From: Magnetococcales bacterium
GTDB taxonomy: Bacteria > Pseudomonadota > Magnetococcia > Magnetococcales > UBA8363
DNA length: 48,910 nt
Direction of reading: 5' to 3'
Assembly: GCA_002753515.1 (NCBI GenBank)
Contig: PEAK01000028.1
Coordinates: 1 to 48,910, forward strand
Numbering within the stretch: the stretch's first letter is position 1; every line of letters begins with the position of its first letter. The translations under genes were made by a program, and so were the position numbers. Positions 1 through 48,910 of the stretch are shown in pieces. Under the pieces are notes generated by a model. That model worked only from the letters and a program-made list of their open reading frames with translations, ran no database searches and was not told the DNA's origin.

Positions 1-54
1 GCTGATAACGAACAATCTGTGTTGGATGAATTAGCCGTGAAACGCAATGGTTAA
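1..54 (+). CDS. 3' end of an upstream gene (partial)
   Basis: An open frame runs from the window edge to a TAA stop at 52-54 and encodes the tail ADNEQSVLDELAVKRNG. The composition is protein-like, but 17 residues are too few to assign a family. The upstream part is outside the window, so that this is a real gene end is inference. Confidence 0.3.
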   Translation, partial: ADNEQSVLDELAVKRNG

Positions 55-104
55 TTGATTTGTACGTGAAAACAATTACCTGCATGAACTTCGCCGGCCT
101 GAGA

Positions 105-229
105 AATGTGACAAAGTAGAACTACTTTCCCTGACTTTCTGGATTCCCGCTGAAGCCTGCCCCCGAATGCCTGAATCGGGGGCGGGAATGACGCGGGAAA
201 ACTACGTATCACGCGTTGGTTGCGGTTTA
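105..229. repeat. Dispersed palindromic MITE-like element, copy A (chimeric/partial)
   Basis: The right half (about 122-229) matches the type 1 element: a TTTCTGGATTCCCGC-type hairpin ending in GGTTGCGGTTTA. The left end is not the type 1 terminus. It is AATGTGACAAAGTAGAA (105-121), the terminus of the type 2 element at 27066-27226. The hairpin arm carries the longer variant apex GAAGCCTGCCCCCGAATGCC. The copy therefore looks like a junction of two element types, or a deletion product. About 170 bp of AT-rich sequence follows up to 398 with no gene; it contains only an imperfect inverted repeat, TGGTTCC (251-257) against GGAACCA (278-284). Confidence 0.75.
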
Positions 230-398
230 GACACGCTCATAACCGTACCCTGGTTCCATTTTTTACATGTAATGGCAGGAACCAACCAAGTGAAACTACC
301 ATCATTCCTAGCCGAAATCAAATGAATTTACAATTAAAATAAATCACAGAAAATAAATTATTGGAATAGCGTGGGGAATTTCCATGATCCGTGGAAAC

Positions 399-929
399 TT
401 AACGGACAAGGGCTTTGAATTTCGGGTTGGGGGAGTTGCTGAGGAGACGGCGGATGATTTTGCGGAAGGTTTCCGGATCGGTACGGCAGTTGGTGAGGGC
501 GGCGAGGAGTTTCACCATGTTATCCCCCCTTTTTTTCGGATCCTGATACGGATGTTCGTGCAGCAGGTGGGAGATGGTGGTCAGGTAGGACACCATGCCC
601 CCTTTCAGGCTTTGAACACGAAATTTTCCTGAAAATTTTTTTTGTAAATAGGTGCTGCCATCGCCTTTGCTGCAATAGAGAAGCATGGTCCGGTTGACCA
701 TCTGTGGGGCGAAACGTTTTTCAAAGGATTCCAGGTGTTCTTCAATTTCCAGGATATAGACCCTTTTGGAACCGGGAATGGTGGGATCCGATTCGGAACT
801 CCCCCTGGTGTCGATGATGAGGGGTTTGATCGGATCCGCCAAAAATTCCTCGATGGTCATTGAACCTTTATCAGTTCCAAAAAGCATGGCGATGGGGCTC
901 TTTGTGCGCGGAGTGTCAGACCATGCCAT
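399..929 (-). CDS. Rhodanese-like domain protein
   Basis: A 176-residue protein. The segment PLIIDTRGSS near residue 36 matches the first rhodanese motif (hydrophobic strand, then DxR). LLYCSKGDGS near residue 84 matches the active-site loop, with a cysteine in a CxxGxxS context, and LKGGMVSY matches the usual GG turn after the loop. Rhodanese domains carry sulfur as a cysteine persulfide or act as phosphatase-like or binding modules; the exact role here is unknown. No signal peptide or membrane segment is seen. The frame has a TGA shortly upstream of the ATG, which limits the N-terminus. No strong ribosome-binding site is visible. The gene stands alone between two palindromic elements, opposite in direction to the next operon. 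Confidence 0.7.
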   Translation of the reverse strand: MAWSDTPRTKSPIAMLFGTDKGSMTIEEFLADPIKPLIIDTRGSSESDPTIPGSKRVYILEIEEHLESFEKRFAPQMVNRTMLLYCSKGDGSTYLQKKFSGKFRVQSLKGGMVSYLTTISHLLHEHPYQDPKKRGDNMVKLLAALTNCRTDPETFRKIIRRLLSNSPNPKFKALVR

Positions 930-1062
930 GGTATCCCATATTCTGTCAGAAGCTCAAGGATCGCGACACGATCCCACCAATCGGCGTATCAGGGCAAGGT
1001 TAACGATGTCCATGGCGTAAAGTTTGCGAACGGGCTTGCCAAAGATCTCTGATTCTCACTTT

Positions 1063-1239
1063 TAAACCGCAACCAACACGGGAAACGGTGCTTTCCAGTG
1101 TCATTCCCGCGAAAGCGGGAATCCAGAAAGTCAGGGGAAGTAGAAATGCCCTCTGGATCCCCGCTGAAGCCTGCCCTCGAATGCTTGAATCGGGGGCGGG
1201 GATGACAATAACTACACATTCCAAGATGGCTGCGGTTTA
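1063..1239. repeat. MITE-like palindromic element, type 1, copy B
   Basis: It begins TAAACCGCAACCAACACGGG and ends ATGGCTGCGGTTTA. The first internal hairpin is ATTCCCGCGAAAGCGGGAAT (about 1103-1122). The second hairpin has a GATCCCCGC arm with the enlarged apex (GAAGCCTGCCCTCGAATGC) instead of the short TTTCG loop. The element ends about 31 bp before the start codon of the TolC-like gene. No other gene is seen between 930 and 1270. Confidence 0.9.
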
Positions 1240-1270
1240 GTGACCCAAGTGCAGGTGCCTGGCATCGATC

Positions 1271-3547
1271 ATGACAGTCAAGATCATCAATGCTATCTAT
1301 TTATTGTCCAGGTTCTGGTTGCTGATGGTGCTACCGTTCCTGTCGGGATGCAGCATCAAACCGGTTGCGCTGGATCGTGATCAGTTGGAGCGCCGGATCG
1401 CCCTGGATCTACAGGCGATGTTCGCCGGTGCCTCGACACCCCGGGATGCGTTGACCCTGGAGCAGGCCATGGCCAGGGCGGTCAGCCACAACTTGCAACA
1501 ACGGGTTGTGGCGTTGGAAGGGGCCCTGGCATTGGGGTTGAACGAATTGGCATCCTATGAGATGTTGCCCCGGGTTCAGGCTTCGGCGGGTTATGTCCAG
1601 CGTGATCGCACCACGTATGTGTCGCAGGATCGTTTTCAAACCACGAATTCCCTGGAAGCGGCCTGGGGCGTTTTGGATTTTGGCGTCAGCTATCTTGACG
1701 CACGGCAAAAGTCTGACGGCGTTCTGGTGGCGCGGCAACAGCGGCGCAAGGCGGCCCTGGACCTCATGGCCGAAGTGGAAAGCGCTTACGGACAGGCCTT
1801 GGTGGCCCAACGCCTGGAGAAATCCGTGCGTCCCTTGGCGGCTCGTATCGGCAAAGCCCTGGAAAATGCCCGGGAAGTGGAACGGCAAGGGATCAAACCA
1901 CCCCAGGAATCACTGGATTTCCAAAAGCGATTGTTAAAAATTCTCGACCAGTTGCAACGTTTGCAACGTCAGGTTTCGGGATCCAAACTGCGTCTGGCGG
2001 AATTGATGAACCTGGAAGGGGGGGATTCCTTGCCACAGTTGGAAGAGAACGGATTCTGGTTGCCGTTGGATCTCAAGTCCTTGCCGGACATGGCGGAAAT
2101 GGAAGAATTCGCCTTGAAGAATCGACCGGAATTGCTGGAACGCCATTATCAAAGCCGTATTCAGGCGGATGAAAGCCGCAAAGCCTTGTTGCGTTTGTTG
2201 CCCGGATTGGATGTATCCGTCAGCCGCCGCTACGACAATGGCAGTGTGTATGTGAACCGCAGTTGGGTGGAAAATGGCGTCAATTTGGCTTGGAATCTCA
2301 TCAAGGCGGTGACAGCGCCGGAGTTGCTGGCGCAAAGTCAATTGGAAGGGGTGTTGGAGGAGCGCCGGCGTTTGGCATTGTCCATGACGGTTTTGACCCA
2401 GCTCCGGGTGGCGCATCTCGGTCTGATGGAAGCGAAAATGAGTTATGAAACGGCGTTGGAGTTGAGCAAGGTGGATCGCCGTTTGTTTGAACACGCCGTG
2501 GCGGGTCGGGATGTGGCGACTTTGAGCGAGGCGCAATTGATCGAGTCGGAGGCGGATTTGCTGCTCCAGGATGCCAGGCGGGATCTGGCCTATTCCGAGA
2601 TCGTTTCCGCGGCATCGCGTCTTTTGAATTCGCTGGGATTGAATCGCTTGCCATTCGGGTTTGAAACCATGGATGATGAGCAATTGACCCTGGCGCTGGA
2701 AGAGATGTCACGGCGTCCGCAATGGGCATCGCACACGTTGTTTGAAGCGGACGGTGCCAAAAAAATACCGGCTGAGGGGAGCGGAGACAAGGAAAAGGGG
2801 GTGGCATCGGCCCAGGAGGCGCTCCAGCCGGTGATCGGCGAGGAAGACCTGACACCGGCACCCCCCAAATCCAAGGGGGACAGCGGGGGGAACCCCCGTC
2901 CAGGGGATGCCCCTTATGAGCCCCAATGGATCCTGGAGTCGCAGGTGGCACCGGACAAAACCAAGGAATCGGGTCAAGGCGAGCGACCGTATGAGCCGAT
3001 ATGGATTTTGGAGACCCCCGATGCCTCCAGGATGCACAAGGTTCCGGTGCTGCCGTTGGAGGCTTCCGTTGCATTGGCTTTTCCCACCGAAGGGGATGGT
3101 CGTGTGGGGGGGGGACGGGGTACCATGGATGCGGATACGGAAGACAACGTCGGGGTGATTCTCAAGGTGGGGACTTTTGCCGTTCGCGAGCGGGCCTTGG
3201 AGGTCTATAGCCGATTGGCGGACAAGGAGTTTCCCGTTGTTGTGACACTTGTCACCAATGCGGAGGGGGATGATCTGTACCAGGTCACTGTTGGCCCGGT
3301 GCGGGGGATGAAGCGCGGCCGGGAGATGCATACGGCATTGCAGACGCGGGAGGGGCTTTCAAGCATGGTTGTTTTGCTTCCCATTCAAGCACCGGACAGC
3401 AACAAGGTGGTGCGTCAGAGTGATGGTTTCCGTTCGGACACGCTGGCGGGTCTGGAACAGGTGATCCCTTTGGCTCCTGCGGCGCTGTCCCTGGAAGGGT
3501 TGCGGAATGATTCCAGGGTGAGCGGCACGGGGTTGAACGGGTTATGA
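1271..3547 (+). CDS. TolC-family outer membrane lipoprotein with C-terminal SPOR domain
   Basis: A 758-residue protein. The N-terminus has a hydrophobic stretch ending in a lipobox (LSGC, Cys27), so it is probably a lipoprotein. Residues about 55-460 show the repeated long-helix pattern of TolC/OEP efflux channels (LTLEQAMARAVSHN, the NRPELLERHYQ segment, and a second coiled segment with LIESEADLLLQ). A low-complexity linker of about 150 residues follows and carries a duplicated motif, PYEPQWILES and RPYEPIWILET. Residues about 627-705 fit a SPOR peptidoglycan-binding fold (GVILKVGTFAVRERA, YQVTVGPVRG). A channel subunit fused to SPOR is unusual. The stop overlaps the cyclase start by ATGA, so the two genes are translationally coupled. 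Type I secretion or efflux is inferred; no pump or adaptor genes are adjacent. Confidence 0.82.
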   Translation: MTVKIINAIYLLSRFWLLMVLPFLSGCSIKPVALDRDQLERRIALDLQAMFAGASTPRDALTLEQAMARAVSHNLQQRVVALEGALALGLNELASYEMLPRVQASAGYVQRDRTTYVSQDRFQTTNSLEAAWGVLDFGVSYLDARQKSDGVLVARQQRRKAALDLMAEVESAYGQALVAQRLEKSVRPLAARIGKALENAREVERQGIKPPQESLDFQKRLLKILDQLQRLQRQVSGSKLRLAELMNLEGGDSLPQLEENGFWLPLDLKSLPDMAEMEEFALKNRPELLERHYQSRIQADESRKALLRLLPGLDVSVSRRYDNGSVYVNRSWVENGVNLAWNLIKAVTAPELLAQSQLEGVLEERRRLALSMTVLTQLRVAHLGLMEAKMSYETALELSKVDRRLFEHAVAGRDVATLSEAQLIESEADLLLQDARRDLAYSEIVSAASRLLNSLGLNRLPFGFETMDDEQLTLALEEMSRRPQWASHTLFEADGAKKIPAEGSGDKEKGVASAQEALQPVIGEEDLTPAPPKSKGDSGGNPRPGDAPYEPQWILESQVAPDKTKESGQGERPYEPIWILETPDASRMHKVPVLPLEASVALAFPTEGDGRVGGGRGTMDADTEDNVGVILKVGTFAVRERALEVYSRLADKEFPVVVTLVTNAEGDDLYQVTVGPVRGMKRGREMHTALQTREGLSSMVVLLPIQAPDSNKVVRQSDGFRSDTLAGLEQVIPLAPAALSLEGLRNDSRVSGTGLNGL

Positions 3548-5502
3548 CCGGACGCCGGTTGGTTTATGGTCTGATAGTCCTGGGTGCGGTATTGATCTCC
3601 TGGTATGGGGTCCGGGGGGTGACGGTCCTGGCGATGGTGGAGCATTGGCTGGAGGATATTCGCATTGCCACGTTGCAGCCGCCCGAGGCGCAACATCCCG
3701 ACATTGTCCTTCTGACGATCACGGAAGAAACCTTGGCGCGTTTCCCCTATCGTTCCCCTGTGGACCGGGCGTTTCTCGCCGATGTGTTGCAGCGTTTGCA
3801 GCGCGCCGGGGTCCGGGGGATTTTGATGGATCTGCTGTTGGACCAGCCCACCGAACCGGACAAGGATGAGCTGTTGAAGACCACTCTGGAGCAGCTCACG
3901 GTTCCCATCATGGTGAGCTATGGTTCGACCGAGGCGTTGTTGACCGAGGCGCAATTGGCGTTTCAGGAGGCGTTCATCCCCAAGGCGGATCGCGGTTTGG
4001 CCAATCTGGTGCAGGATACGCGGGATCAGATGGTGCGTTGGGTGTTCAATGGTACCACGGGGAAGGATGGGACGTTTTTGCCCGGGGTGGTCCCGGGGTT
4101 GGTGAGCAAGCTGGGAATCACTCCCCCGAACAAGCAAATCCCCATCGCCTGGCGTGGGCGTCCCGATGCCGATACCGCCCCTTTTCGCGCCTTTCCATCC
4201 CATATGTTGCCTTTGCTGCCGGCCTCCTGGTTCCAGGACAAGATCGTCATTATCGGGGTGGATTTACCCATGACCGATCGGCATCGGACCCCTTTTGTGC
4301 TGAAAAAATATGCCACGGACAACCCGGACCGTTTTGGTTCCTCCGGGATGGTGATTCATGCGCATGCGCTGGCGCAGCTCCTGAGCCAGCGGTCGCCGCC
4401 GCAGATCGCCCCGTTCTGGCAGGGGGTGGTGACGGTCGTGGCGGCGCTGGGTGGGGTGTTGGCGGTGCTGGTCAACATGGCCATGGCGGTGCGCTTGATG
4501 ATCGTCAGTTTCGGGGTGCTACTCTTTATCGGCGGTGGTTTCGTACTCTACCAGCAGGGGGGGGTGATCCTCCCCTTACTGACACCGACCTTGTCCTGGT
4601 TGCTGGCATTCGTCGGCGGCGAAAGTTATGAACGTCAGCAGGATCGGCAACAGAAAAAATTTTTGAAAGAGGCTTTTTCCAAATATTTATCGAAAAAATT
4701 TGTGGATCATCTGGTCAGTGATCGGGATTTCTTGAAACGACGGGCGGAACGCCGTGAACTGACGTTCTTGTTCACCGACATTGAAAATTTTACCACCATG
4801 TCGGAAAAAGCGGAGCCGGAAAAGCTGGCCGTATTGATGAATCACTATTTGGATGGGGTGTGCAACATTTGTCTGGATCATGGTGGGATGGTGGTGGATT
4901 TGATGGGGGATGCGGTTTTTGCCATGTTCAACGCCCCGATTGATTTGCCCAATCATGCCAACATGGCGGTGCAGTCGGCGTTGGAGGTGCGGGAGTTCGC
5001 GGCCCGGTTCCAGCAAAGGGAGGATGCGCATGCCTTGGGTTTTGGCAGGACGCGAATCGGGATTCATTCCGGCGTCGCCCAGGTGGGCAATTTCGGATCG
5101 ACCCAACAATTCAAATACACCCCCCTGGGGGATGCGGTGAATATCGCTTCGCGTATCGAAGGATTGAATAAATTCTTCGCCACCGATATTTGCATTTCGG
5201 ACGCCACGGTCCAGGCCAGTGGCTGGGGTGGCGTGCGTCCGTTGGGACGCTTCGTCCTGAAAGGCAAGGGGGAGGCGTTGATGATCCACGAAATCCCCCC
5301 CGAAGGTTTTTATTCAAATGACTATCTTGAAAAATTTCGCATGGCCTTCTCTTTGCTGGGACCCGGTCACGCCCCTGTGGACGCACTGGAACCATTTGAA
5401 GAGTTGGCACGGGAGAATCCACAGGATAAATGTGTCGCTTGGTATTTGAGTCGCTTGCGCCTGGGTTTGGATTGCTCAAAAGTGGTGATGATGAGCAAAT
5501 AA
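3544..5502 (+). CDS. CHASE2-domain class III adenylate cyclase
   Basis: A 652-residue membrane receptor cyclase. There is one N-terminal membrane segment (about 5-25), then an extracytoplasmic CHASE2 sensor (about 30-270; PDIVLLTITEETL, AGVRGILMDLLLD). Three closely spaced membrane segments follow (about 295-360), then a cytoplasmic cyclase domain (about 395-580). Metal-binding aspartates are D412 (FTDIENF) and D456 (MGDAVFAMF). The FKYTPLGDAVNIASR segment supplies the base-selecting Lys/Asp pair typical of ATP-using enzymes and the transition-state Asn and Arg. The product is therefore expected to be cAMP. The start ATG overlaps the stop of the upstream TolC-SPOR gene, suggesting that the envelope protein and the sensor work together. 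What CHASE2 senses is unknown. Confidence 0.9.
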   Translation: MTGRRLVYGLIVLGAVLISWYGVRGVTVLAMVEHWLEDIRIATLQPPEAQHPDIVLLTITEETLARFPYRSPVDRAFLADVLQRLQRAGVRGILMDLLLDQPTEPDKDELLKTTLEQLTVPIMVSYGSTEALLTEAQLAFQEAFIPKADRGLANLVQDTRDQMVRWVFNGTTGKDGTFLPGVVPGLVSKLGITPPNKQIPIAWRGRPDADTAPFRAFPSHMLPLLPASWFQDKIVIIGVDLPMTDRHRTPFVLKKYATDNPDRFGSSGMVIHAHALAQLLSQRSPPQIAPFWQGVVTVVAALGGVLAVLVNMAMAVRLMIVSFGVLLFIGGGFVLYQQGGVILPLLTPTLSWLLAFVGGESYERQQDRQQKKFLKEAFSKYLSKKFVDHLVSDRDFLKRRAERRELTFLFTDIENFTTMSEKAEPEKLAVLMNHYLDGVCNICLDHGGMVVDLMGDAVFAMFNAPIDLPNHANMAVQSALEVREFAARFQQREDAHALGFGRTRIGIHSGVAQVGNFGSTQQFKYTPLGDAVNIASRIEGLNKFFATDICISDATVQASGWGGVRPLGRFVLKGKGEALMIHEIPPEGFYSNDYLEKFRMAFSLLGPGHAPVDALEPFEELARENPQDKCVAWYLSRLRLGLDCSKVVMMSK

Positions 5503-5627
5503 GGGGCCTGTTCCCATGCTCGACCAGGGTTCATGCCGGGAGAGGGGAGAAATGGTGGTGTTTTCGCCTGTTTTGCTTTATTCTGGAATGATTGTTAGTT
5601 AATTACGAAATAGTGTTGCGGTTAGTT

Positions 5628-5777
5628 TAAACCGCACCCAGCACGGGAAACGTAGTTTCCCGGCGTCATCCCCGCGAAAGCGGGGATCCAGAAAGTCAGG
5701 GAAGGTAGAAAAGTCCTCTGGATCCCCGCTTTTGCGGGGATGACAATAACTACACATTCCAAGATAGCTGCGGTTTA
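5628..5777. repeat. MITE-like palindromic element, type 1, copy C
   Basis: A full copy of about 150 bp, from TAAACCGCACCCAGCACGGG to ATAGCTGCGGTTTA, with two short-loop hairpins (ATCCCCGCGAAAGCGGGGAT and ATCCCCGCTTTTGCGGGGAT). It ends 36 bp before the ATG of the proline-rich gene. The space 5503-5627 holds no recognisable gene or terminator. Confidence 0.92.
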
Positions 5778-5813
5778 AGTAAAGATTCTGTATTGTCAGA
5801 GGAAACAGTGTCC

Positions 5814-7475
5814 ATGAAGGGTCGCCAGGATGTACCATTGTCCGTCCAATCTCCAGACCATGGGGCGCGGGATGATTTTTCGGGATTGCATTCTTTTCAA
5901 AAATTGACCAAGGTTTTAATTCGTCTCGCCTCCCGGGATGACCATTCGGGTGCGGTGATCGCGTTGCCGGACAACAGTTCTCCCTGGCCGGGCAGGGCGC
6001 AACCCGTGATGCCCCCCGTGACGCCTCCCGTAACGCCTCCCGTAACGCCTCCCGTAACGCCTCCCGTAACGCCTCCCGTAACGCCTTCCGTGACGCGCAC
6101 CATAACGCCTCCTGTAGCGCCACCTCCTGTAACGCCTCTCGTGATGCGCCCCGTGACGCCCCCCGTGACGCATCGGACACGAACGTTGGAGCCGAACGTT
6201 GTCACGCCAAAGGTGGCGGAACCTGCCCGAACCCGTGTTTCGGTTCCGACCGATGCTGTGGTTCCGCCGCCGGTGTTCATGGGAAGTGGGGTACGTCCGC
6301 GTCGCCCCGGGGCGCTTCCAGAGCGGATCATGCCATCGGAAACCGGTGTGTCCCGGAGTGAGGTCGCCCGGGTATGCGACTCTTCTCAAGATCAGGCGCG
6401 GGAGTCGGAGAGGACACGGTACTCCCAAGTGCGTGTGCCATCGGTTGCCACGCCGTTCAAAAAGGAAGTCCGAAAGCAGACCATTGCGGTTCCCCCCGCA
6501 GCAGCACCGGAAAGGGATCCGCTGCCGGAATCGTCCCGGGTTCGGCACCGTCGACCGGGACCTTTGCCGGACAAACTGACGGAGGCTGGGGTGGGGTCGG
6601 TTTCGTTGCAGGGGAAAGCGCCGATGCATGCCGCGCCCGTTGCCCCCCAAGCGCAATCGCCGTTGGTATCCGGCGGTGTTCGTCTCACCGCTCCAGCACT
6701 CAGGTCACCGGGTGCGAGCGTGCCATCGCCCATCGCCGGTCAACCGAACAGGGATGCGGAAGCGCAAGTGCTGGAAACCCGAACCGCGTCGGGCAAGACA
6801 ATTTCGCTTTCCTTGAGTGGCCGATTGGCCCCGGCGGAGCGGCAATGGTTGCGCGAAATGGTGCAGGAGGTCGTCCGGGAGGAGGGGGATCGGTTGCTGG
6901 AGCGCCATATGGGGATTCTCTCCGTGACGCACCAGGAGGAGCATGCCCGTTTGTTGAACCAAATGACGGAAAGTGTGCGTCAGGGGATGTTGGGGATGGC
7001 GCAGGGGAACATCCCGACCCCGGAGTTGTTGCGCTCTTTCGCCGAGGCGCTCAAACAGGAGATAACGCTGCTGCTCAGGCAACAGGGGTCGGAGAGTCGG
7101 GGTGAGTATGTCGGGCATTCCCTGATCGAGGAGACGGAATGGCCAGGGATGCCGGGGGATAGGCCACCGGTGGCCCCGGAGCGGGTTGTGCGGACCCGCG
7201 CCCTTTTTGAGCGCTTCATGTCCCGGACTGAGGGGATCACGGTGCCAATGGCTGGGGAAACATCCGGGAATGGTGTCGAGGAGAGGATGTACGTGGACGG
7301 TTTGCCAACTCAGGCGGGCGACAGGGTGCCGCATCACACCCGCTCGGAGATGGAAACCATCGTCGTGGAGGAAATGTTGCCCGGGGTGGGGCATCTGATG
7401 GCGGACATGGCCGATAACGTTCGGCGTGGTTTGGGTCAGGTGGGGCGGAATCGGGTCGGGAAAAAAATACCGTGA
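5814..7475 (+). CDS. Proline/threonine-rich disordered protein of unknown function
   Basis: About 553 residues. The ATG at 5814 is preceded by AGAGGA nine bases upstream, so it is preferred over the in-frame TTG at 5793. Residues about 65-120 are a tandem PPVT repeat encoded by a 12-bp minisatellite. Most of the first 320 residues look disordered and rich in Pro, Val, Arg and Ser. The C-terminal third (about 325-450) is charged and helical (WLREMVQEVVREEGDRLLER, LLRSFAEALKQEITLLL), and the last 40 residues form an amphipathic segment (VEEMLPGVGHLMADMADN). No signal peptide or transmembrane helix is visible. It lies between the cyclase and the giant PilZ protein, both in the same direction, with a palindromic element on each side. 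The function is not recognised; a scaffold or linker role is only a guess. Confidence 0.75.
   Translation: MKGRQDVPLSVQSPDHGARDDFSGLHSFQKLTKVLIRLASRDDHSGAVIALPDNSSPWPGRAQPVMPPVTPPVTPPVTPPVTPPVTPPVTPSVTRTITPPVAPPPVTPLVMRPVTPPVTHRTRTLEPNVVTPKVAEPARTRVSVPTDAVVPPPVFMGSGVRPRRPGALPERIMPSETGVSRSEVARVCDSSQDQARESERTRYSQVRVPSVATPFKKEVRKQTIAVPPAAAPERDPLPESSRVRHRRPGPLPDKLTEAGVGSVSLQGKAPMHAAPVAPQAQSPLVSGGVRLTAPALRSPGASVPSPIAGQPNRDAEAQVLETRTASGKTISLSLSGRLAPAERQWLREMVQEVVREEGDRLLERHMGILSVTHQEEHARLLNQMTESVRQGMLGMAQGNIPTPELLRSFAEALKQEITLLLRQQGSESRGEYVGHSLIEETEWPGMPGDRPPVAPERVVRTRALFERFMSRTEGITVPMAGETSGNGVEERMYVDGLPTQAGDRVPHHTRSEMETIVVEEMLPGVGHLMADMADNVRRGLGQVGRNRVGKKIP
6015..6086 (+). repeat. 12-bp tandem repeat (minisatellite) coding PPVT
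   Basis: Six head-to-tail units of CCCGT(A/G)ACGCCT; five are identical, and degenerate units continue on both sides from about 6002 to 6172. The unit is a multiple of three, so copy changes keep the reading frame and alter only the length of the Pro/Val/Thr stalk. Confidence 0.95.
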
Positions 7476-7498
7476 GACAGGTTATGATGACCTTTGCT

Positions 7499-7649
7499 AA
7501 AACCGCAGCCATCTTGGGTTGCGTAGTATTTGTCATCCCCGCGGAGGCGGGGATCCAGGAAACCTACACACCATTCCCTAACTTTCTGGATTCCCGCTTT
7601 CGCGGGAATGACGCTGGAAAACTATATATTCCGTGCTGGTTGCGGTTTA
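7499..7649. repeat. MITE-like palindromic element, type 1, copy D (inverted)
   Basis: Opposite orientation to copies B and C: it begins AAACCGCAGCCATCTTGGG and ends GCTGGTTGCGGTTTA. It contains the hairpins ATCCCCGCGGAGGCGGGGAT and ATTCCCGCTTTCGCGGGAAT. It ends about 35 bp before the start of the PilZ protein gene. Confidence 0.9.
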
Positions 7650-7684
7650 AAGTGAAGAGCTGGTTTTAGAGGGTTTGGGAATTC

Positions 7685-10600
7685 ATGGAAACTGCCGCCA
7701 CAACGCTGCCAATGGGTGAGCCATTCTCGGAAAATCAATTGTTCCGGCATTATGGGCGTCTGACCTTGGATTGTTTTTCCGAGCATTTGCCCCCGGGGAC
7801 GCCGGTATCGGTATTTCCCAAGGGTATTTCCGGGATCAAGACGGGTTCCACATTGGAAGGCCATCATACGGGCCATTTGGAGGTGTACGCCGACAAGGAG
7901 CAACTTTCCTTCGTGCAAAAGGCGGTGGATCGCCTGCGCGAAGGGTTGCTGAATGAGGCCAATCCGGCTCCGGGACGTGCGAATCGTTCGACAATTCTAA
8001 AATTGGAAGAATTCAAGAACGCCCTGGAGTCGGGGCGCGAAGCCATGATGGCTGAAAATCCCTTTTATGAGTTGACGGGATTGATCTTTCGCCTCAATCA
8101 AACGGCCCTGAAGAATGCCTTTGTCGCCGATCAGATGGATGCGGATCGGCAACTCCCGGGGAGTATCAAGGTTGCCCGTTCCCTGATGCATTTGTGGGGT
8201 CGCGATGGGGCGATGATCGGTACGAATGAAAAAATTCGTGAAACCTTGGGCAAATTGTTATCGGTGGGCAAAATAGCCGTCGGGGTGTTTTTGTTCCTGC
8301 TATCGTCTTTGACGACCGCCAAGGCGATTGCGGACATGATGCAGGAACCGCGTTTCATCTCTCTTTTCGGCTCTGGTTTTTCGGGTGCGGAACAGGAGTT
8401 GGCGAGATGGTTCGCGGCTGTTTTCGTGGGTTTGGTGTTTTCGTCGATCATTTTGGATTTCAAGGATCGCATGTTTCAGGGGGTCGCGGAGGCGGGTCGG
8501 GTATTCAGGGGGATTTTCCAATCGTTCCAGAGGTTTCCACGTTGGATGGTGCTGTCGCTGTTTTTGACGGTGTTTTCCATATGGACCAACTACGATGGTA
8601 TCGTGCTGTTGTTCTCCAAGACGCAAGACTTGAGTTATCAGTGGCGTCTGATTGAAAAAAATGTGGTGGAGGCGTTGGGGGATCCGGGGCATGGCAATGG
8701 CGACAACCCAACCTCTTTGGCGGACCTGAGCGTTGTTTTGGATAAAACCGTGGCCGATATCACGGCCCGGTTTGACCGTATCCCCGAGGATGAAATGTCA
8801 GGGGCGGCCTCCAGTGGCAAGGCGGAAAAGGGTCCACGTTACTGGGCGAAATATTTCATTGTCCATGGTGGCTATGTCCCCGGGGAGCGGGATGTGGCCC
8901 GTGCCTACAAGCCCACGTCGGCGGCAGCGGGCATCGATCAATTGCTGGTCGATGCCCGGTTCGATCTGAAAACCCCGTTGCGGGACAAACTGCAGGCGGT
9001 GGTGGCCGAGTTTGTCAGGAAATTGGAGGAGAACCGCCTGGATGTCCTTGAAGAGATGAAAAAATTGGGCGGGCGAATGGTTTTGAAGAATTATTCCCTG
9101 GCCGAACTGCAAACGTTGTTCCAACTGGAGGCTTATCACGTCAACGCGAGCGTGAAAGCGGTGGTGGCCAAGCTGGAGGTGGGTACAACCGCCTTTGCCG
9201 CAGTGGTCCAGGAGATGGAGAAGGTCACCGCCCGGCATGTTGATCTGTTGCGCAAGGTTGATCAATACGGTATCGCGACCAATACGCAATACAAGATTGA
9301 CATCCAGATCGCCATTCCCCGGGTGGAAGCCATTGAGCGCTTGAAGCAGGGCGGCTTTCCCGAGGCCAAACGTCGCAGCCTGGAAGAGTTGCGGCAATTC
9401 CTTTTTGCCGTGTACGGCGTCTTTTTCGGGATGGTGATTCTGGGTCTGATATTGTTCGTTTCCGTGTTCATGGATTTGTCGGACCCGATCCTCTATAGCG
9501 CCATGGTGGCGCGTTGGGGGCGCCGTGACCGGCACTTTTTGGATGATAACCAGCAAAAATTGCAGCAATGGGAAGAGTCTTTCGTGCGGCGCTTGCGCAG
9601 TTTCTTCATTCGTCCCGAAATCCGTCCGGTCATGCCATCGATCTCCTGTCCCGGAAATATGATTTTTGCACATGTGTTCCATTATTACCTGGAAGGGATT
9701 TATCCGCATACCAAGGATCCCACATCACGGACGATCTTGGAAAAATTCAGGTTTTGGTTTGGCGATTTATTTTCCAATACCCGCATGGTCGGGGTACTGG
9801 GATACAACAGTCGCCAGGGGGCGATTCGCAAATTCATTAAAAACAAGGAGGTGTGTGCGCCGCAGTTCATCAATCGTATTTTTCCCGGTTTTTTGGATCC
9901 CTTCACTCCCGGTTCCAGCCACTTTGATACGTTACGACAGCGCCTTGTCGGGGCGCAGGCGGGATTGGAAGCGCGCTTCCAGGAGGAATTGGCGTCTGTT
10001 GGCCAGGCGATCGCCCAGTCAGAGGCGGATCGGATTCCGCTTTCGTCTCCTGGCTTGGACGCCGAAGGGTCTGTTGTCCGTCCCCGGACTGGGGCGATCC
10101 ATTGGATCAGGAGAGCGTTGTCGGGGTCGTTCCTTGCCCCCCCTGATCCGTGTCCATTGACCCGTATCCGTTGGCTCGGGCGGGTTTGGTCGCAGCGCAG
10201 TCAGGGGGAAACCAGCCAATTCCATCTGGCCTCTTTCGCCCCGATCATCAAGGATTGGCTGAGCGTCAGCAAATTTCCCGCATTGCATGAGTCCACCATA
10301 GTGCCCATGGAGGGATTGTTGCAAAGCATTCCCAACCGTCGCATGCTGGAAGACGCCTTGGAGTTGCATGCGGCTTATGCGGAGATGGAAGTGTTGAGAC
10401 AGGCGCTCACCGAGATCCTGGGACTCTCCATGTTTCACGGGGATATGCTGGACAAGGGGATCTTGCATGCCATCCTGAATGCCACCGGCTTTCCGGAAAT
10501 GAGTGAAATCTTTTTGTTCCAAAGACAGGAAATCCATGTCCTGGAAAAACGCCTGGAGGGGATACGGGTGCGTCTGGATTCAACCCATAAGGTACTCAGG

Positions 10601-12178
10601 GCCTTGGTGGACAACCAGGATGCCATTGTGGAGGTGTTGACCCGTATCCGCACCCACCATTTAAGTCCGATGCATGTCATTCTGGAACGGATGGAGAATC
10701 GGCCATTCTTTGAAAAATCGTTGCGTCTGGACGTGTTGTTTCGCGATTTGATCAACATGGAGCGTTTCATGATCAGGTTGTGGGACGCCAACGCCGATGG
10801 GGGGGATGCGGCGGTACGGGAGGCGGAGAGTGCTACGGGTGCGGGGGAACGTGAGTCTGAAGCCAATCCCATGCTGCGTTACCTGATATGCGACCGGGGG
10901 GAATCGCAATGGACGTTGCTGGAAAAAATGGCCCAGTTGGAACAACATGCCGATGAAACGCATAAAAAACTGAATGCCATCGTGTTTGTCTTGACGTTCG
11001 TGGACAAGTTGGCGGTCAAGGTTCGCGGCCAGTTGGAGGAGATTCTCGACATTCAACAGCAGGTGATTGCCCGGGATCGGCGCCACAAGGTGGAAATGTT
11101 AGGGGGCGTTGGCATCGCCGATCGCAAAATATCGGACTTTATGGATAATAACCGACTGTTCTTCATGTCGTTACCCTCCCGGGTCAATACCATCTTTGAG
11201 AAAATCGATCTGTTGCTTCAGGATCCCGGCGTGGCGGAACCCCATAATGTGGAATTGTTTCGTGGGGTCGAGGCCCGGGTGTTCAAGCTGAACCAATTCA
11301 TGAAACACACCCTGGAATTTTTCGATGGTCGCCGCGAACGTCTGGAACTGCCCCCATCGTTGTCGTTTTCCGGCCCGGTCAGCGCGGATATCGCCGGGGC
11401 GTTGTCCGATGACCCCCTGGCGGGAATCGAGGCGCTGGCGGGTGATTTGAACTCCCCGGACGCTGTTCTCCTGATCCTGAAAAAAGCACGCACCGCATTG
11501 CGCGAAATCAGTCTGGTGGAATGGGATCTCCTCAAATTACCGATTCCACCGCAAAATGTTATGGAAATATTTGAAGAGAACAAAGGATTCATCGAAAATG
11601 CCTGGGTTGAGGTGGAACGGTTGCAAGCCGCCATCGACTCGGGAGCAACGGCTGCGAATCCCATGGATTATGCATCGTTGGCGGACCAGGGGCGTGTGTT
11701 GCTGCAGGCCTTGGAGGGGATTCTCAAGCGTGTGGATGTTTTTCCCGTCGTTGATCGGCGTATGGCCAACGAATATGCCCTGGTGGATGCCAGTGCTGGC
11801 CGCAGAGCTGCCGACAAGGGACAGGACAGCCGTTGCCCAGCTCCCGTGAAACCTTCGCGACGGTCGATGGAACGGGTTGTTGCCTTTCATCCCGTGGAAC
11901 TGCGATTTTCCGGTGTGGGCATCATCCAGGGGGTGTTGCGTGATGTCAGTAAAACCGGGGCCTGTATCGAAAGCGATGACATGCCCCCTCCCATCCTGAA
12001 ACAGGAAACGGAAGGGACGATTCGCCTGCTTGCGGACAAACAGGGCAACAAAATGAGCTGTCGGGTACAGCGGTTGACGGGTCGCATGATCGGTTTAAAG
12101 ATTGATGAGTCGAATCAGGCTGGTTTTGCCCAGGTGATCCGCCGGGAGGTCACGGGGGGTCGCCCCGCAATCGTCTGA
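7685..12178 (+). CDS. Giant four-helix membrane protein with C-terminal PilZ domain
   Basis: A 1497-residue protein. Soluble N-terminal region about 1-195. Three membrane segments lie at about 197-220 (VGVFLFLLSSLTTAKAIADM), 241-260 and 286-308. A largely helical, probably extracytoplasmic region spans about 309-572, and a fourth segment lies at about 573-598 (GVFFGMVILGLILFVSVFM). A long cytoplasmic helical region follows to about 1385. The last 100 residues match PilZ: an RSMER (RxxxR) motif near residue 1393 and DVSKTGAC (DxSxxG) near 1420, the two c-di-GMP contact motifs. I recognise no family for the middle of the protein. Binding of c-di-GMP as an output switch is a family-based inference. 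It lies directly upstream of the chemotaxis genes, co-directional, with a 129-bp gap. Confidence 0.85.
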   Translation: METAATTLPMGEPFSENQLFRHYGRLTLDCFSEHLPPGTPVSVFPKGISGIKTGSTLEGHHTGHLEVYADKEQLSFVQKAVDRLREGLLNEANPAPGRANRSTILKLEEFKNALESGREAMMAENPFYELTGLIFRLNQTALKNAFVADQMDADRQLPGSIKVARSLMHLWGRDGAMIGTNEKIRETLGKLLSVGKIAVGVFLFLLSSLTTAKAIADMMQEPRFISLFGSGFSGAEQELARWFAAVFVGLVFSSIILDFKDRMFQGVAEAGRVFRGIFQSFQRFPRWMVLSLFLTVFSIWTNYDGIVLLFSKTQDLSYQWRLIEKNVVEALGDPGHGNGDNPTSLADLSVVLDKTVADITARFDRIPEDEMSGAASSGKAEKGPRYWAKYFIVHGGYVPGERDVARAYKPTSAAAGIDQLLVDARFDLKTPLRDKLQAVVAEFVRKLEENRLDVLEEMKKLGGRMVLKNYSLAELQTLFQLEAYHVNASVKAVVAKLEVGTTAFAAVVQEMEKVTARHVDLLRKVDQYGIATNTQYKIDIQIAIPRVEAIERLKQGGFPEAKRRSLEELRQFLFAVYGVFFGMVILGLILFVSVFMDLSDPILYSAMVARWGRRDRHFLDDNQQKLQQWEESFVRRLRSFFIRPEIRPVMPSISCPGNMIFAHVFHYYLEGIYPHTKDPTSRTILEKFRFWFGDLFSNTRMVGVLGYNSRQGAIRKFIKNKEVCAPQFINRIFPGFLDPFTPGSSHFDTLRQRLVGAQAGLEARFQEELASVGQAIAQSEADRIPLSSPGLDAEGSVVRPRTGAIHWIRRALSGSFLAPPDPCPLTRIRWLGRVWSQRSQGETSQFHLASFAPIIKDWLSVSKFPALHESTIVPMEGLLQSIPNRRMLEDALELHAAYAEMEVLRQALTEILGLSMFHGDMLDKGILHAILNATGFPEMSEIFLFQRQEIHVLEKRLEGIRVRLDSTHKVLRALVDNQDAIVEVLTRIRTHHLSPMHVILERMENRPFFEKSLRLDVLFRDLINMERFMIRLWDANADGGDAAVREAESATGAGERESEANPMLRYLICDRGESQWTLLEKMAQLEQHADETHKKLNAIVFVLTFVDKLAVKVRGQLEEILDIQQQVIARDRRHKVEMLGGVGIADRKISDFMDNNRLFFMSLPSRVNTIFEKIDLLLQDPGVAEPHNVELFRGVEARVFKLNQFMKHTLEFFDGRRERLELPPSLSFSGPVSADIAGALSDDPLAGIEALAGDLNSPDAVLLILKKARTALREISLVEWDLLKLPIPPQNVMEIFEENKGFIENAWVEVERLQAAIDSGATAANPMDYASLADQGRVLLQALEGILKRVDVFPVVDRRMANEYALVDASAGRRAADKGQDSRCPAPVKPSRRSMERVVAFHPVELRFSGVGIIQGVLRDVSKTGACIESDDMPPPILKQETEGTIRLLADKQGNKMSCRVQRLTGRMIGLKIDESNQAGFAQVIRREVTGGRPAIV

Positions 12179-12307
12179 CGTGTTTGACGATGGATGGTGG
12201 CGTGAAGTCTTGGCGGGAATTGTTTTGCGTTTGGTTTTTTACTTAACATGAGATATGGCTTGATGTAGACTATTCCCACAATCAATCCGAATCGTGAGGA
12301 GACAAGG

Positions 12308-13123
12308 ATGGAAGCCAAATTTTCCTTGGATGCCGACTATCTGGTGTTTACGGTTGCTGGAACCCCCTACGGGGTCATTTCTCACGATATCGTCTCTGTC
12401 ATCGACATGCTGGAATTTACTGCCGTCCCCGACAGCACCCCCGAACTGCGCGGTGTCATCCCTTTTCGCGAGGGTAACCTGCCACTCTTTGATTTGCGGG
12501 TGTTCCTCGGCTCCAAGGCTCGCACCCAGGAAATTAAAGAGTTGGTGGAAACCATGGGGATGCGCAAGCAGGACCATATCAACTGGATCAACAAGCTGAA
12601 GGATGAGGTTTTTAACAATAAGCTCGTTACGGTGCAGACCAATCCCCATTTGTGCGCCTTCGGCAAATGGTACGATACGTTCACATCGGATAATGCCAAT
12701 CTGAATAGTTATATGGCCCGCTTTGATACGCCCCACAAGGCGATCCACAAGGTGGGTGCCGATGCGACGGATTTGCTCAAGGAGGGGAAAAAGGAGGAAG
12801 CCATCACTATTATTCGCACGGCGGAGGCGGGAGTACTGAAATCGCTGTTGGAGTTGTTCGACGGTATTGGCGAGCTGGTCAAGCGCTACATGTTGGAGTA
12901 TGTCGTAGTGTTCAGTTCAGAGGGGGTCCAGTTCGGCATGGCGGTTGACGATATCCGTTTCTTCAGTCGCCTGGACCATATTGAACATCCCCTGCAATCC
13001 AACATTACCAGTGGTGGCGCAGATGTGGTCCAGGCTATCGGGCGCTATCGCAAGGACAACAGCGACGAGTTGCACGATGTCCTCCTGTTGGATATTTCCC
13101 GCTTCCTGGAACATTTCAATTGA
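12308..13123 (+). CDS. CheW-like adaptor with an inserted CZB zinc-binding domain
   Basis: A 271-residue protein with a strong GAGGAGACAAGG ribosome-binding site. Residues 1-75 are the first half of a CheW fold (YLVFTVAGTPYGVISHDIVS, LRGVIPFREGNLPLFDLR). Residues about 80-195 are a helical CZB domain: H90 in DHINW, C116 in HLCAFGKWYD, and H143/H147 in PHKAIHK supply the usual three-His/one-Cys zinc site. Residues about 196-271 return to the CheW fold (YVVVFSSEGVQFGMAVDDI, VLLLDISRFLEHF). The zinc domain is therefore inserted in the middle of the adaptor rather than fused to one end. CZB domains sense zinc or oxidants such as HOCl in known receptors; sensing here is inferred. The last 8 bp overlap the convergent gene at 13116. 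Confidence 0.88.
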   Translation: MEAKFSLDADYLVFTVAGTPYGVISHDIVSVIDMLEFTAVPDSTPELRGVIPFREGNLPLFDLRVFLGSKARTQEIKELVETMGMRKQDHINWINKLKDEVFNNKLVTVQTNPHLCAFGKWYDTFTSDNANLNSYMARFDTPHKAIHKVGADATDLLKEGKKEEAITIIRTAEAGVLKSLLELFDGIGELVKRYMLEYVVVFSSEGVQFGMAVDDIRFFSRLDHIEHPLQSNITSGGADVVQAIGRYRKDNSDELHDVLLLDISRFLEHFN

Positions 13124-14285
13124 CACGCCCGCCCGTTGGCACTTCGGGGCAGCTTTGCGGGTCGGTCAGGTAGGCATCGACCCCTTGTTTGGCAAGCCGC
13201 TCCAGATAACACGAATAATGCGTACTCCATTGGCGCAACGTGTCGTCGGTCAGGAGTCCGGTCACATTGTTGATGTCAGCGGCAGCCACCTCCACGCGCG
13301 GTAGTGTCAGGATATCCATGATGGCCTGAACCAACAGCATGTTGGTCAGCAGGGTGCCGGAATATTTCGGCGAACAGGGGGGGAGATCCTTGTTGCGGGT
13401 ACAGGCGTCCAACCATTGCGTCAGCTCGGTGGGCGTTTTGGCTTGCAGGTGCTGGATGGCCTCGTGGAGTGCGGTTGCGTCAAATCCGTGCCCGTCCACG
13501 TGCCCCTGGTGCAATAGATGGCTGGCCTCCAGGCAGCGCAAGGCGGGGTAGATGCCCTTGAGGAGAGGGGGGGAGATGGCGGTGACGGGCTGATGCGACT
13601 GAAGGATGGCTTGCGGAATCGCTTTGCCTTTGTGCAGGTATGCGTCCAACAGGGTGTGGGCTGCGTGGCTATCGGCTGGACTCAAGGGGGTGACGGAGCA
13701 GTCGGGGGGCAGGACTCCCCGGATTTGTGAGCAGAACAGGCGGTGCCAGGATTTGGCCCCGAGGTCGCTGCCCCAGGTGGCGTTGGCACCGGCAACCTCA
13801 AAACTGCCGCCGCCGATATCCAGGATCCACGGGGTGGTCAATTCGTTTTTTAATATTTTTTGTGTGGCCTCATAACCGTAGCGTCCCTCGACTTCCTGGG
13901 GAATGATGAAAAACGGGACGCCTGTTTTTTGGTGGATTCGGTGGAGGATGGCGGTGACGCGGGACGGTTTTCCCGATGCCATGGCGTAGCGCCAGGCGGA
14001 AAATCCACCGGCTATGGCGGTACATGCGCCGGGGAGTCCTGCTTCCCGGGGCAGGTTGGTGAGGGCCTGGATGGTGTCTGTCAGGGTGGCATCGGGTATG
14101 GCATCGGCCCAGACATCCGCCAAATAGTCGATGGCAGCCTTTGCGGAATGGGTCGTGTCGAGGGCTCCGACGCGAATCCCGGTTGATCCGACATCAAAAC
14201 CGATGCGGCAGGTTGGTTCCTGGGCATGCGCCAATCCCGGAACCATCAGAATCAACAAAATCAATTTTGCGAGGCGAATGATCAT
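13116..14285 (-). CDS. Periplasmic Ppx/GppA-like actin-fold phosphatase homologue
   Basis: A 389-residue protein with a signal peptide ending in AHA (about residues 1-21). CRIGFDVGSTGIRVGALD matches the first phosphate-binding motif of the Ppx/GppA (sugar kinase/Hsp70/actin) fold, and PWILDIGGGSFEVAGAN matches the second; an EVEGRYGYEA segment resembles the region with the catalytic Glu. Normal Ppx/GppA enzymes are cytoplasmic and hydrolyse polyphosphate or pppGpp. Export makes the substrate uncertain and points to an apyrase-like or periplasmic phosphatase role. Its 3' end overlaps the convergent CheW-CZB gene by 8 bp, and it transcribes against the chemotaxis operon. Confidence 0.72.
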   Translation of the reverse strand: MIIRLAKLILLILMVPGLAHAQEPTCRIGFDVGSTGIRVGALDTTHSAKAAIDYLADVWADAIPDATLTDTIQALTNLPREAGLPGACTAIAGGFSAWRYAMASGKPSRVTAILHRIHQKTGVPFFIIPQEVEGRYGYEATQKILKNELTTPWILDIGGGSFEVAGANATWGSDLGAKSWHRLFCSQIRGVLPPDCSVTPLSPADSHAAHTLLDAYLHKGKAIPQAILQSHQPVTAISPPLLKGIYPALRCLEASHLLHQGHVDGHGFDATALHEAIQHLQAKTPTELTQWLDACTRNKDLPPCSPKYSGTLLTNMLLVQAIMDILTLPRVEVAAADINNVTGLLTDDTLRQWSTHYSCYLERLAKQGVDAYLTDPQSCPEVPTGGRVN

Positions 14286-14345
14286 AGAGCTGAAATGTTC
14301 CCATGATGGAGTCGTTGCCTGGGTTCCAGGTGTTCTGGGGCAAGA

Positions 14346-14762
14346 TCAATCATTACGTTTGGCCAGCGCCGCCAGGAGGTAGTCCACATCTTCAACCATG
14401 GCCACAGCGGCCTTGAAAGCCTCTTCGGCGTTGGCCTCCTTGTAGGTGTGGGCAGAGATGTTACGGGCCTTGTGGTATGCGAACCAATGCAAAGGATCGG
14501 CGATCAATCCAAGGCGGGCGGCGATTCGGAACAACTCTTTGCGGGTATACACGGGGTCTGCCGATTCCGGGTTGACGTTTTCGGCAATCCATCGCTGCAT
14601 GAGTGTCCAGGAGAGATTATAGGTATATTCAAATCGCTGAATGACCGAATCACGCAGGGCCAGGGCCAACTCTTCGCTTTCCCCCTTCTTCCCCTCATGG
14701 AGACGGAGTGCCGCTTTCAGCGTATCCAACGCCTTGTTCAGTGTGTCCAACTCCAAAGCCAT
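14346..14762 (-). CDS. HI0074-type HEPN protein (nucleotidyltransferase substrate-binding family), orphan
   Basis: A 138-residue all-helical protein. The first half contains LRDSVIQRFEYTYNLSWTLM, typical of the HI0074/HEPN family. The C-terminal half holds KARNISAHTYKE, giving an R-x4-H motif of the HEPN RNase type. Known members pair with a small MNT nucleotidyltransferase (HI0073/MntA type) that acts as antitoxin or partner by modifying the HEPN protein. No MNT gene lies on either side: a palindromic element occupies the upstream flank and the Ppx-like gene starts 60 bp downstream. The partner may have been lost or lie elsewhere. Confidence 0.78.
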   Translation of the reverse strand: MALELDTLNKALDTLKAALRLHEGKKGESEELALALRDSVIQRFEYTYNLSWTLMQRWIAENVNPESADPVYTRKELFRIAARLGLIADPLHWFAYHKARNISAHTYKEANAEEAFKAAVAMVEDVDYLLAALAKRND

Positions 14763-14779
14763 CGCACATCTCCACGCGT

Positions 14780-15005
14780 TAAACCGCAGCTATCTTGGGA
14801 TTCGTAGTTCTTGTCATCCACGCCCCCGATTAAAGCATTCGAGGGCAGGCTTCAGCGGGGATCCAGAGCCCGTCATTCCCGCGAAGGCGGGAACCCCGAA
14901 TGCCTGAATCGGGGGGGACCTACACACCCTTCTCTGACTTTCTGGATTCCCGCTTTCGCGGGAATGACGCTAGAAAACTACGTGTCCCGCGTTGGTTGCG
15001 GTTTA
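14780..15005. repeat. MITE-like palindromic element, type 1, copy E (long form)
   Basis: About 226 bp, from TAAACCGCAGCTATCTTGGG to GTTGGTTGCGGTTTA. Between the ends are the enlarged-apex hairpin (GCCCCCGATTAAAGCATTCG), an extra hairpin-like unit CGTCATTCCCGCGAAGGCGG with a second GAATGCCTGAATCGGGG segment, and the usual ATTCCCGCTTTCGCGGGAAT hairpin. The copy is longer than the others because of an internal duplication. It starts 18 bp upstream of the HEPN gene. The following 230 bp to 15235 hold no clear gene. Confidence 0.88.
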
Positions 15006-15235
15006 ACTACTGCATTCATTATTGCATTCGTCATTGGTTCTCGCAAGGAAATTGCCCGATACACCCCGCTACCTCCTTCCCAGCCTGTCGCGATACTTGG
15101 ACAAAGACACTATACTTTGGTGTAGTTTCCATGGTAACTTTTCCCAATGTACGCTCAAGGGATGGGTTTGCCCGTTATCGTTTGACTCGCAAGGTTTTTT
15201 TCGGGACGCACGCTTTTTTTCAAAGCGGGGAAATC

Positions 15236-15715
15236 ATGAGAAGCTCTGATACAACCGATCGGTCGTTTACCGAGGGCCGCGACGTTCTGGCACTGATGAT
15301 TTTTTCCCTGGGTGGCCAGTTTTTCGCCTGCCACAGCTCCGAGATACGCGAACTGTTGCCCGTGCAACCGATCACCAGTGTGCCGGGGGCCCCGGAGCAT
15401 TTCCTGGGGGTCATCGATGTGCGCGGAGGTATCGAGTCGATCATCGATCTGCATCACCTGCTCAAATTGGAAAAGGATCGTGGCAGTTCCCGGCAACGGA
15501 TCATGATCGCCCGTCATGGCAATCTGGTTTCGGGATTGTTGGTGGACTCGGTGGAGGATATCCTTAACATTTCCCAAGAGGAGGTCAAGGAAGTGATGTT
15601 CACCTTGAATGAGAGTGTCGGTGCCTTGGCAACGGGCCAGATTCGTTACCGCAGTGGTTATGCCATTCTCCTGGATATGGGGAAGATTTTTTCCTTGGCG
15701 GGTGGGGCGGCCTGA
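15236..15715 (+). CDS. cheW: CheW chemotaxis adaptor
   Basis: A 159-residue protein starting MRSSDTTDRSF. GGGGA lies five bases before the ATG; in-frame starts further upstream would read through the palindromic element and are rejected. From residue about 15 the sequence is a complete CheW fold: LALMIFSLGGQFFACHSSEI, VPGAPEHFLGVIDVRG, IIDLHHLLKLE, RIMIARHGNLVSGLLVDSVED and AILLDMGKIFSL. CheW couples receptors to the CheA kinase. It is the first gene of a tight run: the next CheW-like gene begins 1 bp after its stop and the receptor gene follows. Confidence 0.88.
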   Translation: MRSSDTTDRSFTEGRDVLALMIFSLGGQFFACHSSEIRELLPVQPITSVPGAPEHFLGVIDVRGGIESIIDLHHLLKLEKDRGSSRQRIMIARHGNLVSGLLVDSVEDILNISQEEVKEVMFTLNESVGALATGQIRYRSGYAILLDMGKIFSLAGGAA

Positions 15716-15716
15716 C

Positions 15717-16268
15717 GTGAAGGCGGGGGATGGCGATCCCGGTGACCATGCCGGGTGCGATGTTGGCGATGATCGCCTGGATGGGGCTGGTGCGGCATCG
15801 GGTCTGGAAATATTGGTTTTTGGTATCCTGAACTTCACCTTTGGTATTGAGAGTCGGCAGATTGAGCGCGTGGGGGCGGTGACTGATGCCCCTGTTGGCA
15901 CCGATCTTTATTATTTTCATGAAAAATTGCCGCTTCGGGCTTTGATCGGGGCTTACCGGATCCCATCGGTGATATTTCCACGCGGCACCGGGAGCAACAT
16001 CGGCATCATCGTGGACCGGCTGGCCGATTTCCGTACGGTTGACCCTCGGGAAATGATGGAAATTCCGCGTATCATGCAAGGCAGTTCCGCCATGACCCCC
16101 CTGTCGTTCATTGTCAGCGATGGTCGCGAGATGGTGTTCGTCGTCGACCTGGAGCGTCTCATCGGGATGGAAACGCATGGTCGGGATATGCCGCTTCCCG
16201 GGGGGATTAAAACGCGACGTGTCGTTGATCCGGTGAGTGCCCGGTCCCGGGGCTTTCCTTTAACCTGA
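15717..16268 (+). CDS. Divergent CheW-like protein
   Basis: About 183 residues from a GTG one base after the stop of the preceding CheW. The first 20 residues look non-conserved, so the true start may be later. The core follows CheW order: ILVFGILNFTFGIESRQIE, LPLRALIGAYRIPSVIFPRG, NIGIIVDRLADFRTVDPREM and PLSFIVSDGREMVFVVDLER. Conservation is weaker than in the neighbour, and the usual G-x-hydrophobic ring is altered. It may be a second adaptor giving another kinase or receptor contact, or a CheV-like piece without a receiver. It is translationally coupled to its neighbours. Confidence 0.75.
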   Translation: MKAGDGDPGDHAGCDVGDDRLDGAGAASGLEILVFGILNFTFGIESRQIERVGAVTDAPVGTDLYYFHEKLPLRALIGAYRIPSVIFPRGTGSNIGIIVDRLADFRTVDPREMMEIPRIMQGSSAMTPLSFIVSDGREMVFVVDLERLIGMETHGRDMPLPGGIKTRRVVDPVSARSRGFPLT

Positions 16269-16305
16269 ATTTTAGTGCTGGGCTTCTAGGGCTGTGGGGG
16301 TTGCC

Positions 16306-18759
16306 ATGAATCTGATCAAAAATTTAAATCTACAAAGCAAGTTTTTCCTGCTTTTCCTCGGGCCGTTGGTGGCGCTGATTTTTTATGGTACCGACACCGT
16401 CTGGTCGAAAAGGATGATGCTGACGGAAATCCGCGCCTTTGACGCCATGGCGCGAACGGCGGTGCAGGTGGGGCCGTTGGTGCATGAAATCCAGAAGGAG
16501 CGGGGATTGACAGCCGGCTACTTGGGGAGCAAAGCGGGTAAGTTCAAGGAGGATATGGCCAAGCAGCGGGTGTTGACCAATACCGAGGCCACCAAGCTCA
16601 AAGATTATTTGCGCATCGAAAATCCCATGTCCCAGAGTGCCGATTTCCAAGCTTCGGCCAAGGAGGCACAGGCGGCGTTGGACCGCTTGAATGATATTCG
16701 TTGGCAGGTTGACAGCGACAAAATGGATGTGAATCGCGCCATTGAATTTTATACGACTTTGAACCATTCCTTGATGGATCTCCTGAAAAAGATTGTCGTT
16801 TTCTCTACGCATCCACAAATGATGGCGCAGACAACGGCTTATTTGAATCTTCTCAATTCCAAGGAGCGTGCCGGGTTGGAACGGGCGGTATTGAGCAATG
16901 TGTTCGCCAGCAATACCTTTCCCAAGGAGTTGCGTCCCCGTTTCATGACGTTGATGGCGGAGCAGGAGATTTATGACGAGTTGTTCGTCTCTTTCGCCAC
17001 GGAGTTGCAGGTCACGAGTTTTCGCAACAAAATGGCCGGGGAGGCAACGGCGGAAATCAAGCGGATGCGGCAGGTGGCGCTGGAACATATGGAGGATGGT
17101 GGGTTCCATATCGATCCCATCTATTGGTTTGATACCATGACCCATCGCATCAACCTGTTGCAAGAGGTTGAGCAGCTCGTGGTGCAAGACTTGGGCAAGA
17201 CGGCGCGTACCCTGATCGATCAGGCTTCTTTTGCTTCGGTCGCCTATTTGGTGTTTACCGTGGTGATTGTTGTTTTCACGGTTGTCCTGGGTTTCATGAC
17301 GTTGCGCGACATACGGCGGCAACTGGGTGCCGAACCCCGCGTCGTGACCACGCTTGCCGAACGGATGGCGTTGGGTGACTTTTCCGCCAAAATTGAAACG
17401 GATGCCAAATCTTCCGGCATATTCAAGGCCCTGCATGATTTACAGAGTTATTTGATCGTGCAATTGGGTGGTGAACCCGCGGAGGTGGTGCGTTACGTGG
17501 ATCGTTTGGCGGGTGGTGACCTGTCCAGTTTTCGCAAGGGGGACGGGTCTTCGACCGGCATATTCGGAGCCATGGGCAACATGGTGGAAAATTTGCGGGA
17601 GTCGGTGGGATCGGTCATCCAGATCAGCCGGCGCATCGTCGAGGAGAGCGACCGGATCAACAACAATTCGCAAATGGTATCGGATGGTGCCATCCAGCAG
17701 GCGGCTTCCATCACCGAAACCGCCGCCTCCATGGAGGAGATGACCATCAATATTCAAAAAACCACGGAAAATGCCCAGAGAACCGAGGAAATTGCCCGTG
17801 CTTCCGCCAATGAAGCGGTGATCAGCGGTCAGGCGGTGGCGGAAACGGTGGATGTCATGAAACAAATCGCCGAGGAAATTTCCATCATCGACGAGATCGC
17901 CCACCAGACCAGCCTGCTGTCCCTCAATGCATCGTTGGAAGCGACCCGGGCCGGGGAATATGGCAAGGGCTTCGCCGTAGTGGCCTCGGAGGTCCGCAAA
18001 TTGGCGGAACGCAGCCAATCGGCCGCAGCCAAGATCACGGCCCTTTCCTCTTCGAGCGTGGATGTGGCGGTCAAGGCGGGGCACAGCCTGCAAAAATTGG
18101 TGCCGGATATTCAGCGCACCGCCGAATTGGTGCGCATGATTTCCAATGCTTCCCAGGAACAGAGCCAGGGGCTGGAACAGATCAATATCGCCATCCAACA
18201 ATTGGATCAGGTGATTCGCAACAATGTGGGTGCCGCAACGACCATGCGCACTTCGGCTTCGGCGTTGTCCGACAATGCGTCTGAATTGCAAAGTTCCATT
18301 GCCTTTTTCCAACTGGAAGGTTCTGCTATCGATGGATCGCATGAGGCGAATCAGGAGTTCTTTCCCTGGACGGAAAATCTGAGCGTCGGCATTCCCGAGA
18401 TGGACAAGCAGCACAAACGCTTGTTGGAACTGATCAACCTACTGGCTTCCCGAATTCAGAGCGGACGTGCGGAGGAGGGGGTCCGGGTCGTGTTGCCGGA
18501 ATTGAAAGAATATACATTGTTTCATTTTGCGCAGGAGGAAGAGTTATTTACTTCTGCAGGCTATCCCGATGCTACCAACCATAAAGAAAAACATAAAAAA
18601 GTGGTGGAACGGGTTGTCGCCTTCATCGACCAGGTGGGCAAGGGGGATGTGTCGGTGGCCAATGCCTTGCTCGGATTTTTGCGTAACTGGTTGATTACTC
18701 ACATCATGAAGGTGGACAAACAATATGGCAGATTTATTAACGAACGAGATGCGGCCTAG
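16306..18759 (+). CDS. Methyl-accepting chemotaxis receptor: NIT-HAMP-MCP signal-hemerythrin
   Basis: An 817-residue protein starting [11 protein letters not shown], with GGGGG five bases before the ATG. Membrane segments lie at about 10-30 and 309-332. The periplasmic part resembles the nitrate/nitrite-sensing NIT domain ([20 protein letters not shown]). A HAMP region follows (about 333-385), then an MCP signalling domain with the hairpin tip [20 protein letters not shown]. From about residue 683 there is a complete bacteriohemerythrin domain: [29 protein letters not shown] and HIMKVDKQY supply the His/Glu/Asp ligands of a di-iron oxygen site. The receptor may read nitrate-type ligands outside and oxygen or redox state inside; that is inferred from domains. 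It is flanked by the adaptors and cheB. Confidence 0.93.
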
Positions 18760-18852
18760 CTTATGGGGTTTGTCGGGTATCCGTGGCTTGGTGACCAGCA
18801 GATATGGCAGGGACCTGCCGCTTGAGACGATTGCGTTGAATAATCAGGTACC

Positions 18853-19923
18853 ATGTCCTTGATCTGGGTATTGATTGTTTGCGACGACAGTTTTTTCCGT
18901 GAAAAGTTGGGCGGTCTGATCATGGAATCACCCAACTTTGGCGGGGCGGAATGGACCGATTCCAGCCCGATGGCTGTACGTCAGGCGATTTCCGGTGGGC
19001 CAAACTTGGCTATTGTCGAAGTCGATTCTCACAAGCCGGGGGGATTTTACGTGATCGACAGGTTGCGACAGCACGGGATTCCTTTTATGGCCATGTCGGT
19101 GGCGGGTGACCCCGTTGCCACGCGAAGGGCTTTGGATGCGGGCGCTTTGGATGTGTTCGAGCGTGAAAGTTTGTTCGACGACGATACCTGCCGGCACTTG
19201 CCGGATCGCATCCTGAAGGCCTTTGAGGGGGGGCGAAAGGCGGTTCCGGGCAACAATACGGCCCGGGTTACAGCCACCCCCGGGGCTGTTTTATCCCCTG
19301 TTGCGCCTTCTCCGGCGCGCCAACCGGTGGGAACTGCTGCGGCAGGCGTCACAAAGGCTGCTGGTATCGTCGCCATTGCCAGTTCCACGGGCGGCCCCAA
19401 GGCGTTGGTGGAACTTTTAAAGGTTTTTCCCAAAGATTTTTCCCATCCCGTTGTTATTGCCCAACATATCCATCCCGACTATGTGGGGGGATTGGAGGTT
19501 TGGTTGGCCCGGACCACCAGCTTCAAGGTCAAAATAGCGGCCCATGGGGATTCGTTGCTCCCCGGTTCCCTGTACATCGCCCCGGCAACCGGCAACATGG
19601 AGGTGCGCGGTGGTGGGGTATTGGTATTGTCGGCCAAACAGGCGGATGATCTCTATTCCCCCTCCTGTGATCGTTTGCTGCTGTCGGCGTCGCAGGTCTA
19701 TGGGAGCAATGCCATTGGTGTGATCCTGACGGGTATGGGGCGGGATGGGGTGCAAGGGATTCGGGCTATCCACGAGGCGGGTGGCTATACGTTGGCCCAG
19801 GACCGCGCCACATCCATGGTGTTCAGCATGCCGGGTAGCGCCATTGAACTCAAAGTCGTTTCGCAAATCGGACCGCCGGAAAGATTGGGTCAGAATATTA
19901 TCAAATGGGTCTCTGCGCGATGA
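18853..19923 (+). CDS. cheB: CheB-type protein-glutamate methylesterase with degenerate receiver
   Basis: A 356-residue protein. Residues 1-115 are a receiver-like domain retaining the acidic pair (VCDDS), but the phospho-acceptor position is glutamate: NLAIVEVDSHKP, E56 by alignment to the LDVEMP motif of CheB. The conserved receiver lysine also seems to be missing (DVFERES). A linker of about 50 residues follows. The C-terminal methylesterase domain is intact: S178 in IASSTGG, H205 in IAQHIHPDY and D298 in GMGRDG. It removes methyl groups from, or deamidates, receptor glutamates. With Glu in place of Asp, control by CheA phosphotransfer is doubtful. The last bases overlap the cheR start. 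Confidence 0.92.
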   Translation: MSLIWVLIVCDDSFFREKLGGLIMESPNFGGAEWTDSSPMAVRQAISGGPNLAIVEVDSHKPGGFYVIDRLRQHGIPFMAMSVAGDPVATRRALDAGALDVFERESLFDDDTCRHLPDRILKAFEGGRKAVPGNNTARVTATPGAVLSPVAPSPARQPVGTAAAGVTKAAGIVAIASSTGGPKALVELLKVFPKDFSHPVVIAQHIHPDYVGGLEVWLARTTSFKVKIAAHGDSLLPGSLYIAPATGNMEVRGGGVLVLSAKQADDLYSPSCDRLLLSASQVYGSNAIGVILTGMGRDGVQGIRAIHEAGGYTLAQDRATSMVFSMPGSAIELKVVSQIGPPERLGQNIIKWVSAR

Positions 19924-21470
19924 TGCTCAAAAGGAAACCATTGGCGACTCCTGATGCCCCGGAGTTGAGTCGCTTTAAAACCTTCCTGAAGGAAAGGAGT
20001 GGTTTGATCTTTGTTGGCAATCGGGAACGGTTGCTGGTGACCGGCTTGCTGGAGCGTGCCCAGGCCACCCGTATCGCCTCCTGGGAGAACTATCGACAGC
20101 GCCTGGAGCAGGATGCCAAGGAACTCGATAAGCTCATTACCCTGCTGACGGTCAACGAATCCTATTTTTTTCGGGAGTCGGACCAATTGCGTCTGTTGTC
20201 GCAACATTTGATTCCCGAATTCCGTCGCCGGGCGGGAAATGCGCCGGTGCGGATCATCAGTGCCGGCTGCTCCAGTGGCGACGAACCTTACTCCATCGCC
20301 ATGGAGATGGTGCGCTCGTTGGGCAAGGAGGCCTTGCCGACGTTTGAGGTCATGGGGTGCGACATCGATCAGGGTATTTTGGATCGGGCCAGGGAGGGGA
20401 TATACAATGATTATTCCTTTCGTGGCGTCGATCCGGAAATCAGGAATCGATTTTTCAAGGCTTTGGGTCCCGACCGTTTCCAGGTCATGGATGAGATTCG
20501 TCGCCGGGTGACGTTTTACCAAGTGAACTTGGCCGGGGGCAGTTTCCCCGATGTGTTGCGACGCGTCGATTGTATTTTTTATCGTAATGTATCGATCTAC
20601 TTCGACAAACCGACGCAACGACACATTTTTAATCATCTTGCGGGCTTGCTCAAGCCCGGTGGTGCCTTGATCGTGAGTGCTACCGAAATATTCACCCATA
20701 CGAGCTTTCTAGATGGTATGGGACATGGATTGGTGCGCGACGAATGGAACAATATCTTGTTTTTCCGCAAGTCTCGTCCCGGGGAGGGCCGGACCGCTAC
20801 GCAGACGGGTTTGTTTTCCTCAACCTTGCGCCATGACAAACCGCCGACCATCACCGCTCCCCCGGCCCGGGTGGCCACGCCCGTTCCCAGTGTTTCGGCG
20901 CCTTCCGTCAAAGTTGCCGTGGTTGCGGCGCTAACGGGGGTCGGGTCTTGGGAGCAGGCGCGGCAACTGGCCCTGGAAAAACGCTATGAGCAAGCCTTGA
21001 AAATGTTGGATGGGTTGTTGGCTGCGTCGGCATCGTCCCAGGATTCCCTCCGGGCATTGGGTTTGGGGGGGTGTATCTTTCTGCATGTGCGGCGCTTGAC
21101 CGAAGCGCGCAATCACTGTTTGCGCATGCAAAAACTCGATCCCATGTCGGTGGAAAGCCATCTCTTATCGGGACTGGCGGATCGCCAGGACGGCAATCAC
21201 GATGGGGTTATCACCCATTGTCGCAAGGCCGCCTACGCCGATCCACAGATTTGGACCGCGCATTTCTACATGGCGGAATCTTTTTCGGCAGTGGGGTCGC
21301 TGCCTTTGGCGCGACAGGGGTTCCAGACCGCGGCCAATCGCATTGAGCGTTATGGCCTGGCCCGGACTGGGTTGAGTTTCTTCCCCCTGGATTTGACCGG
21401 CGAGGAGATGATTCAGTTGTGCCGTCGGCGCATGGAGCAACCCGATAACGCCGGGCGTTACCGAATCTGA
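19920..21470 (+). CDS. cheR: CheR-type receptor methyltransferase with C-terminal TPR region
   Basis: About 516 residues. The ATG at 19920 overlaps the cheB stop; 19905 and 19923 are also possible starts. The N-terminal helical part resembles CheR (SYFFRESDQLRLL). The SAM-binding motif SAGCSSGDEPYSIAME is near residue 113, and YRNVSIYFDKPTQ fits the post-motif region. After a proline-rich linker (about 290-335), the last 170 residues carry TPR-like helices (ALEKRYEQALKMLDGLLA, ARNHCLRMQKLDPMSVESHL). The product methylates receptor glutamates, opposing CheB. TPR extensions in CheR proteins are thought to mediate protein contacts, often in Dif/Frz-like or alternative-function systems. Confidence 0.93.
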   Translation: MMLKRKPLATPDAPELSRFKTFLKERSGLIFVGNRERLLVTGLLERAQATRIASWENYRQRLEQDAKELDKLITLLTVNESYFFRESDQLRLLSQHLIPEFRRRAGNAPVRIISAGCSSGDEPYSIAMEMVRSLGKEALPTFEVMGCDIDQGILDRAREGIYNDYSFRGVDPEIRNRFFKALGPDRFQVMDEIRRRVTFYQVNLAGGSFPDVLRRVDCIFYRNVSIYFDKPTQRHIFNHLAGLLKPGGALIVSATEIFTHTSFLDGMGHGLVRDEWNNILFFRKSRPGEGRTATQTGLFSSTLRHDKPPTITAPPARVATPVPSVSAPSVKVAVVAALTGVGSWEQARQLALEKRYEQALKMLDGLLAASASSQDSLRALGLGGCIFLHVRRLTEARNHCLRMQKLDPMSVESHLLSGLADRQDGNHDGVITHCRKAAYADPQIWTAHFYMAESFSAVGSLPLARQGFQTAANRIERYGLARTGLSFFPLDLTGEEMIQLCRRRMEQPDNAGRYRI

Positions 21471-21490
21471 AACCAAGGGAGAGTGCTGTC

Positions 21491-23899
21491 ATGGCCATGG
21501 ACATGTCCAGATTTATCAAGCGCTTTGTCAGTGAGGCCCGGGATCATATTGAAACGATCAATAAAGGTCTGGCGGCATTTGAGGAGGGCAAGGGGGATGC
21601 GGATTTAATTAATTCGGTCTTTCGTTCGGCCCATACCATCAAGGGGACCTCGCGGATGATCAAGCTGCTTTCCATTTCGGAGATGGCGCACGGAATGGAA
21701 AACATATTCGGCTTGGTGCGCGAGGGACGCATGACGGTGGATGCCGATGTTGCCGAAGTGTTGTACCGGGGTATCGATTGGATCGCGGCGCAGGTGGAAA
21801 TCGCGGCCGAGGGTGGTGCGGTCTTGGATGTGGATCAGGAATTGATCGCCCAAATGGCGGAAGTTTTCAATCGCATCAACCAGGGGGGGGATGCTTCACC
21901 GACCGGGGCACCTGTCCCGGGGGGCGAGCAGGGGACGGTTGCGCCATCGGAAGCGGTGGAAAAGTCGGAAGCGGCACCGGCGAAAAAGATGGAAGTGGAG
22001 CCGGTGGAAAAGACGGAAGTGGAGCCGGCAAAAATGTTGGAAGTGGAGCCGGTGGAAAAGACGGGAGCGGCACCGGCGAAAAAGTCGGAACCTGACAGGG
22101 GGCCGCCGCGAACGGAGGATAAGGTCCGTGCCGGTACGGACCAGTCCAAGGCGAAAAGCCAGGAATCGACAGGGACCATCCGCCTGGAGGCATCACAGCT
22201 TGATGAATTGATCAAGATTGGCGGCGGCATGATCACGTTTCGCACCCGCATGAAGGCGCGGTTGTCGGGATTGTCGCAGGCGGTATCGTTGGCCCATGAT
22301 GTCCATTCCCATTTGAACATTGTGTTGAGTGGGCAGGGGGGGGAAGAGGAGCAACGCTCGGTACGACTCCGCAAGCAGGCACGGGAGTTGGCGGATGAAT
22401 TGGCGCGGGTGCGCACCTTGCTGGTGGAGGATGCGGATCAGCTTGATTTGTTGACGATGGAGTTGCAGGATCGTTCCCTTAAATTACGCATGCTCCCTTT
22501 GTCGTCGTTGTTTGAAACGTTTCCGCGCCTGGTGCGTGATGCCGCCCGGGCGCTGAAGAAAAAAGTGCGCTTGAACATTCAGGGTGGGGATACCGAACTG
22601 GATCGCACCATCATTGAAACCATTGGTGACCCACTGGTTCACATGTTGCGCAACAGCGTCGATCATGGCATGGAAACCCCGGAGGTACGCCGGGAATTGG
22701 GCAAACCGGAGACGGGAACCATCCTGTTGCGTGCCTGGCCGCAGGGCAACAGTGTGGTCATTGAACTGATTGATGATGGTCCCGGCATTCATGTCGAGCG
22801 CCTTAAAGAAAAGGCCTTGCAAAAAAAACTGATGGAGGCGGAGGAATTGGAAGCCAAGCCACGTCAGGAACTCCTGAAATTGATTTTTCATCCCGGTCTT
22901 TCCACGAGTCAGATCATCACCGACTTTTCCGGTCGTGGTGTGGGTATGGATGTGGTCCACAAAAATATTGTGGATGTCATGAATGGGACGATTGAAGTGG
23001 AATCGGAGGAGGGCAGGGGGACCCGTTTTATTTTACGTCTGCCCCTGACCATGGCCACGTTGCGTGTCTTGCAATTCGAGGTGGGGCATCGTCCGTACGC
23101 CATGTCCTCGGGATCCATTCAGGAGGTGGATCAGTTTTATTTGGATGCGGGGATTCAGGTCGTGGGTCGGCGGGCCATTCTATTGCGTGATCAGGTGATT
23201 CCGGTGATTCGCATGGCGGAAATCCTGGGGGTGCCGCCACGTCCGTGGGAAGAGTTGGGCAAGGCGGATATCCTGATCGTTTCCAATGGCATTGAAACCT
23301 TGGGATTGGTGGTGGATGGGATCCTGGACGAAGATGTCATGGTTCTCAAACCCATGCCCCTCATTTTGCAAAACAATCGTCTGGTGACCGGGGCGTTGGT
23401 GTCGGGTAACAACGAAATCGTCATGGTATTGGACAGCGCCTACATCATCCAATTGGCCAAACGGCTATACCGCAGTCAAATATCCGCAGGTCGTTCCTTG
23501 GCGGCGCGTCCGGAGGGTCAGGGGCGCAGGCGCATTCTGGTGGTGGACGATTCCATGAATACCCGGGAATTGGAAAAGGATATCCTGGAATCCAAGGATT
23601 ACCATGTCAGCCTGGCCCAGGATGGGCAGGAGGGGTTCGACATGGCCAGCCAATTCCCATTTGATCTGGTGGTGACCGATGTGGAAATGCCGCGCTTGGA
23701 TGGCTTTTCACTGACCGAAAAATTGCGTGCCACGGAGATGCATAAATATACCCCTATCGTTATCGTTACATCGCGGGATCGCGAGGAGGACAAGCAACGT
23801 GGCATTCATGTCGGTGCCAATGCGTATATCGTCAAGGGTGCGTTTGACGAATTCAGCTTGTTGGATACCGTACAGAATTTGCTAGAATTCGGCGCTTGA
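21491..23899 (+). CDS. cheA: Hybrid CheA histidine kinase with C-terminal receiver
   Basis: An 802-residue protein. An Hpt domain at 1-110 carries the phosphorylation site H48 (RSAHTIKGTSRM). An Ala/Pro/Glu/Lys linker with repeats spans about 150-220. Dimerisation and HATPase domains follow (about 230-515): HMLRNSVDHGMETP (N box), DDGPGI (G1) and GRGVGMDVV (G2). A CheW-like domain spans about 520-660. A C-terminal receiver (about 675-802) has the acidic pair VVDDS and acceptor D730 (VVTDVEMP). No P2 (CheY-binding) domain is seen between Hpt and the kinase core, only the linker. Such hybrid kinases are common in alternative chemosensory systems. The gene is followed closely by cheY. Confidence 0.95.
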   Translation: MAMDMSRFIKRFVSEARDHIETINKGLAAFEEGKGDADLINSVFRSAHTIKGTSRMIKLLSISEMAHGMENIFGLVREGRMTVDADVAEVLYRGIDWIAAQVEIAAEGGAVLDVDQELIAQMAEVFNRINQGGDASPTGAPVPGGEQGTVAPSEAVEKSEAAPAKKMEVEPVEKTEVEPAKMLEVEPVEKTGAAPAKKSEPDRGPPRTEDKVRAGTDQSKAKSQESTGTIRLEASQLDELIKIGGGMITFRTRMKARLSGLSQAVSLAHDVHSHLNIVLSGQGGEEEQRSVRLRKQARELADELARVRTLLVEDADQLDLLTMELQDRSLKLRMLPLSSLFETFPRLVRDAARALKKKVRLNIQGGDTELDRTIIETIGDPLVHMLRNSVDHGMETPEVRRELGKPETGTILLRAWPQGNSVVIELIDDGPGIHVERLKEKALQKKLMEAEELEAKPRQELLKLIFHPGLSTSQIITDFSGRGVGMDVVHKNIVDVMNGTIEVESEEGRGTRFILRLPLTMATLRVLQFEVGHRPYAMSSGSIQEVDQFYLDAGIQVVGRRAILLRDQVIPVIRMAEILGVPPRPWEELGKADILIVSNGIETLGLVVDGILDEDVMVLKPMPLILQNNRLVTGALVSGNNEIVMVLDSAYIIQLAKRLYRSQISAGRSLAARPEGQGRRRILVVDDSMNTRELEKDILESKDYHVSLAQDGQEGFDMASQFPFDLVVTDVEMPRLDGFSLTEKLRATEMHKYTPIVIVTSRDREEDKQRGIHVGANAYIVKGAFDEFSLLDTVQNLLEFGA
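21993..22088 (+). repeat. Imperfect 48-bp (16-residue) repeat in the cheA linker
   Basis: GAAGTGGAGCCGGTGGAAAA begins at 21993 and recurs at 22041. Each 48-bp unit splits into two related 24-bp halves encoding EVEPVEKT-like and EVEPAKML-like octets. The result is an acidic/basic Pro-rich spacer between Hpt and the kinase core. Confidence 0.8.
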
Positions 23900-23962
23900 T
23901 GTACCCTGGAGCGGGTTGGTTGATCCCGGAGGGGTTCATGAAAAATTGAGGAGGAAATGGTG

Positions 23963-24343
23963 ATGGCCAAAAAACCGCGCATCTTGATTGTCGATGACAG
24001 CGACACGATTCGGGAAATGGTGCAGATGGTTTTGGAGGGATTGGATGCCGAGGTGGTGGCCCAGGGCGTGAATGGCAAGGAGGGGGTGGCGCTGTTCAAG
24101 CAACACCAGCCCGATATTTTGCTGACCGATATTGAAATGCCGATTATGGACGGTATCGAGTCAACCCAGATCATCAAGGATGAGTTTCCCGATGCGTATG
24201 TGGTGATGCTCTCCTCGGTGGATCCCGAAGCCGCCATGGATTTTGTTTTTCGTGCGGGTGCGGAAGACTTCGTGCGTAAAAATGAAGACTTGGAAGCCTT
24301 GGCCAACGATATTGAGCCGCATTTGAAAAAATTTATGGAGTGA
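23963..24343 (+). CDS. cheY: CheY-type single-domain response regulator
   Basis: 126 residues from the ATG at 23963. GAGGAGGAA lies seven to eight bases upstream, whereas the ATG at 23957 would sit on top of that site. The receiver is complete: acidic pair IVDDSD, acceptor D56 (LLTDIEMP), conserved Ser in MLSSV and Lys in FVRKNED. No output domain is present. It probably receives phosphate from the CheA upstream and acts on a motor, pilus or another output. It lies 63 bp downstream of cheA. Confidence 0.93.
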   Translation: MAKKPRILIVDDSDTIREMVQMVLEGLDAEVVAQGVNGKEGVALFKQHQPDILLTDIEMPIMDGIESTQIIKDEFPDAYVVMLSSVDPEAAMDFVFRAGAEDFVRKNEDLEALANDIEPHLKKFME

Positions 24344-24466
24344 TGCCTGTTTACAAGGTTGGTTGACCTGCCTGTGGCTACATAGGGTGAAAATGTGGGG
24401 CGAATAAAATAACAAATATTAGCAGTATAATAAAAGTCGGAGACCACTTTGACATCGGGGAAGACA

Positions 24467-26146
24467 ATGGATCGATCCGTCCCACATGCAGGAAAGTTAT
24501 GTTCCGATGAGGTTTCAACCTCGATGGAAAGCTATGGTGCCCGGGTGGAAAAACTTAATCATCTGGGTATTGCCTTATCAGGTGAGAAAGATTTCAATCG
24601 ACTCTTGGAGAGCATTCTTTTGGGGGCCAAGGAGTTGACCTATGCCGATGCGGGTACTTTGTACATCAAGACGGATCGGGATACCCTTGAATTTGCCATT
24701 ATCCGTACCGATTCCTTGAATATTGCCATGGGTGGCACCACGGGTGTGGCGATTCGTTTCCCCGAATTGCCACTTTATGTGGATGGCGTGGCCAATTCCA
24801 AAATGGTCGCGGCGGCGGCGGCGCTCCAAGGAGTCACCATCACGATTCCGGATGCGTATACGGTTGCTGGGTATGATTTTTCTGGAACCAGGGCTTTTGA
24901 TCAAAAGAATGGTTATCGTTCGGTCTCGTTTTTGACGGTACCGATGAAAAATCATGATGGCGAGGTGATTGGGGTCTTGCAATTGATCAATGCCCTGGAT
25001 CCCGCGACGGGATCCATCGTTGCCTTCAGTGCCGAGGCGCAGCACTTGGCGGAATCCCTGGCCTCGCAGGCGGCGGTGGCCATGACGAATCAAAAATTGA
25101 TTCGCGAACTGGAGGCTTTGTTTGAATCTTTTATTCAGGCCATTGCCGGGGCCATTGATGACAAATCCCCCTATACCGCCAGACATTGCGAAAAGGTACC
25201 GGTATTAACGGAAATGTTGGCGGATGCGGCCAGTTGTAGTGATATTGGCGTGTTGCAGCAATTTCGCCCCACCCGGGAAGAGTTGCACGAATTGCGGGTG
25301 GCGGCATGGTTGCATGATTGTGGCAAGGTGGTGACGCCGGAGCATATCGTTGACAAGTCTACCAAGCTTGAATGCATTTTTGATCGGTTCCAGCTCCTGG
25401 ACTTGCGTTGTGAATTGATCAAAAAGGAATGGGAAAACGAAAGGTTGCGCTGGCGTTTGCAAACCTTGGAACAGGGTACCGATCCGGATGCGCTTGCCGC
25501 CCGGGATGAGGAACATGGGCGCAGGTTGCAACAATTGGATGAGGACATGCACTTTTTGCAGACCGTCAATCGGGGTGATGATTTAATGACGGCGCAGCGC
25601 ACCGAGCGCTTGCAGGGCATTGTCAACCAGTATCGCTGGATTGACAGCAACGGGGAGAGTCGGGAATTCATTTCCGAGGAGGAGATGGAAAATCTGAAGG
25701 TGATGCGCGGAACCTTGACCGATCGGGAGCGTAAGGTGATCAATCACCATGTGGTCGCTACCAAAAATATGCTTTCCAAACTCCCGTTTCCCAAACATTT
25801 GCGCCGGGTTCCCCAGTTGGCGGGTGCCCATCATGAAACTATGAACGGTACCGGCTATCCCGATCGCTTGACTCGGGAGCAGATTCCCATCGGGGCGCGA
25901 ATCATGGCTATCGCCGATGTTTTTGAGGCGCTGACCGCAGCGGATCGCCCGTATAAGCCGGCCAAAAGTTTGTCGGAATCCATGAAAATTTTAGGTTTCA
26001 TGGCCAAGAATCAGCAGATTGATGCCGATCTTTTTCAGGTCTTTGTTGATTCCCGGGTGTATCTGGAGTACGCAAAACGTTATCTCAATTCCGAACAGGT
26101 GGACGAGGTGATTCCGCAAAAACTCCCCGGTTATAAGGGGCGGTGA
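24467..26146 (+). CDS. GAF and HD-GYP domain protein (c-di-GMP phosphodiesterase candidate)
   Basis: About 559 residues from the ATG at 24467, preceded by GGGGAAG. Residues about 25-205 form a GAF sensor (DAGTLYIKTDRDTLEFAI, SVSFLTVPMKNHDGEVIGVL). Residues about 220 to the end form an HD-GYP domain: HD at about 282 (WLHDCGK), INHH near 421, and HHETMNGTGYPDRL near 455-465. Most HD-GYP proteins run directly from the KxGKL segment to LTxxE; here about 110 residues of charged coiled coil are inserted (about 300-415). The family hydrolyses c-di-GMP. The GAF domain may bind a cyclic nucleotide or another ligand. It is co-directional with cheY and fits with the PilZ protein and cyclase in the same window. 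Confidence 0.9.
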   Translation: MDRSVPHAGKLCSDEVSTSMESYGARVEKLNHLGIALSGEKDFNRLLESILLGAKELTYADAGTLYIKTDRDTLEFAIIRTDSLNIAMGGTTGVAIRFPELPLYVDGVANSKMVAAAAALQGVTITIPDAYTVAGYDFSGTRAFDQKNGYRSVSFLTVPMKNHDGEVIGVLQLINALDPATGSIVAFSAEAQHLAESLASQAAVAMTNQKLIRELEALFESFIQAIAGAIDDKSPYTARHCEKVPVLTEMLADAASCSDIGVLQQFRPTREELHELRVAAWLHDCGKVVTPEHIVDKSTKLECIFDRFQLLDLRCELIKKEWENERLRWRLQTLEQGTDPDALAARDEEHGRRLQQLDEDMHFLQTVNRGDDLMTAQRTERLQGIVNQYRWIDSNGESREFISEEEMENLKVMRGTLTDRERKVINHHVVATKNMLSKLPFPKHLRRVPQLAGAHHETMNGTGYPDRLTREQIPIGARIMAIADVFEALTAADRPYKPAKSLSESMKILGFMAKNQQIDADLFQVFVDSRVYLEYAKRYLNSEQVDEVIPQKLPGYKGR

Positions 26147-26618
26147 TGATGGTGGCGCAAAAGATGTGTTGCATCTTGTCCAATATCTTCCAGGGGCTTC
26201 AATCCATTGGTATTTTTTGCATGGATGCGGGGATGCGGATGCAAAAAAAGTCTAACAAATCCTCGAACAGGATACAAAGAGGGGTGTGAAAACATCTTCC
26301 ATACAATAATAATTAAAATATCCTGGTTTATAATTTACTAATATTGTATATTGTTCTTCCGTATTATTATTAGATTCTAACATGTGTTAACATATCGCTT
26401 TTGGTCTCATGGAGACCGTATCAAATACTCTTGACATGAAAACATCACCGGTCCCATCATTTGCAACCGTACTCAGGCTTGCGCAGGCTGGCCTTCAGGT
26501 GGACAGGAGCTAACTGTTATTGCGGTGGTTGTCGTTCCCGGAAGGATGGTGGATGCGGCCGCAATGTTGAGCAATGGTTTGGGCGTGAATCGACAGACAA
26601 AGGAGCTAGGTAAAAGCT
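26147..26618. other. Intergenic region, AT-rich, no gene seen
   Basis: No convincing reading frame. The stretch 26285-26400 is markedly AT-rich compared with the flanks and shows no long repeat. A short hairpin AAGATG-TGTTG-CATCTT lies at about 26162-26178, shortly after the HD-GYP stop, without a T-run, so it is not a clear terminator. Confidence 0.6.
26403..26460 (+). promoter_or_regulatory. Candidate promoter with adjacent inverted repeat
   Basis: The perfect inverted repeat GGTCTC-ATG-GAGACC (26403-26417) lies 13 bp upstream of a consensus -35, TTGACA (26431-26436). The best -10 is CATCAT (26455-26460), a weak match 18 bp downstream. It would serve the secreted protein gene at 26619 with a leader of about 150 bases. 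The inverted repeat could be an operator; this is inference. Confidence 0.4.
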
Positions 26619-27041
26619 ATGAACAAATGGTCCGTGTTGCTGATGGCGGGCTTTGTGGCCCTTCCCCTGGTGGCCAGGGCGGATGGCAGCAGTGGCAAAG
26701 GTGAATGCCGGGAAATGGAAATCAAGGCGAAGGTCAATAAAAAGAATGAGACCATCAAAGGTCTGGCATGCCGGGATGAAAAGGGTAAGTGGCATCTCCA
26801 GGATTCCAAAACGGTCGCAACGGCACCACCACCACCCGCACCCGTGCGCTCGCAGGAAGTCACGGTTATCGACGAACCCGTTGTCGTAACCCGGACCATC
26901 GTTTCCGAGCCGGTGACGCGCTATGTGTTCGAGGAACCTCCGGTACGGACCTATTACTATCCGGAATATTATTCGCGGGGGGTGATCGTGGATGTCGGCT
27001 GGCCTCGTTATTACGGTCACAGGCATTATCGGCACTGGTAG
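26619..27041 (+). CDS. Small secreted Tyr/His-rich protein
   Basis: A 140-residue protein with a clear signal peptide (MNKWSVLLMAGFVALPLVARA). The mature part begins with a short domain containing two cysteines (GECREMEIK, LACRDEKGKW), followed by a Pro/Val-rich stretch. The C-terminus is rich in Tyr, Arg and His (TYYYPEYYSRG, YYGHRHYRHW). AGGAG lies about 13 bases upstream. The family is not recognised. The aromatic/His tail resembles small periplasmic or surface proteins that bind metals or the cell wall, but that is only resemblance. A palindromic element starts 25 bp after its stop. Confidence 0.75.
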   Translation: MNKWSVLLMAGFVALPLVARADGSSGKGECREMEIKAKVNKKNETIKGLACRDEKGKWHLQDSKTVATAPPPPAPVRSQEVTVIDEPVVVTRTIVSEPVTRYVFEEPPVRTYYYPEYYSRGVIVDVGWPRYYGHRHYRHW

Positions 27042-27065
27042 GATGCTATATCGGCTGGGTGGCTC

Positions 27066-27226
27066 TTAATTCTACTTTGTCACATTAGAATATACGCTCT
27101 GGATCCCCGCTTTCGCGGGGATGACGAAGCAGAAAATCCGTTGAAAAAAGGTAACCGTCATTCCCGCAAAAGCGGGAATCCAGAGGCCACAAACTCCGAA
27201 CTGGAAATGTGACAAAGTAGAATTAA
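27066..27226. repeat. MITE-like element, type 2 (perfect 21-bp terminal inverted repeats), copy F
   Basis: A 161-bp element whose first and last 21 bp are perfect inverted complements; the core of the left end is AATTCTACTTTGTCACATT and of the right end AATGTGACAAAGTAGAATT. These ends differ from the TAAACCGC ends of type 1. The inside, however, carries the same two hairpins, ATCCCCGCTTTCGCGGGGAT and ATTCCCGCAAAAGCGGGAAT. It lies 17 bp beyond the 3' end of the PIN-like gene. Confidence 0.93.
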
Positions 27227-27242
27227 TAAATCTTGCATGGGC

Positions 27243-27725
27243 TCATGTCCCTGTGTCGTAACCGGATAGATCCATATCCAAGGACCAGATTCGCACGCGA
27301 GACATCGGGTGACGACTCTTGGTTCGTTCCCACTCTTTAATTGTGGAGAGATCAACCAAACTGACCCCTTCCCGTGACTTCTGGGATGATTTGCTGCGCA
27401 TGGTCGCATCAGGAAACGCATCAAGCCATTCAAGAAACTCTGTCTGTGTCGGAAAGTGGGTGGGACGATACGGAGCATCGCCCTTGACTGCCATTTTCAC
27501 ATCGCCAACAAGCTTTTTCGCATAAAGACGTCGAATTTTCCCGTCTCTTAAATCGGCGATATGATTGCCAGTTTCCCAAATCGATGCCAAAGGAAGCAAA
27601 AAGAAATTGCCAAATTGAACGCAATTTTCAAACTCATCAAGCACGATGTGACGGTCTTGATTGAAACTAGGCACGTCCAGTACGTTGAGGTATATGGATG
27701 TATCAAGCAGGATGATCACACTCAT
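27243..27725 (-). CDS. PIN-like nuclease candidate, partner of the upstream ATPase
   Basis: A 160-residue protein. IILLDTSIYLNVLDVP at the N-terminus matches the first PIN motif with an Asp near residue 8. Further acidic positions fit the PIN pattern: Glu in ASIWETGNHI, Asp in VSLVDLSTIKEWE and Asp in IWSLDMDLSGYD near the C-terminus. PIN domains are metal-dependent RNases, often toxins. Its ATG overlaps the stop of the ATPase gene (ATGA), so the two are one translational unit. No VapB-like antitoxin is present; the ATPase may play the controlling role instead. The PIN call rests on motif pattern only. Confidence 0.65.
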   Translation of the reverse strand: MSVIILLDTSIYLNVLDVPSFNQDRHIVLDEFENCVQFGNFFLLPLASIWETGNHIADLRDGKIRRLYAKKLVGDVKMAVKGDAPYRPTHFPTQTEFLEWLDAFPDATMRSKSSQKSREGVSLVDLSTIKEWERTKSRHPMSRVRIWSLDMDLSGYDTGT

Positions 27726-29056
27726 GGTTCACACCCCTGCCGCAGGCTTTCCAACCAAGCAAGTGCTTTGGTTTTGCGGTCTGTATCAACACATGGCTGT
27801 TTGACGAAGCGTTCCAATACGACATGGGACACCAGTTCACCCAGGGAACCTTGCGCCACAAGCCCTGGGTAATCTGGCACGTCCTGTAGACGCACAAGTC
27901 GGCTCGATCCCTCTTTGGGATCGCGGTAGCAAAATACGACATCCGGCAAAGCCGAATCCGGCAGTGCATCAAGCAGGGCTGGGTTGTGGGTGGAGAGAAG
28001 CACTTGCAGTCCGCGTCGTTTGGCAATGGACTGGATCTTGTCAATCAGACGATTGGCGCGGCTGGGGTGTACACCATTATCGATTTCTTCTATAACCACC
28101 AAGCTGCCTGCTGGGGCTGAGAGCAAGGCAGCGGCTATTGATAGTACCCGCAAAGTTCCGTCCGACAGCAGCGATGCGTCATAATTGTGCTTTTTATCCC
28201 CGAAAGTTTCTGTGAGTTGGACCATTACCCCTCCTCGCGGTTCTTCGATGAAGGATAAGTTGGTGATTTTCTGCTCTGGTAGATTCTGAATAAAGGCTAA
28301 AATATCTTTCCGATTTTGATCGTTATTTTTATTTGTTTTATCCTTACCCCAAAGATTATACAGTACGGCAGAAAGATTTCGTCCATCGCTTTGCAGAGAG
28401 GTTTCAGAGGGAAAGGTATAATCCCTCATCCGATTGGGCGCAGGATCAAGAAACAATATGGCCGATAGCTGTACTCCAATCTGTTTTGTAACGGGTGGGA
28501 TCAGTTTCTTCGACTCGCGATGGTTTGCGAAAATGGCCGGCGTGGTCAACTGTGTGAAAATGGCCATCTGGTCTGTGCATGTGACACGAGGTTTATTGCG
28601 TCCCCTTACAAAGTTGTTGTAGGCCACACTCACATCGGTACCAGGGCTGACTGATGGCTGATCCAGCACGTAGAGCGGCACGGATGCGTGTGGATGCGTG
28701 AGCGTTTCAGCAATAATGTGCAAACCATTGCCACGATGACTTAGGGTCATTGTCAGCCGGTTCCATTCGGGTTCATTCGTTTCGACACCCAGGCCGAACG
28801 ATTGATTGCGCGACTCTTTGCGATCAAATACCAGATCCCCTATCGTACCGCGCACCACCCGATCACCGTTCTGCACCGCGTACTGGATTGCTGATAGGTT
28901 TTGTTTTTGTGCCAACCACCCGAGCAAGCGTACACCTTCGATGGCATTACTCTTACCCGAGGCGTTCGCGCCTATCAGTACAGTGAGCGACGAGAGCGGC
29001 AGGCGTGCCTGTTGTCGATAGCTTCTGAAATTTTTCAACGTGATGGCAGCGAGCAC
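27722..29056 (-). CDS. AAA15/AAA21-type (OLD/SMC-like) ATPase, first gene of a two-gene module
   Basis: A 444-residue protein starting at GTG with AGAGGAG eight to ten bases upstream. ITLKNFRSY and LTVLIGANASGKSN (Walker A, residues 29-36) open the ABC-like ATPase. LLSDGTLRVLSIAAALL is the signature motif, SLVVIEEIDNGVHP near residue 324 is Walker B, and LLSTHNPALLDAL is the switch histidine. There is no Toprim domain at the C-terminus, unlike OLD proteins. Related ATPases work in phage defence with a nuclease partner (for example Septu, PARIS, Gabija). Here the partner is the PIN-like gene overlapping by 4 bp. The pairing is seen; a defence function is inferred. Confidence 0.88.
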   Translation of the reverse strand: MLAAITLKNFRSYRQQARLPLSSLTVLIGANASGKSNAIEGVRLLGWLAQKQNLSAIQYAVQNGDRVVRGTIGDLVFDRKESRNQSFGLGVETNEPEWNRLTMTLSHRGNGLHIIAETLTHPHASVPLYVLDQPSVSPGTDVSVAYNNFVRGRNKPRVTCTDQMAIFTQLTTPAIFANHRESKKLIPPVTKQIGVQLSAILFLDPAPNRMRDYTFPSETSLQSDGRNLSAVLYNLWGKDKTNKNNDQNRKDILAFIQNLPEQKITNLSFIEEPRGGVMVQLTETFGDKKHNYDASLLSDGTLRVLSIAAALLSAPAGSLVVIEEIDNGVHPSRANRLIDKIQSIAKRRGLQVLLSTHNPALLDALPDSALPDVVFCYRDPKEGSSRLVRLQDVPDYPGLVAQGSLGELVSHVVLERFVKQPCVDTDRKTKALAWLESLRQGCEP

Positions 29057-29251
29057 AAGTTTTCTCCTCTTGAGCGGATTTGGGCCGTTGGTATTTGCGG
29101 TTAGCCAATGTCCGCCTTTTCAGGGATTCAATAGCTCTCCAGACGGGAGGTTTATTACAGAGCAATCGATTTTTGAATGTGGATATTGTAGGACGTATGA
29201 CGTGAAGGGTCCATACCCTTTCATATGTTATTGTCATCCAATTGTAATGCG

Positions 29252-29268
29252 ATCACCCATGGGGTGAT
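29252..29268. promoter_or_regulatory. Perfect inverted repeat in a divergent intergenic region
   Basis: ATCACCC-ATG-GGGTGAT lies between the ATPase operon (leftward from 29056) and the lytic transglycosylase (rightward from about 29358). It could be an operator for either gene or a small hairpin. The rest of 29057-29357 shows no convincing gene. Confidence 0.35.
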
Positions 29269-29357
29269 AGGGTGCAGTACTTGGCGTTGCTATCATGGCA
29301 CAATTGATGCATTGTCATGCAACCGTATATTCCATCTCACTCCTATCAGGTGACCTC

Positions 29358-30176
29358 ATGGCGGCGACTCCCATATCCATGTCTGAACTGTCCGTACCCA
29401 CTCCAATGGTCAAGGATGGGTTTGTGCGCACAGCGGCATCAAGCGGGAAAAAACAATTTTCCCAACATCTTAACCAAGCCATGGAAGCAAGGAACATCGT
29501 CCCGTCCCCCATGCTGGCGGAACGATCATCGGCGCGAACCCGGGTGAATCCCTTTGTGGAAGCGGTGATGGTCGCTTTGAAACATGCCAAGGAAATGCGC
29601 ACCATGCCTTTGACACCCGACATGGCGAACGTGGACAGTGCCGGTTTGCGAACCAACAATTGGCCGTCTACAGCGGCGGCAGTGTTGGATACCTCGTATT
29701 CCGGGAGCGGCATCGTCCCCGGACGTCCCATCAAGCCACAGGTCTCGGCCCAGGATATCACCCCCAAAACCTGGGCGGGCAATGGCGGCGGGAAATACGA
29801 GGGGATCATTCAAAAGGCTTCCAAGGCGTATGGGGTGGATGCCGATCTGATCCGCTCGGTGATCAAGGTTGAAAGCAGTTTCAATCCCAAGGCGGTATCA
29901 CCCTCTGGTGCCATGGGGATGATGCAGTTGATGCCGGCGACCGCCAAAGATCTCGGGGTGAAAAATCCCTTTGATGCGGAACAAAACATTATGGGTGGTA
30001 CGGCCTATCTGAGTCGGTTGCTGGATCGCTATGATGGCAATGTCCGTTCGGCGTTGGCGGCCTACAACTGGGGCATGGGCAACCTGGAAAAGAAACCTGT
30101 GGCGGCGATGCCCGGGGAAACCCGGCAGTACGTTTCCCGCATCATGGGCATGATGGAGGGCGACGCGCCTGCATAA
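29358..30176 (+). CDS. Lytic transglycosylase (SLT domain) without a signal peptide
   Basis: About 272 residues from MAATPISMSELS; an in-frame ATG at 29295 would add 21 residues. Residues about 155-265 form an SLT domain: catalytic E172 (VIKVESSFNPKAVS), GAMGMMQLMPATA, AYLSRLLDRYDGN and ALAAYNWGMGN. It cleaves peptidoglycan glycan strands to form anhydro-muropeptides. The N-terminal 150 residues are disordered and have no signal peptide or lipobox. That resembles lytic transglycosylases exported by the flagellar or type III route, but no flagellar gene is adjacent. It is divergent from the ATPase/PIN operon. Confidence 0.85.
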   Translation: MAATPISMSELSVPTPMVKDGFVRTAASSGKKQFSQHLNQAMEARNIVPSPMLAERSSARTRVNPFVEAVMVALKHAKEMRTMPLTPDMANVDSAGLRTNNWPSTAAAVLDTSYSGSGIVPGRPIKPQVSAQDITPKTWAGNGGGKYEGIIQKASKAYGVDADLIRSVIKVESSFNPKAVSPSGAMGMMQLMPATAKDLGVKNPFDAEQNIMGGTAYLSRLLDRYDGNVRSALAAYNWGMGNLEKKPVAAMPGETRQYVSRIMGMMEGDAPA

Positions 30177-30282
30177 GGGGTGCATGGGGGTGGTTGGGAG
30201 CTGGGCTATTTGCAGCTTTTGATTGCTCAGCCATGACCATTTCAATGGTTGTTATTGGTTGGGCCATTGCATTGCAAAATTG

Positions 30283-30326
30283 AGCGAGCCAGGTGGCGAG
30301 GGCGTCATTGATCCACCCGGCTCGCT
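30283..30326. other. Long imperfect hairpin
   Basis: AGCGAGCC-A-GGTGG (30283-30296) pairs with CCACC-C-GGCTCGCT (30313-30326): 13 base pairs with one mismatch around a 16-base loop. No T-run follows on the plus strand. It could be a transcription terminator of uncommon form or a structured RNA between the transglycosylase and the next gene. Confidence 0.5.
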
Positions 30327-30414
30327 TAAGTTTGACGCGCATGGACCCTTTATATGGAGCCGTTTGCCTGGGATGGGAGCTTTGTAGTATGGTGGTGCAA
30401 GAGGAGAATTAACA

Positions 30415-30654
30415 ATGACCACCATCTCGTTTGATACCCTCATCAAGACCCTCAAATCTGCCGGTTTTGAAAAAAGGCAGGCAGAAGCACAGACCGAGCT
30501 TTTGGAGCAAGTGGTCAGTGATCACGTTAAAGAGTTGGCGACCAAAAGGGATATCGCCGAACTCAAAGCCGAAACCATCCAATGGATGTTCGGGGTGGCA
30601 ACGGGCCAAGCCATGTTCATCATCGCTATTCTCAAGATGTTTCCATCGCGTTGA
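30415..30654 (+). CDS. Small coiled-coil protein with C-terminal membrane anchor (DUF1640-like)
   Basis: A 79-residue protein with AGAGGAG upstream. TISFDTLIKTLKSAGFEKRQ, the coiled-coil segment TELLEQVVSDHVKELATKRD, and the tail membrane helix WMFGVATGQAMFIIAILKMF match the order seen in small bacterial DUF1640/CCDC90-type proteins. Function unknown. It is a single gene in the accessory region and ends about 80 bp before a strong promoter. Confidence 0.75.
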   Translation: MTTISFDTLIKTLKSAGFEKRQAEAQTELLEQVVSDHVKELATKRDIAELKAETIQWMFGVATGQAMFIIAILKMFPSR

Positions 30655-30735
30655 CAAAGCCAAGCAGGGGCAACGATGGTCGTGGCCCATTGCAATTTTG
30701 AAAGGCAATGGCCCCATTGTTACCCGATCTTTGTA

Positions 30736-30764
30736 TTGACAACAGCTACACGTTACCGTATGAT
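30736..30764 (+). promoter_or_regulatory. Strong sigma-70-type promoter for the TacA/TacT pair
   Basis: TTGACA (30736-30741), a 17-bp spacer and TATGAT (30759-30764). The palindrome ATGCGCAT (30763-30770) overlaps the -10 and start region and is a candidate operator for autoregulation by the antitoxin. The antitoxin ATG is 39 bp downstream. Confidence 0.7.
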
Positions 30765-30802
30765 GCGCATATCTTTTATGTATTTGCATGAAGGAGAAAG
30801 TC

Positions 30803-31072
30803 ATGCGCAATGCCTCCATCAACCTGCGTGTCCTTGCCGAGCAACGGGATCTGATCGATCAGGCAGCACGGTTGACTGGAAAAAACCGCTCAGACTTCAT
30901 GCTCGAAGCCGCTTGTGACAAAGCCCGGGCGGTGGTACTTGACCAAGTTTTTTTCCGGCTGGATGACGACAAATTTCGGCAGTTCACGCAGTTATTGGAT
31001 GCACCGCCAACCGACAATTCCGGGCTTGAGCGTCTTATGGCGGTTCAAGCTCCCTGGGATGTGAAAACATAA
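30803..31072 (+). CDS. tacA: TacA-type (DUF1778) ribbon-helix-helix antitoxin
   Basis: 89 residues starting MRNASINLRVLAEQRDLIDQ. AAGGAGAAA precedes this ATG, so the in-frame ATG at 30788 is not chosen. NLRVLAEQRDLIDQAARLTG and KNRSDFMLEAACDKA are the N-terminal DNA-binding part of DUF1778 antitoxins; the C-terminal part (FFRLDDDKFRQFTQLLDAPP) is the toxin-neutralising arm. The toxin gene starts 5 bp after the stop. Repression of the palindrome-bearing promoter upstream is expected from the family. Confidence 0.9.
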   Translation: MRNASINLRVLAEQRDLIDQAARLTGKNRSDFMLEAACDKARAVVLDQVFFRLDDDKFRQFTQLLDAPPTDNSGLERLMAVQAPWDVKT

Positions 31073-31077
31073 AAAGC

Positions 31078-31587
31078 ATGGGTTTGCAACTTGGCGCACC
31101 CGAACCTTTATCGGCCTTGCATTGTTTCAAGGATTTTGCGTGTGGCGAGGTTGTACTGGACGAATGGCTTAAACGATGGGCCATGGCTAACCAGTTGAGC
31201 GGGGCCAGTCGCACGTTTGTTGTAACCGGCCAGGACAACCGTTGCTTTGGATATTATGCCATGGCAGCCGGTGCCGTCACACATTCCATGGCAACGTCTT
31301 CGGTGCGACGCAATATGCCGGAGCCAATCCCGGTGATGGTGCTGGCACGACTTGCTGTAGATCTTCGTGCCCAAAAAATCAAACTGGGTGCGTCATTGTT
31401 ACGGGATGCTGTCAGTCGGGCTATTGCGGTGTCTGACAACGCGGGGGTCAGAGCCTTATTGGTGCATGCCATTCATGACCGTGCCAAGCAGTTTTATGAG
31501 CATTATGGATTCCAAGTGTCACCCGTACATCCCCTGACCCTCATGTTGCGCTTGAACAGTGGGGCGATTGCAGTTAAAAACGTGTGA
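31078..31587 (+). CDS. tacT: TacT-type GNAT acetyltransferase toxin
   Basis: A 169-residue protein. ALHCFKDFACGEVVLDEWLK is the typical TacT/DUF1778-partner opening; VMVLARLAVDLRAQKIKLGA is the acetyl-CoA-binding region and AKQFYEHYGFQ carries the conserved Tyr. Family members acetylate aminoacyl-tRNA and stop translation. It sits 5 bp behind its antitoxin, a standard type II order. A palindromic element starts 3 bp after the stop codon. Confidence 0.9.
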   Translation: MGLQLGAPEPLSALHCFKDFACGEVVLDEWLKRWAMANQLSGASRTFVVTGQDNRCFGYYAMAAGAVTHSMATSSVRRNMPEPIPVMVLARLAVDLRAQKIKLGASLLRDAVSRAIAVSDNAGVRALLVHAIHDRAKQFYEHYGFQVSPVHPLTLMLRLNSGAIAVKNV

Positions 31588-31590
31588 TGT

Positions 31591-31767
31591 TAAACCGCAG
31601 CTATCTTGGGATGTGTAGTTATTGTCATCCTCGCCCCCGATTAAAGCATTCGAGGGCAGGCTTCAGCGGGGATCCAGATGACTTTCCTACCTCCCCTGAC
31701 TTTCTGGATTCCCGCTTTCGCGGGAATGACACTGGAAAACTACGTTTCCCGTGTTGGTTGCGGTTGA
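31591..31767. repeat. MITE-like palindromic element, type 1, copy G
   Basis: TAAACCGCAGCTATCTTGGG to GTGTTGGTTGCGGTTGA; the right terminal TTTA has become TTGA. It includes one enlarged-apex hairpin (GCCCCCGATTAAAGCATTCG) and one short-loop hairpin ATTCCCGCTTTCGCGGGAAT. It separates the two toxin-antitoxin pairs. Confidence 0.9.
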
Positions 31768-31793
31768 ATTCAATATGTTTCCCAACGAGCGCC

Positions 31794-31822
31794 TTGAAAA
31801 CTATCTCACTTAGTGTTATATT
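31794..31822 (+). promoter_or_regulatory. Near-consensus promoter directly in front of the RelE/HigB-like toxin
   Basis: TTGAAA (31794-31799), a 17-bp spacer and TATATT (31817-31822), each matching consensus at 5 of 6 bases. Transcription would start near 31829, only a couple of bases before the ATG at 31831, so the mRNA would be almost leaderless. No ribosome-binding site is visible before the ATG, in agreement. Confidence 0.65.
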
Positions 31823-31830
31823 TCCTGGCG

Positions 31831-32211
31831 ATGAGAGTATTCAAAAACAAATGGTTCAACCGTTGGGCACTGGGCGAGGGCATCACGGATGCCAACTTGC
31901 GGAATGCGGCGCTGGAAATTGTTGCTGGGATGGTTGAGGCGGATCTTGGCGGCTATTTGTTCAAGAAGCGTCTGGCACGGGTGGGGAAGGGGAAAAGCGG
32001 CGGCTACAGAACGATTGTCGGCTACCGCAAAGCTCATTCTGACCGTCTTGTTTTTCTCTATGCTTTCCCCAAAAACGCGAAGGGGAACATTTCGAGCAAT
32101 GAGGAAGCCGCCTTGAGCCTTGCCGCCGAAAAATTTCTGAATGCGACGAATCAACAAGTCAACGCGCTGGTGGCGGACGGTGTGATTTGGGAGGTGAAAG
32201 GCGATGAGTGA
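31831..32211 (+). CDS. RelE/HigB-superfamily toxin
   Basis: 126 residues starting MRVFKNKWFNRWALGEGITD. GGYLFKKRLARVGKGKSGGYRTIVGYR and RLVFLYAFPKNAKGNIS are the hallmarks of a RelE-like mRNase subfamily whose toxin precedes an HTH antitoxin. The in-frame GTG at 31813 lies inside the promoter and is rejected. The stop overlaps the antitoxin start by 8 bp. Confidence 0.88.
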   Translation: MRVFKNKWFNRWALGEGITDANLRNAALEIVAGMVEADLGGYLFKKRLARVGKGKSGGYRTIVGYRKAHSDRLVFLYAFPKNAKGNISSNEEAALSLAAEKFLNATNQQVNALVADGVIWEVKGDE

Positions 32212-32506
32212 AATTCTGGATATTGCCCACGACATGGCCCGCGACTTGGTGAAGGTCGGCGCTATGGACGACATCACCATGCACAAGCTGAACGCACTGT
32301 GCCTGCCGACGAAGCTGTCCCTGAAGCCGGACGACATCCGGCGCATTCGCACGACGAATCATGTGAGCCAAGCTGTCTTTGCGGCGTTTCTCGGCATCGG
32401 CAAGACAACAGTGCAGCAATGGGAGCGAGGGCAGAAAAAGCCGAGCGGTCCGGCACAACGGCTACTTGATCTCATTGATCGCAAAGGGTTGGCTGTGCTT
32501 GGCTGA
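32204..32506 (+). CDS. HigA-like helix-turn-helix antitoxin
   Basis: A 100-residue protein. The N-terminal helical arm (ILDIAHDMARDLVKVG) probably contacts the toxin; the C-terminal XRE-type HTH spans about 52-95 (VSQAVFAAFLGIGKTTVQQWERGQKKPSG). It overlaps the toxin gene by 8 bp. The toxin-first order matches higBA-type systems. It is likely an autorepressor of the promoter at 31794. Confidence 0.88.
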   Translation: MSEILDIAHDMARDLVKVGAMDDITMHKLNALCLPTKLSLKPDDIRRIRTTNHVSQAVFAAFLGIGKTTVQQWERGQKKPSGPAQRLLDLIDRKGLAVLG

Positions 32507-32571
32507 ATAGTCCATTGTGTCCCATGTTTGCCCCTTCCGCCCCTCAGCAAAGGCTTCGGGTTGTGGCGGTA

Positions 32572-32600
32572 TTGCCTTTTTGCAGGTGACGGGCTAGCAT
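32572..32600 (+). promoter_or_regulatory. Candidate promoter of the aromatic amino acid operon
   Basis: TTGCCT (32572-32577), a 17-bp spacer and TAGCAT (32595-32600), each 4 of 6 to consensus. A start near 32607 would leave the GTG at 32611 almost leaderless, while the TTG at 32641 would keep its own AAAAAGGGG site. Confidence 0.35.
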
Positions 32601-32640
32601 ACCCATTGGGGTGTTCAACCTTAAAAAGGGGTGCCTGCGT

Positions 32641-33717
32641 TTGACGTTGGAAGAACTCAGACAAGCCATCGACGGGATCGATGATCGTATCCATGACCTT
32701 TTGATGGAACGGGCGCAGTGGGTTCTCAAAGTGGGAGAACTCAAGGGTCGGTCGGTGCAAAACCCGATGTTCTACCGCCCCGAGCGGGAAGCGGGTATCC
32801 ATCGCCGTCTGGAAGCCCGACATCATGGACCACTACCCGTTGCGGCCGTGCATCGGGTGTTCCGGGAAATCATTTCCGCTTCGCTCAATTTGGAAAAAAG
32901 CCTGTCGGTGGTCTATTTGGGACCCGAGGCGACGTTTACCCACCAGGCTGCCATCAAGCAGTTCGGCTCCTCATTTCGCATGTACCCGGCCAATACCATC
33001 CACGATGTGTTCCACGAATGCGAAGTGGGTCGGGCCGATTTTGGTGTGACGCCGGTGGAAAGCTCTGCGGAAGGGGTGGTGCATCATACGTTGCAGCGCA
33101 TGGCCGACTCGCCGTTGCGCATTTGCGGTGAAATCTATCTCCCGGTGGTGCATACCCTGTTGTCGCGGGAAACGGGATTGGAGCGGATTCAAACGGTTTT
33201 CGCCCATCCGCAAGTGTTGGATCAATGCCGTGGTTGGCTGGCGGCGCATCTGCCCGGGGTGGCGACCAAGGAAACGGAATCGACGGCACGCTCGGTGCTG
33301 ATCGCCCGGGAGACACCCCAGAGTGCGGCCATCGCAGGGGTCTATGCGGCGGATGCCTATGGACTCAATCTCCTGGCCGATCACATTCAGGACCAGGCGG
33401 GCAACGAAAATCGTTTTCTGGTCCTGGGTCGGCAAGTCCCATCACGTTCGGGAACGGACAAGACCTGTCTCATGTTTTCCTTTTCGGACCAACCGGGATT
33501 TTTGCACAAGGTGTTGGGAATTTTCGCCGCCCGGGGGATCAATCTCAGTGCCATTCAGTCGATACCATCGCGGGGCAAGGCCTGGGAATACATCTTCTTC
33601 CTTGATTTTGATGGTCATCTGGAAGATCCCGAGCCGGCGTTGGCTTTGGCGGAGTTGGCGGCCACGCCGGGGGTGGATATCAAAGTATTCGGTTCGTTCC
33701 CCAGGCCGATACAATAA
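32641..33717 (+). CDS. pheA: Bifunctional chorismate mutase / prephenate dehydratase (P-protein)
   Basis: About 358 residues from the TTG at 32641, giving LTLEELRQAIDGIDDRIHDL, which matches the family start; AAGGGG lies nine bases upstream. The GTG at 32611 would add ten residues and is possible. Chorismate mutase at about 1-85; prephenate dehydratase at about 90-265 (VYLGPEATFTHQAA, FGVTPVESSAEGVVHHTL, TARSVLIARETPQSAAIAG); C-terminal ACT domain (CLMFSFSDQPGFLHKVLGIF, the ESRP-like region replaced by SIPSRGKAWEYIFFLDFDGH). It makes phenylpyruvate, with feedback by phenylalanine expected through ACT. First gene of pheA-tyrA-aroA-cmk. Confidence 0.93.
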   Translation: MTLEELRQAIDGIDDRIHDLLMERAQWVLKVGELKGRSVQNPMFYRPEREAGIHRRLEARHHGPLPVAAVHRVFREIISASLNLEKSLSVVYLGPEATFTHQAAIKQFGSSFRMYPANTIHDVFHECEVGRADFGVTPVESSAEGVVHHTLQRMADSPLRICGEIYLPVVHTLLSRETGLERIQTVFAHPQVLDQCRGWLAAHLPGVATKETESTARSVLIARETPQSAAIAGVYAADAYGLNLLADHIQDQAGNENRFLVLGRQVPSRSGTDKTCLMFSFSDQPGFLHKVLGIFAARGINLSAIQSIPSRGKAWEYIFFLDFDGHLEDPEPALALAELAATPGVDIKVFGSFPRPIQ

Positions 33718-33738
33718 TAAGGTCGGAAGGCTTTTTTC

Positions 33739-34620
33739 ATGGCGTTTTATATTAAAAGAATGACGGTTATCGGCTTGGGCCTGATCGGCGGCTCCTTGGC
33801 GCGGGCGTTACGGCGCAAAGCCCTGGTGGGCGAGGTGGTGGGGGTGAATCGACATCGCGAAAGCCTGGAGCGCGCGGTGGCATTGGGGGTGATCGATCGT
33901 TTCAGTACCGATCCCGAAGACGGGGTGCGGGATGCGGATCTGGTGGTGGTGGCCACGCCGGTACGTGCCATCGTGCCGACCATTGCGCGGGCGGCCCCGG
34001 GCATGATGCGTGGTGCGGTGGTGACCGATGCCGGAAGTGTCAAGGGGCGGATCGTTGCCGCCTGTGAGGCGGTCATGCCCCAGGGGGTCGATTTCGTCGG
34101 CGGTCATCCGATCGCGGGTACGGAACATTCGGGGGTCGAGGCCTCGTTCGCCACCCTGTTCGAGGGGAGTCGAACCATCCTGACGCCAACGGAACACACA
34201 GCCAAGGATGCCCTGGAATTGGTGACCCTCGTTTGGGAAGCGACCGGCTCCACCGTTGAAACCATGGATCCGCTGCATCACGACAAGGTGCTGGCGGCAA
34301 CATCCCACCTGCCGCACCTGATGGCGTACAACATCGTCAAAACCTTGTCGGATTTGGAAAACGATGTGCAATCGGAGGTGTTTCGATTCGCGGCCAGCGG
34401 ATTTCGCGATTTTACCCGGATCGCCTCTTCGGATCCGACGATGTGGCGCGATATTTGTTTGGAAAATCGCGAGGCGATTTTGGAAATGATCGGGCGTTTT
34501 GGTCAGGATTTACAAACCTTGCGGGATTTGGTGCATGACGGCAATGGCGATGCGTTGCACCAGATCTTTTCCCAGTCGCGGGCAACCCGGGATCGGGTGT
34601 TGAAGATTGGCAAGGGATAG
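33739..34620 (+). CDS. tyrA: Prephenate (or arogenate) dehydrogenase
   Basis: A 293-residue protein. VIGLGLIGGSLARALRRK is the NAD(P)-binding Rossmann motif at the N-terminus; DAGSVKG and GGHPIAGTEHSGVEA carry the conserved substrate-binding His residues, and SHLPHLMAY lies in the helical dimerisation half. It converts prephenate to 4-hydroxyphenylpyruvate on the way to tyrosine. It lies 21 bp after pheA and 41 bp before aroA in the same direction. Confidence 0.93.
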   Translation: MAFYIKRMTVIGLGLIGGSLARALRRKALVGEVVGVNRHRESLERAVALGVIDRFSTDPEDGVRDADLVVVATPVRAIVPTIARAAPGMMRGAVVTDAGSVKGRIVAACEAVMPQGVDFVGGHPIAGTEHSGVEASFATLFEGSRTILTPTEHTAKDALELVTLVWEATGSTVETMDPLHHDKVLAATSHLPHLMAYNIVKTLSDLENDVQSEVFRFAASGFRDFTRIASSDPTMWRDICLENREAILEMIGRFGQDLQTLRDLVHDGNGDALHQIFSQSRATRDRVLKIGKG

Positions 34621-34661
34621 CGTCGTGATGTGGCAACCTGTGGATCGGAAAAGGTGCGGTG

Positions 34662-35978
34662 ATGGCTGAGGGACTTGAGGTGAAACCATTGACGGCGGGT
34701 CTGACCGGAGTTGTGGGGGTTCCGGGGGACAAGTCCATTTCGCACCGGTCGGTGATTCTCGGGTCGGTCGCCAAGGGGCAAACCCGGGTATCGGGTCTCC
34801 TGGAGGGGGAGGACGTGCTGCGTACCATGGAGGCGTTTCGCGCCATGGGGGTGGCGATACAGCGTCACGCTGCCGGGGATTATGTCATTGACGGCGTGGG
34901 ATTGGACGGATTGGCGGAGCCGGACCATGTGTTGGACATGGGTAATTCGGGGACCGGGATGCGTTTGTTGACGGGGCTCTTGGCCAGCGTTTCCTTTTTT
35001 TCGGTGGTGACGGGGGATGACAGTCTCAGGACCCGGCCCATGGGACGGGTGATCAAGCCGCTGACGCGCATGGGGGCGGTTATTCTGGGGCGTGACGGCA
35101 ACCGTTTGGCACCATTGGCGATACGCGGTCGGGAATTGTTGCCGTTGGAACACGATACCGGCGTGGCTTCGGCACAGGTGAAGAGTGCTATCCTGTTGGC
35201 CGGGCTGAACACCCCGGGAGTGACCGAAGTGACGGAACCCGCCTTGTCCCGGGACCATACCGAACGCATGCTGGCGGGATTTGGCGCCACGGTGGAACGG
35301 CATGGGTTGACGGTGGCGGTGACGGGTTGGCCGGAATTGCGTGGACAAAACATACGGGTGCCGGGCGATATCTCCAGTGCCGCCTTTTTCATGGTGGCGG
35401 CTTTGCTGTGTCCGGGGAGTGACGTGACGATTACCGGGGTCGGGGTCAATCCGACGCGCACGGGGTTGTTGGACTTGCTCGGGGAGATGGGGGCCGGCAT
35501 CACCCTGGAAAATCAACGCACGGAAGGTGGCGAGCCGGTTGCCGATATCCGGGTGGTGCATATGGAACTCCAGGGAGTGACCGTGCCACCGGAGGTGATC
35601 CCCCGGGCAATTGATGAATTTCCCATATTCTTTGTGGCGGCGAGCCTTGCCCATGGTCAGACGGTGTTGCGTGGGGCGGAGGAGTTGCGGCACAAGGAGT
35701 CGGATCGGATCCGCTCCATGGTGATGGGTTTGAGCCAGTTGGGGGCCCGGGTGGAGGAAGCGGGGGATGGGGTGATCATCCATGGGCGGCCAGAGGGCTT
35801 GCAGGGGGGGGTGACGGTGGATTCCCTGACCGATCATCGGGTGGCGATGAGCATGGTTGTGGCGGGATTACGGTGTCGGGAGCCTGTTCGGGTTTTACGA
35901 ACGGCCAATATCGCAACTTCCTTTCCCGATTACGTGGCGCGCATGCGCGGGTTGGGTGTTTCGGTGAACGCGCTGTGA
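34662..35978 (+). CDS. aroA: 3-phosphoshikimate 1-carboxyvinyltransferase (EPSP synthase), class II type
   Basis: 438 residues from the ATG at 34662, preceded by AAAAGG. Substrate-binding motifs include PGDKSISHRSVIL, MGNSGTGMRL and RPMGRVIKPL. It carries the set of motifs described for class II enzymes: GDKS, SAQVK, RDHTE and NPTR. EPSP synthase joins shikimate-3-phosphate and phosphoenolpyruvate. Class II enzymes are known for low glyphosate sensitivity; that property is inferred here. cmk starts at or just after its stop. Confidence 0.95.
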   Translation: MAEGLEVKPLTAGLTGVVGVPGDKSISHRSVILGSVAKGQTRVSGLLEGEDVLRTMEAFRAMGVAIQRHAAGDYVIDGVGLDGLAEPDHVLDMGNSGTGMRLLTGLLASVSFFSVVTGDDSLRTRPMGRVIKPLTRMGAVILGRDGNRLAPLAIRGRELLPLEHDTGVASAQVKSAILLAGLNTPGVTEVTEPALSRDHTERMLAGFGATVERHGLTVAVTGWPELRGQNIRVPGDISSAAFFMVAALLCPGSDVTITGVGVNPTRTGLLDLLGEMGAGITLENQRTEGGEPVADIRVVHMELQGVTVPPEVIPRAIDEFPIFFVAASLAHGQTVLRGAEELRHKESDRIRSMVMGLSQLGARVEEAGDGVIIHGRPEGLQGGVTVDSLTDHRVAMSMVVAGLRCREPVRVLRTANIATSFPDYVARMRGLGVSVNAL

Positions 35979-35983
35979 AGACG

Positions 35984-36676
35984 ATGCCGGGTCGATTGGT
36001 GGTTGCCGTGGATGGACCGGCTGGGGCGGGCAAAGGGGCGGTGTGCCGTTTTGTTGCCGTTAAGTTTCATCTGCAATACCTGGAGACCGGGGCGTTGTAT
36101 CGGGCGGTGGCTTTGTTGTCTTTGCGCTTTGGAGGGCTCACGGAGGATCCAGAACGCTTGGCCGGATTGGCACGGGGCATGGCGTTTCAGTACCACCCCG
36201 TCAAGGATCGCTTCATCGCTACCCTGGATGGGGAAGATGTGACACTGGCCCTGCGTGATGAGAGCGTTTCCATGGAGGCCTCCAGAGTGGCGGCATTGCC
36301 AGCGGTGAGGAAGGCATTGCTCGATTTTCAAAGAGGCTACGGTGGGGATAAAAATATACTATTGGATGGACGCGATATCGGCACCGTGGTGTTTCCCGAA
36401 GCCCAGCTCAAGATTTTTTTAACCGCTTCTGTCGAAGAAAGGGCAAAACGTCGGGCTTTGGAGTTGCAAGAACGCGGAGAAACTGTTAGCCTGCCCAGGG
36501 TGTTGGAGGAGATGCGTCTTCGCGACACCAGGGATAGGGAACGTGCAGCTTCCCCTATGCTTGCGGCAGAGGATGCGGTGCTTGTGGATACGACATCCAT
36601 GACACTGGCAGAGAGTCAACAACGGGTGGCCGCCCTCATAACCCCCGCCCTTATAACCCCACTGATGCGCGGGTAG
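35984..36676 (+). CDS. cmk: Cytidylate kinase
   Basis: 230 residues from the ATG at 35984, near the 227 of the E. coli enzyme; a GTG at 35975 overlapping the aroA stop is the alternative. VVAVDGPAGAGKG is the P-loop, LETGALYRAVAL contacts CMP, ILLDGRDIGTVVFPEA holds the RDIGT motif, and ASVEERAKRR and RDTRDRERAASP are the lid and base-binding segments. It phosphorylates CMP and dCMP. Coupled to aroA and upstream of rpsA, a common order. Confidence 0.95.
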   Translation: MPGRLVVAVDGPAGAGKGAVCRFVAVKFHLQYLETGALYRAVALLSLRFGGLTEDPERLAGLARGMAFQYHPVKDRFIATLDGEDVTLALRDESVSMEASRVAALPAVRKALLDFQRGYGGDKNILLDGRDIGTVVFPEAQLKIFLTASVEERAKRRALELQERGETVSLPRVLEEMRLRDTRDRERAASPMLAAEDAVLVDTTSMTLAESQQRVAALITPALITPLMRG

Positions 36677-36720
36677 GGATGGGTGGGCAGGGTCGCGGTG
36701 CCGTCGAAAGGTGGGCTTTG

Positions 36721-36738
36721 GGATGCGGTTACGCATCC
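36721..36738 (+). other. Hairpin in the rpsA leader
   Basis: GGATGCG-GTTA-CGCATCC, a perfect 7-bp stem, lies 87 bp before the rpsA start. A T-rich stretch follows only after a gap (TTTGTTTTATT from about 36750), so a weak cmk terminator or an rpsA leader structure are both possible. Confidence 0.45.
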
Positions 36739-36824
36739 GCTGCGCCATCTTTGTTTTATTATGTTTGTCGGCATGGCTCCGGTGAAGGCGGTCTAAGAAT
36801 CAACCATTAATCGAAGGTGGCAAC

Positions 36825-38537
36825 GTGGGTGTGGAACTAATGGTGGACGATATCGAACTTGAGGACGAAGACTTTGGGGCATTGTTGGAGGACTCGTTCG
36901 AAAAGGGGGTGGGAAAGGAAGGCCAGGTTGTCACCGGCACCATCATCCAACAGGAAGGCGAAGAATTTATCATTGATGTCGGCCTGAAATCGGAGGGCCG
37001 GCTGACCATACGCGAATTCATGGATGCCAATGGCAAGCTGGAGTTCGGCATCGGCGATACCGTGGATGTGTTCGTTGAACGCAGCGAGGATCAGAACGGT
37101 CAGGCCGTGCTGTCACGCGAAAAAGCCAAGCGCGAAGAGGCCTGGATGTCTCTGGAAAAAGCCTTCAACGACAAACAGGTTGTCAATGGTCGGATCGTCG
37201 GCAAGGTGAAGGGGGGATACACGGTGGACCTCAACTCCCTATCGGCCTTCTTGCCCGGATCCCAGGTGGATGTACGCCCGGTACACGACATCATGCGCCT
37301 GCAGGATGAGGAACAACCGTTCGACATTCTCAAGATGGATCGCCGGCGCGGCAATATCGTGGTGTCGCGGCGTTCGGTGATCGAAAAGCAGCGCGACAGC
37401 GCCCGTTCGGCGCTGTTGGAAACCTTGCACGAGGGGATGATTCTCGACGGCGTTGTCAAAAATATTACCGATTACGGTGCCTTCGTGGATTTGGGCGGCC
37501 TGGATGGCTTGTTGCACATCACCGATATGTCCTGGAAACGGGTCAAACACCCCTCCAATGTGGTTTCCGTGGGGGATACCGTCTCGGTGCAGGTCATCAA
37601 GTTCAATTCCGAAACCCAACGTATTTCCCTGGGCATGAAACAACTTCAAACCGATCCCTGGGAGGGCATCGGTGCCAAATATCCCTCGGGTGTCAAATTC
37701 CGTGGTGTGGTGACCAATATTACCGACTACGGCGCATTTGTGGAGTTGGAGTCGGGTGTGGAAGGCTTGGCCCATGTGTCGGAACTGGCCTGGACCAAGA
37801 AAAATGTCCATCCCTCCAAAATTTTGGAAGTTGGCCGTGAAGTCGATGTGATGGTGTTGGATGTGGACGCGGATCGGCGTCGCATCTCGTTGGGGCTGAA
37901 GCAGTGCATGGAAAATCCCTGGATGATTTTTGCCGAACGCCATCCCGTAGGCGGTACCGTCAAGGGAGAGATCAAAAACATCACCGAATTCGGTCTGTTC
38001 ATCGGCTTGGAAGGGGATATCGACGGTTTGGTGCATTTGTCCGATGTATCGTGGGACGCCGGGGCCGGGGAAGATGCCCTCAAGCAGTTCCAACGCGGTC
38101 AGGAGGTGGAGGCGGTGGTCCTTTCCCTTGATCCGGAAAAGGAACGTATTTCCCTCGGCCTCAAGCAAGCCAATCCCGATGCCTGGACCTTGTGGGTGGA
38201 TGCCAATACCAAGGGAACCACGGTGCGGGGTACGGTCAGAGAGGTCATCGGTGCGGGTGTTGTCGTCTCCCTGTCGGACCAGGTGGACGGGTTGCTGCGT
38301 AAGAATGAGTTTTCCCGTGACGATGCCGAAGGGGCACATTTGACGCCAGGGGCGGTCATCGATGTCATGGTGACACAGGTGGATCGGCAAAAACGTAAAA
38401 TATCTTTGTCGGTACGTGCCTTGGAAAATGTTCAAGAACGGGAAACCCTCAAGGAATACACTGCTGACTCTGGCATGGCAACTTCCAGCCTTGGTGAAGC
38501 TTTGAGCAAGGCCCTGGAGAGAAAAGCGGGTGGATGA
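36825..38537 (+). CDS. rpsA: 30S ribosomal protein S1
   Basis: A 570-residue protein, close to the usual 557. The GTG at 36825 has GAAGG about 6-10 bases upstream; an in-frame ATG at 36840 is possible. Six S1 RNA-binding repeats run from residue about 35 to 550; the clearest are GVVKNITDYGAFVDLGGLDG, GVVTNITDYGAFVELESGVEG and GEIKNITEFGLFIGLEGDID. The sixth repeat is more divergent (RGTVREVIGAGVVVSLSDQV). S1 helps load mRNA onto the ribosome. Followed by ihfB as in many proteobacteria. Confidence 0.96.
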   Translation: MGVELMVDDIELEDEDFGALLEDSFEKGVGKEGQVVTGTIIQQEGEEFIIDVGLKSEGRLTIREFMDANGKLEFGIGDTVDVFVERSEDQNGQAVLSREKAKREEAWMSLEKAFNDKQVVNGRIVGKVKGGYTVDLNSLSAFLPGSQVDVRPVHDIMRLQDEEQPFDILKMDRRRGNIVVSRRSVIEKQRDSARSALLETLHEGMILDGVVKNITDYGAFVDLGGLDGLLHITDMSWKRVKHPSNVVSVGDTVSVQVIKFNSETQRISLGMKQLQTDPWEGIGAKYPSGVKFRGVVTNITDYGAFVELESGVEGLAHVSELAWTKKNVHPSKILEVGREVDVMVLDVDADRRRISLGLKQCMENPWMIFAERHPVGGTVKGEIKNITEFGLFIGLEGDIDGLVHLSDVSWDAGAGEDALKQFQRGQEVEAVVLSLDPEKERISLGLKQANPDAWTLWVDANTKGTTVRGTVREVIGAGVVVSLSDQVDGLLRKNEFSRDDAEGAHLTPGAVIDVMVTQVDRQKRKISLSVRALENVQERETLKEYTADSGMATSSLGEALSKALERKAGG

Positions 38538-38604
38538 GTTTTGTTGCAATTGTTATCGATCAAGGTAAAAACTCGTTTCCTATGAAACTGGGGGATGGTT
38601 TGCA

Positions 38605-38880
38605 ATGACCAAGTCAGCGTTGATCAATGCCCTTTCACGGCAAAAGGGTCTTTCTCGCAAGGATGCCGAGATGGTTGTCAATACGGTTTTTGAAGAGATC
38701 AGCCAATCTTTGGAGGATGGTAACCGGGTGGAATTGCGGGGTTTTGGCAGCTTTGGATTGAAAGAGAGGCGCTCGCGTGATGGCCGAAATCCCAAAACGG
38801 GGGACAAGGTGCATGTGGATTCGAAAAGGGTGCTTTTCTTCAAGGCGGGAAAGGAATTGCGGGAACGGGTGGACAACTAG
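38605..38880 (+). CDS. ihfB: Integration host factor beta subunit
   Basis: A 91-residue HU/IHF-fold protein. MTKSALINALSRQKGLSRKD fits the N-terminal helices of IHF-beta. VELRGFGSFGLKERRSRDGR and NPKTGDKVHV form the beta arm with the Pro that intercalates DNA. IHF bends DNA as a heterodimer with IhfA, which is not in the window. Its position after rpsA supports IhfB rather than HU. A terminator lies 60 bp downstream. Confidence 0.92.
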   Translation: MTKSALINALSRQKGLSRKDAEMVVNTVFEEISQSLEDGNRVELRGFGSFGLKERRSRDGRNPKTGDKVHVDSKRVLFFKAGKELRERVDN

Positions 38881-38940
38881 TCCGCAGCTGTCTTTTTAAA
38901 TTTCAGTTGTCGGATATGGGTGGGATCGTATTGGTCGGGT

Positions 38941-38972
38941 ACCTGCCCCCGAACGGGGGTGGGTTCCTTTTT
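38941..38972 (+). terminator. Rho-independent terminator after ihfB
   Basis: ACCTGCCCCC-GAAC-GGGGGTGGGT forms a ten-pair stem with two G-T pairs, followed by TCCTTTTT (38965-38972). It would end the rpsA-ihfB transcript before lapA. Confidence 0.8.
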
Positions 38973-39015
38973 CCGTCTTGACTCATGGCAGGTCAGCTTT
39001 TTTGGATTGGTGCAT

Positions 39016-39321
39016 ATGGGTGGATGGATCAACCTCATCATGGTGGTGCTGTTGACCGTCATCGCGGTGGCTTTCGCCCTGAATAACCAGGAGGAGGTGG
39101 TCGTACATATCCCTGGTGATTGGCGCCTGTCGCACGTTCCATTGTTTGTCCTGGCCTTTGTTCCCTTGCTGCTTGGTTTTTTGTTTGGCTCGGTTTCGGG
39201 TTGGGGTCGCAGTGGTGCCATACGCCGGCGTGTGGAGCAGCTCCATCGGCAGAATCAGGCATTGGAACGCGAGTTGACGAATTTGCGCAATCAACCGTTG
39301 GACAACGATGTGCAAGTGTGA
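39016..39321 (+). CDS. lapA: LapA-domain (DUF1049) inner membrane protein
   Basis: About 101 residues from MGGWINLIMVVLLTVIAVAF. Two membrane segments (about 5-25 and 45-65) flank NNQEEVVVHIPGDWRLSHVP, the typical DUF1049 arrangement, and a C-terminal coiled coil (RRVEQLHRQNQALERELTNL) faces the cytoplasm. LapA works with LapB in controlling lipopolysaccharide synthesis through LpxC turnover. The start codon has no strong ribosome-binding site; GTG at 39010 is an alternative. A palindromic element lies between lapA and lapB. Confidence 0.83.
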   Translation: MGGWINLIMVVLLTVIAVAFALNNQEEVVVHIPGDWRLSHVPLFVLAFVPLLLGFLFGSVSGWGRSGAIRRRVEQLHRQNQALERELTNLRNQPLDNDVQV

Positions 39322-39397
39322 CGGTTGATCATGCCTCTTGCAAGTTCCCGCGGGCGGTGCTTGGGAGACCATACGGTAGTGATGCATGTTTTTTTTC

Positions 39398-39547
39398 TAA
39401 ACCGCAACCAACACGGGAAACGTAGTTTTCCAGTGTCATTCCCGCGAAAGCGGGAATCCAGAAAGTCAGGGGAGGTAGGAAAGTCCTCTGGATCCCCGCT
39501 TTCGCGAGGATGACAATAACTACACATCCCAAGATAGCTGCGGTTTA
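39398..39547. repeat. MITE-like palindromic element, type 1, copy H
   Basis: A full copy from TAAACCGCAACCAACACGGG to ATAGCTGCGGTTTA with hairpins ATTCCCGCGAAAGCGGGAAT and ATCCCCGCTTTCGCGAGGAT. It lies between lapA and lapB, genes that are normally adjacent, and ends 57 bp before lapB. Confidence 0.93.
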
Positions 39548-39604
39548 GTGTGACAATGGCGTTGCCGGCATTCCTGAAGCGATAAAATCGGTCAAACTTA
39601 CGTG

Positions 39605-40789
39605 ATGGATCTGGCACATTTGACGGGTTGGGCCGCCTTGGCGATTACGGTAGGCGCCGTTATTTTTCGTGCCGGATACCGTATGGGGCGCGAGGATGCT
39701 TCGGGTTATGGGGAAGACCAGGAGCGGCAACAGGAAACCTCCTATACGTTTCGTGGTCTCAATTTTTTATTGTCGGATGAGCCTGACAAGGCCATAGAGG
39801 CCTTTGTCAACGTGGTCCGGATCAATTCCGAGACGGTGGAAATTCATTTGTCCCTGGGTAACTTGTTCCGTGCCCGTGGCGAAGTAGGCCGGGCGATACG
39901 CATTCACCAAAACTTGATAGCCCGACCCAATTTAAGCGAGGCCAACCGCAAGGCGGCGTTGTACGCCCTGGCGGAGGATTATCGTCAGGGCGGATTTGTC
40001 GACCGGGCGGTGGACAGCTATCGCCGGGTATTGGATTTGGATGCCAATCATCGTAAGGCGCTCGCCGGTTTGCAGGCCTTGCACGAAAACGAAGGTCGCT
40101 GGGATATGGCCCTGGAGGTGCTGCGGCGTCTGGTCCAGGTGACGGGTGAGGATGATCCTCGGCGCGAAGCGCATTTATTGATCAAAATAGGCTTGGAACA
40201 GGCCAAGGCTGCGGCTGAAGGTAGCTCTTTGCCGGGGGGCGATTGGTTTCGCAAGGCGATCAGGAAATATCCGGGATGTGTGGAAGCCTATCGGTTGTTG
40301 GGTGAAGCGCAATTGGCGCAGGGAAAGACCAAGGCGGCGATTCAAACGTTTGCCACCTTGAAAAAAAATCGGCCCAGCCATTTTTTCATGTTGGTGGAAC
40401 CCTTGAAGCGGGCTTACGCGATCAAGGGGGATTTGGAAGGTTTTGAAAGCTGCATGAGAAATGCGGTCAATGCCCCCTCGGCATCGCCACGACTGATGGT
40501 GTTGTGGAGCCGGGAATTACAGGGGCGTAATCGCATAAGGGAAGCCGTGGACGTGCTGCTGAAGGGGTATGCCAAATATCCTGGATCGGTGGTATTGGCG
40601 CGTCTGTTGATACGTTTGCTGGAGAGTTTGAACCGGGAGGAGGAGGCGTTGGGGGTCGCGGTGCGTTGTCTGGATCATATGCTGGCCAAGCAACCGGGAT
40701 TTCAATGTTCTTTGTGTGGTTTCCAATCGCAGGATATCTACTGGAAGTGTCCCCAGTGTCACCGTTGGGATACCATGGAACCCATGTAA
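39605..40789 (+). CDS. lapB: Lipopolysaccharide assembly protein B (TPR protein)
   Basis: 394 residues, close to the 389 of E. coli LapB. N-terminal membrane anchor (LTGWAALAITVGAVIFRAGY), a series of TPR repeats from about 45 to 350 (SYTFRGLNFLLSDEPDKAIE at the first, typical of LapB), and a C-terminal rubredoxin-like zinc motif CSLCGF and CPQCHRWDT. LapB brings LpxC to FtsH for degradation and so limits LPS synthesis. The ATG at 39605 directly follows a GTG at 39602; no strong ribosome-binding site is visible. Confidence 0.92.
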   Translation: MDLAHLTGWAALAITVGAVIFRAGYRMGREDASGYGEDQERQQETSYTFRGLNFLLSDEPDKAIEAFVNVVRINSETVEIHLSLGNLFRARGEVGRAIRIHQNLIARPNLSEANRKAALYALAEDYRQGGFVDRAVDSYRRVLDLDANHRKALAGLQALHENEGRWDMALEVLRRLVQVTGEDDPRREAHLLIKIGLEQAKAAAEGSSLPGGDWFRKAIRKYPGCVEAYRLLGEAQLAQGKTKAAIQTFATLKKNRPSHFFMLVEPLKRAYAIKGDLEGFESCMRNAVNAPSASPRLMVLWSRELQGRNRIREAVDVLLKGYAKYPGSVVLARLLIRLLESLNREEEALGVAVRCLDHMLAKQPGFQCSLCGFQSQDIYWKCPQCHRWDTMEPM

Positions 40790-40922
40790 CATTACAGCAG
40801 AGGGAGTGTTTGTGCGTTGAAACGGGTGCGGGTACCTTTATCGACGGGGAGGGATGGACTATGATGGGGTAGTGCATTCGGTGGGGCGGGGGCGTTTTGT
40901 CATTCCATGGAGTGTTCTTAAA

Positions 40923-41363
40923 GTGAATCATTTGATCATTGCCTGCGATCATGGTGCGTGGGAGTTGAAAAAAGCCTTGGTGGAACATGCGCAGATCGAT
41001 CTGCAGCTTGAGGTGCGCGATTTGGGGGTGAATGGTCCCGATTCGGTGGATTACCCTGGCTATGCGGCCCAACTGTGCCAGCGCATTCTGCGTGGGGAAG
41101 CCAAGCGCGGGGTGCTGTTGTGTGGCACCGGCCTGGGGATGACCATGGCCGCCAACCGATTCAAGGGTATCCGTGCCGCTTTGTGCCACGATGAATATAC
41201 CGCACGCATGTCGCGGCGTCACAATGATGCCAATGTGTTGGTACTCGGGGGGCGTGTATTGGGTCCCCGGGTGGCCATGGGCATTTTGGATGTTTGGTTG
41301 GCGGAACCTTTTGACGGTGGTCGGCATCAAAGGCGTATTGATGTGTTGGATGCCCTGGGTTAG
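40923..41363 (+). CDS. rpiB: Ribose-5-phosphate isomerase B
   Basis: 146 residues from the GTG at 40923, giving [23 protein letters not shown] lies about ten bases upstream. [20 protein letters not shown] carries the catalytic Cys region, and [20 protein letters not shown] is the conserved second half. It interconverts ribose-5-phosphate and ribulose-5-phosphate, which feeds the riboflavin pathway encoded downstream (RibB uses ribulose-5-phosphate). glyA follows after about 60 bp. Confidence 0.93.
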
Positions 41364-41424
41364 CCCGGATCGTTTTTTGATGGTGACTATTTTAACTTTG
41401 TACCCCATGAGGAGTCTGAAGAAG

Positions 41425-42693
41425 ATGGATCCAACCGTTTCCTTGGAACATGCCGATCCAGAGGTGTTTGCAGCGATTCGGGATGAATTGGGGCGCCAGC
41501 GGGACCAGATCGAGTTGATCGCCTCGGAAAACATCGTGAGCCGTGCGGTTCTTGAGGCGCAGGGCAGCGTCATGACCAACAAATATGCCGAAGGATATCC
41601 CGGCAAGCGCTATTACGGTGGCTGCGAGTGCGTGGACCGCAGTGAGTCCCTTGCCATTGAACGGGCGAAGCAATTGTTTGGCTGTGGATATGCCAATGTC
41701 CAACCGCATTCGGGTTCCCAGGCCAATATGGCGGCCTATCTGGCCTTGGGTGGGGCAGGGGATCTGTTGTTGGGGATGTCTTTGGCGCACGGGGGGCATT
41801 TGACCCATGGTGCCGCCCCCAGTTTTTCCGGTCAGATCTTTCGGGCGGTGCAGTATGGGTTGCACCCGCAAACCGAGGTGATCGATTATGATGAGGTGGA
41901 GCGCTTGGCGTTGCAGCATCGACCGCGCATTATCGTTGCGGGGGCTTCGGCCTACAGTCGCATCATCGATTTTGCCCGGTTTCGCCAGATTTGCGATCAG
42001 GTTGGGGCTGATTTGGTGGTGGATATGGCCCATTTTGCCGGATTGGTGGCGGCGGGCGAGCATCCGAGCCCATTTCCACACGCCGACATCGTGACGACAA
42101 CGACTCATAAAACGTTGCGGGGTCCCCGGGGTGGCATGATCTTGACCAATCGGGAAGAGTTGGCCAAAAAAATCAATTCCAAAATTTTTCCCGGGATTCA
42201 GGGTGGACCGCTGGAACATGTGATCGCCGCCAAGGCCGTGGCTTTTGGCGAGGCGTTGCGACCGGAATTCAAGGATTATGCGCGGCGTATTCGGGCCAAC
42301 GCCGTGGCGCTCGCGGAAACTTTGGTGGAAAAAGGTTTGCGGATCGTCTCAGGTGGAACGGACAACCATTTGATGCTGGTGGACCTGACATCGCGTAACA
42401 TCACGGGCAAGGATGCGGAAGCGGCGTTGGAACGTTCGGGGATCACCTGTAATAAAAATGCCATTCCCAATGATCCGCGTTCGCCATTCGTGACTTCCGG
42501 CATTCGTCTGGGGTCGCCGGCAGCCACCTCCCGGGGCTTCAACGAAGCCGATTTCCGGGAGATTGGCCGTTGGATCGTGCGGGTGGTGGATGCGGTGTCG
42601 ATCCATCCGGCAGGGGATGCCGCTGTGGAAGCGGAGATCAAGAGTCACGCCTTGGCCTTGTGTCGCCGTCATCCGATCTATCCGCATGGGTGA
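41425..42693 (+). CDS. glyA: Serine hydroxymethyltransferase
   Basis: 422 residues from the ATG at 41425 ([20 protein letters not shown]); an in-frame ATG at 41407 would add six. [37 protein letters not shown] and [16 protein letters not shown] are family motifs; the PLP lysine lies in [14 protein letters not shown]. It converts serine and tetrahydrofolate to glycine and methylene-tetrahydrofolate. Its 3' end overlaps ribD by 8 bp; the nrdR gene often found at this point in alphaproteobacteria is missing. Confidence 0.96.
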
Positions 42694-43825
42694 TCCGGCT
42701 GTGGATTTGGACCGGCGCATGATGGATCGGGCGTTGCGGCTGGCGCGGCGTGGTTTGGGTCGGACCGCTCCCAACCCGGTCGTGGGCTGTGTGCTGGTGC
42801 GGGATGGCCAGGTGGTGGGCGAAGGGTTTCATCCCAAGGCGGGTGCAGGACATGCGGAGGTGTTTGCCTTGCGGGAGGCGGGTTCCAGGGCGCGTGGGGC
42901 AACGGCTTATGTGACGCTGGAGCCGTGCAGTCATCACGGGCGGACCCCGCCGTGTGTCGATGCCCTGATCCAGGCCGGAGTGGTTGAAGTCGTGGCGGCA
43001 ATGGGTGATCCCGATGAACGGGTGGCGGGAAGGGGGTTTGAAAGACTCAAGGAGGCTGGTATAGTGGTCCGGATCGGTGTGCGGCAGGCTCTGGCCGTGG
43101 CGCTGAACAGACCGTTCGTCAGCCGGATACTCAGGGGACGTCCTTTGCTGACCGTGAAAATGGCAGCGTCCATGGACGGCAAAACGGCTACACAAACGGG
43201 ACAAAGCCAGTGGATTACCGGTCCGGCGGCACGGGTCAGCGTGGGGCGTCTCCGGGATACGCACGATGTGATCATGGTTGGGATCGGTACCGTACTCGCG
43301 GATGATCCCCGTCTGAATTGTCGTATCGTCGGGGGGCGGGATCCAATCCGTCTGGTGGTGGACTCGCAGTTGCGTATCCCCGATGCGGCGCAGGTTTGGT
43401 CATCGTCCGTCGATGCGCCGTTGTGGTTGGCCACGGTGGGGGGCGGCGGCGAACGGGCGCAATATCTGCAACGGCGCGGGGCGAAAATCATCGCTTGTCG
43501 CGACGATGGTGTGGGGCGGGTTGACCTCAATGATTTGTTGAAGCAGTTGGGTGATTTGGGAATCAATAGCGTGTTGTCAGAGGCCGGGGCCGTTTTGACG
43601 GGGGCGCTCATGCGCTCTGGGTTGGTGGATCGCTTGGCCTTGTATCTGGCACCCATGCTGATCGGTGGCGTGGGGGCACCGGGTCTCCTGGGTAACATGG
43701 GTGTGGATGATCTCAAGGAAGCACCACGGTTGCATGGGGCGGAAATCAGCAGGGTGGGTAGCGACTTTTTGCTTACGGCAAGTTTGGGCGACTGGATGCG
43801 GGACGAGGCATGTTTACCGGTTTGA
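42686..43825 (+). CDS. ribD: Bifunctional riboflavin deaminase/reductase
   Basis: 379 residues starting [20 protein letters not shown] inside the end of glyA. The deaminase domain (about 1-145) has the zinc motifs GHAEVFAL and [14 protein letters not shown]. The reductase domain (about 150-365) has [35 protein letters not shown] and the [11 protein letters not shown] segment. It catalyses the second and third steps of riboflavin synthesis. It overlaps ribE by 16 bp, so the rib genes form a tight operon. Confidence 0.95.
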
Positions 43826-44469
43826 TCGAAGGGATTGGTACGGTCGTGAGCCTGCACAAGGGGGGGGCGGATTGGACGTTGGGGGTGGCGGCACCGTTTG
43901 ATCTTGCCGGCGTCTCACTGGGCGATTCGCTGGCGGTCAACGGTGTGTGTCTGACGGTGATTGCCAAGGAATCAACGAGTTTCCAGGTTCAGGTTTCCCG
44001 GGCGACGGTCGCGGTGAGTACCATGACGGGTCTGCGGGTTGGACAAAAGGTCAATCTGGAACGGGCCATGGTGTTGGGTGGCAGACTGGATGGCCATTTG
44101 GTCCAGGGCCATGTGGATACAGTGGGGGATGTGGAACGTTTGCTGCCCCAGGGGCAATCGGTGGTCATTTGGTTCCGTGTGCCGCGTCCCTATGGCCGTT
44201 ATATTGTCCCTAAAGGGTCTGTCGCCATTGATGGGGTCAGCCTGACGGTGAACGAAGTGCAGGATAGTGGTACGGTGACGCGATTTTCAGTCAACATGAT
44301 TCCACATACCGGTCACAAGACCACTTTGGCGTCTTTGGTGGCGGGCAGTATGGTGAATGTGGAGACCGATTTGTTGGGTCGCTATGTGGAAAGGTTGTTG
44401 ATGGCCGGGCGTCAGGGGGAGACGATGGCACGGATTGATGAAGCATACCTGCGTGAGAGAGGTTTTTGA
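43810..44469 (+). CDS. ribE: Riboflavin synthase alpha subunit
   Basis: A 219-residue protein made of two similar lumazine-binding repeats. It starts [34 protein letters not shown] in the first repeat matches [15 protein letters not shown] in the second, each ending with the HT-type dipeptide region ([13 protein letters not shown]). It dismutates two lumazines to riboflavin. The start overlaps ribD; ribBA begins four bases after its stop. Confidence 0.95.
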
Positions 44470-44473
44470 TGCC

Positions 44474-45745
44474 ATGTCTGACGATTTTAACTCCATCGAG
44501 GACATTATCGAAGATTTTCGCCAAGGTCGCATGATTATCCTGGTGGACGATGAAAATCGTGAAAATGAAGGGGATTTGATTATTCCGGCAGAGGATTGCG
44601 GCCCGGATGCGGTCAATTTCATGGCACGTTTCGGCCGGGGTCTCATTTGTTTGGCATTGACGGCAGAGCGGGTGGAACAGTTGCAGATACCCCTCATGGT
44701 GGTGGATAACGATGCCAAATTCAAGACGGCGTTTACCGTTTCCATCGAGGCCAGGACCGGGGTCACGACCGGTATTTCGGCACAGGATCGTGCCAGGACC
44801 ATTGCCGTGGCCATCGACGATGCCAGTCAGGCCCAGGATCTGGTGCGTCCCGGACATGTGTTCCCCCTCATCGCCAAAGAAGGGGGTGTGTTGGTTCGGG
44901 CGGGGCATACCGAGGCATCGGTCGATTTGACCCGATTGGCGGGACGCAAGCCGGCAGCGGTCATTTGTGAAATTTTGAATGACGATGGCACCATGGCCAG
45001 GGTGCCCGATCTGTTGCCGTTCGCCAAGCATCACGGGATCAAAATTGGCACGATTGCCGACCTGATTTCCTTCAGGACGCAACATGAAAAACTGGTCCAT
45101 CGGCAGGTGGAAACCCGTTTGCCCTCTCTGCATGGCGGGGAGTGGCGGTTGTTCGTCTACACCAATGATTGCGATGATTTTCAACATGTCGCCTTGATCA
45201 AGGGGGAAATCGACGGCAACAAGCCGGTGCTGGTGCGGGTCCACAGCGAATGTTTGACGGGGGATTTGTTCGGCTCCTTGCGTTGCGATTGCGGTGGCCA
45301 GTTGCGCTCGGCCATGTTGCAAATCGGTCAGGAGGGGTGCGGGGTGTTGTTGTATCTCCGTCAGGAAGGGCGCGGGATTGGCCTGATCAATAAAATGCAT
45401 GCCTATAACCTCCAGGACAAAGGTTTGGATACGGTGGAAGCCAACAAAGAACTTGGTTTCCCGGCTGATTTACGGGATTATGGGATCGGGGCGCAAATAT
45501 TGCGGGATGTGGGGGTGCGCAAGATCAGGATCATGACCAATAATCCGAAAAAGATCATTGGTCTGGAAGGATATGGCATGGAGGTTGTGGAACGGGTGCC
45601 TATCGCGATTCCGGCAAGTCAGAGCAATGCCCATTATTTGGCAACCAAACGCCATAAACTGGGCCATCTGTTGCCGCATCCCCTGGAGGAGGGGATGGAA
45701 TCCGGAGATGGAGTCGCGGTTTTGGATAGGTCCGATTCCCACTGA
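44474..45745 (+). CDS. ribBA: Bifunctional DHBP synthase / GTP cyclohydrolase II
   Basis: 423 residues from the ATG at 44474. N-terminal RibB domain: [20 protein letters not shown] is the acidic metal-binding loop and [20 protein letters not shown] is the second motif. C-terminal RibA domain: [20 protein letters not shown] holds the zinc cysteines, [12 protein letters not shown] the GTP-binding motif, and [12 protein letters not shown] and [10 protein letters not shown] the rest. It supplies both substrates that lead to lumazine. It lies between ribE and ribH. Confidence 0.95.
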
Positions 45746-45798
45746 TTCTTCGCAGGTTGGGAATCATCGTTCGCTACCAGGGAAAAGGAATCCGAGGG

Positions 45799-46278
45799 AT
45801 GTCAGAAGAGATCACAGTCGTGGAAGGTCATTTGGATGCGGGTCGCGGTGGCCGTTATGCCATCATCGTTTCCCGTTTTAACGGTTTCATTACCGAACGT
45901 TTGTTGGAAGGGGCGTTGGATTGCTTTCGCCGCCATGGGGTTGGCAATGCCTCGTTGACCATCGTTCGGGTTCCGGGGGCGTTTGAAATACCCATGGTGT
46001 TGTCGCGTCTCGCCAAAGGCCAAAAGTATTCCGGCATCGTCTGCCTGGGCGCGGTGATCCGAGGCTCCACGCCGCATTTTGACTATGTGGCGGCAGAAGT
46101 GAGCAAAGGCGTGGCATCGGTAGCCCTGGAGAACGACATTCCGATCGGTTTCGGGGTGTTGACGACCGATACGGTGGAACAGGCGATTGATCGTGCCGGA
46201 ACCAAGGCGGGTAACAAAGGGTGGGAGACGGCGCTTTCTGTGATCGAAATGGTGGATTTGTTTGCCAGGATTGCATGA
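45799..46278 (+). CDS. ribH: 6,7-dimethyl-8-ribityllumazine synthase
   Basis: 159 residues from [40 protein letters not shown] is the N-terminal motif; [33 protein letters not shown] and [20 protein letters not shown] form the active site. It condenses the two RibBA/RibD products. AAGGAA and GAGGG precede the ATG. nusB follows, as in many proteobacteria. Confidence 0.95.
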
Positions 46279-46312
46279 GCTTGACTTAAGCATCGTAGCG
46301 AAGGAGTGGCCG

Positions 46313-46753
46313 GTGAGCGTTGATAAGGCAGAGTTCCTTCCAGCTCCCCCCGGTCGGCACAAGGCCAGGGAATTGTCGCTGTGGGCCTTGTACCAGAGCG
46401 ATATTTCCGGTGATCCCGTTGGTCGGGCAGTGGGGCAGCTTACGGAAGAGAGTGGCGGCAGTAAAGTTGACCTGGAATATTTCAAGAAAATTGCAGCAGG
46501 GGTCTGGAGCCGTCTGGCGGAATTGGATCAACTGATTTCCCGGTCGGCGGACAATTGGTCGGTGGAGCGCATTGCCGCGATTGATCGCAATATTTTACGG
46601 CAGGCGGTTTTTGAACTTTTGACGGAGCCGGACTTGGACGTGCGGGTGATTATCAACGAGGCCGTCATCCTGTCCAAGCGGTATGGGGACAAAAAATCAG
46701 CCTCCTTTGTCAACGGGGTGTTGGATCGCCTGGCGCGAGAGGTGCGGCCTTAA
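46313..46753 (+). CDS. nusB: Transcription antitermination factor NusB
   Basis: 146 residues from the GTG at 46313, which has AAGGAG six bases upstream; an earlier in-frame start would overlap ribH. RHKARELSLWALYQSDISG is the N-terminal helix motif and DRNILRQAVFELL and VIINEAVILSKRYGDKKSAS the C-terminal ones. It binds the boxA RNA with NusE in rRNA antitermination. It lies 34 bp after ribH and 22 bp before thiL. Confidence 0.93.
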   Translation: MSVDKAEFLPAPPGRHKARELSLWALYQSDISGDPVGRAVGQLTEESGGSKVDLEYFKKIAAGVWSRLAELDQLISRSADNWSVERIAAIDRNILRQAVFELLTEPDLDVRVIINEAVILSKRYGDKKSASFVNGVLDRLAREVRP

Positions 46754-46775
46754 AGATTTGTGGGAGTGTGAACGC

Positions 46776-47789
46776 GTGGCAAACGATAAAACGGTGTCCT
46801 CCGTAGGCGAATTCGGCCTCATCGAGCACTGTTTCAAAAATTTGGGCCGGTCTGATATTCCGGGCGTGGGAAGGGGTATCGGGGATGATGCCGCAGTGCT
46901 TTTCGTCCCGCGTACCCAGGATTTGCTGGCGACCTCGGACACCCTGGTCGAGGGTGTCCATTTCACGCGGGATGCGGACCCGCGGCAGTTGGGTTGGAAA
47001 GCGCTGTGTGTCAATTTATCGGACATCGCAGCCATGGGGGGCGAACCCCGGTGGTACCTGCTTTCCATCTCCTTGCCACCGACGACACCCTTGGCCTGGG
47101 TCGAGCAGTTGGCTTTGGGTTTGGCTGCGGCGGGTGAACAGTATCGGGTGGCGTTGGTGGGTGGCAATACGTCGGCGACGACGGGTCCCATTGTGCTGAC
47201 CATCTCCCTGTTCGGGGTCGTGGGCAATGGACGACCTATCCTGCGTTCCGGGGCCGAAGAGGGCAATCGTATCTTCGTTTCCGGGACTTTGGGGGACTCG
47301 GTTTTGGGGTTGCGGCGTTTGACCGGCGTGGATCGTGAAGCCTGTGAGAAGGGCATGGTCGATTTTTTGCTGGATCGGCATGTGCGGCCCATGCCGCGAA
47401 CTGAGTTGGGCATGGCTTTGGTGGATGCCGCCGTTGCCCGCTCTGCGGTGGACGTTTCCGATGGTTTGCTTGCCGATCTGGGGCATGTGTGTGCGGCATC
47501 GGGTGTGGGGGCCGATATCCATTTGGAAAAAATGCCGCTATCGTTGGCCGCACGCCAATGGTTGGGTGACGGTGATGGGGATCGTTGGCGGGTATTGCTC
47601 ACCGGCGGTGAAGATTATGAGCTTTTGTTCACCATATCCCCGGGCGCTCTGGATCAAATCCCGGCCATTGCCGAGAAAGTGGGCGTCCCGTTGACCGAAA
47701 TTGGGGTGATCACCCGGGAAAAGGGAGTTCGTGTCTGGAATTCCGGCAAGCCGCTGGTTCTTTCGGATGCGGGTTTCAAACATTTTTAA
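46776..47789 (+). CDS. thiL: Thiamine-monophosphate kinase
   Basis: 337 residues from the GTG at 46776, with GGGAG nine bases upstream. GEFGLIEHCF opens the protein; GIGDDAAVLFVP and ATSDTLVEGVHF hold metal-binding Asp residues, NLSDIAAMGGEPRWYLLSI and LVGGNTSATTGPIVLTIS are the ATP-binding segments, and AVDVSDGLLADLGH and LTGGEDYELLF complete the family set. It makes thiamine diphosphate from thiamine monophosphate. Last gene of the rib-nusB run. Confidence 0.95.
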   Translation: MANDKTVSSVGEFGLIEHCFKNLGRSDIPGVGRGIGDDAAVLFVPRTQDLLATSDTLVEGVHFTRDADPRQLGWKALCVNLSDIAAMGGEPRWYLLSISLPPTTPLAWVEQLALGLAAAGEQYRVALVGGNTSATTGPIVLTISLFGVVGNGRPILRSGAEEGNRIFVSGTLGDSVLGLRRLTGVDREACEKGMVDFLLDRHVRPMPRTELGMALVDAAVARSAVDVSDGLLADLGHVCAASGVGADIHLEKMPLSLAARQWLGDGDGDRWRVLLTGGEDYELLFTISPGALDQIPAIAEKVGVPLTEIGVITREKGVRVWNSGKPLVLSDAGFKHF

Positions 47790-47822
47790 TCGTTGTGACC
47801 TGTGGGGAGGTTCAAGCTAAGG

Positions 47823-47851
47823 TTGACATCCTCTCCCGTTTGAAGGATGAT
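47823..47851 (+). promoter_or_regulatory. Candidate promoter of tRNA-Ser
   Basis: TTGACA (47823-47828), a 17-bp spacer and GATGAT (47846-47851), 4 of 6 for the -10. The palindrome GAAGGAT-G-ATCCTTC (47842-47856) overlaps the -10. The tRNA begins 18 bp downstream. Confidence 0.4.
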
Positions 47852-47868
47852 CCTTCTGGTGCAACCAA

Positions 47869-47959
47869 GGGGAGATGGCCGAGTGGTTGAAGGCGGCACC
47901 CTGCTAAGGTGTTATATCCGAATAGGGTATCGAGGGTTCGAATCCCTCTCTCTCCGCCA
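47869..47959 (+). tRNA. tRNA-Ser (anticodon GCU)
   Basis: A 91-base cloverleaf. Acceptor strands GGGGAGA and TCTCTCC (one G-T pair); D arm GCCGAGTGGTTGAAGGC; anticodon arm GCACC-CTGCTAA-GGTGT with anticodon GCT; long class II variable arm; T arm GAGGGTTCGAATCCCTC; encoded CCA end. It reads AGC and AGU codons. Confidence 0.97.
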
Positions 47960-48071
47960 ATCCCTTGTTTCAAGCCTTCCAGTAACGTCCAAAAATCTCC
48001 TTAAATCAAGCACAAATACCAATATACCGTCTAAAGACGTACAATAGAATTCACTTGAATCCGAGACACGG

Positions 48072-48107
48072 TTGTGGGTAGGATTTTCTGCATCCTTTGT
48101 GGGTAGG
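48072..48107 (+). repeat. Two direct repeats TTGTGGGTAGG downstream of tRNA-Ser
   Basis: TTGTGGGTAGG occurs at 48072-48082 and again at 48097-48107, 25 bp apart. Such spaced direct repeats just downstream of a tRNA gene recall the leader of a tRNA-targeting integrase or its binding sites. No integrase gene follows; the next sequence is a palindromic element. The space 47960-48139 holds no recognisable gene. Confidence 0.45.
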
Positions 48108-48139
48108 GTGATAACACGACTTGGAAGGTTATCGCAGCC

Positions 48140-48289
48140 TAAACCGCAACCAACGCGGGATACGTAGTTTTCCCGCGTCATTCCCGCGAAAGCGGGAATC
48201 CAGAAAGTCAGGGAAAGTAGGAAGGTTCTCTGGATCCTCGCTTTCGCGGGGATGACAATAACTGCACATTCCAAGATAGCTGCGGTTTA
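48140..48289. repeat. MITE-like palindromic element, type 1, copy I
   Basis: TAAACCGCAACCAACGCGGG to ATAGCTGCGGTTTA, with hairpins ATTCCCGCGAAAGCGGGAAT and a slightly mutated ATCCTCGCTTTCGCGGGGAT. Its right end supplies the stop codon read by the transposase remnant on the other strand. Confidence 0.93.
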
Positions 48290-48633
48290 GATCGGCATCA
48301 ATGCTCCCAACATGTGATCAATATCCATCCCATCTTTCACAAACTGACTGACCCTCAACAGCAAAGAACGAAAAGCTTCCCTGGCAATCGTGCGCCACTT
48401 TTGTCCGATGGTAATTTTGCCATTTGCGAACTCAAATCTTTCAGATGTCGAGGCGAAAGCAGGAACTCTCTGTAGAATCGACTGCGCGATACAATTTAAA
48501 CGGAGGTGGCGCTCGACCGCAGCCCCGCCACGTAGCGGCTAACGTGATCGAATCCCTCATCCCGACAAAAAATCGAACGATACCTGTCCATCCACGTTTG
48601 AACGATCAATGGCGTTTCGGCAAGGGGAAACAT
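48287..48633 (-). pseudogene. Transposase remnant (internally deleted, frameshifted)
   Basis: Reading leftward from an ATG at 48633 (GGAGAGG about eight bases upstream), the frame gives MFPLAETPLIVQTWMDRYRS... ending VAGLRSSATSV at a stop after 45 residues. Further left, another frame reads VPAFASTSERFEFANGKITI, then GQKWRTIAREAFRSLLL and finally HMLGALMPI before a TAA at 48287-48289 formed by copy I. The two parts look like the head and tail of one transposase joined by an internal deletion. The IS family (IS701/IS4-like?) is only a guess from style. It is enclosed by copies I and J. Confidence 0.5.
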
Positions 48634-48681
48634 GGCAAACAACCTCTCCAAATTATTAATGAAAGTTAAGATTGTTTATCC

Positions 48682-48793
48682 TAAACCGCAGCCATCTTGG
48701 AATGTGTAGTTATTGTCATCCCCGCGAAAGCGGGGATCCAGAGGGCATTTCTACTTCCCCTGACTTTCTGGATTCCCGCTTTCGCGGGAATGA
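48682..48793. repeat. MITE-like palindromic element, type 1, copy J (right end missing)
   Basis: It begins TAAACCGCAGCCATCTTGGA and runs through both hairpins (ATCCCCGCGAAAGCGGGGAT and ATTCCCGCTTTCGCGGGAAT) to GGGAATGA at about 48793. The usual right end (ending GGTTGCGGTTTA) is absent and is replaced by sequence leading into an IS110-type transposase. Confidence 0.9.
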
Positions 48794-48910
48794 TAAACAT
48801 CTAGCCGACCTCCCAAACGGGTGTATCTTTGGTTGAGACACCAATCTCACGAAGGATAACCCGAATCAGGAGGCCGAGATGACATTATATGGCGCAATCG
48901 ATCTGCATTC
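48794..48910 (+). mobile_element. Left part of an IS110-family insertion sequence (partial)
   Basis: From the point where copy J stops matching its family, a short non-coding end of about 85 bp leads to a transposase start. The exact left boundary cannot be fixed from one copy. The short upstream end would fit the IS1111 subgroup, where the long non-coding (bridge RNA) end lies downstream; this is inference, since the element is cut by the window edge. Confidence 0.55.
48879..48910 (+). CDS. IS110-family transposase, N-terminal fragment
   Basis: An ATG with AGGAGG five bases upstream opens MTLYGAIDLH before the window ends. The GAIDLH start is characteristic of IS110/IS1111 (DEDD) transposases, the Asp being the first catalytic acidic residue. 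Only ten residues are visible, so the assignment rests on this motif and the ribosome-binding site. Confidence 0.6.
   Translation, partial: MTLYGAIDLH

Follow-up and report, generated by a model that had tools for sequence, protein, structure and literature searches.

Identity and organization of the locus

To which kind of system does a Magnetococcales operon belong in which the gene of an ABC-type ATPase runs directly into that of a small PIN-like protein? A preliminary description of the window (the whole stretch of DNA analyzed, 48,910 nucleotides) had presented this pair as a candidate undescribed defence or toxin system. Judged from its sequence, the locus is instead a stand-alone, intact member of PDC-M07, a candidate system of PADLOC-DB 2.0. 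It comprises the following features:

27722..29056, minus strand: PDC-M07A, 444-aa ABC-type (OLD/AAA_21-AAA_15) ATPase with a GTG start, proposed sensor/gate (PADLOC, Pfam, AlphaFold)
29057..29075, minus strand: Shine-Dalgarno-like AAGAGGAG located 5' of the ATPase GTG start (minus-strand sequence)
27243..27725, minus strand: PDC-M07B, 160-aa PIN-fold protein, proposed RNase effector with acidic residues D8, E51, D125 and D150 (PADLOC, AlphaFold, Foldseek, alignment)
27722..27725, minus strand: ATGA stop/start overlap of the ATPase and PIN genes, indicating translational coupling (sequence)

Both proteins matched the PDC-M07 profiles at full length, the ATPase to PDC-M07A with an E-value of 6.9e-187 (residues 1-440 of 444 on profile positions 1-429 of 432) and its partner to PDC-M07B with 3.1e-62 (residues 1-158 of 160), and no difference in the proteins was apparent. 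The earlier statement that no named system corresponds to the pair could therefore not be upheld, while its coordinates, start codon and gene overlap were all correct. What distinguishes the window copy is that it stands alone, without a restriction system beside it.

The ATPase ORF is intact (29056..27722, minus strand), and its GTG start is preceded by the strong Shine-Dalgarno sequence AAGAGGAGAAAACTTGTG. Pfam detected AAA_21 (2e-29) and AAA_15 (9e-21) and neither a Toprim nor a DUF4435 domain, and no fused nuclease domain was found by Pfam or in the AlphaFold model. The protein carries a Walker A motif (GANASGKS), a signature motif (LLSDGT), a Walker B motif (VVIEEIDNG) and a switch histidine (STHNP). 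In alignments of 48-58 homologues, Walker A, the LSDG signature, Walker B with its catalytic glutamate and the switch histidine were invariant or nearly so, in agreement with the initial assignment of a GTG-started, Toprim-free AAA15/21 ATPase with all of these motifs. The AlphaFold model (pLDDT 91.9, pTM 0.90) exhibited its best similarities among solved structures to SMC/Rad50 heads and to PtuA of Septu and retrons, and the top profile match in the PDB was the OLD-family endonuclease 6p74.

Fold and active site of the small partner protein

The PIN identity of the 160-aa protein was visible in the fold search only, as no Pfam or NCBIfam family matched it and a sequence-profile search of the PDB returned no meaningful PIN match. 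An AlphaFold model built from an alignment of 61 homologues (pLDDT 92.1) retrieved with Foldseek a set of best PDB matches that were nearly all PIN domains of the FitB/VapC type, with probabilities of ~1.0, TM-scores of ~0.5-0.6 and ~11-17% identity at modest E-values (best 1.4e-3). The protein is thus predicted to have a PIN fold. Residues D8, E51, D125 and D150 were invariant in the alignment of the 61 homologues; on the model, D8 follows strand 1, E51 lies in helix 3, D125 opens a later helix, and D150 comes just past the strand formed by residues 143-147, a placement on the modelled elements that is the PIN layout. The structure prediction proposed as a check in the preliminary description hence came out in favour of a PIN-like second gene product, as did the four acids at PIN positions of the model. 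In a wider set of 75 sequences at least three of the four acids were retained in all but one, and only three rows departed from the pattern: an Anabaena plasmid copy (D8Y), the truncated L007, and L010.

The Magnetococcales PIN partner in L010 (1501-1980), in which two of the four acids are gone (E51V and D125S), is from its sequence perhaps an inactivated effector; the ATPase beside it scores as a full-length family member. The PIN active site of the Anabaena cylindrica plasmid copy (L017, 6001-6483) carries D8Y, while a near-identical Dolichospermum copy keeps D8.

Pairing and distribution of the two genes

A scan of approximately 85,000 species genomes identified 124 relatives of the PIN protein, 80 of which were kept. 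In 80/80 of these loci, which derive from several bacterial phyla, the ATPase gene was located immediately upstream of the PIN gene on the same strand, with a few of the ATPases broken, and a pairing retained this strictly is not due to chance. The co-occurrence in other genomes on which the preliminary description had staked its reading is therefore borne out. The genes overlap by 4 nt in 32 and by 8 nt in 30 of the 80 loci (together 62). A reverse survey of ATPase relatives in 398 genomes of the phylum gave the same picture, since all seven matches above 560 bits were accompanied by the PIN gene; more distant ATPases were solitary or had other partner proteins. Hosts of the pair include Pseudomonadota, Cyanobacteriota, Chlorobiota, Myxococcota, Thermodesulfobacteriota, Bacteroidota and Acidobacteriota. 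Its distribution is very patchy, with the pair occurring in 14 of the 398 genomes of the phylum.

Among the more distant relatives, five Magnetococcales genomes (L110, L111, L112, L113 and L119) encode a related ATPase that has no PIN partner (ORF at ~1495-2793 of the oriented locus). In most of these copies the glutamate of Walker B, the switch histidine or both are altered (for example VVDDIEHTVYP and GRDPALLD versus VIEEIDNGVHP and STHNPALLD), and Walker A is largely intact, so that they apparently represent a conserved derivative with impaired ATPase function. The PIN-less ATPase adjoins Sel1-repeat-like and TatD-like genes in two of the genomes. Distant PDC-M07A-like ATPases in L118 (946-2810) and L125 (1450-3380) are followed by a protein of 190-200 aa (M-ILVI-EDF-KDQ...) without recognisable PIN character, which may serve ATPases of this class as an alternative effector. 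These partners, considered for a DUF4276/Toprim-like family, gave no match in Pfam (both) or PADLOC (L118).

Association with restriction-modification systems

In 11 of 85 loci the ATPase-PIN pair (A-B) was sandwiched within a type I restriction-modification operon. Ten of these (L018, L019, L023, L039, L048, L052, L055, L066, L082 and L091) exhibited the gene order hsdM-hsdS-A-B-hsdR, and L025 the order hsdR-A-B-hsdM-hsdS. The key Hsd assignments were checked with Pfam (L025 and L039 included), those in L018 and L019 against the record annotation. Further loci had adjacent Hsd or BrxL genes or an incomplete operon at the edge of a contig, and in all 21 loci with Hsd/BrxL genes these shared the strand of A-B. 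HsdS accounted for 8 of the 120 nearest neighbours versus at most 1 of the 100 genes in the outermost positions of the loci, where every family with at least two members was recorded. Because the pair lies inside type I operons in 11/85 loci, the defence reading is well supported, and the pair is very likely a phage-defence module, if still a candidate one; the defence association suspected at the outset is strengthened accordingly.

The window copy has close relatives of this restriction-linked kind in L022, L023 and L025. Its own contig carries no restriction system or type I genes, which makes a guard role in cis impossible for this copy; the type I systems of this genome are located on two other contigs.

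Embedding in restriction operons, combined with an ATPase whose fold is closest to SMC heads and PtuA, would also suit a DNA-targeting restriction factor, with the ABC ATPase scanning or clamping foreign DNA in the manner of SMC-like heads and the PIN protein nicking it as the HNH nuclease of Septu does, and some PIN-superfamily nucleases cut DNA. This DNA-cutting factor is the main rival to an RNase effector. We nevertheless consider it unlikely, given that the PIN protein is closest to FitB/VapC-type PIN domains, whose characterized members are mostly RNases, and that Pfam found no DNA-binding domain in either the ATPase or the PIN protein.

Genomic neighbourhood and mobility

The window copy looks horizontally acquired. 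The pair was absent from all seven congeners, and in the ATPase tree the window copy is placed apart from the main Magnetococcales group, in a supported group of 13 rows with Methylophilaceae, Ozemobacter, Thiomonas and others. The G+C content of the module is 50.1%, versus 55.1% for the window. The module coincides with a break in synteny: collinearity with the sister genome G001 (96% nucleotide identity) extends as far as 27042 and is then lost, and with the congener G007, which also lacks the toxin-antitoxin block at 30176-32640, it resumes only from 29334; comparison with these two genomes showed no clean empty site. Plasmid-borne copies of the pair exist, and restriction-embedded ones include a Vibrio campbellii plasmid copy and a copy from Ozemobacter. 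No homologue of the PIN protein was present in phage records, so its gene is not a common phage-borne one.

A housekeeping RNA-processing pair without a defence role, to which the broad phyletic range and the conserved active site might point, is very improbable in view of the patchy occurrence, the lack of the pair in the congeners, the plasmid-borne copies and the insertion into restriction operons.

The surroundings of the module contain three further elements:

27066-27226, no strand assigned: MITE bounded by perfect terminal inverted repeats of 21 bp, located 16 bp downstream of the stop codon of the PIN gene, a neighbour outside the system
30788-31587: TacA1 + GNAT toxin-antitoxin pair (profile matches)
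31813-32506: RelE + HTH toxin-antitoxin pair (profile matches)

The accessory zone with two toxin-antitoxin pairs and the adjacent MITE, both part of the original description, were thereby confirmed. The MITE is ~161 bp long, its inverted repeats start with TTAA, and ~36 near-full-length copies with 81-100% identity are present in the genome. Palindromic units of the GGATCCCCGCTTTCGCGGGGATGAC type lie within it and were observed in shorter matches as well. The toxin-antitoxin block (30176-32640) is missing from the congener L141, in which only ~220 bp separate the flanking SLT and pheA genes, so that within the genus the block has been either gained or lost.

Two toxin-antitoxin pairs nearby, copies on plasmids, overlapping genes and a VapC-like fold could all suggest that the pair is itself a stand-alone toxin-antitoxin or addiction module, in which A neutralizes the PIN toxin B and the pair retains itself or a mobile element. 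We judge this to be improbable, and a plain toxin-antitoxin module to be less likely than a DNA-cutting factor. Antitoxins of type II systems are small and bind DNA, whereas the partner here is a 444-aa ATPase, the invariant catalytic motifs of which point to ATP-driven sensing, and same-strand embedding in restriction operons likewise speaks against addiction. VapBC and FitAB have the effector fold in common with the present pair, but combine it with a small VapB/FitA-like antitoxin where a large ATPase is found here in 80/80 loci. With an ATPase as the partner and no gene for a small DNA-binding antitoxin present, a toxin-antitoxin system in the VapBC sense is not supported.

Comparison with known systems

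PARIS (AriA/AriB) is likewise a two-gene combination of ABC ATPase and nuclease and shares the AAA_15/AAA_21 ATPase class. However, the AriA profile fitted the ATPase far worse than PDC-M07A did (E 3e-28 versus 7e-187), and AriB is a Toprim/DUF4435 nuclease while the fold here is PIN; no AriB/DUF4435 effector was detected at the locus by Pfam or PADLOC. PtuA of Septu and retron PtuAB is among the closest solved structures to the ATPase, but PtuB is an HNH nuclease, and the small partner protein gave no HNH match in Pfam or in the fold search. Gabija consists of an ATPase-fused Toprim and a UvrD-like helicase, in contrast to the Toprim-free ATPase and 160-aa PIN partner described here. PrrC of EcoprrI couples a nuclease to a gating ATPase inside a type I restriction operon, an arrangement shared by the restriction-linked PDC-M07 relatives; in PrrC and RloC, on the other hand, a HEPN-type nuclease is fused to the ABC ATPase, PrrC being a one-protein anticodon nuclease, whereas the PIN protein of PDC-M07 is separate.

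Family and design were both already on record, considering the PDC-M07 entry in PADLOC-DB 2.0 and the pairings of OLD-ABC ATPases with PIN nucleases in PMC12839542, so that the novelty first ascribed to the ATPase-plus-PIN arrangement does not hold. That study (2026, on BREX) reports OLD-ABC ATPases with alternative nucleases including PIN from 594 taxa and describes, adjoining BREX, OLD-type ABC ATPases that have a PIN endoRNase as partner instead of Toprim. It proposes such ATPase-nuclease pairs as backup suicide effectors and cites earlier reports of OLD-ABC proteins coupled to various nucleases in restriction-like systems. We liken the present pair to these dyads on the basis of its combination of OLD-type ABC ATPase and PIN nuclease; the dyad members described there are BREX-linked. 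According to PMC12988326, the PDC candidates were obtained through guilt-by-embedding screening (Payne et al. 2024 preprint, doi 10.1101/2024.01.29.577857). Within a literature search whose coverage left out preprints and most subscription journals, neither an experimental test of PDC-M07 nor a paper naming it was found.

The DefensePredictor PIN systems DS-3 and DS-5 were also considered as the same thing and rejected, their architecture being different. The effector of DS-5 is reported to be non-toxic alone and to require its partner for activity (PMC13092281).

What the locus adds is one intact, horizontally acquired PDC-M07 copy in Magnetococcales.

Proposed mechanism and implications

By analogy, we favour as reasonably probable a reading in which this PDC-M07 copy is a one-operon abortive anti-phage defence with an ATPase sensor gating a PIN RNase. 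The ATPase (A) would oligomerize on ATP and hold the PIN protein (B) inactive until it recognizes a cue of infection, which may be an anti-restriction protein; in many relatives the cue would plausibly be interference with the restriction-modification system that embeds the pair. The PIN nuclease would then be released or activated and presumably cut host RNA (tRNA, rRNA or mRNA), and growth and phage production would stop, amounting to abortive infection. On the other hand, PIN domains can act on DNA too or be structural. The sensing and gating role assigned to the ATPase is drawn from PrrC in EcoprrI and from PARIS, in which, as stated in PMC12839542, the OLD-ABC ATPase AriA responds to Ocr as a sensor and sets free a nuclease that cuts tRNA.

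A more specific form of this proposal, which we put forward tentatively and with some doubt, is that PDC-M07 is a restriction-guarding abortive system whose ATPase detects anti-restriction activity of phages and unleashes the PIN RNase, with stand-alone copies such as that in the window guarding restriction systems in trans. If this guarding role is true, the same logic would be realized through a third nuclease fold, beside Toprim (PARIS) and HEPN (PrrC). The repeated insertion into the hsdS/hsdR interval makes an anti-restriction protein as the trigger directly testable. If the sensor-and-effector mechanism holds, three unrelated nuclease folds (Toprim, HEPN and PIN) would have been recruited behind ABC ATPase sensors in restriction-linked bacteria, and an ATPase that senses combined with a swappable nuclease that kills would be a general design.
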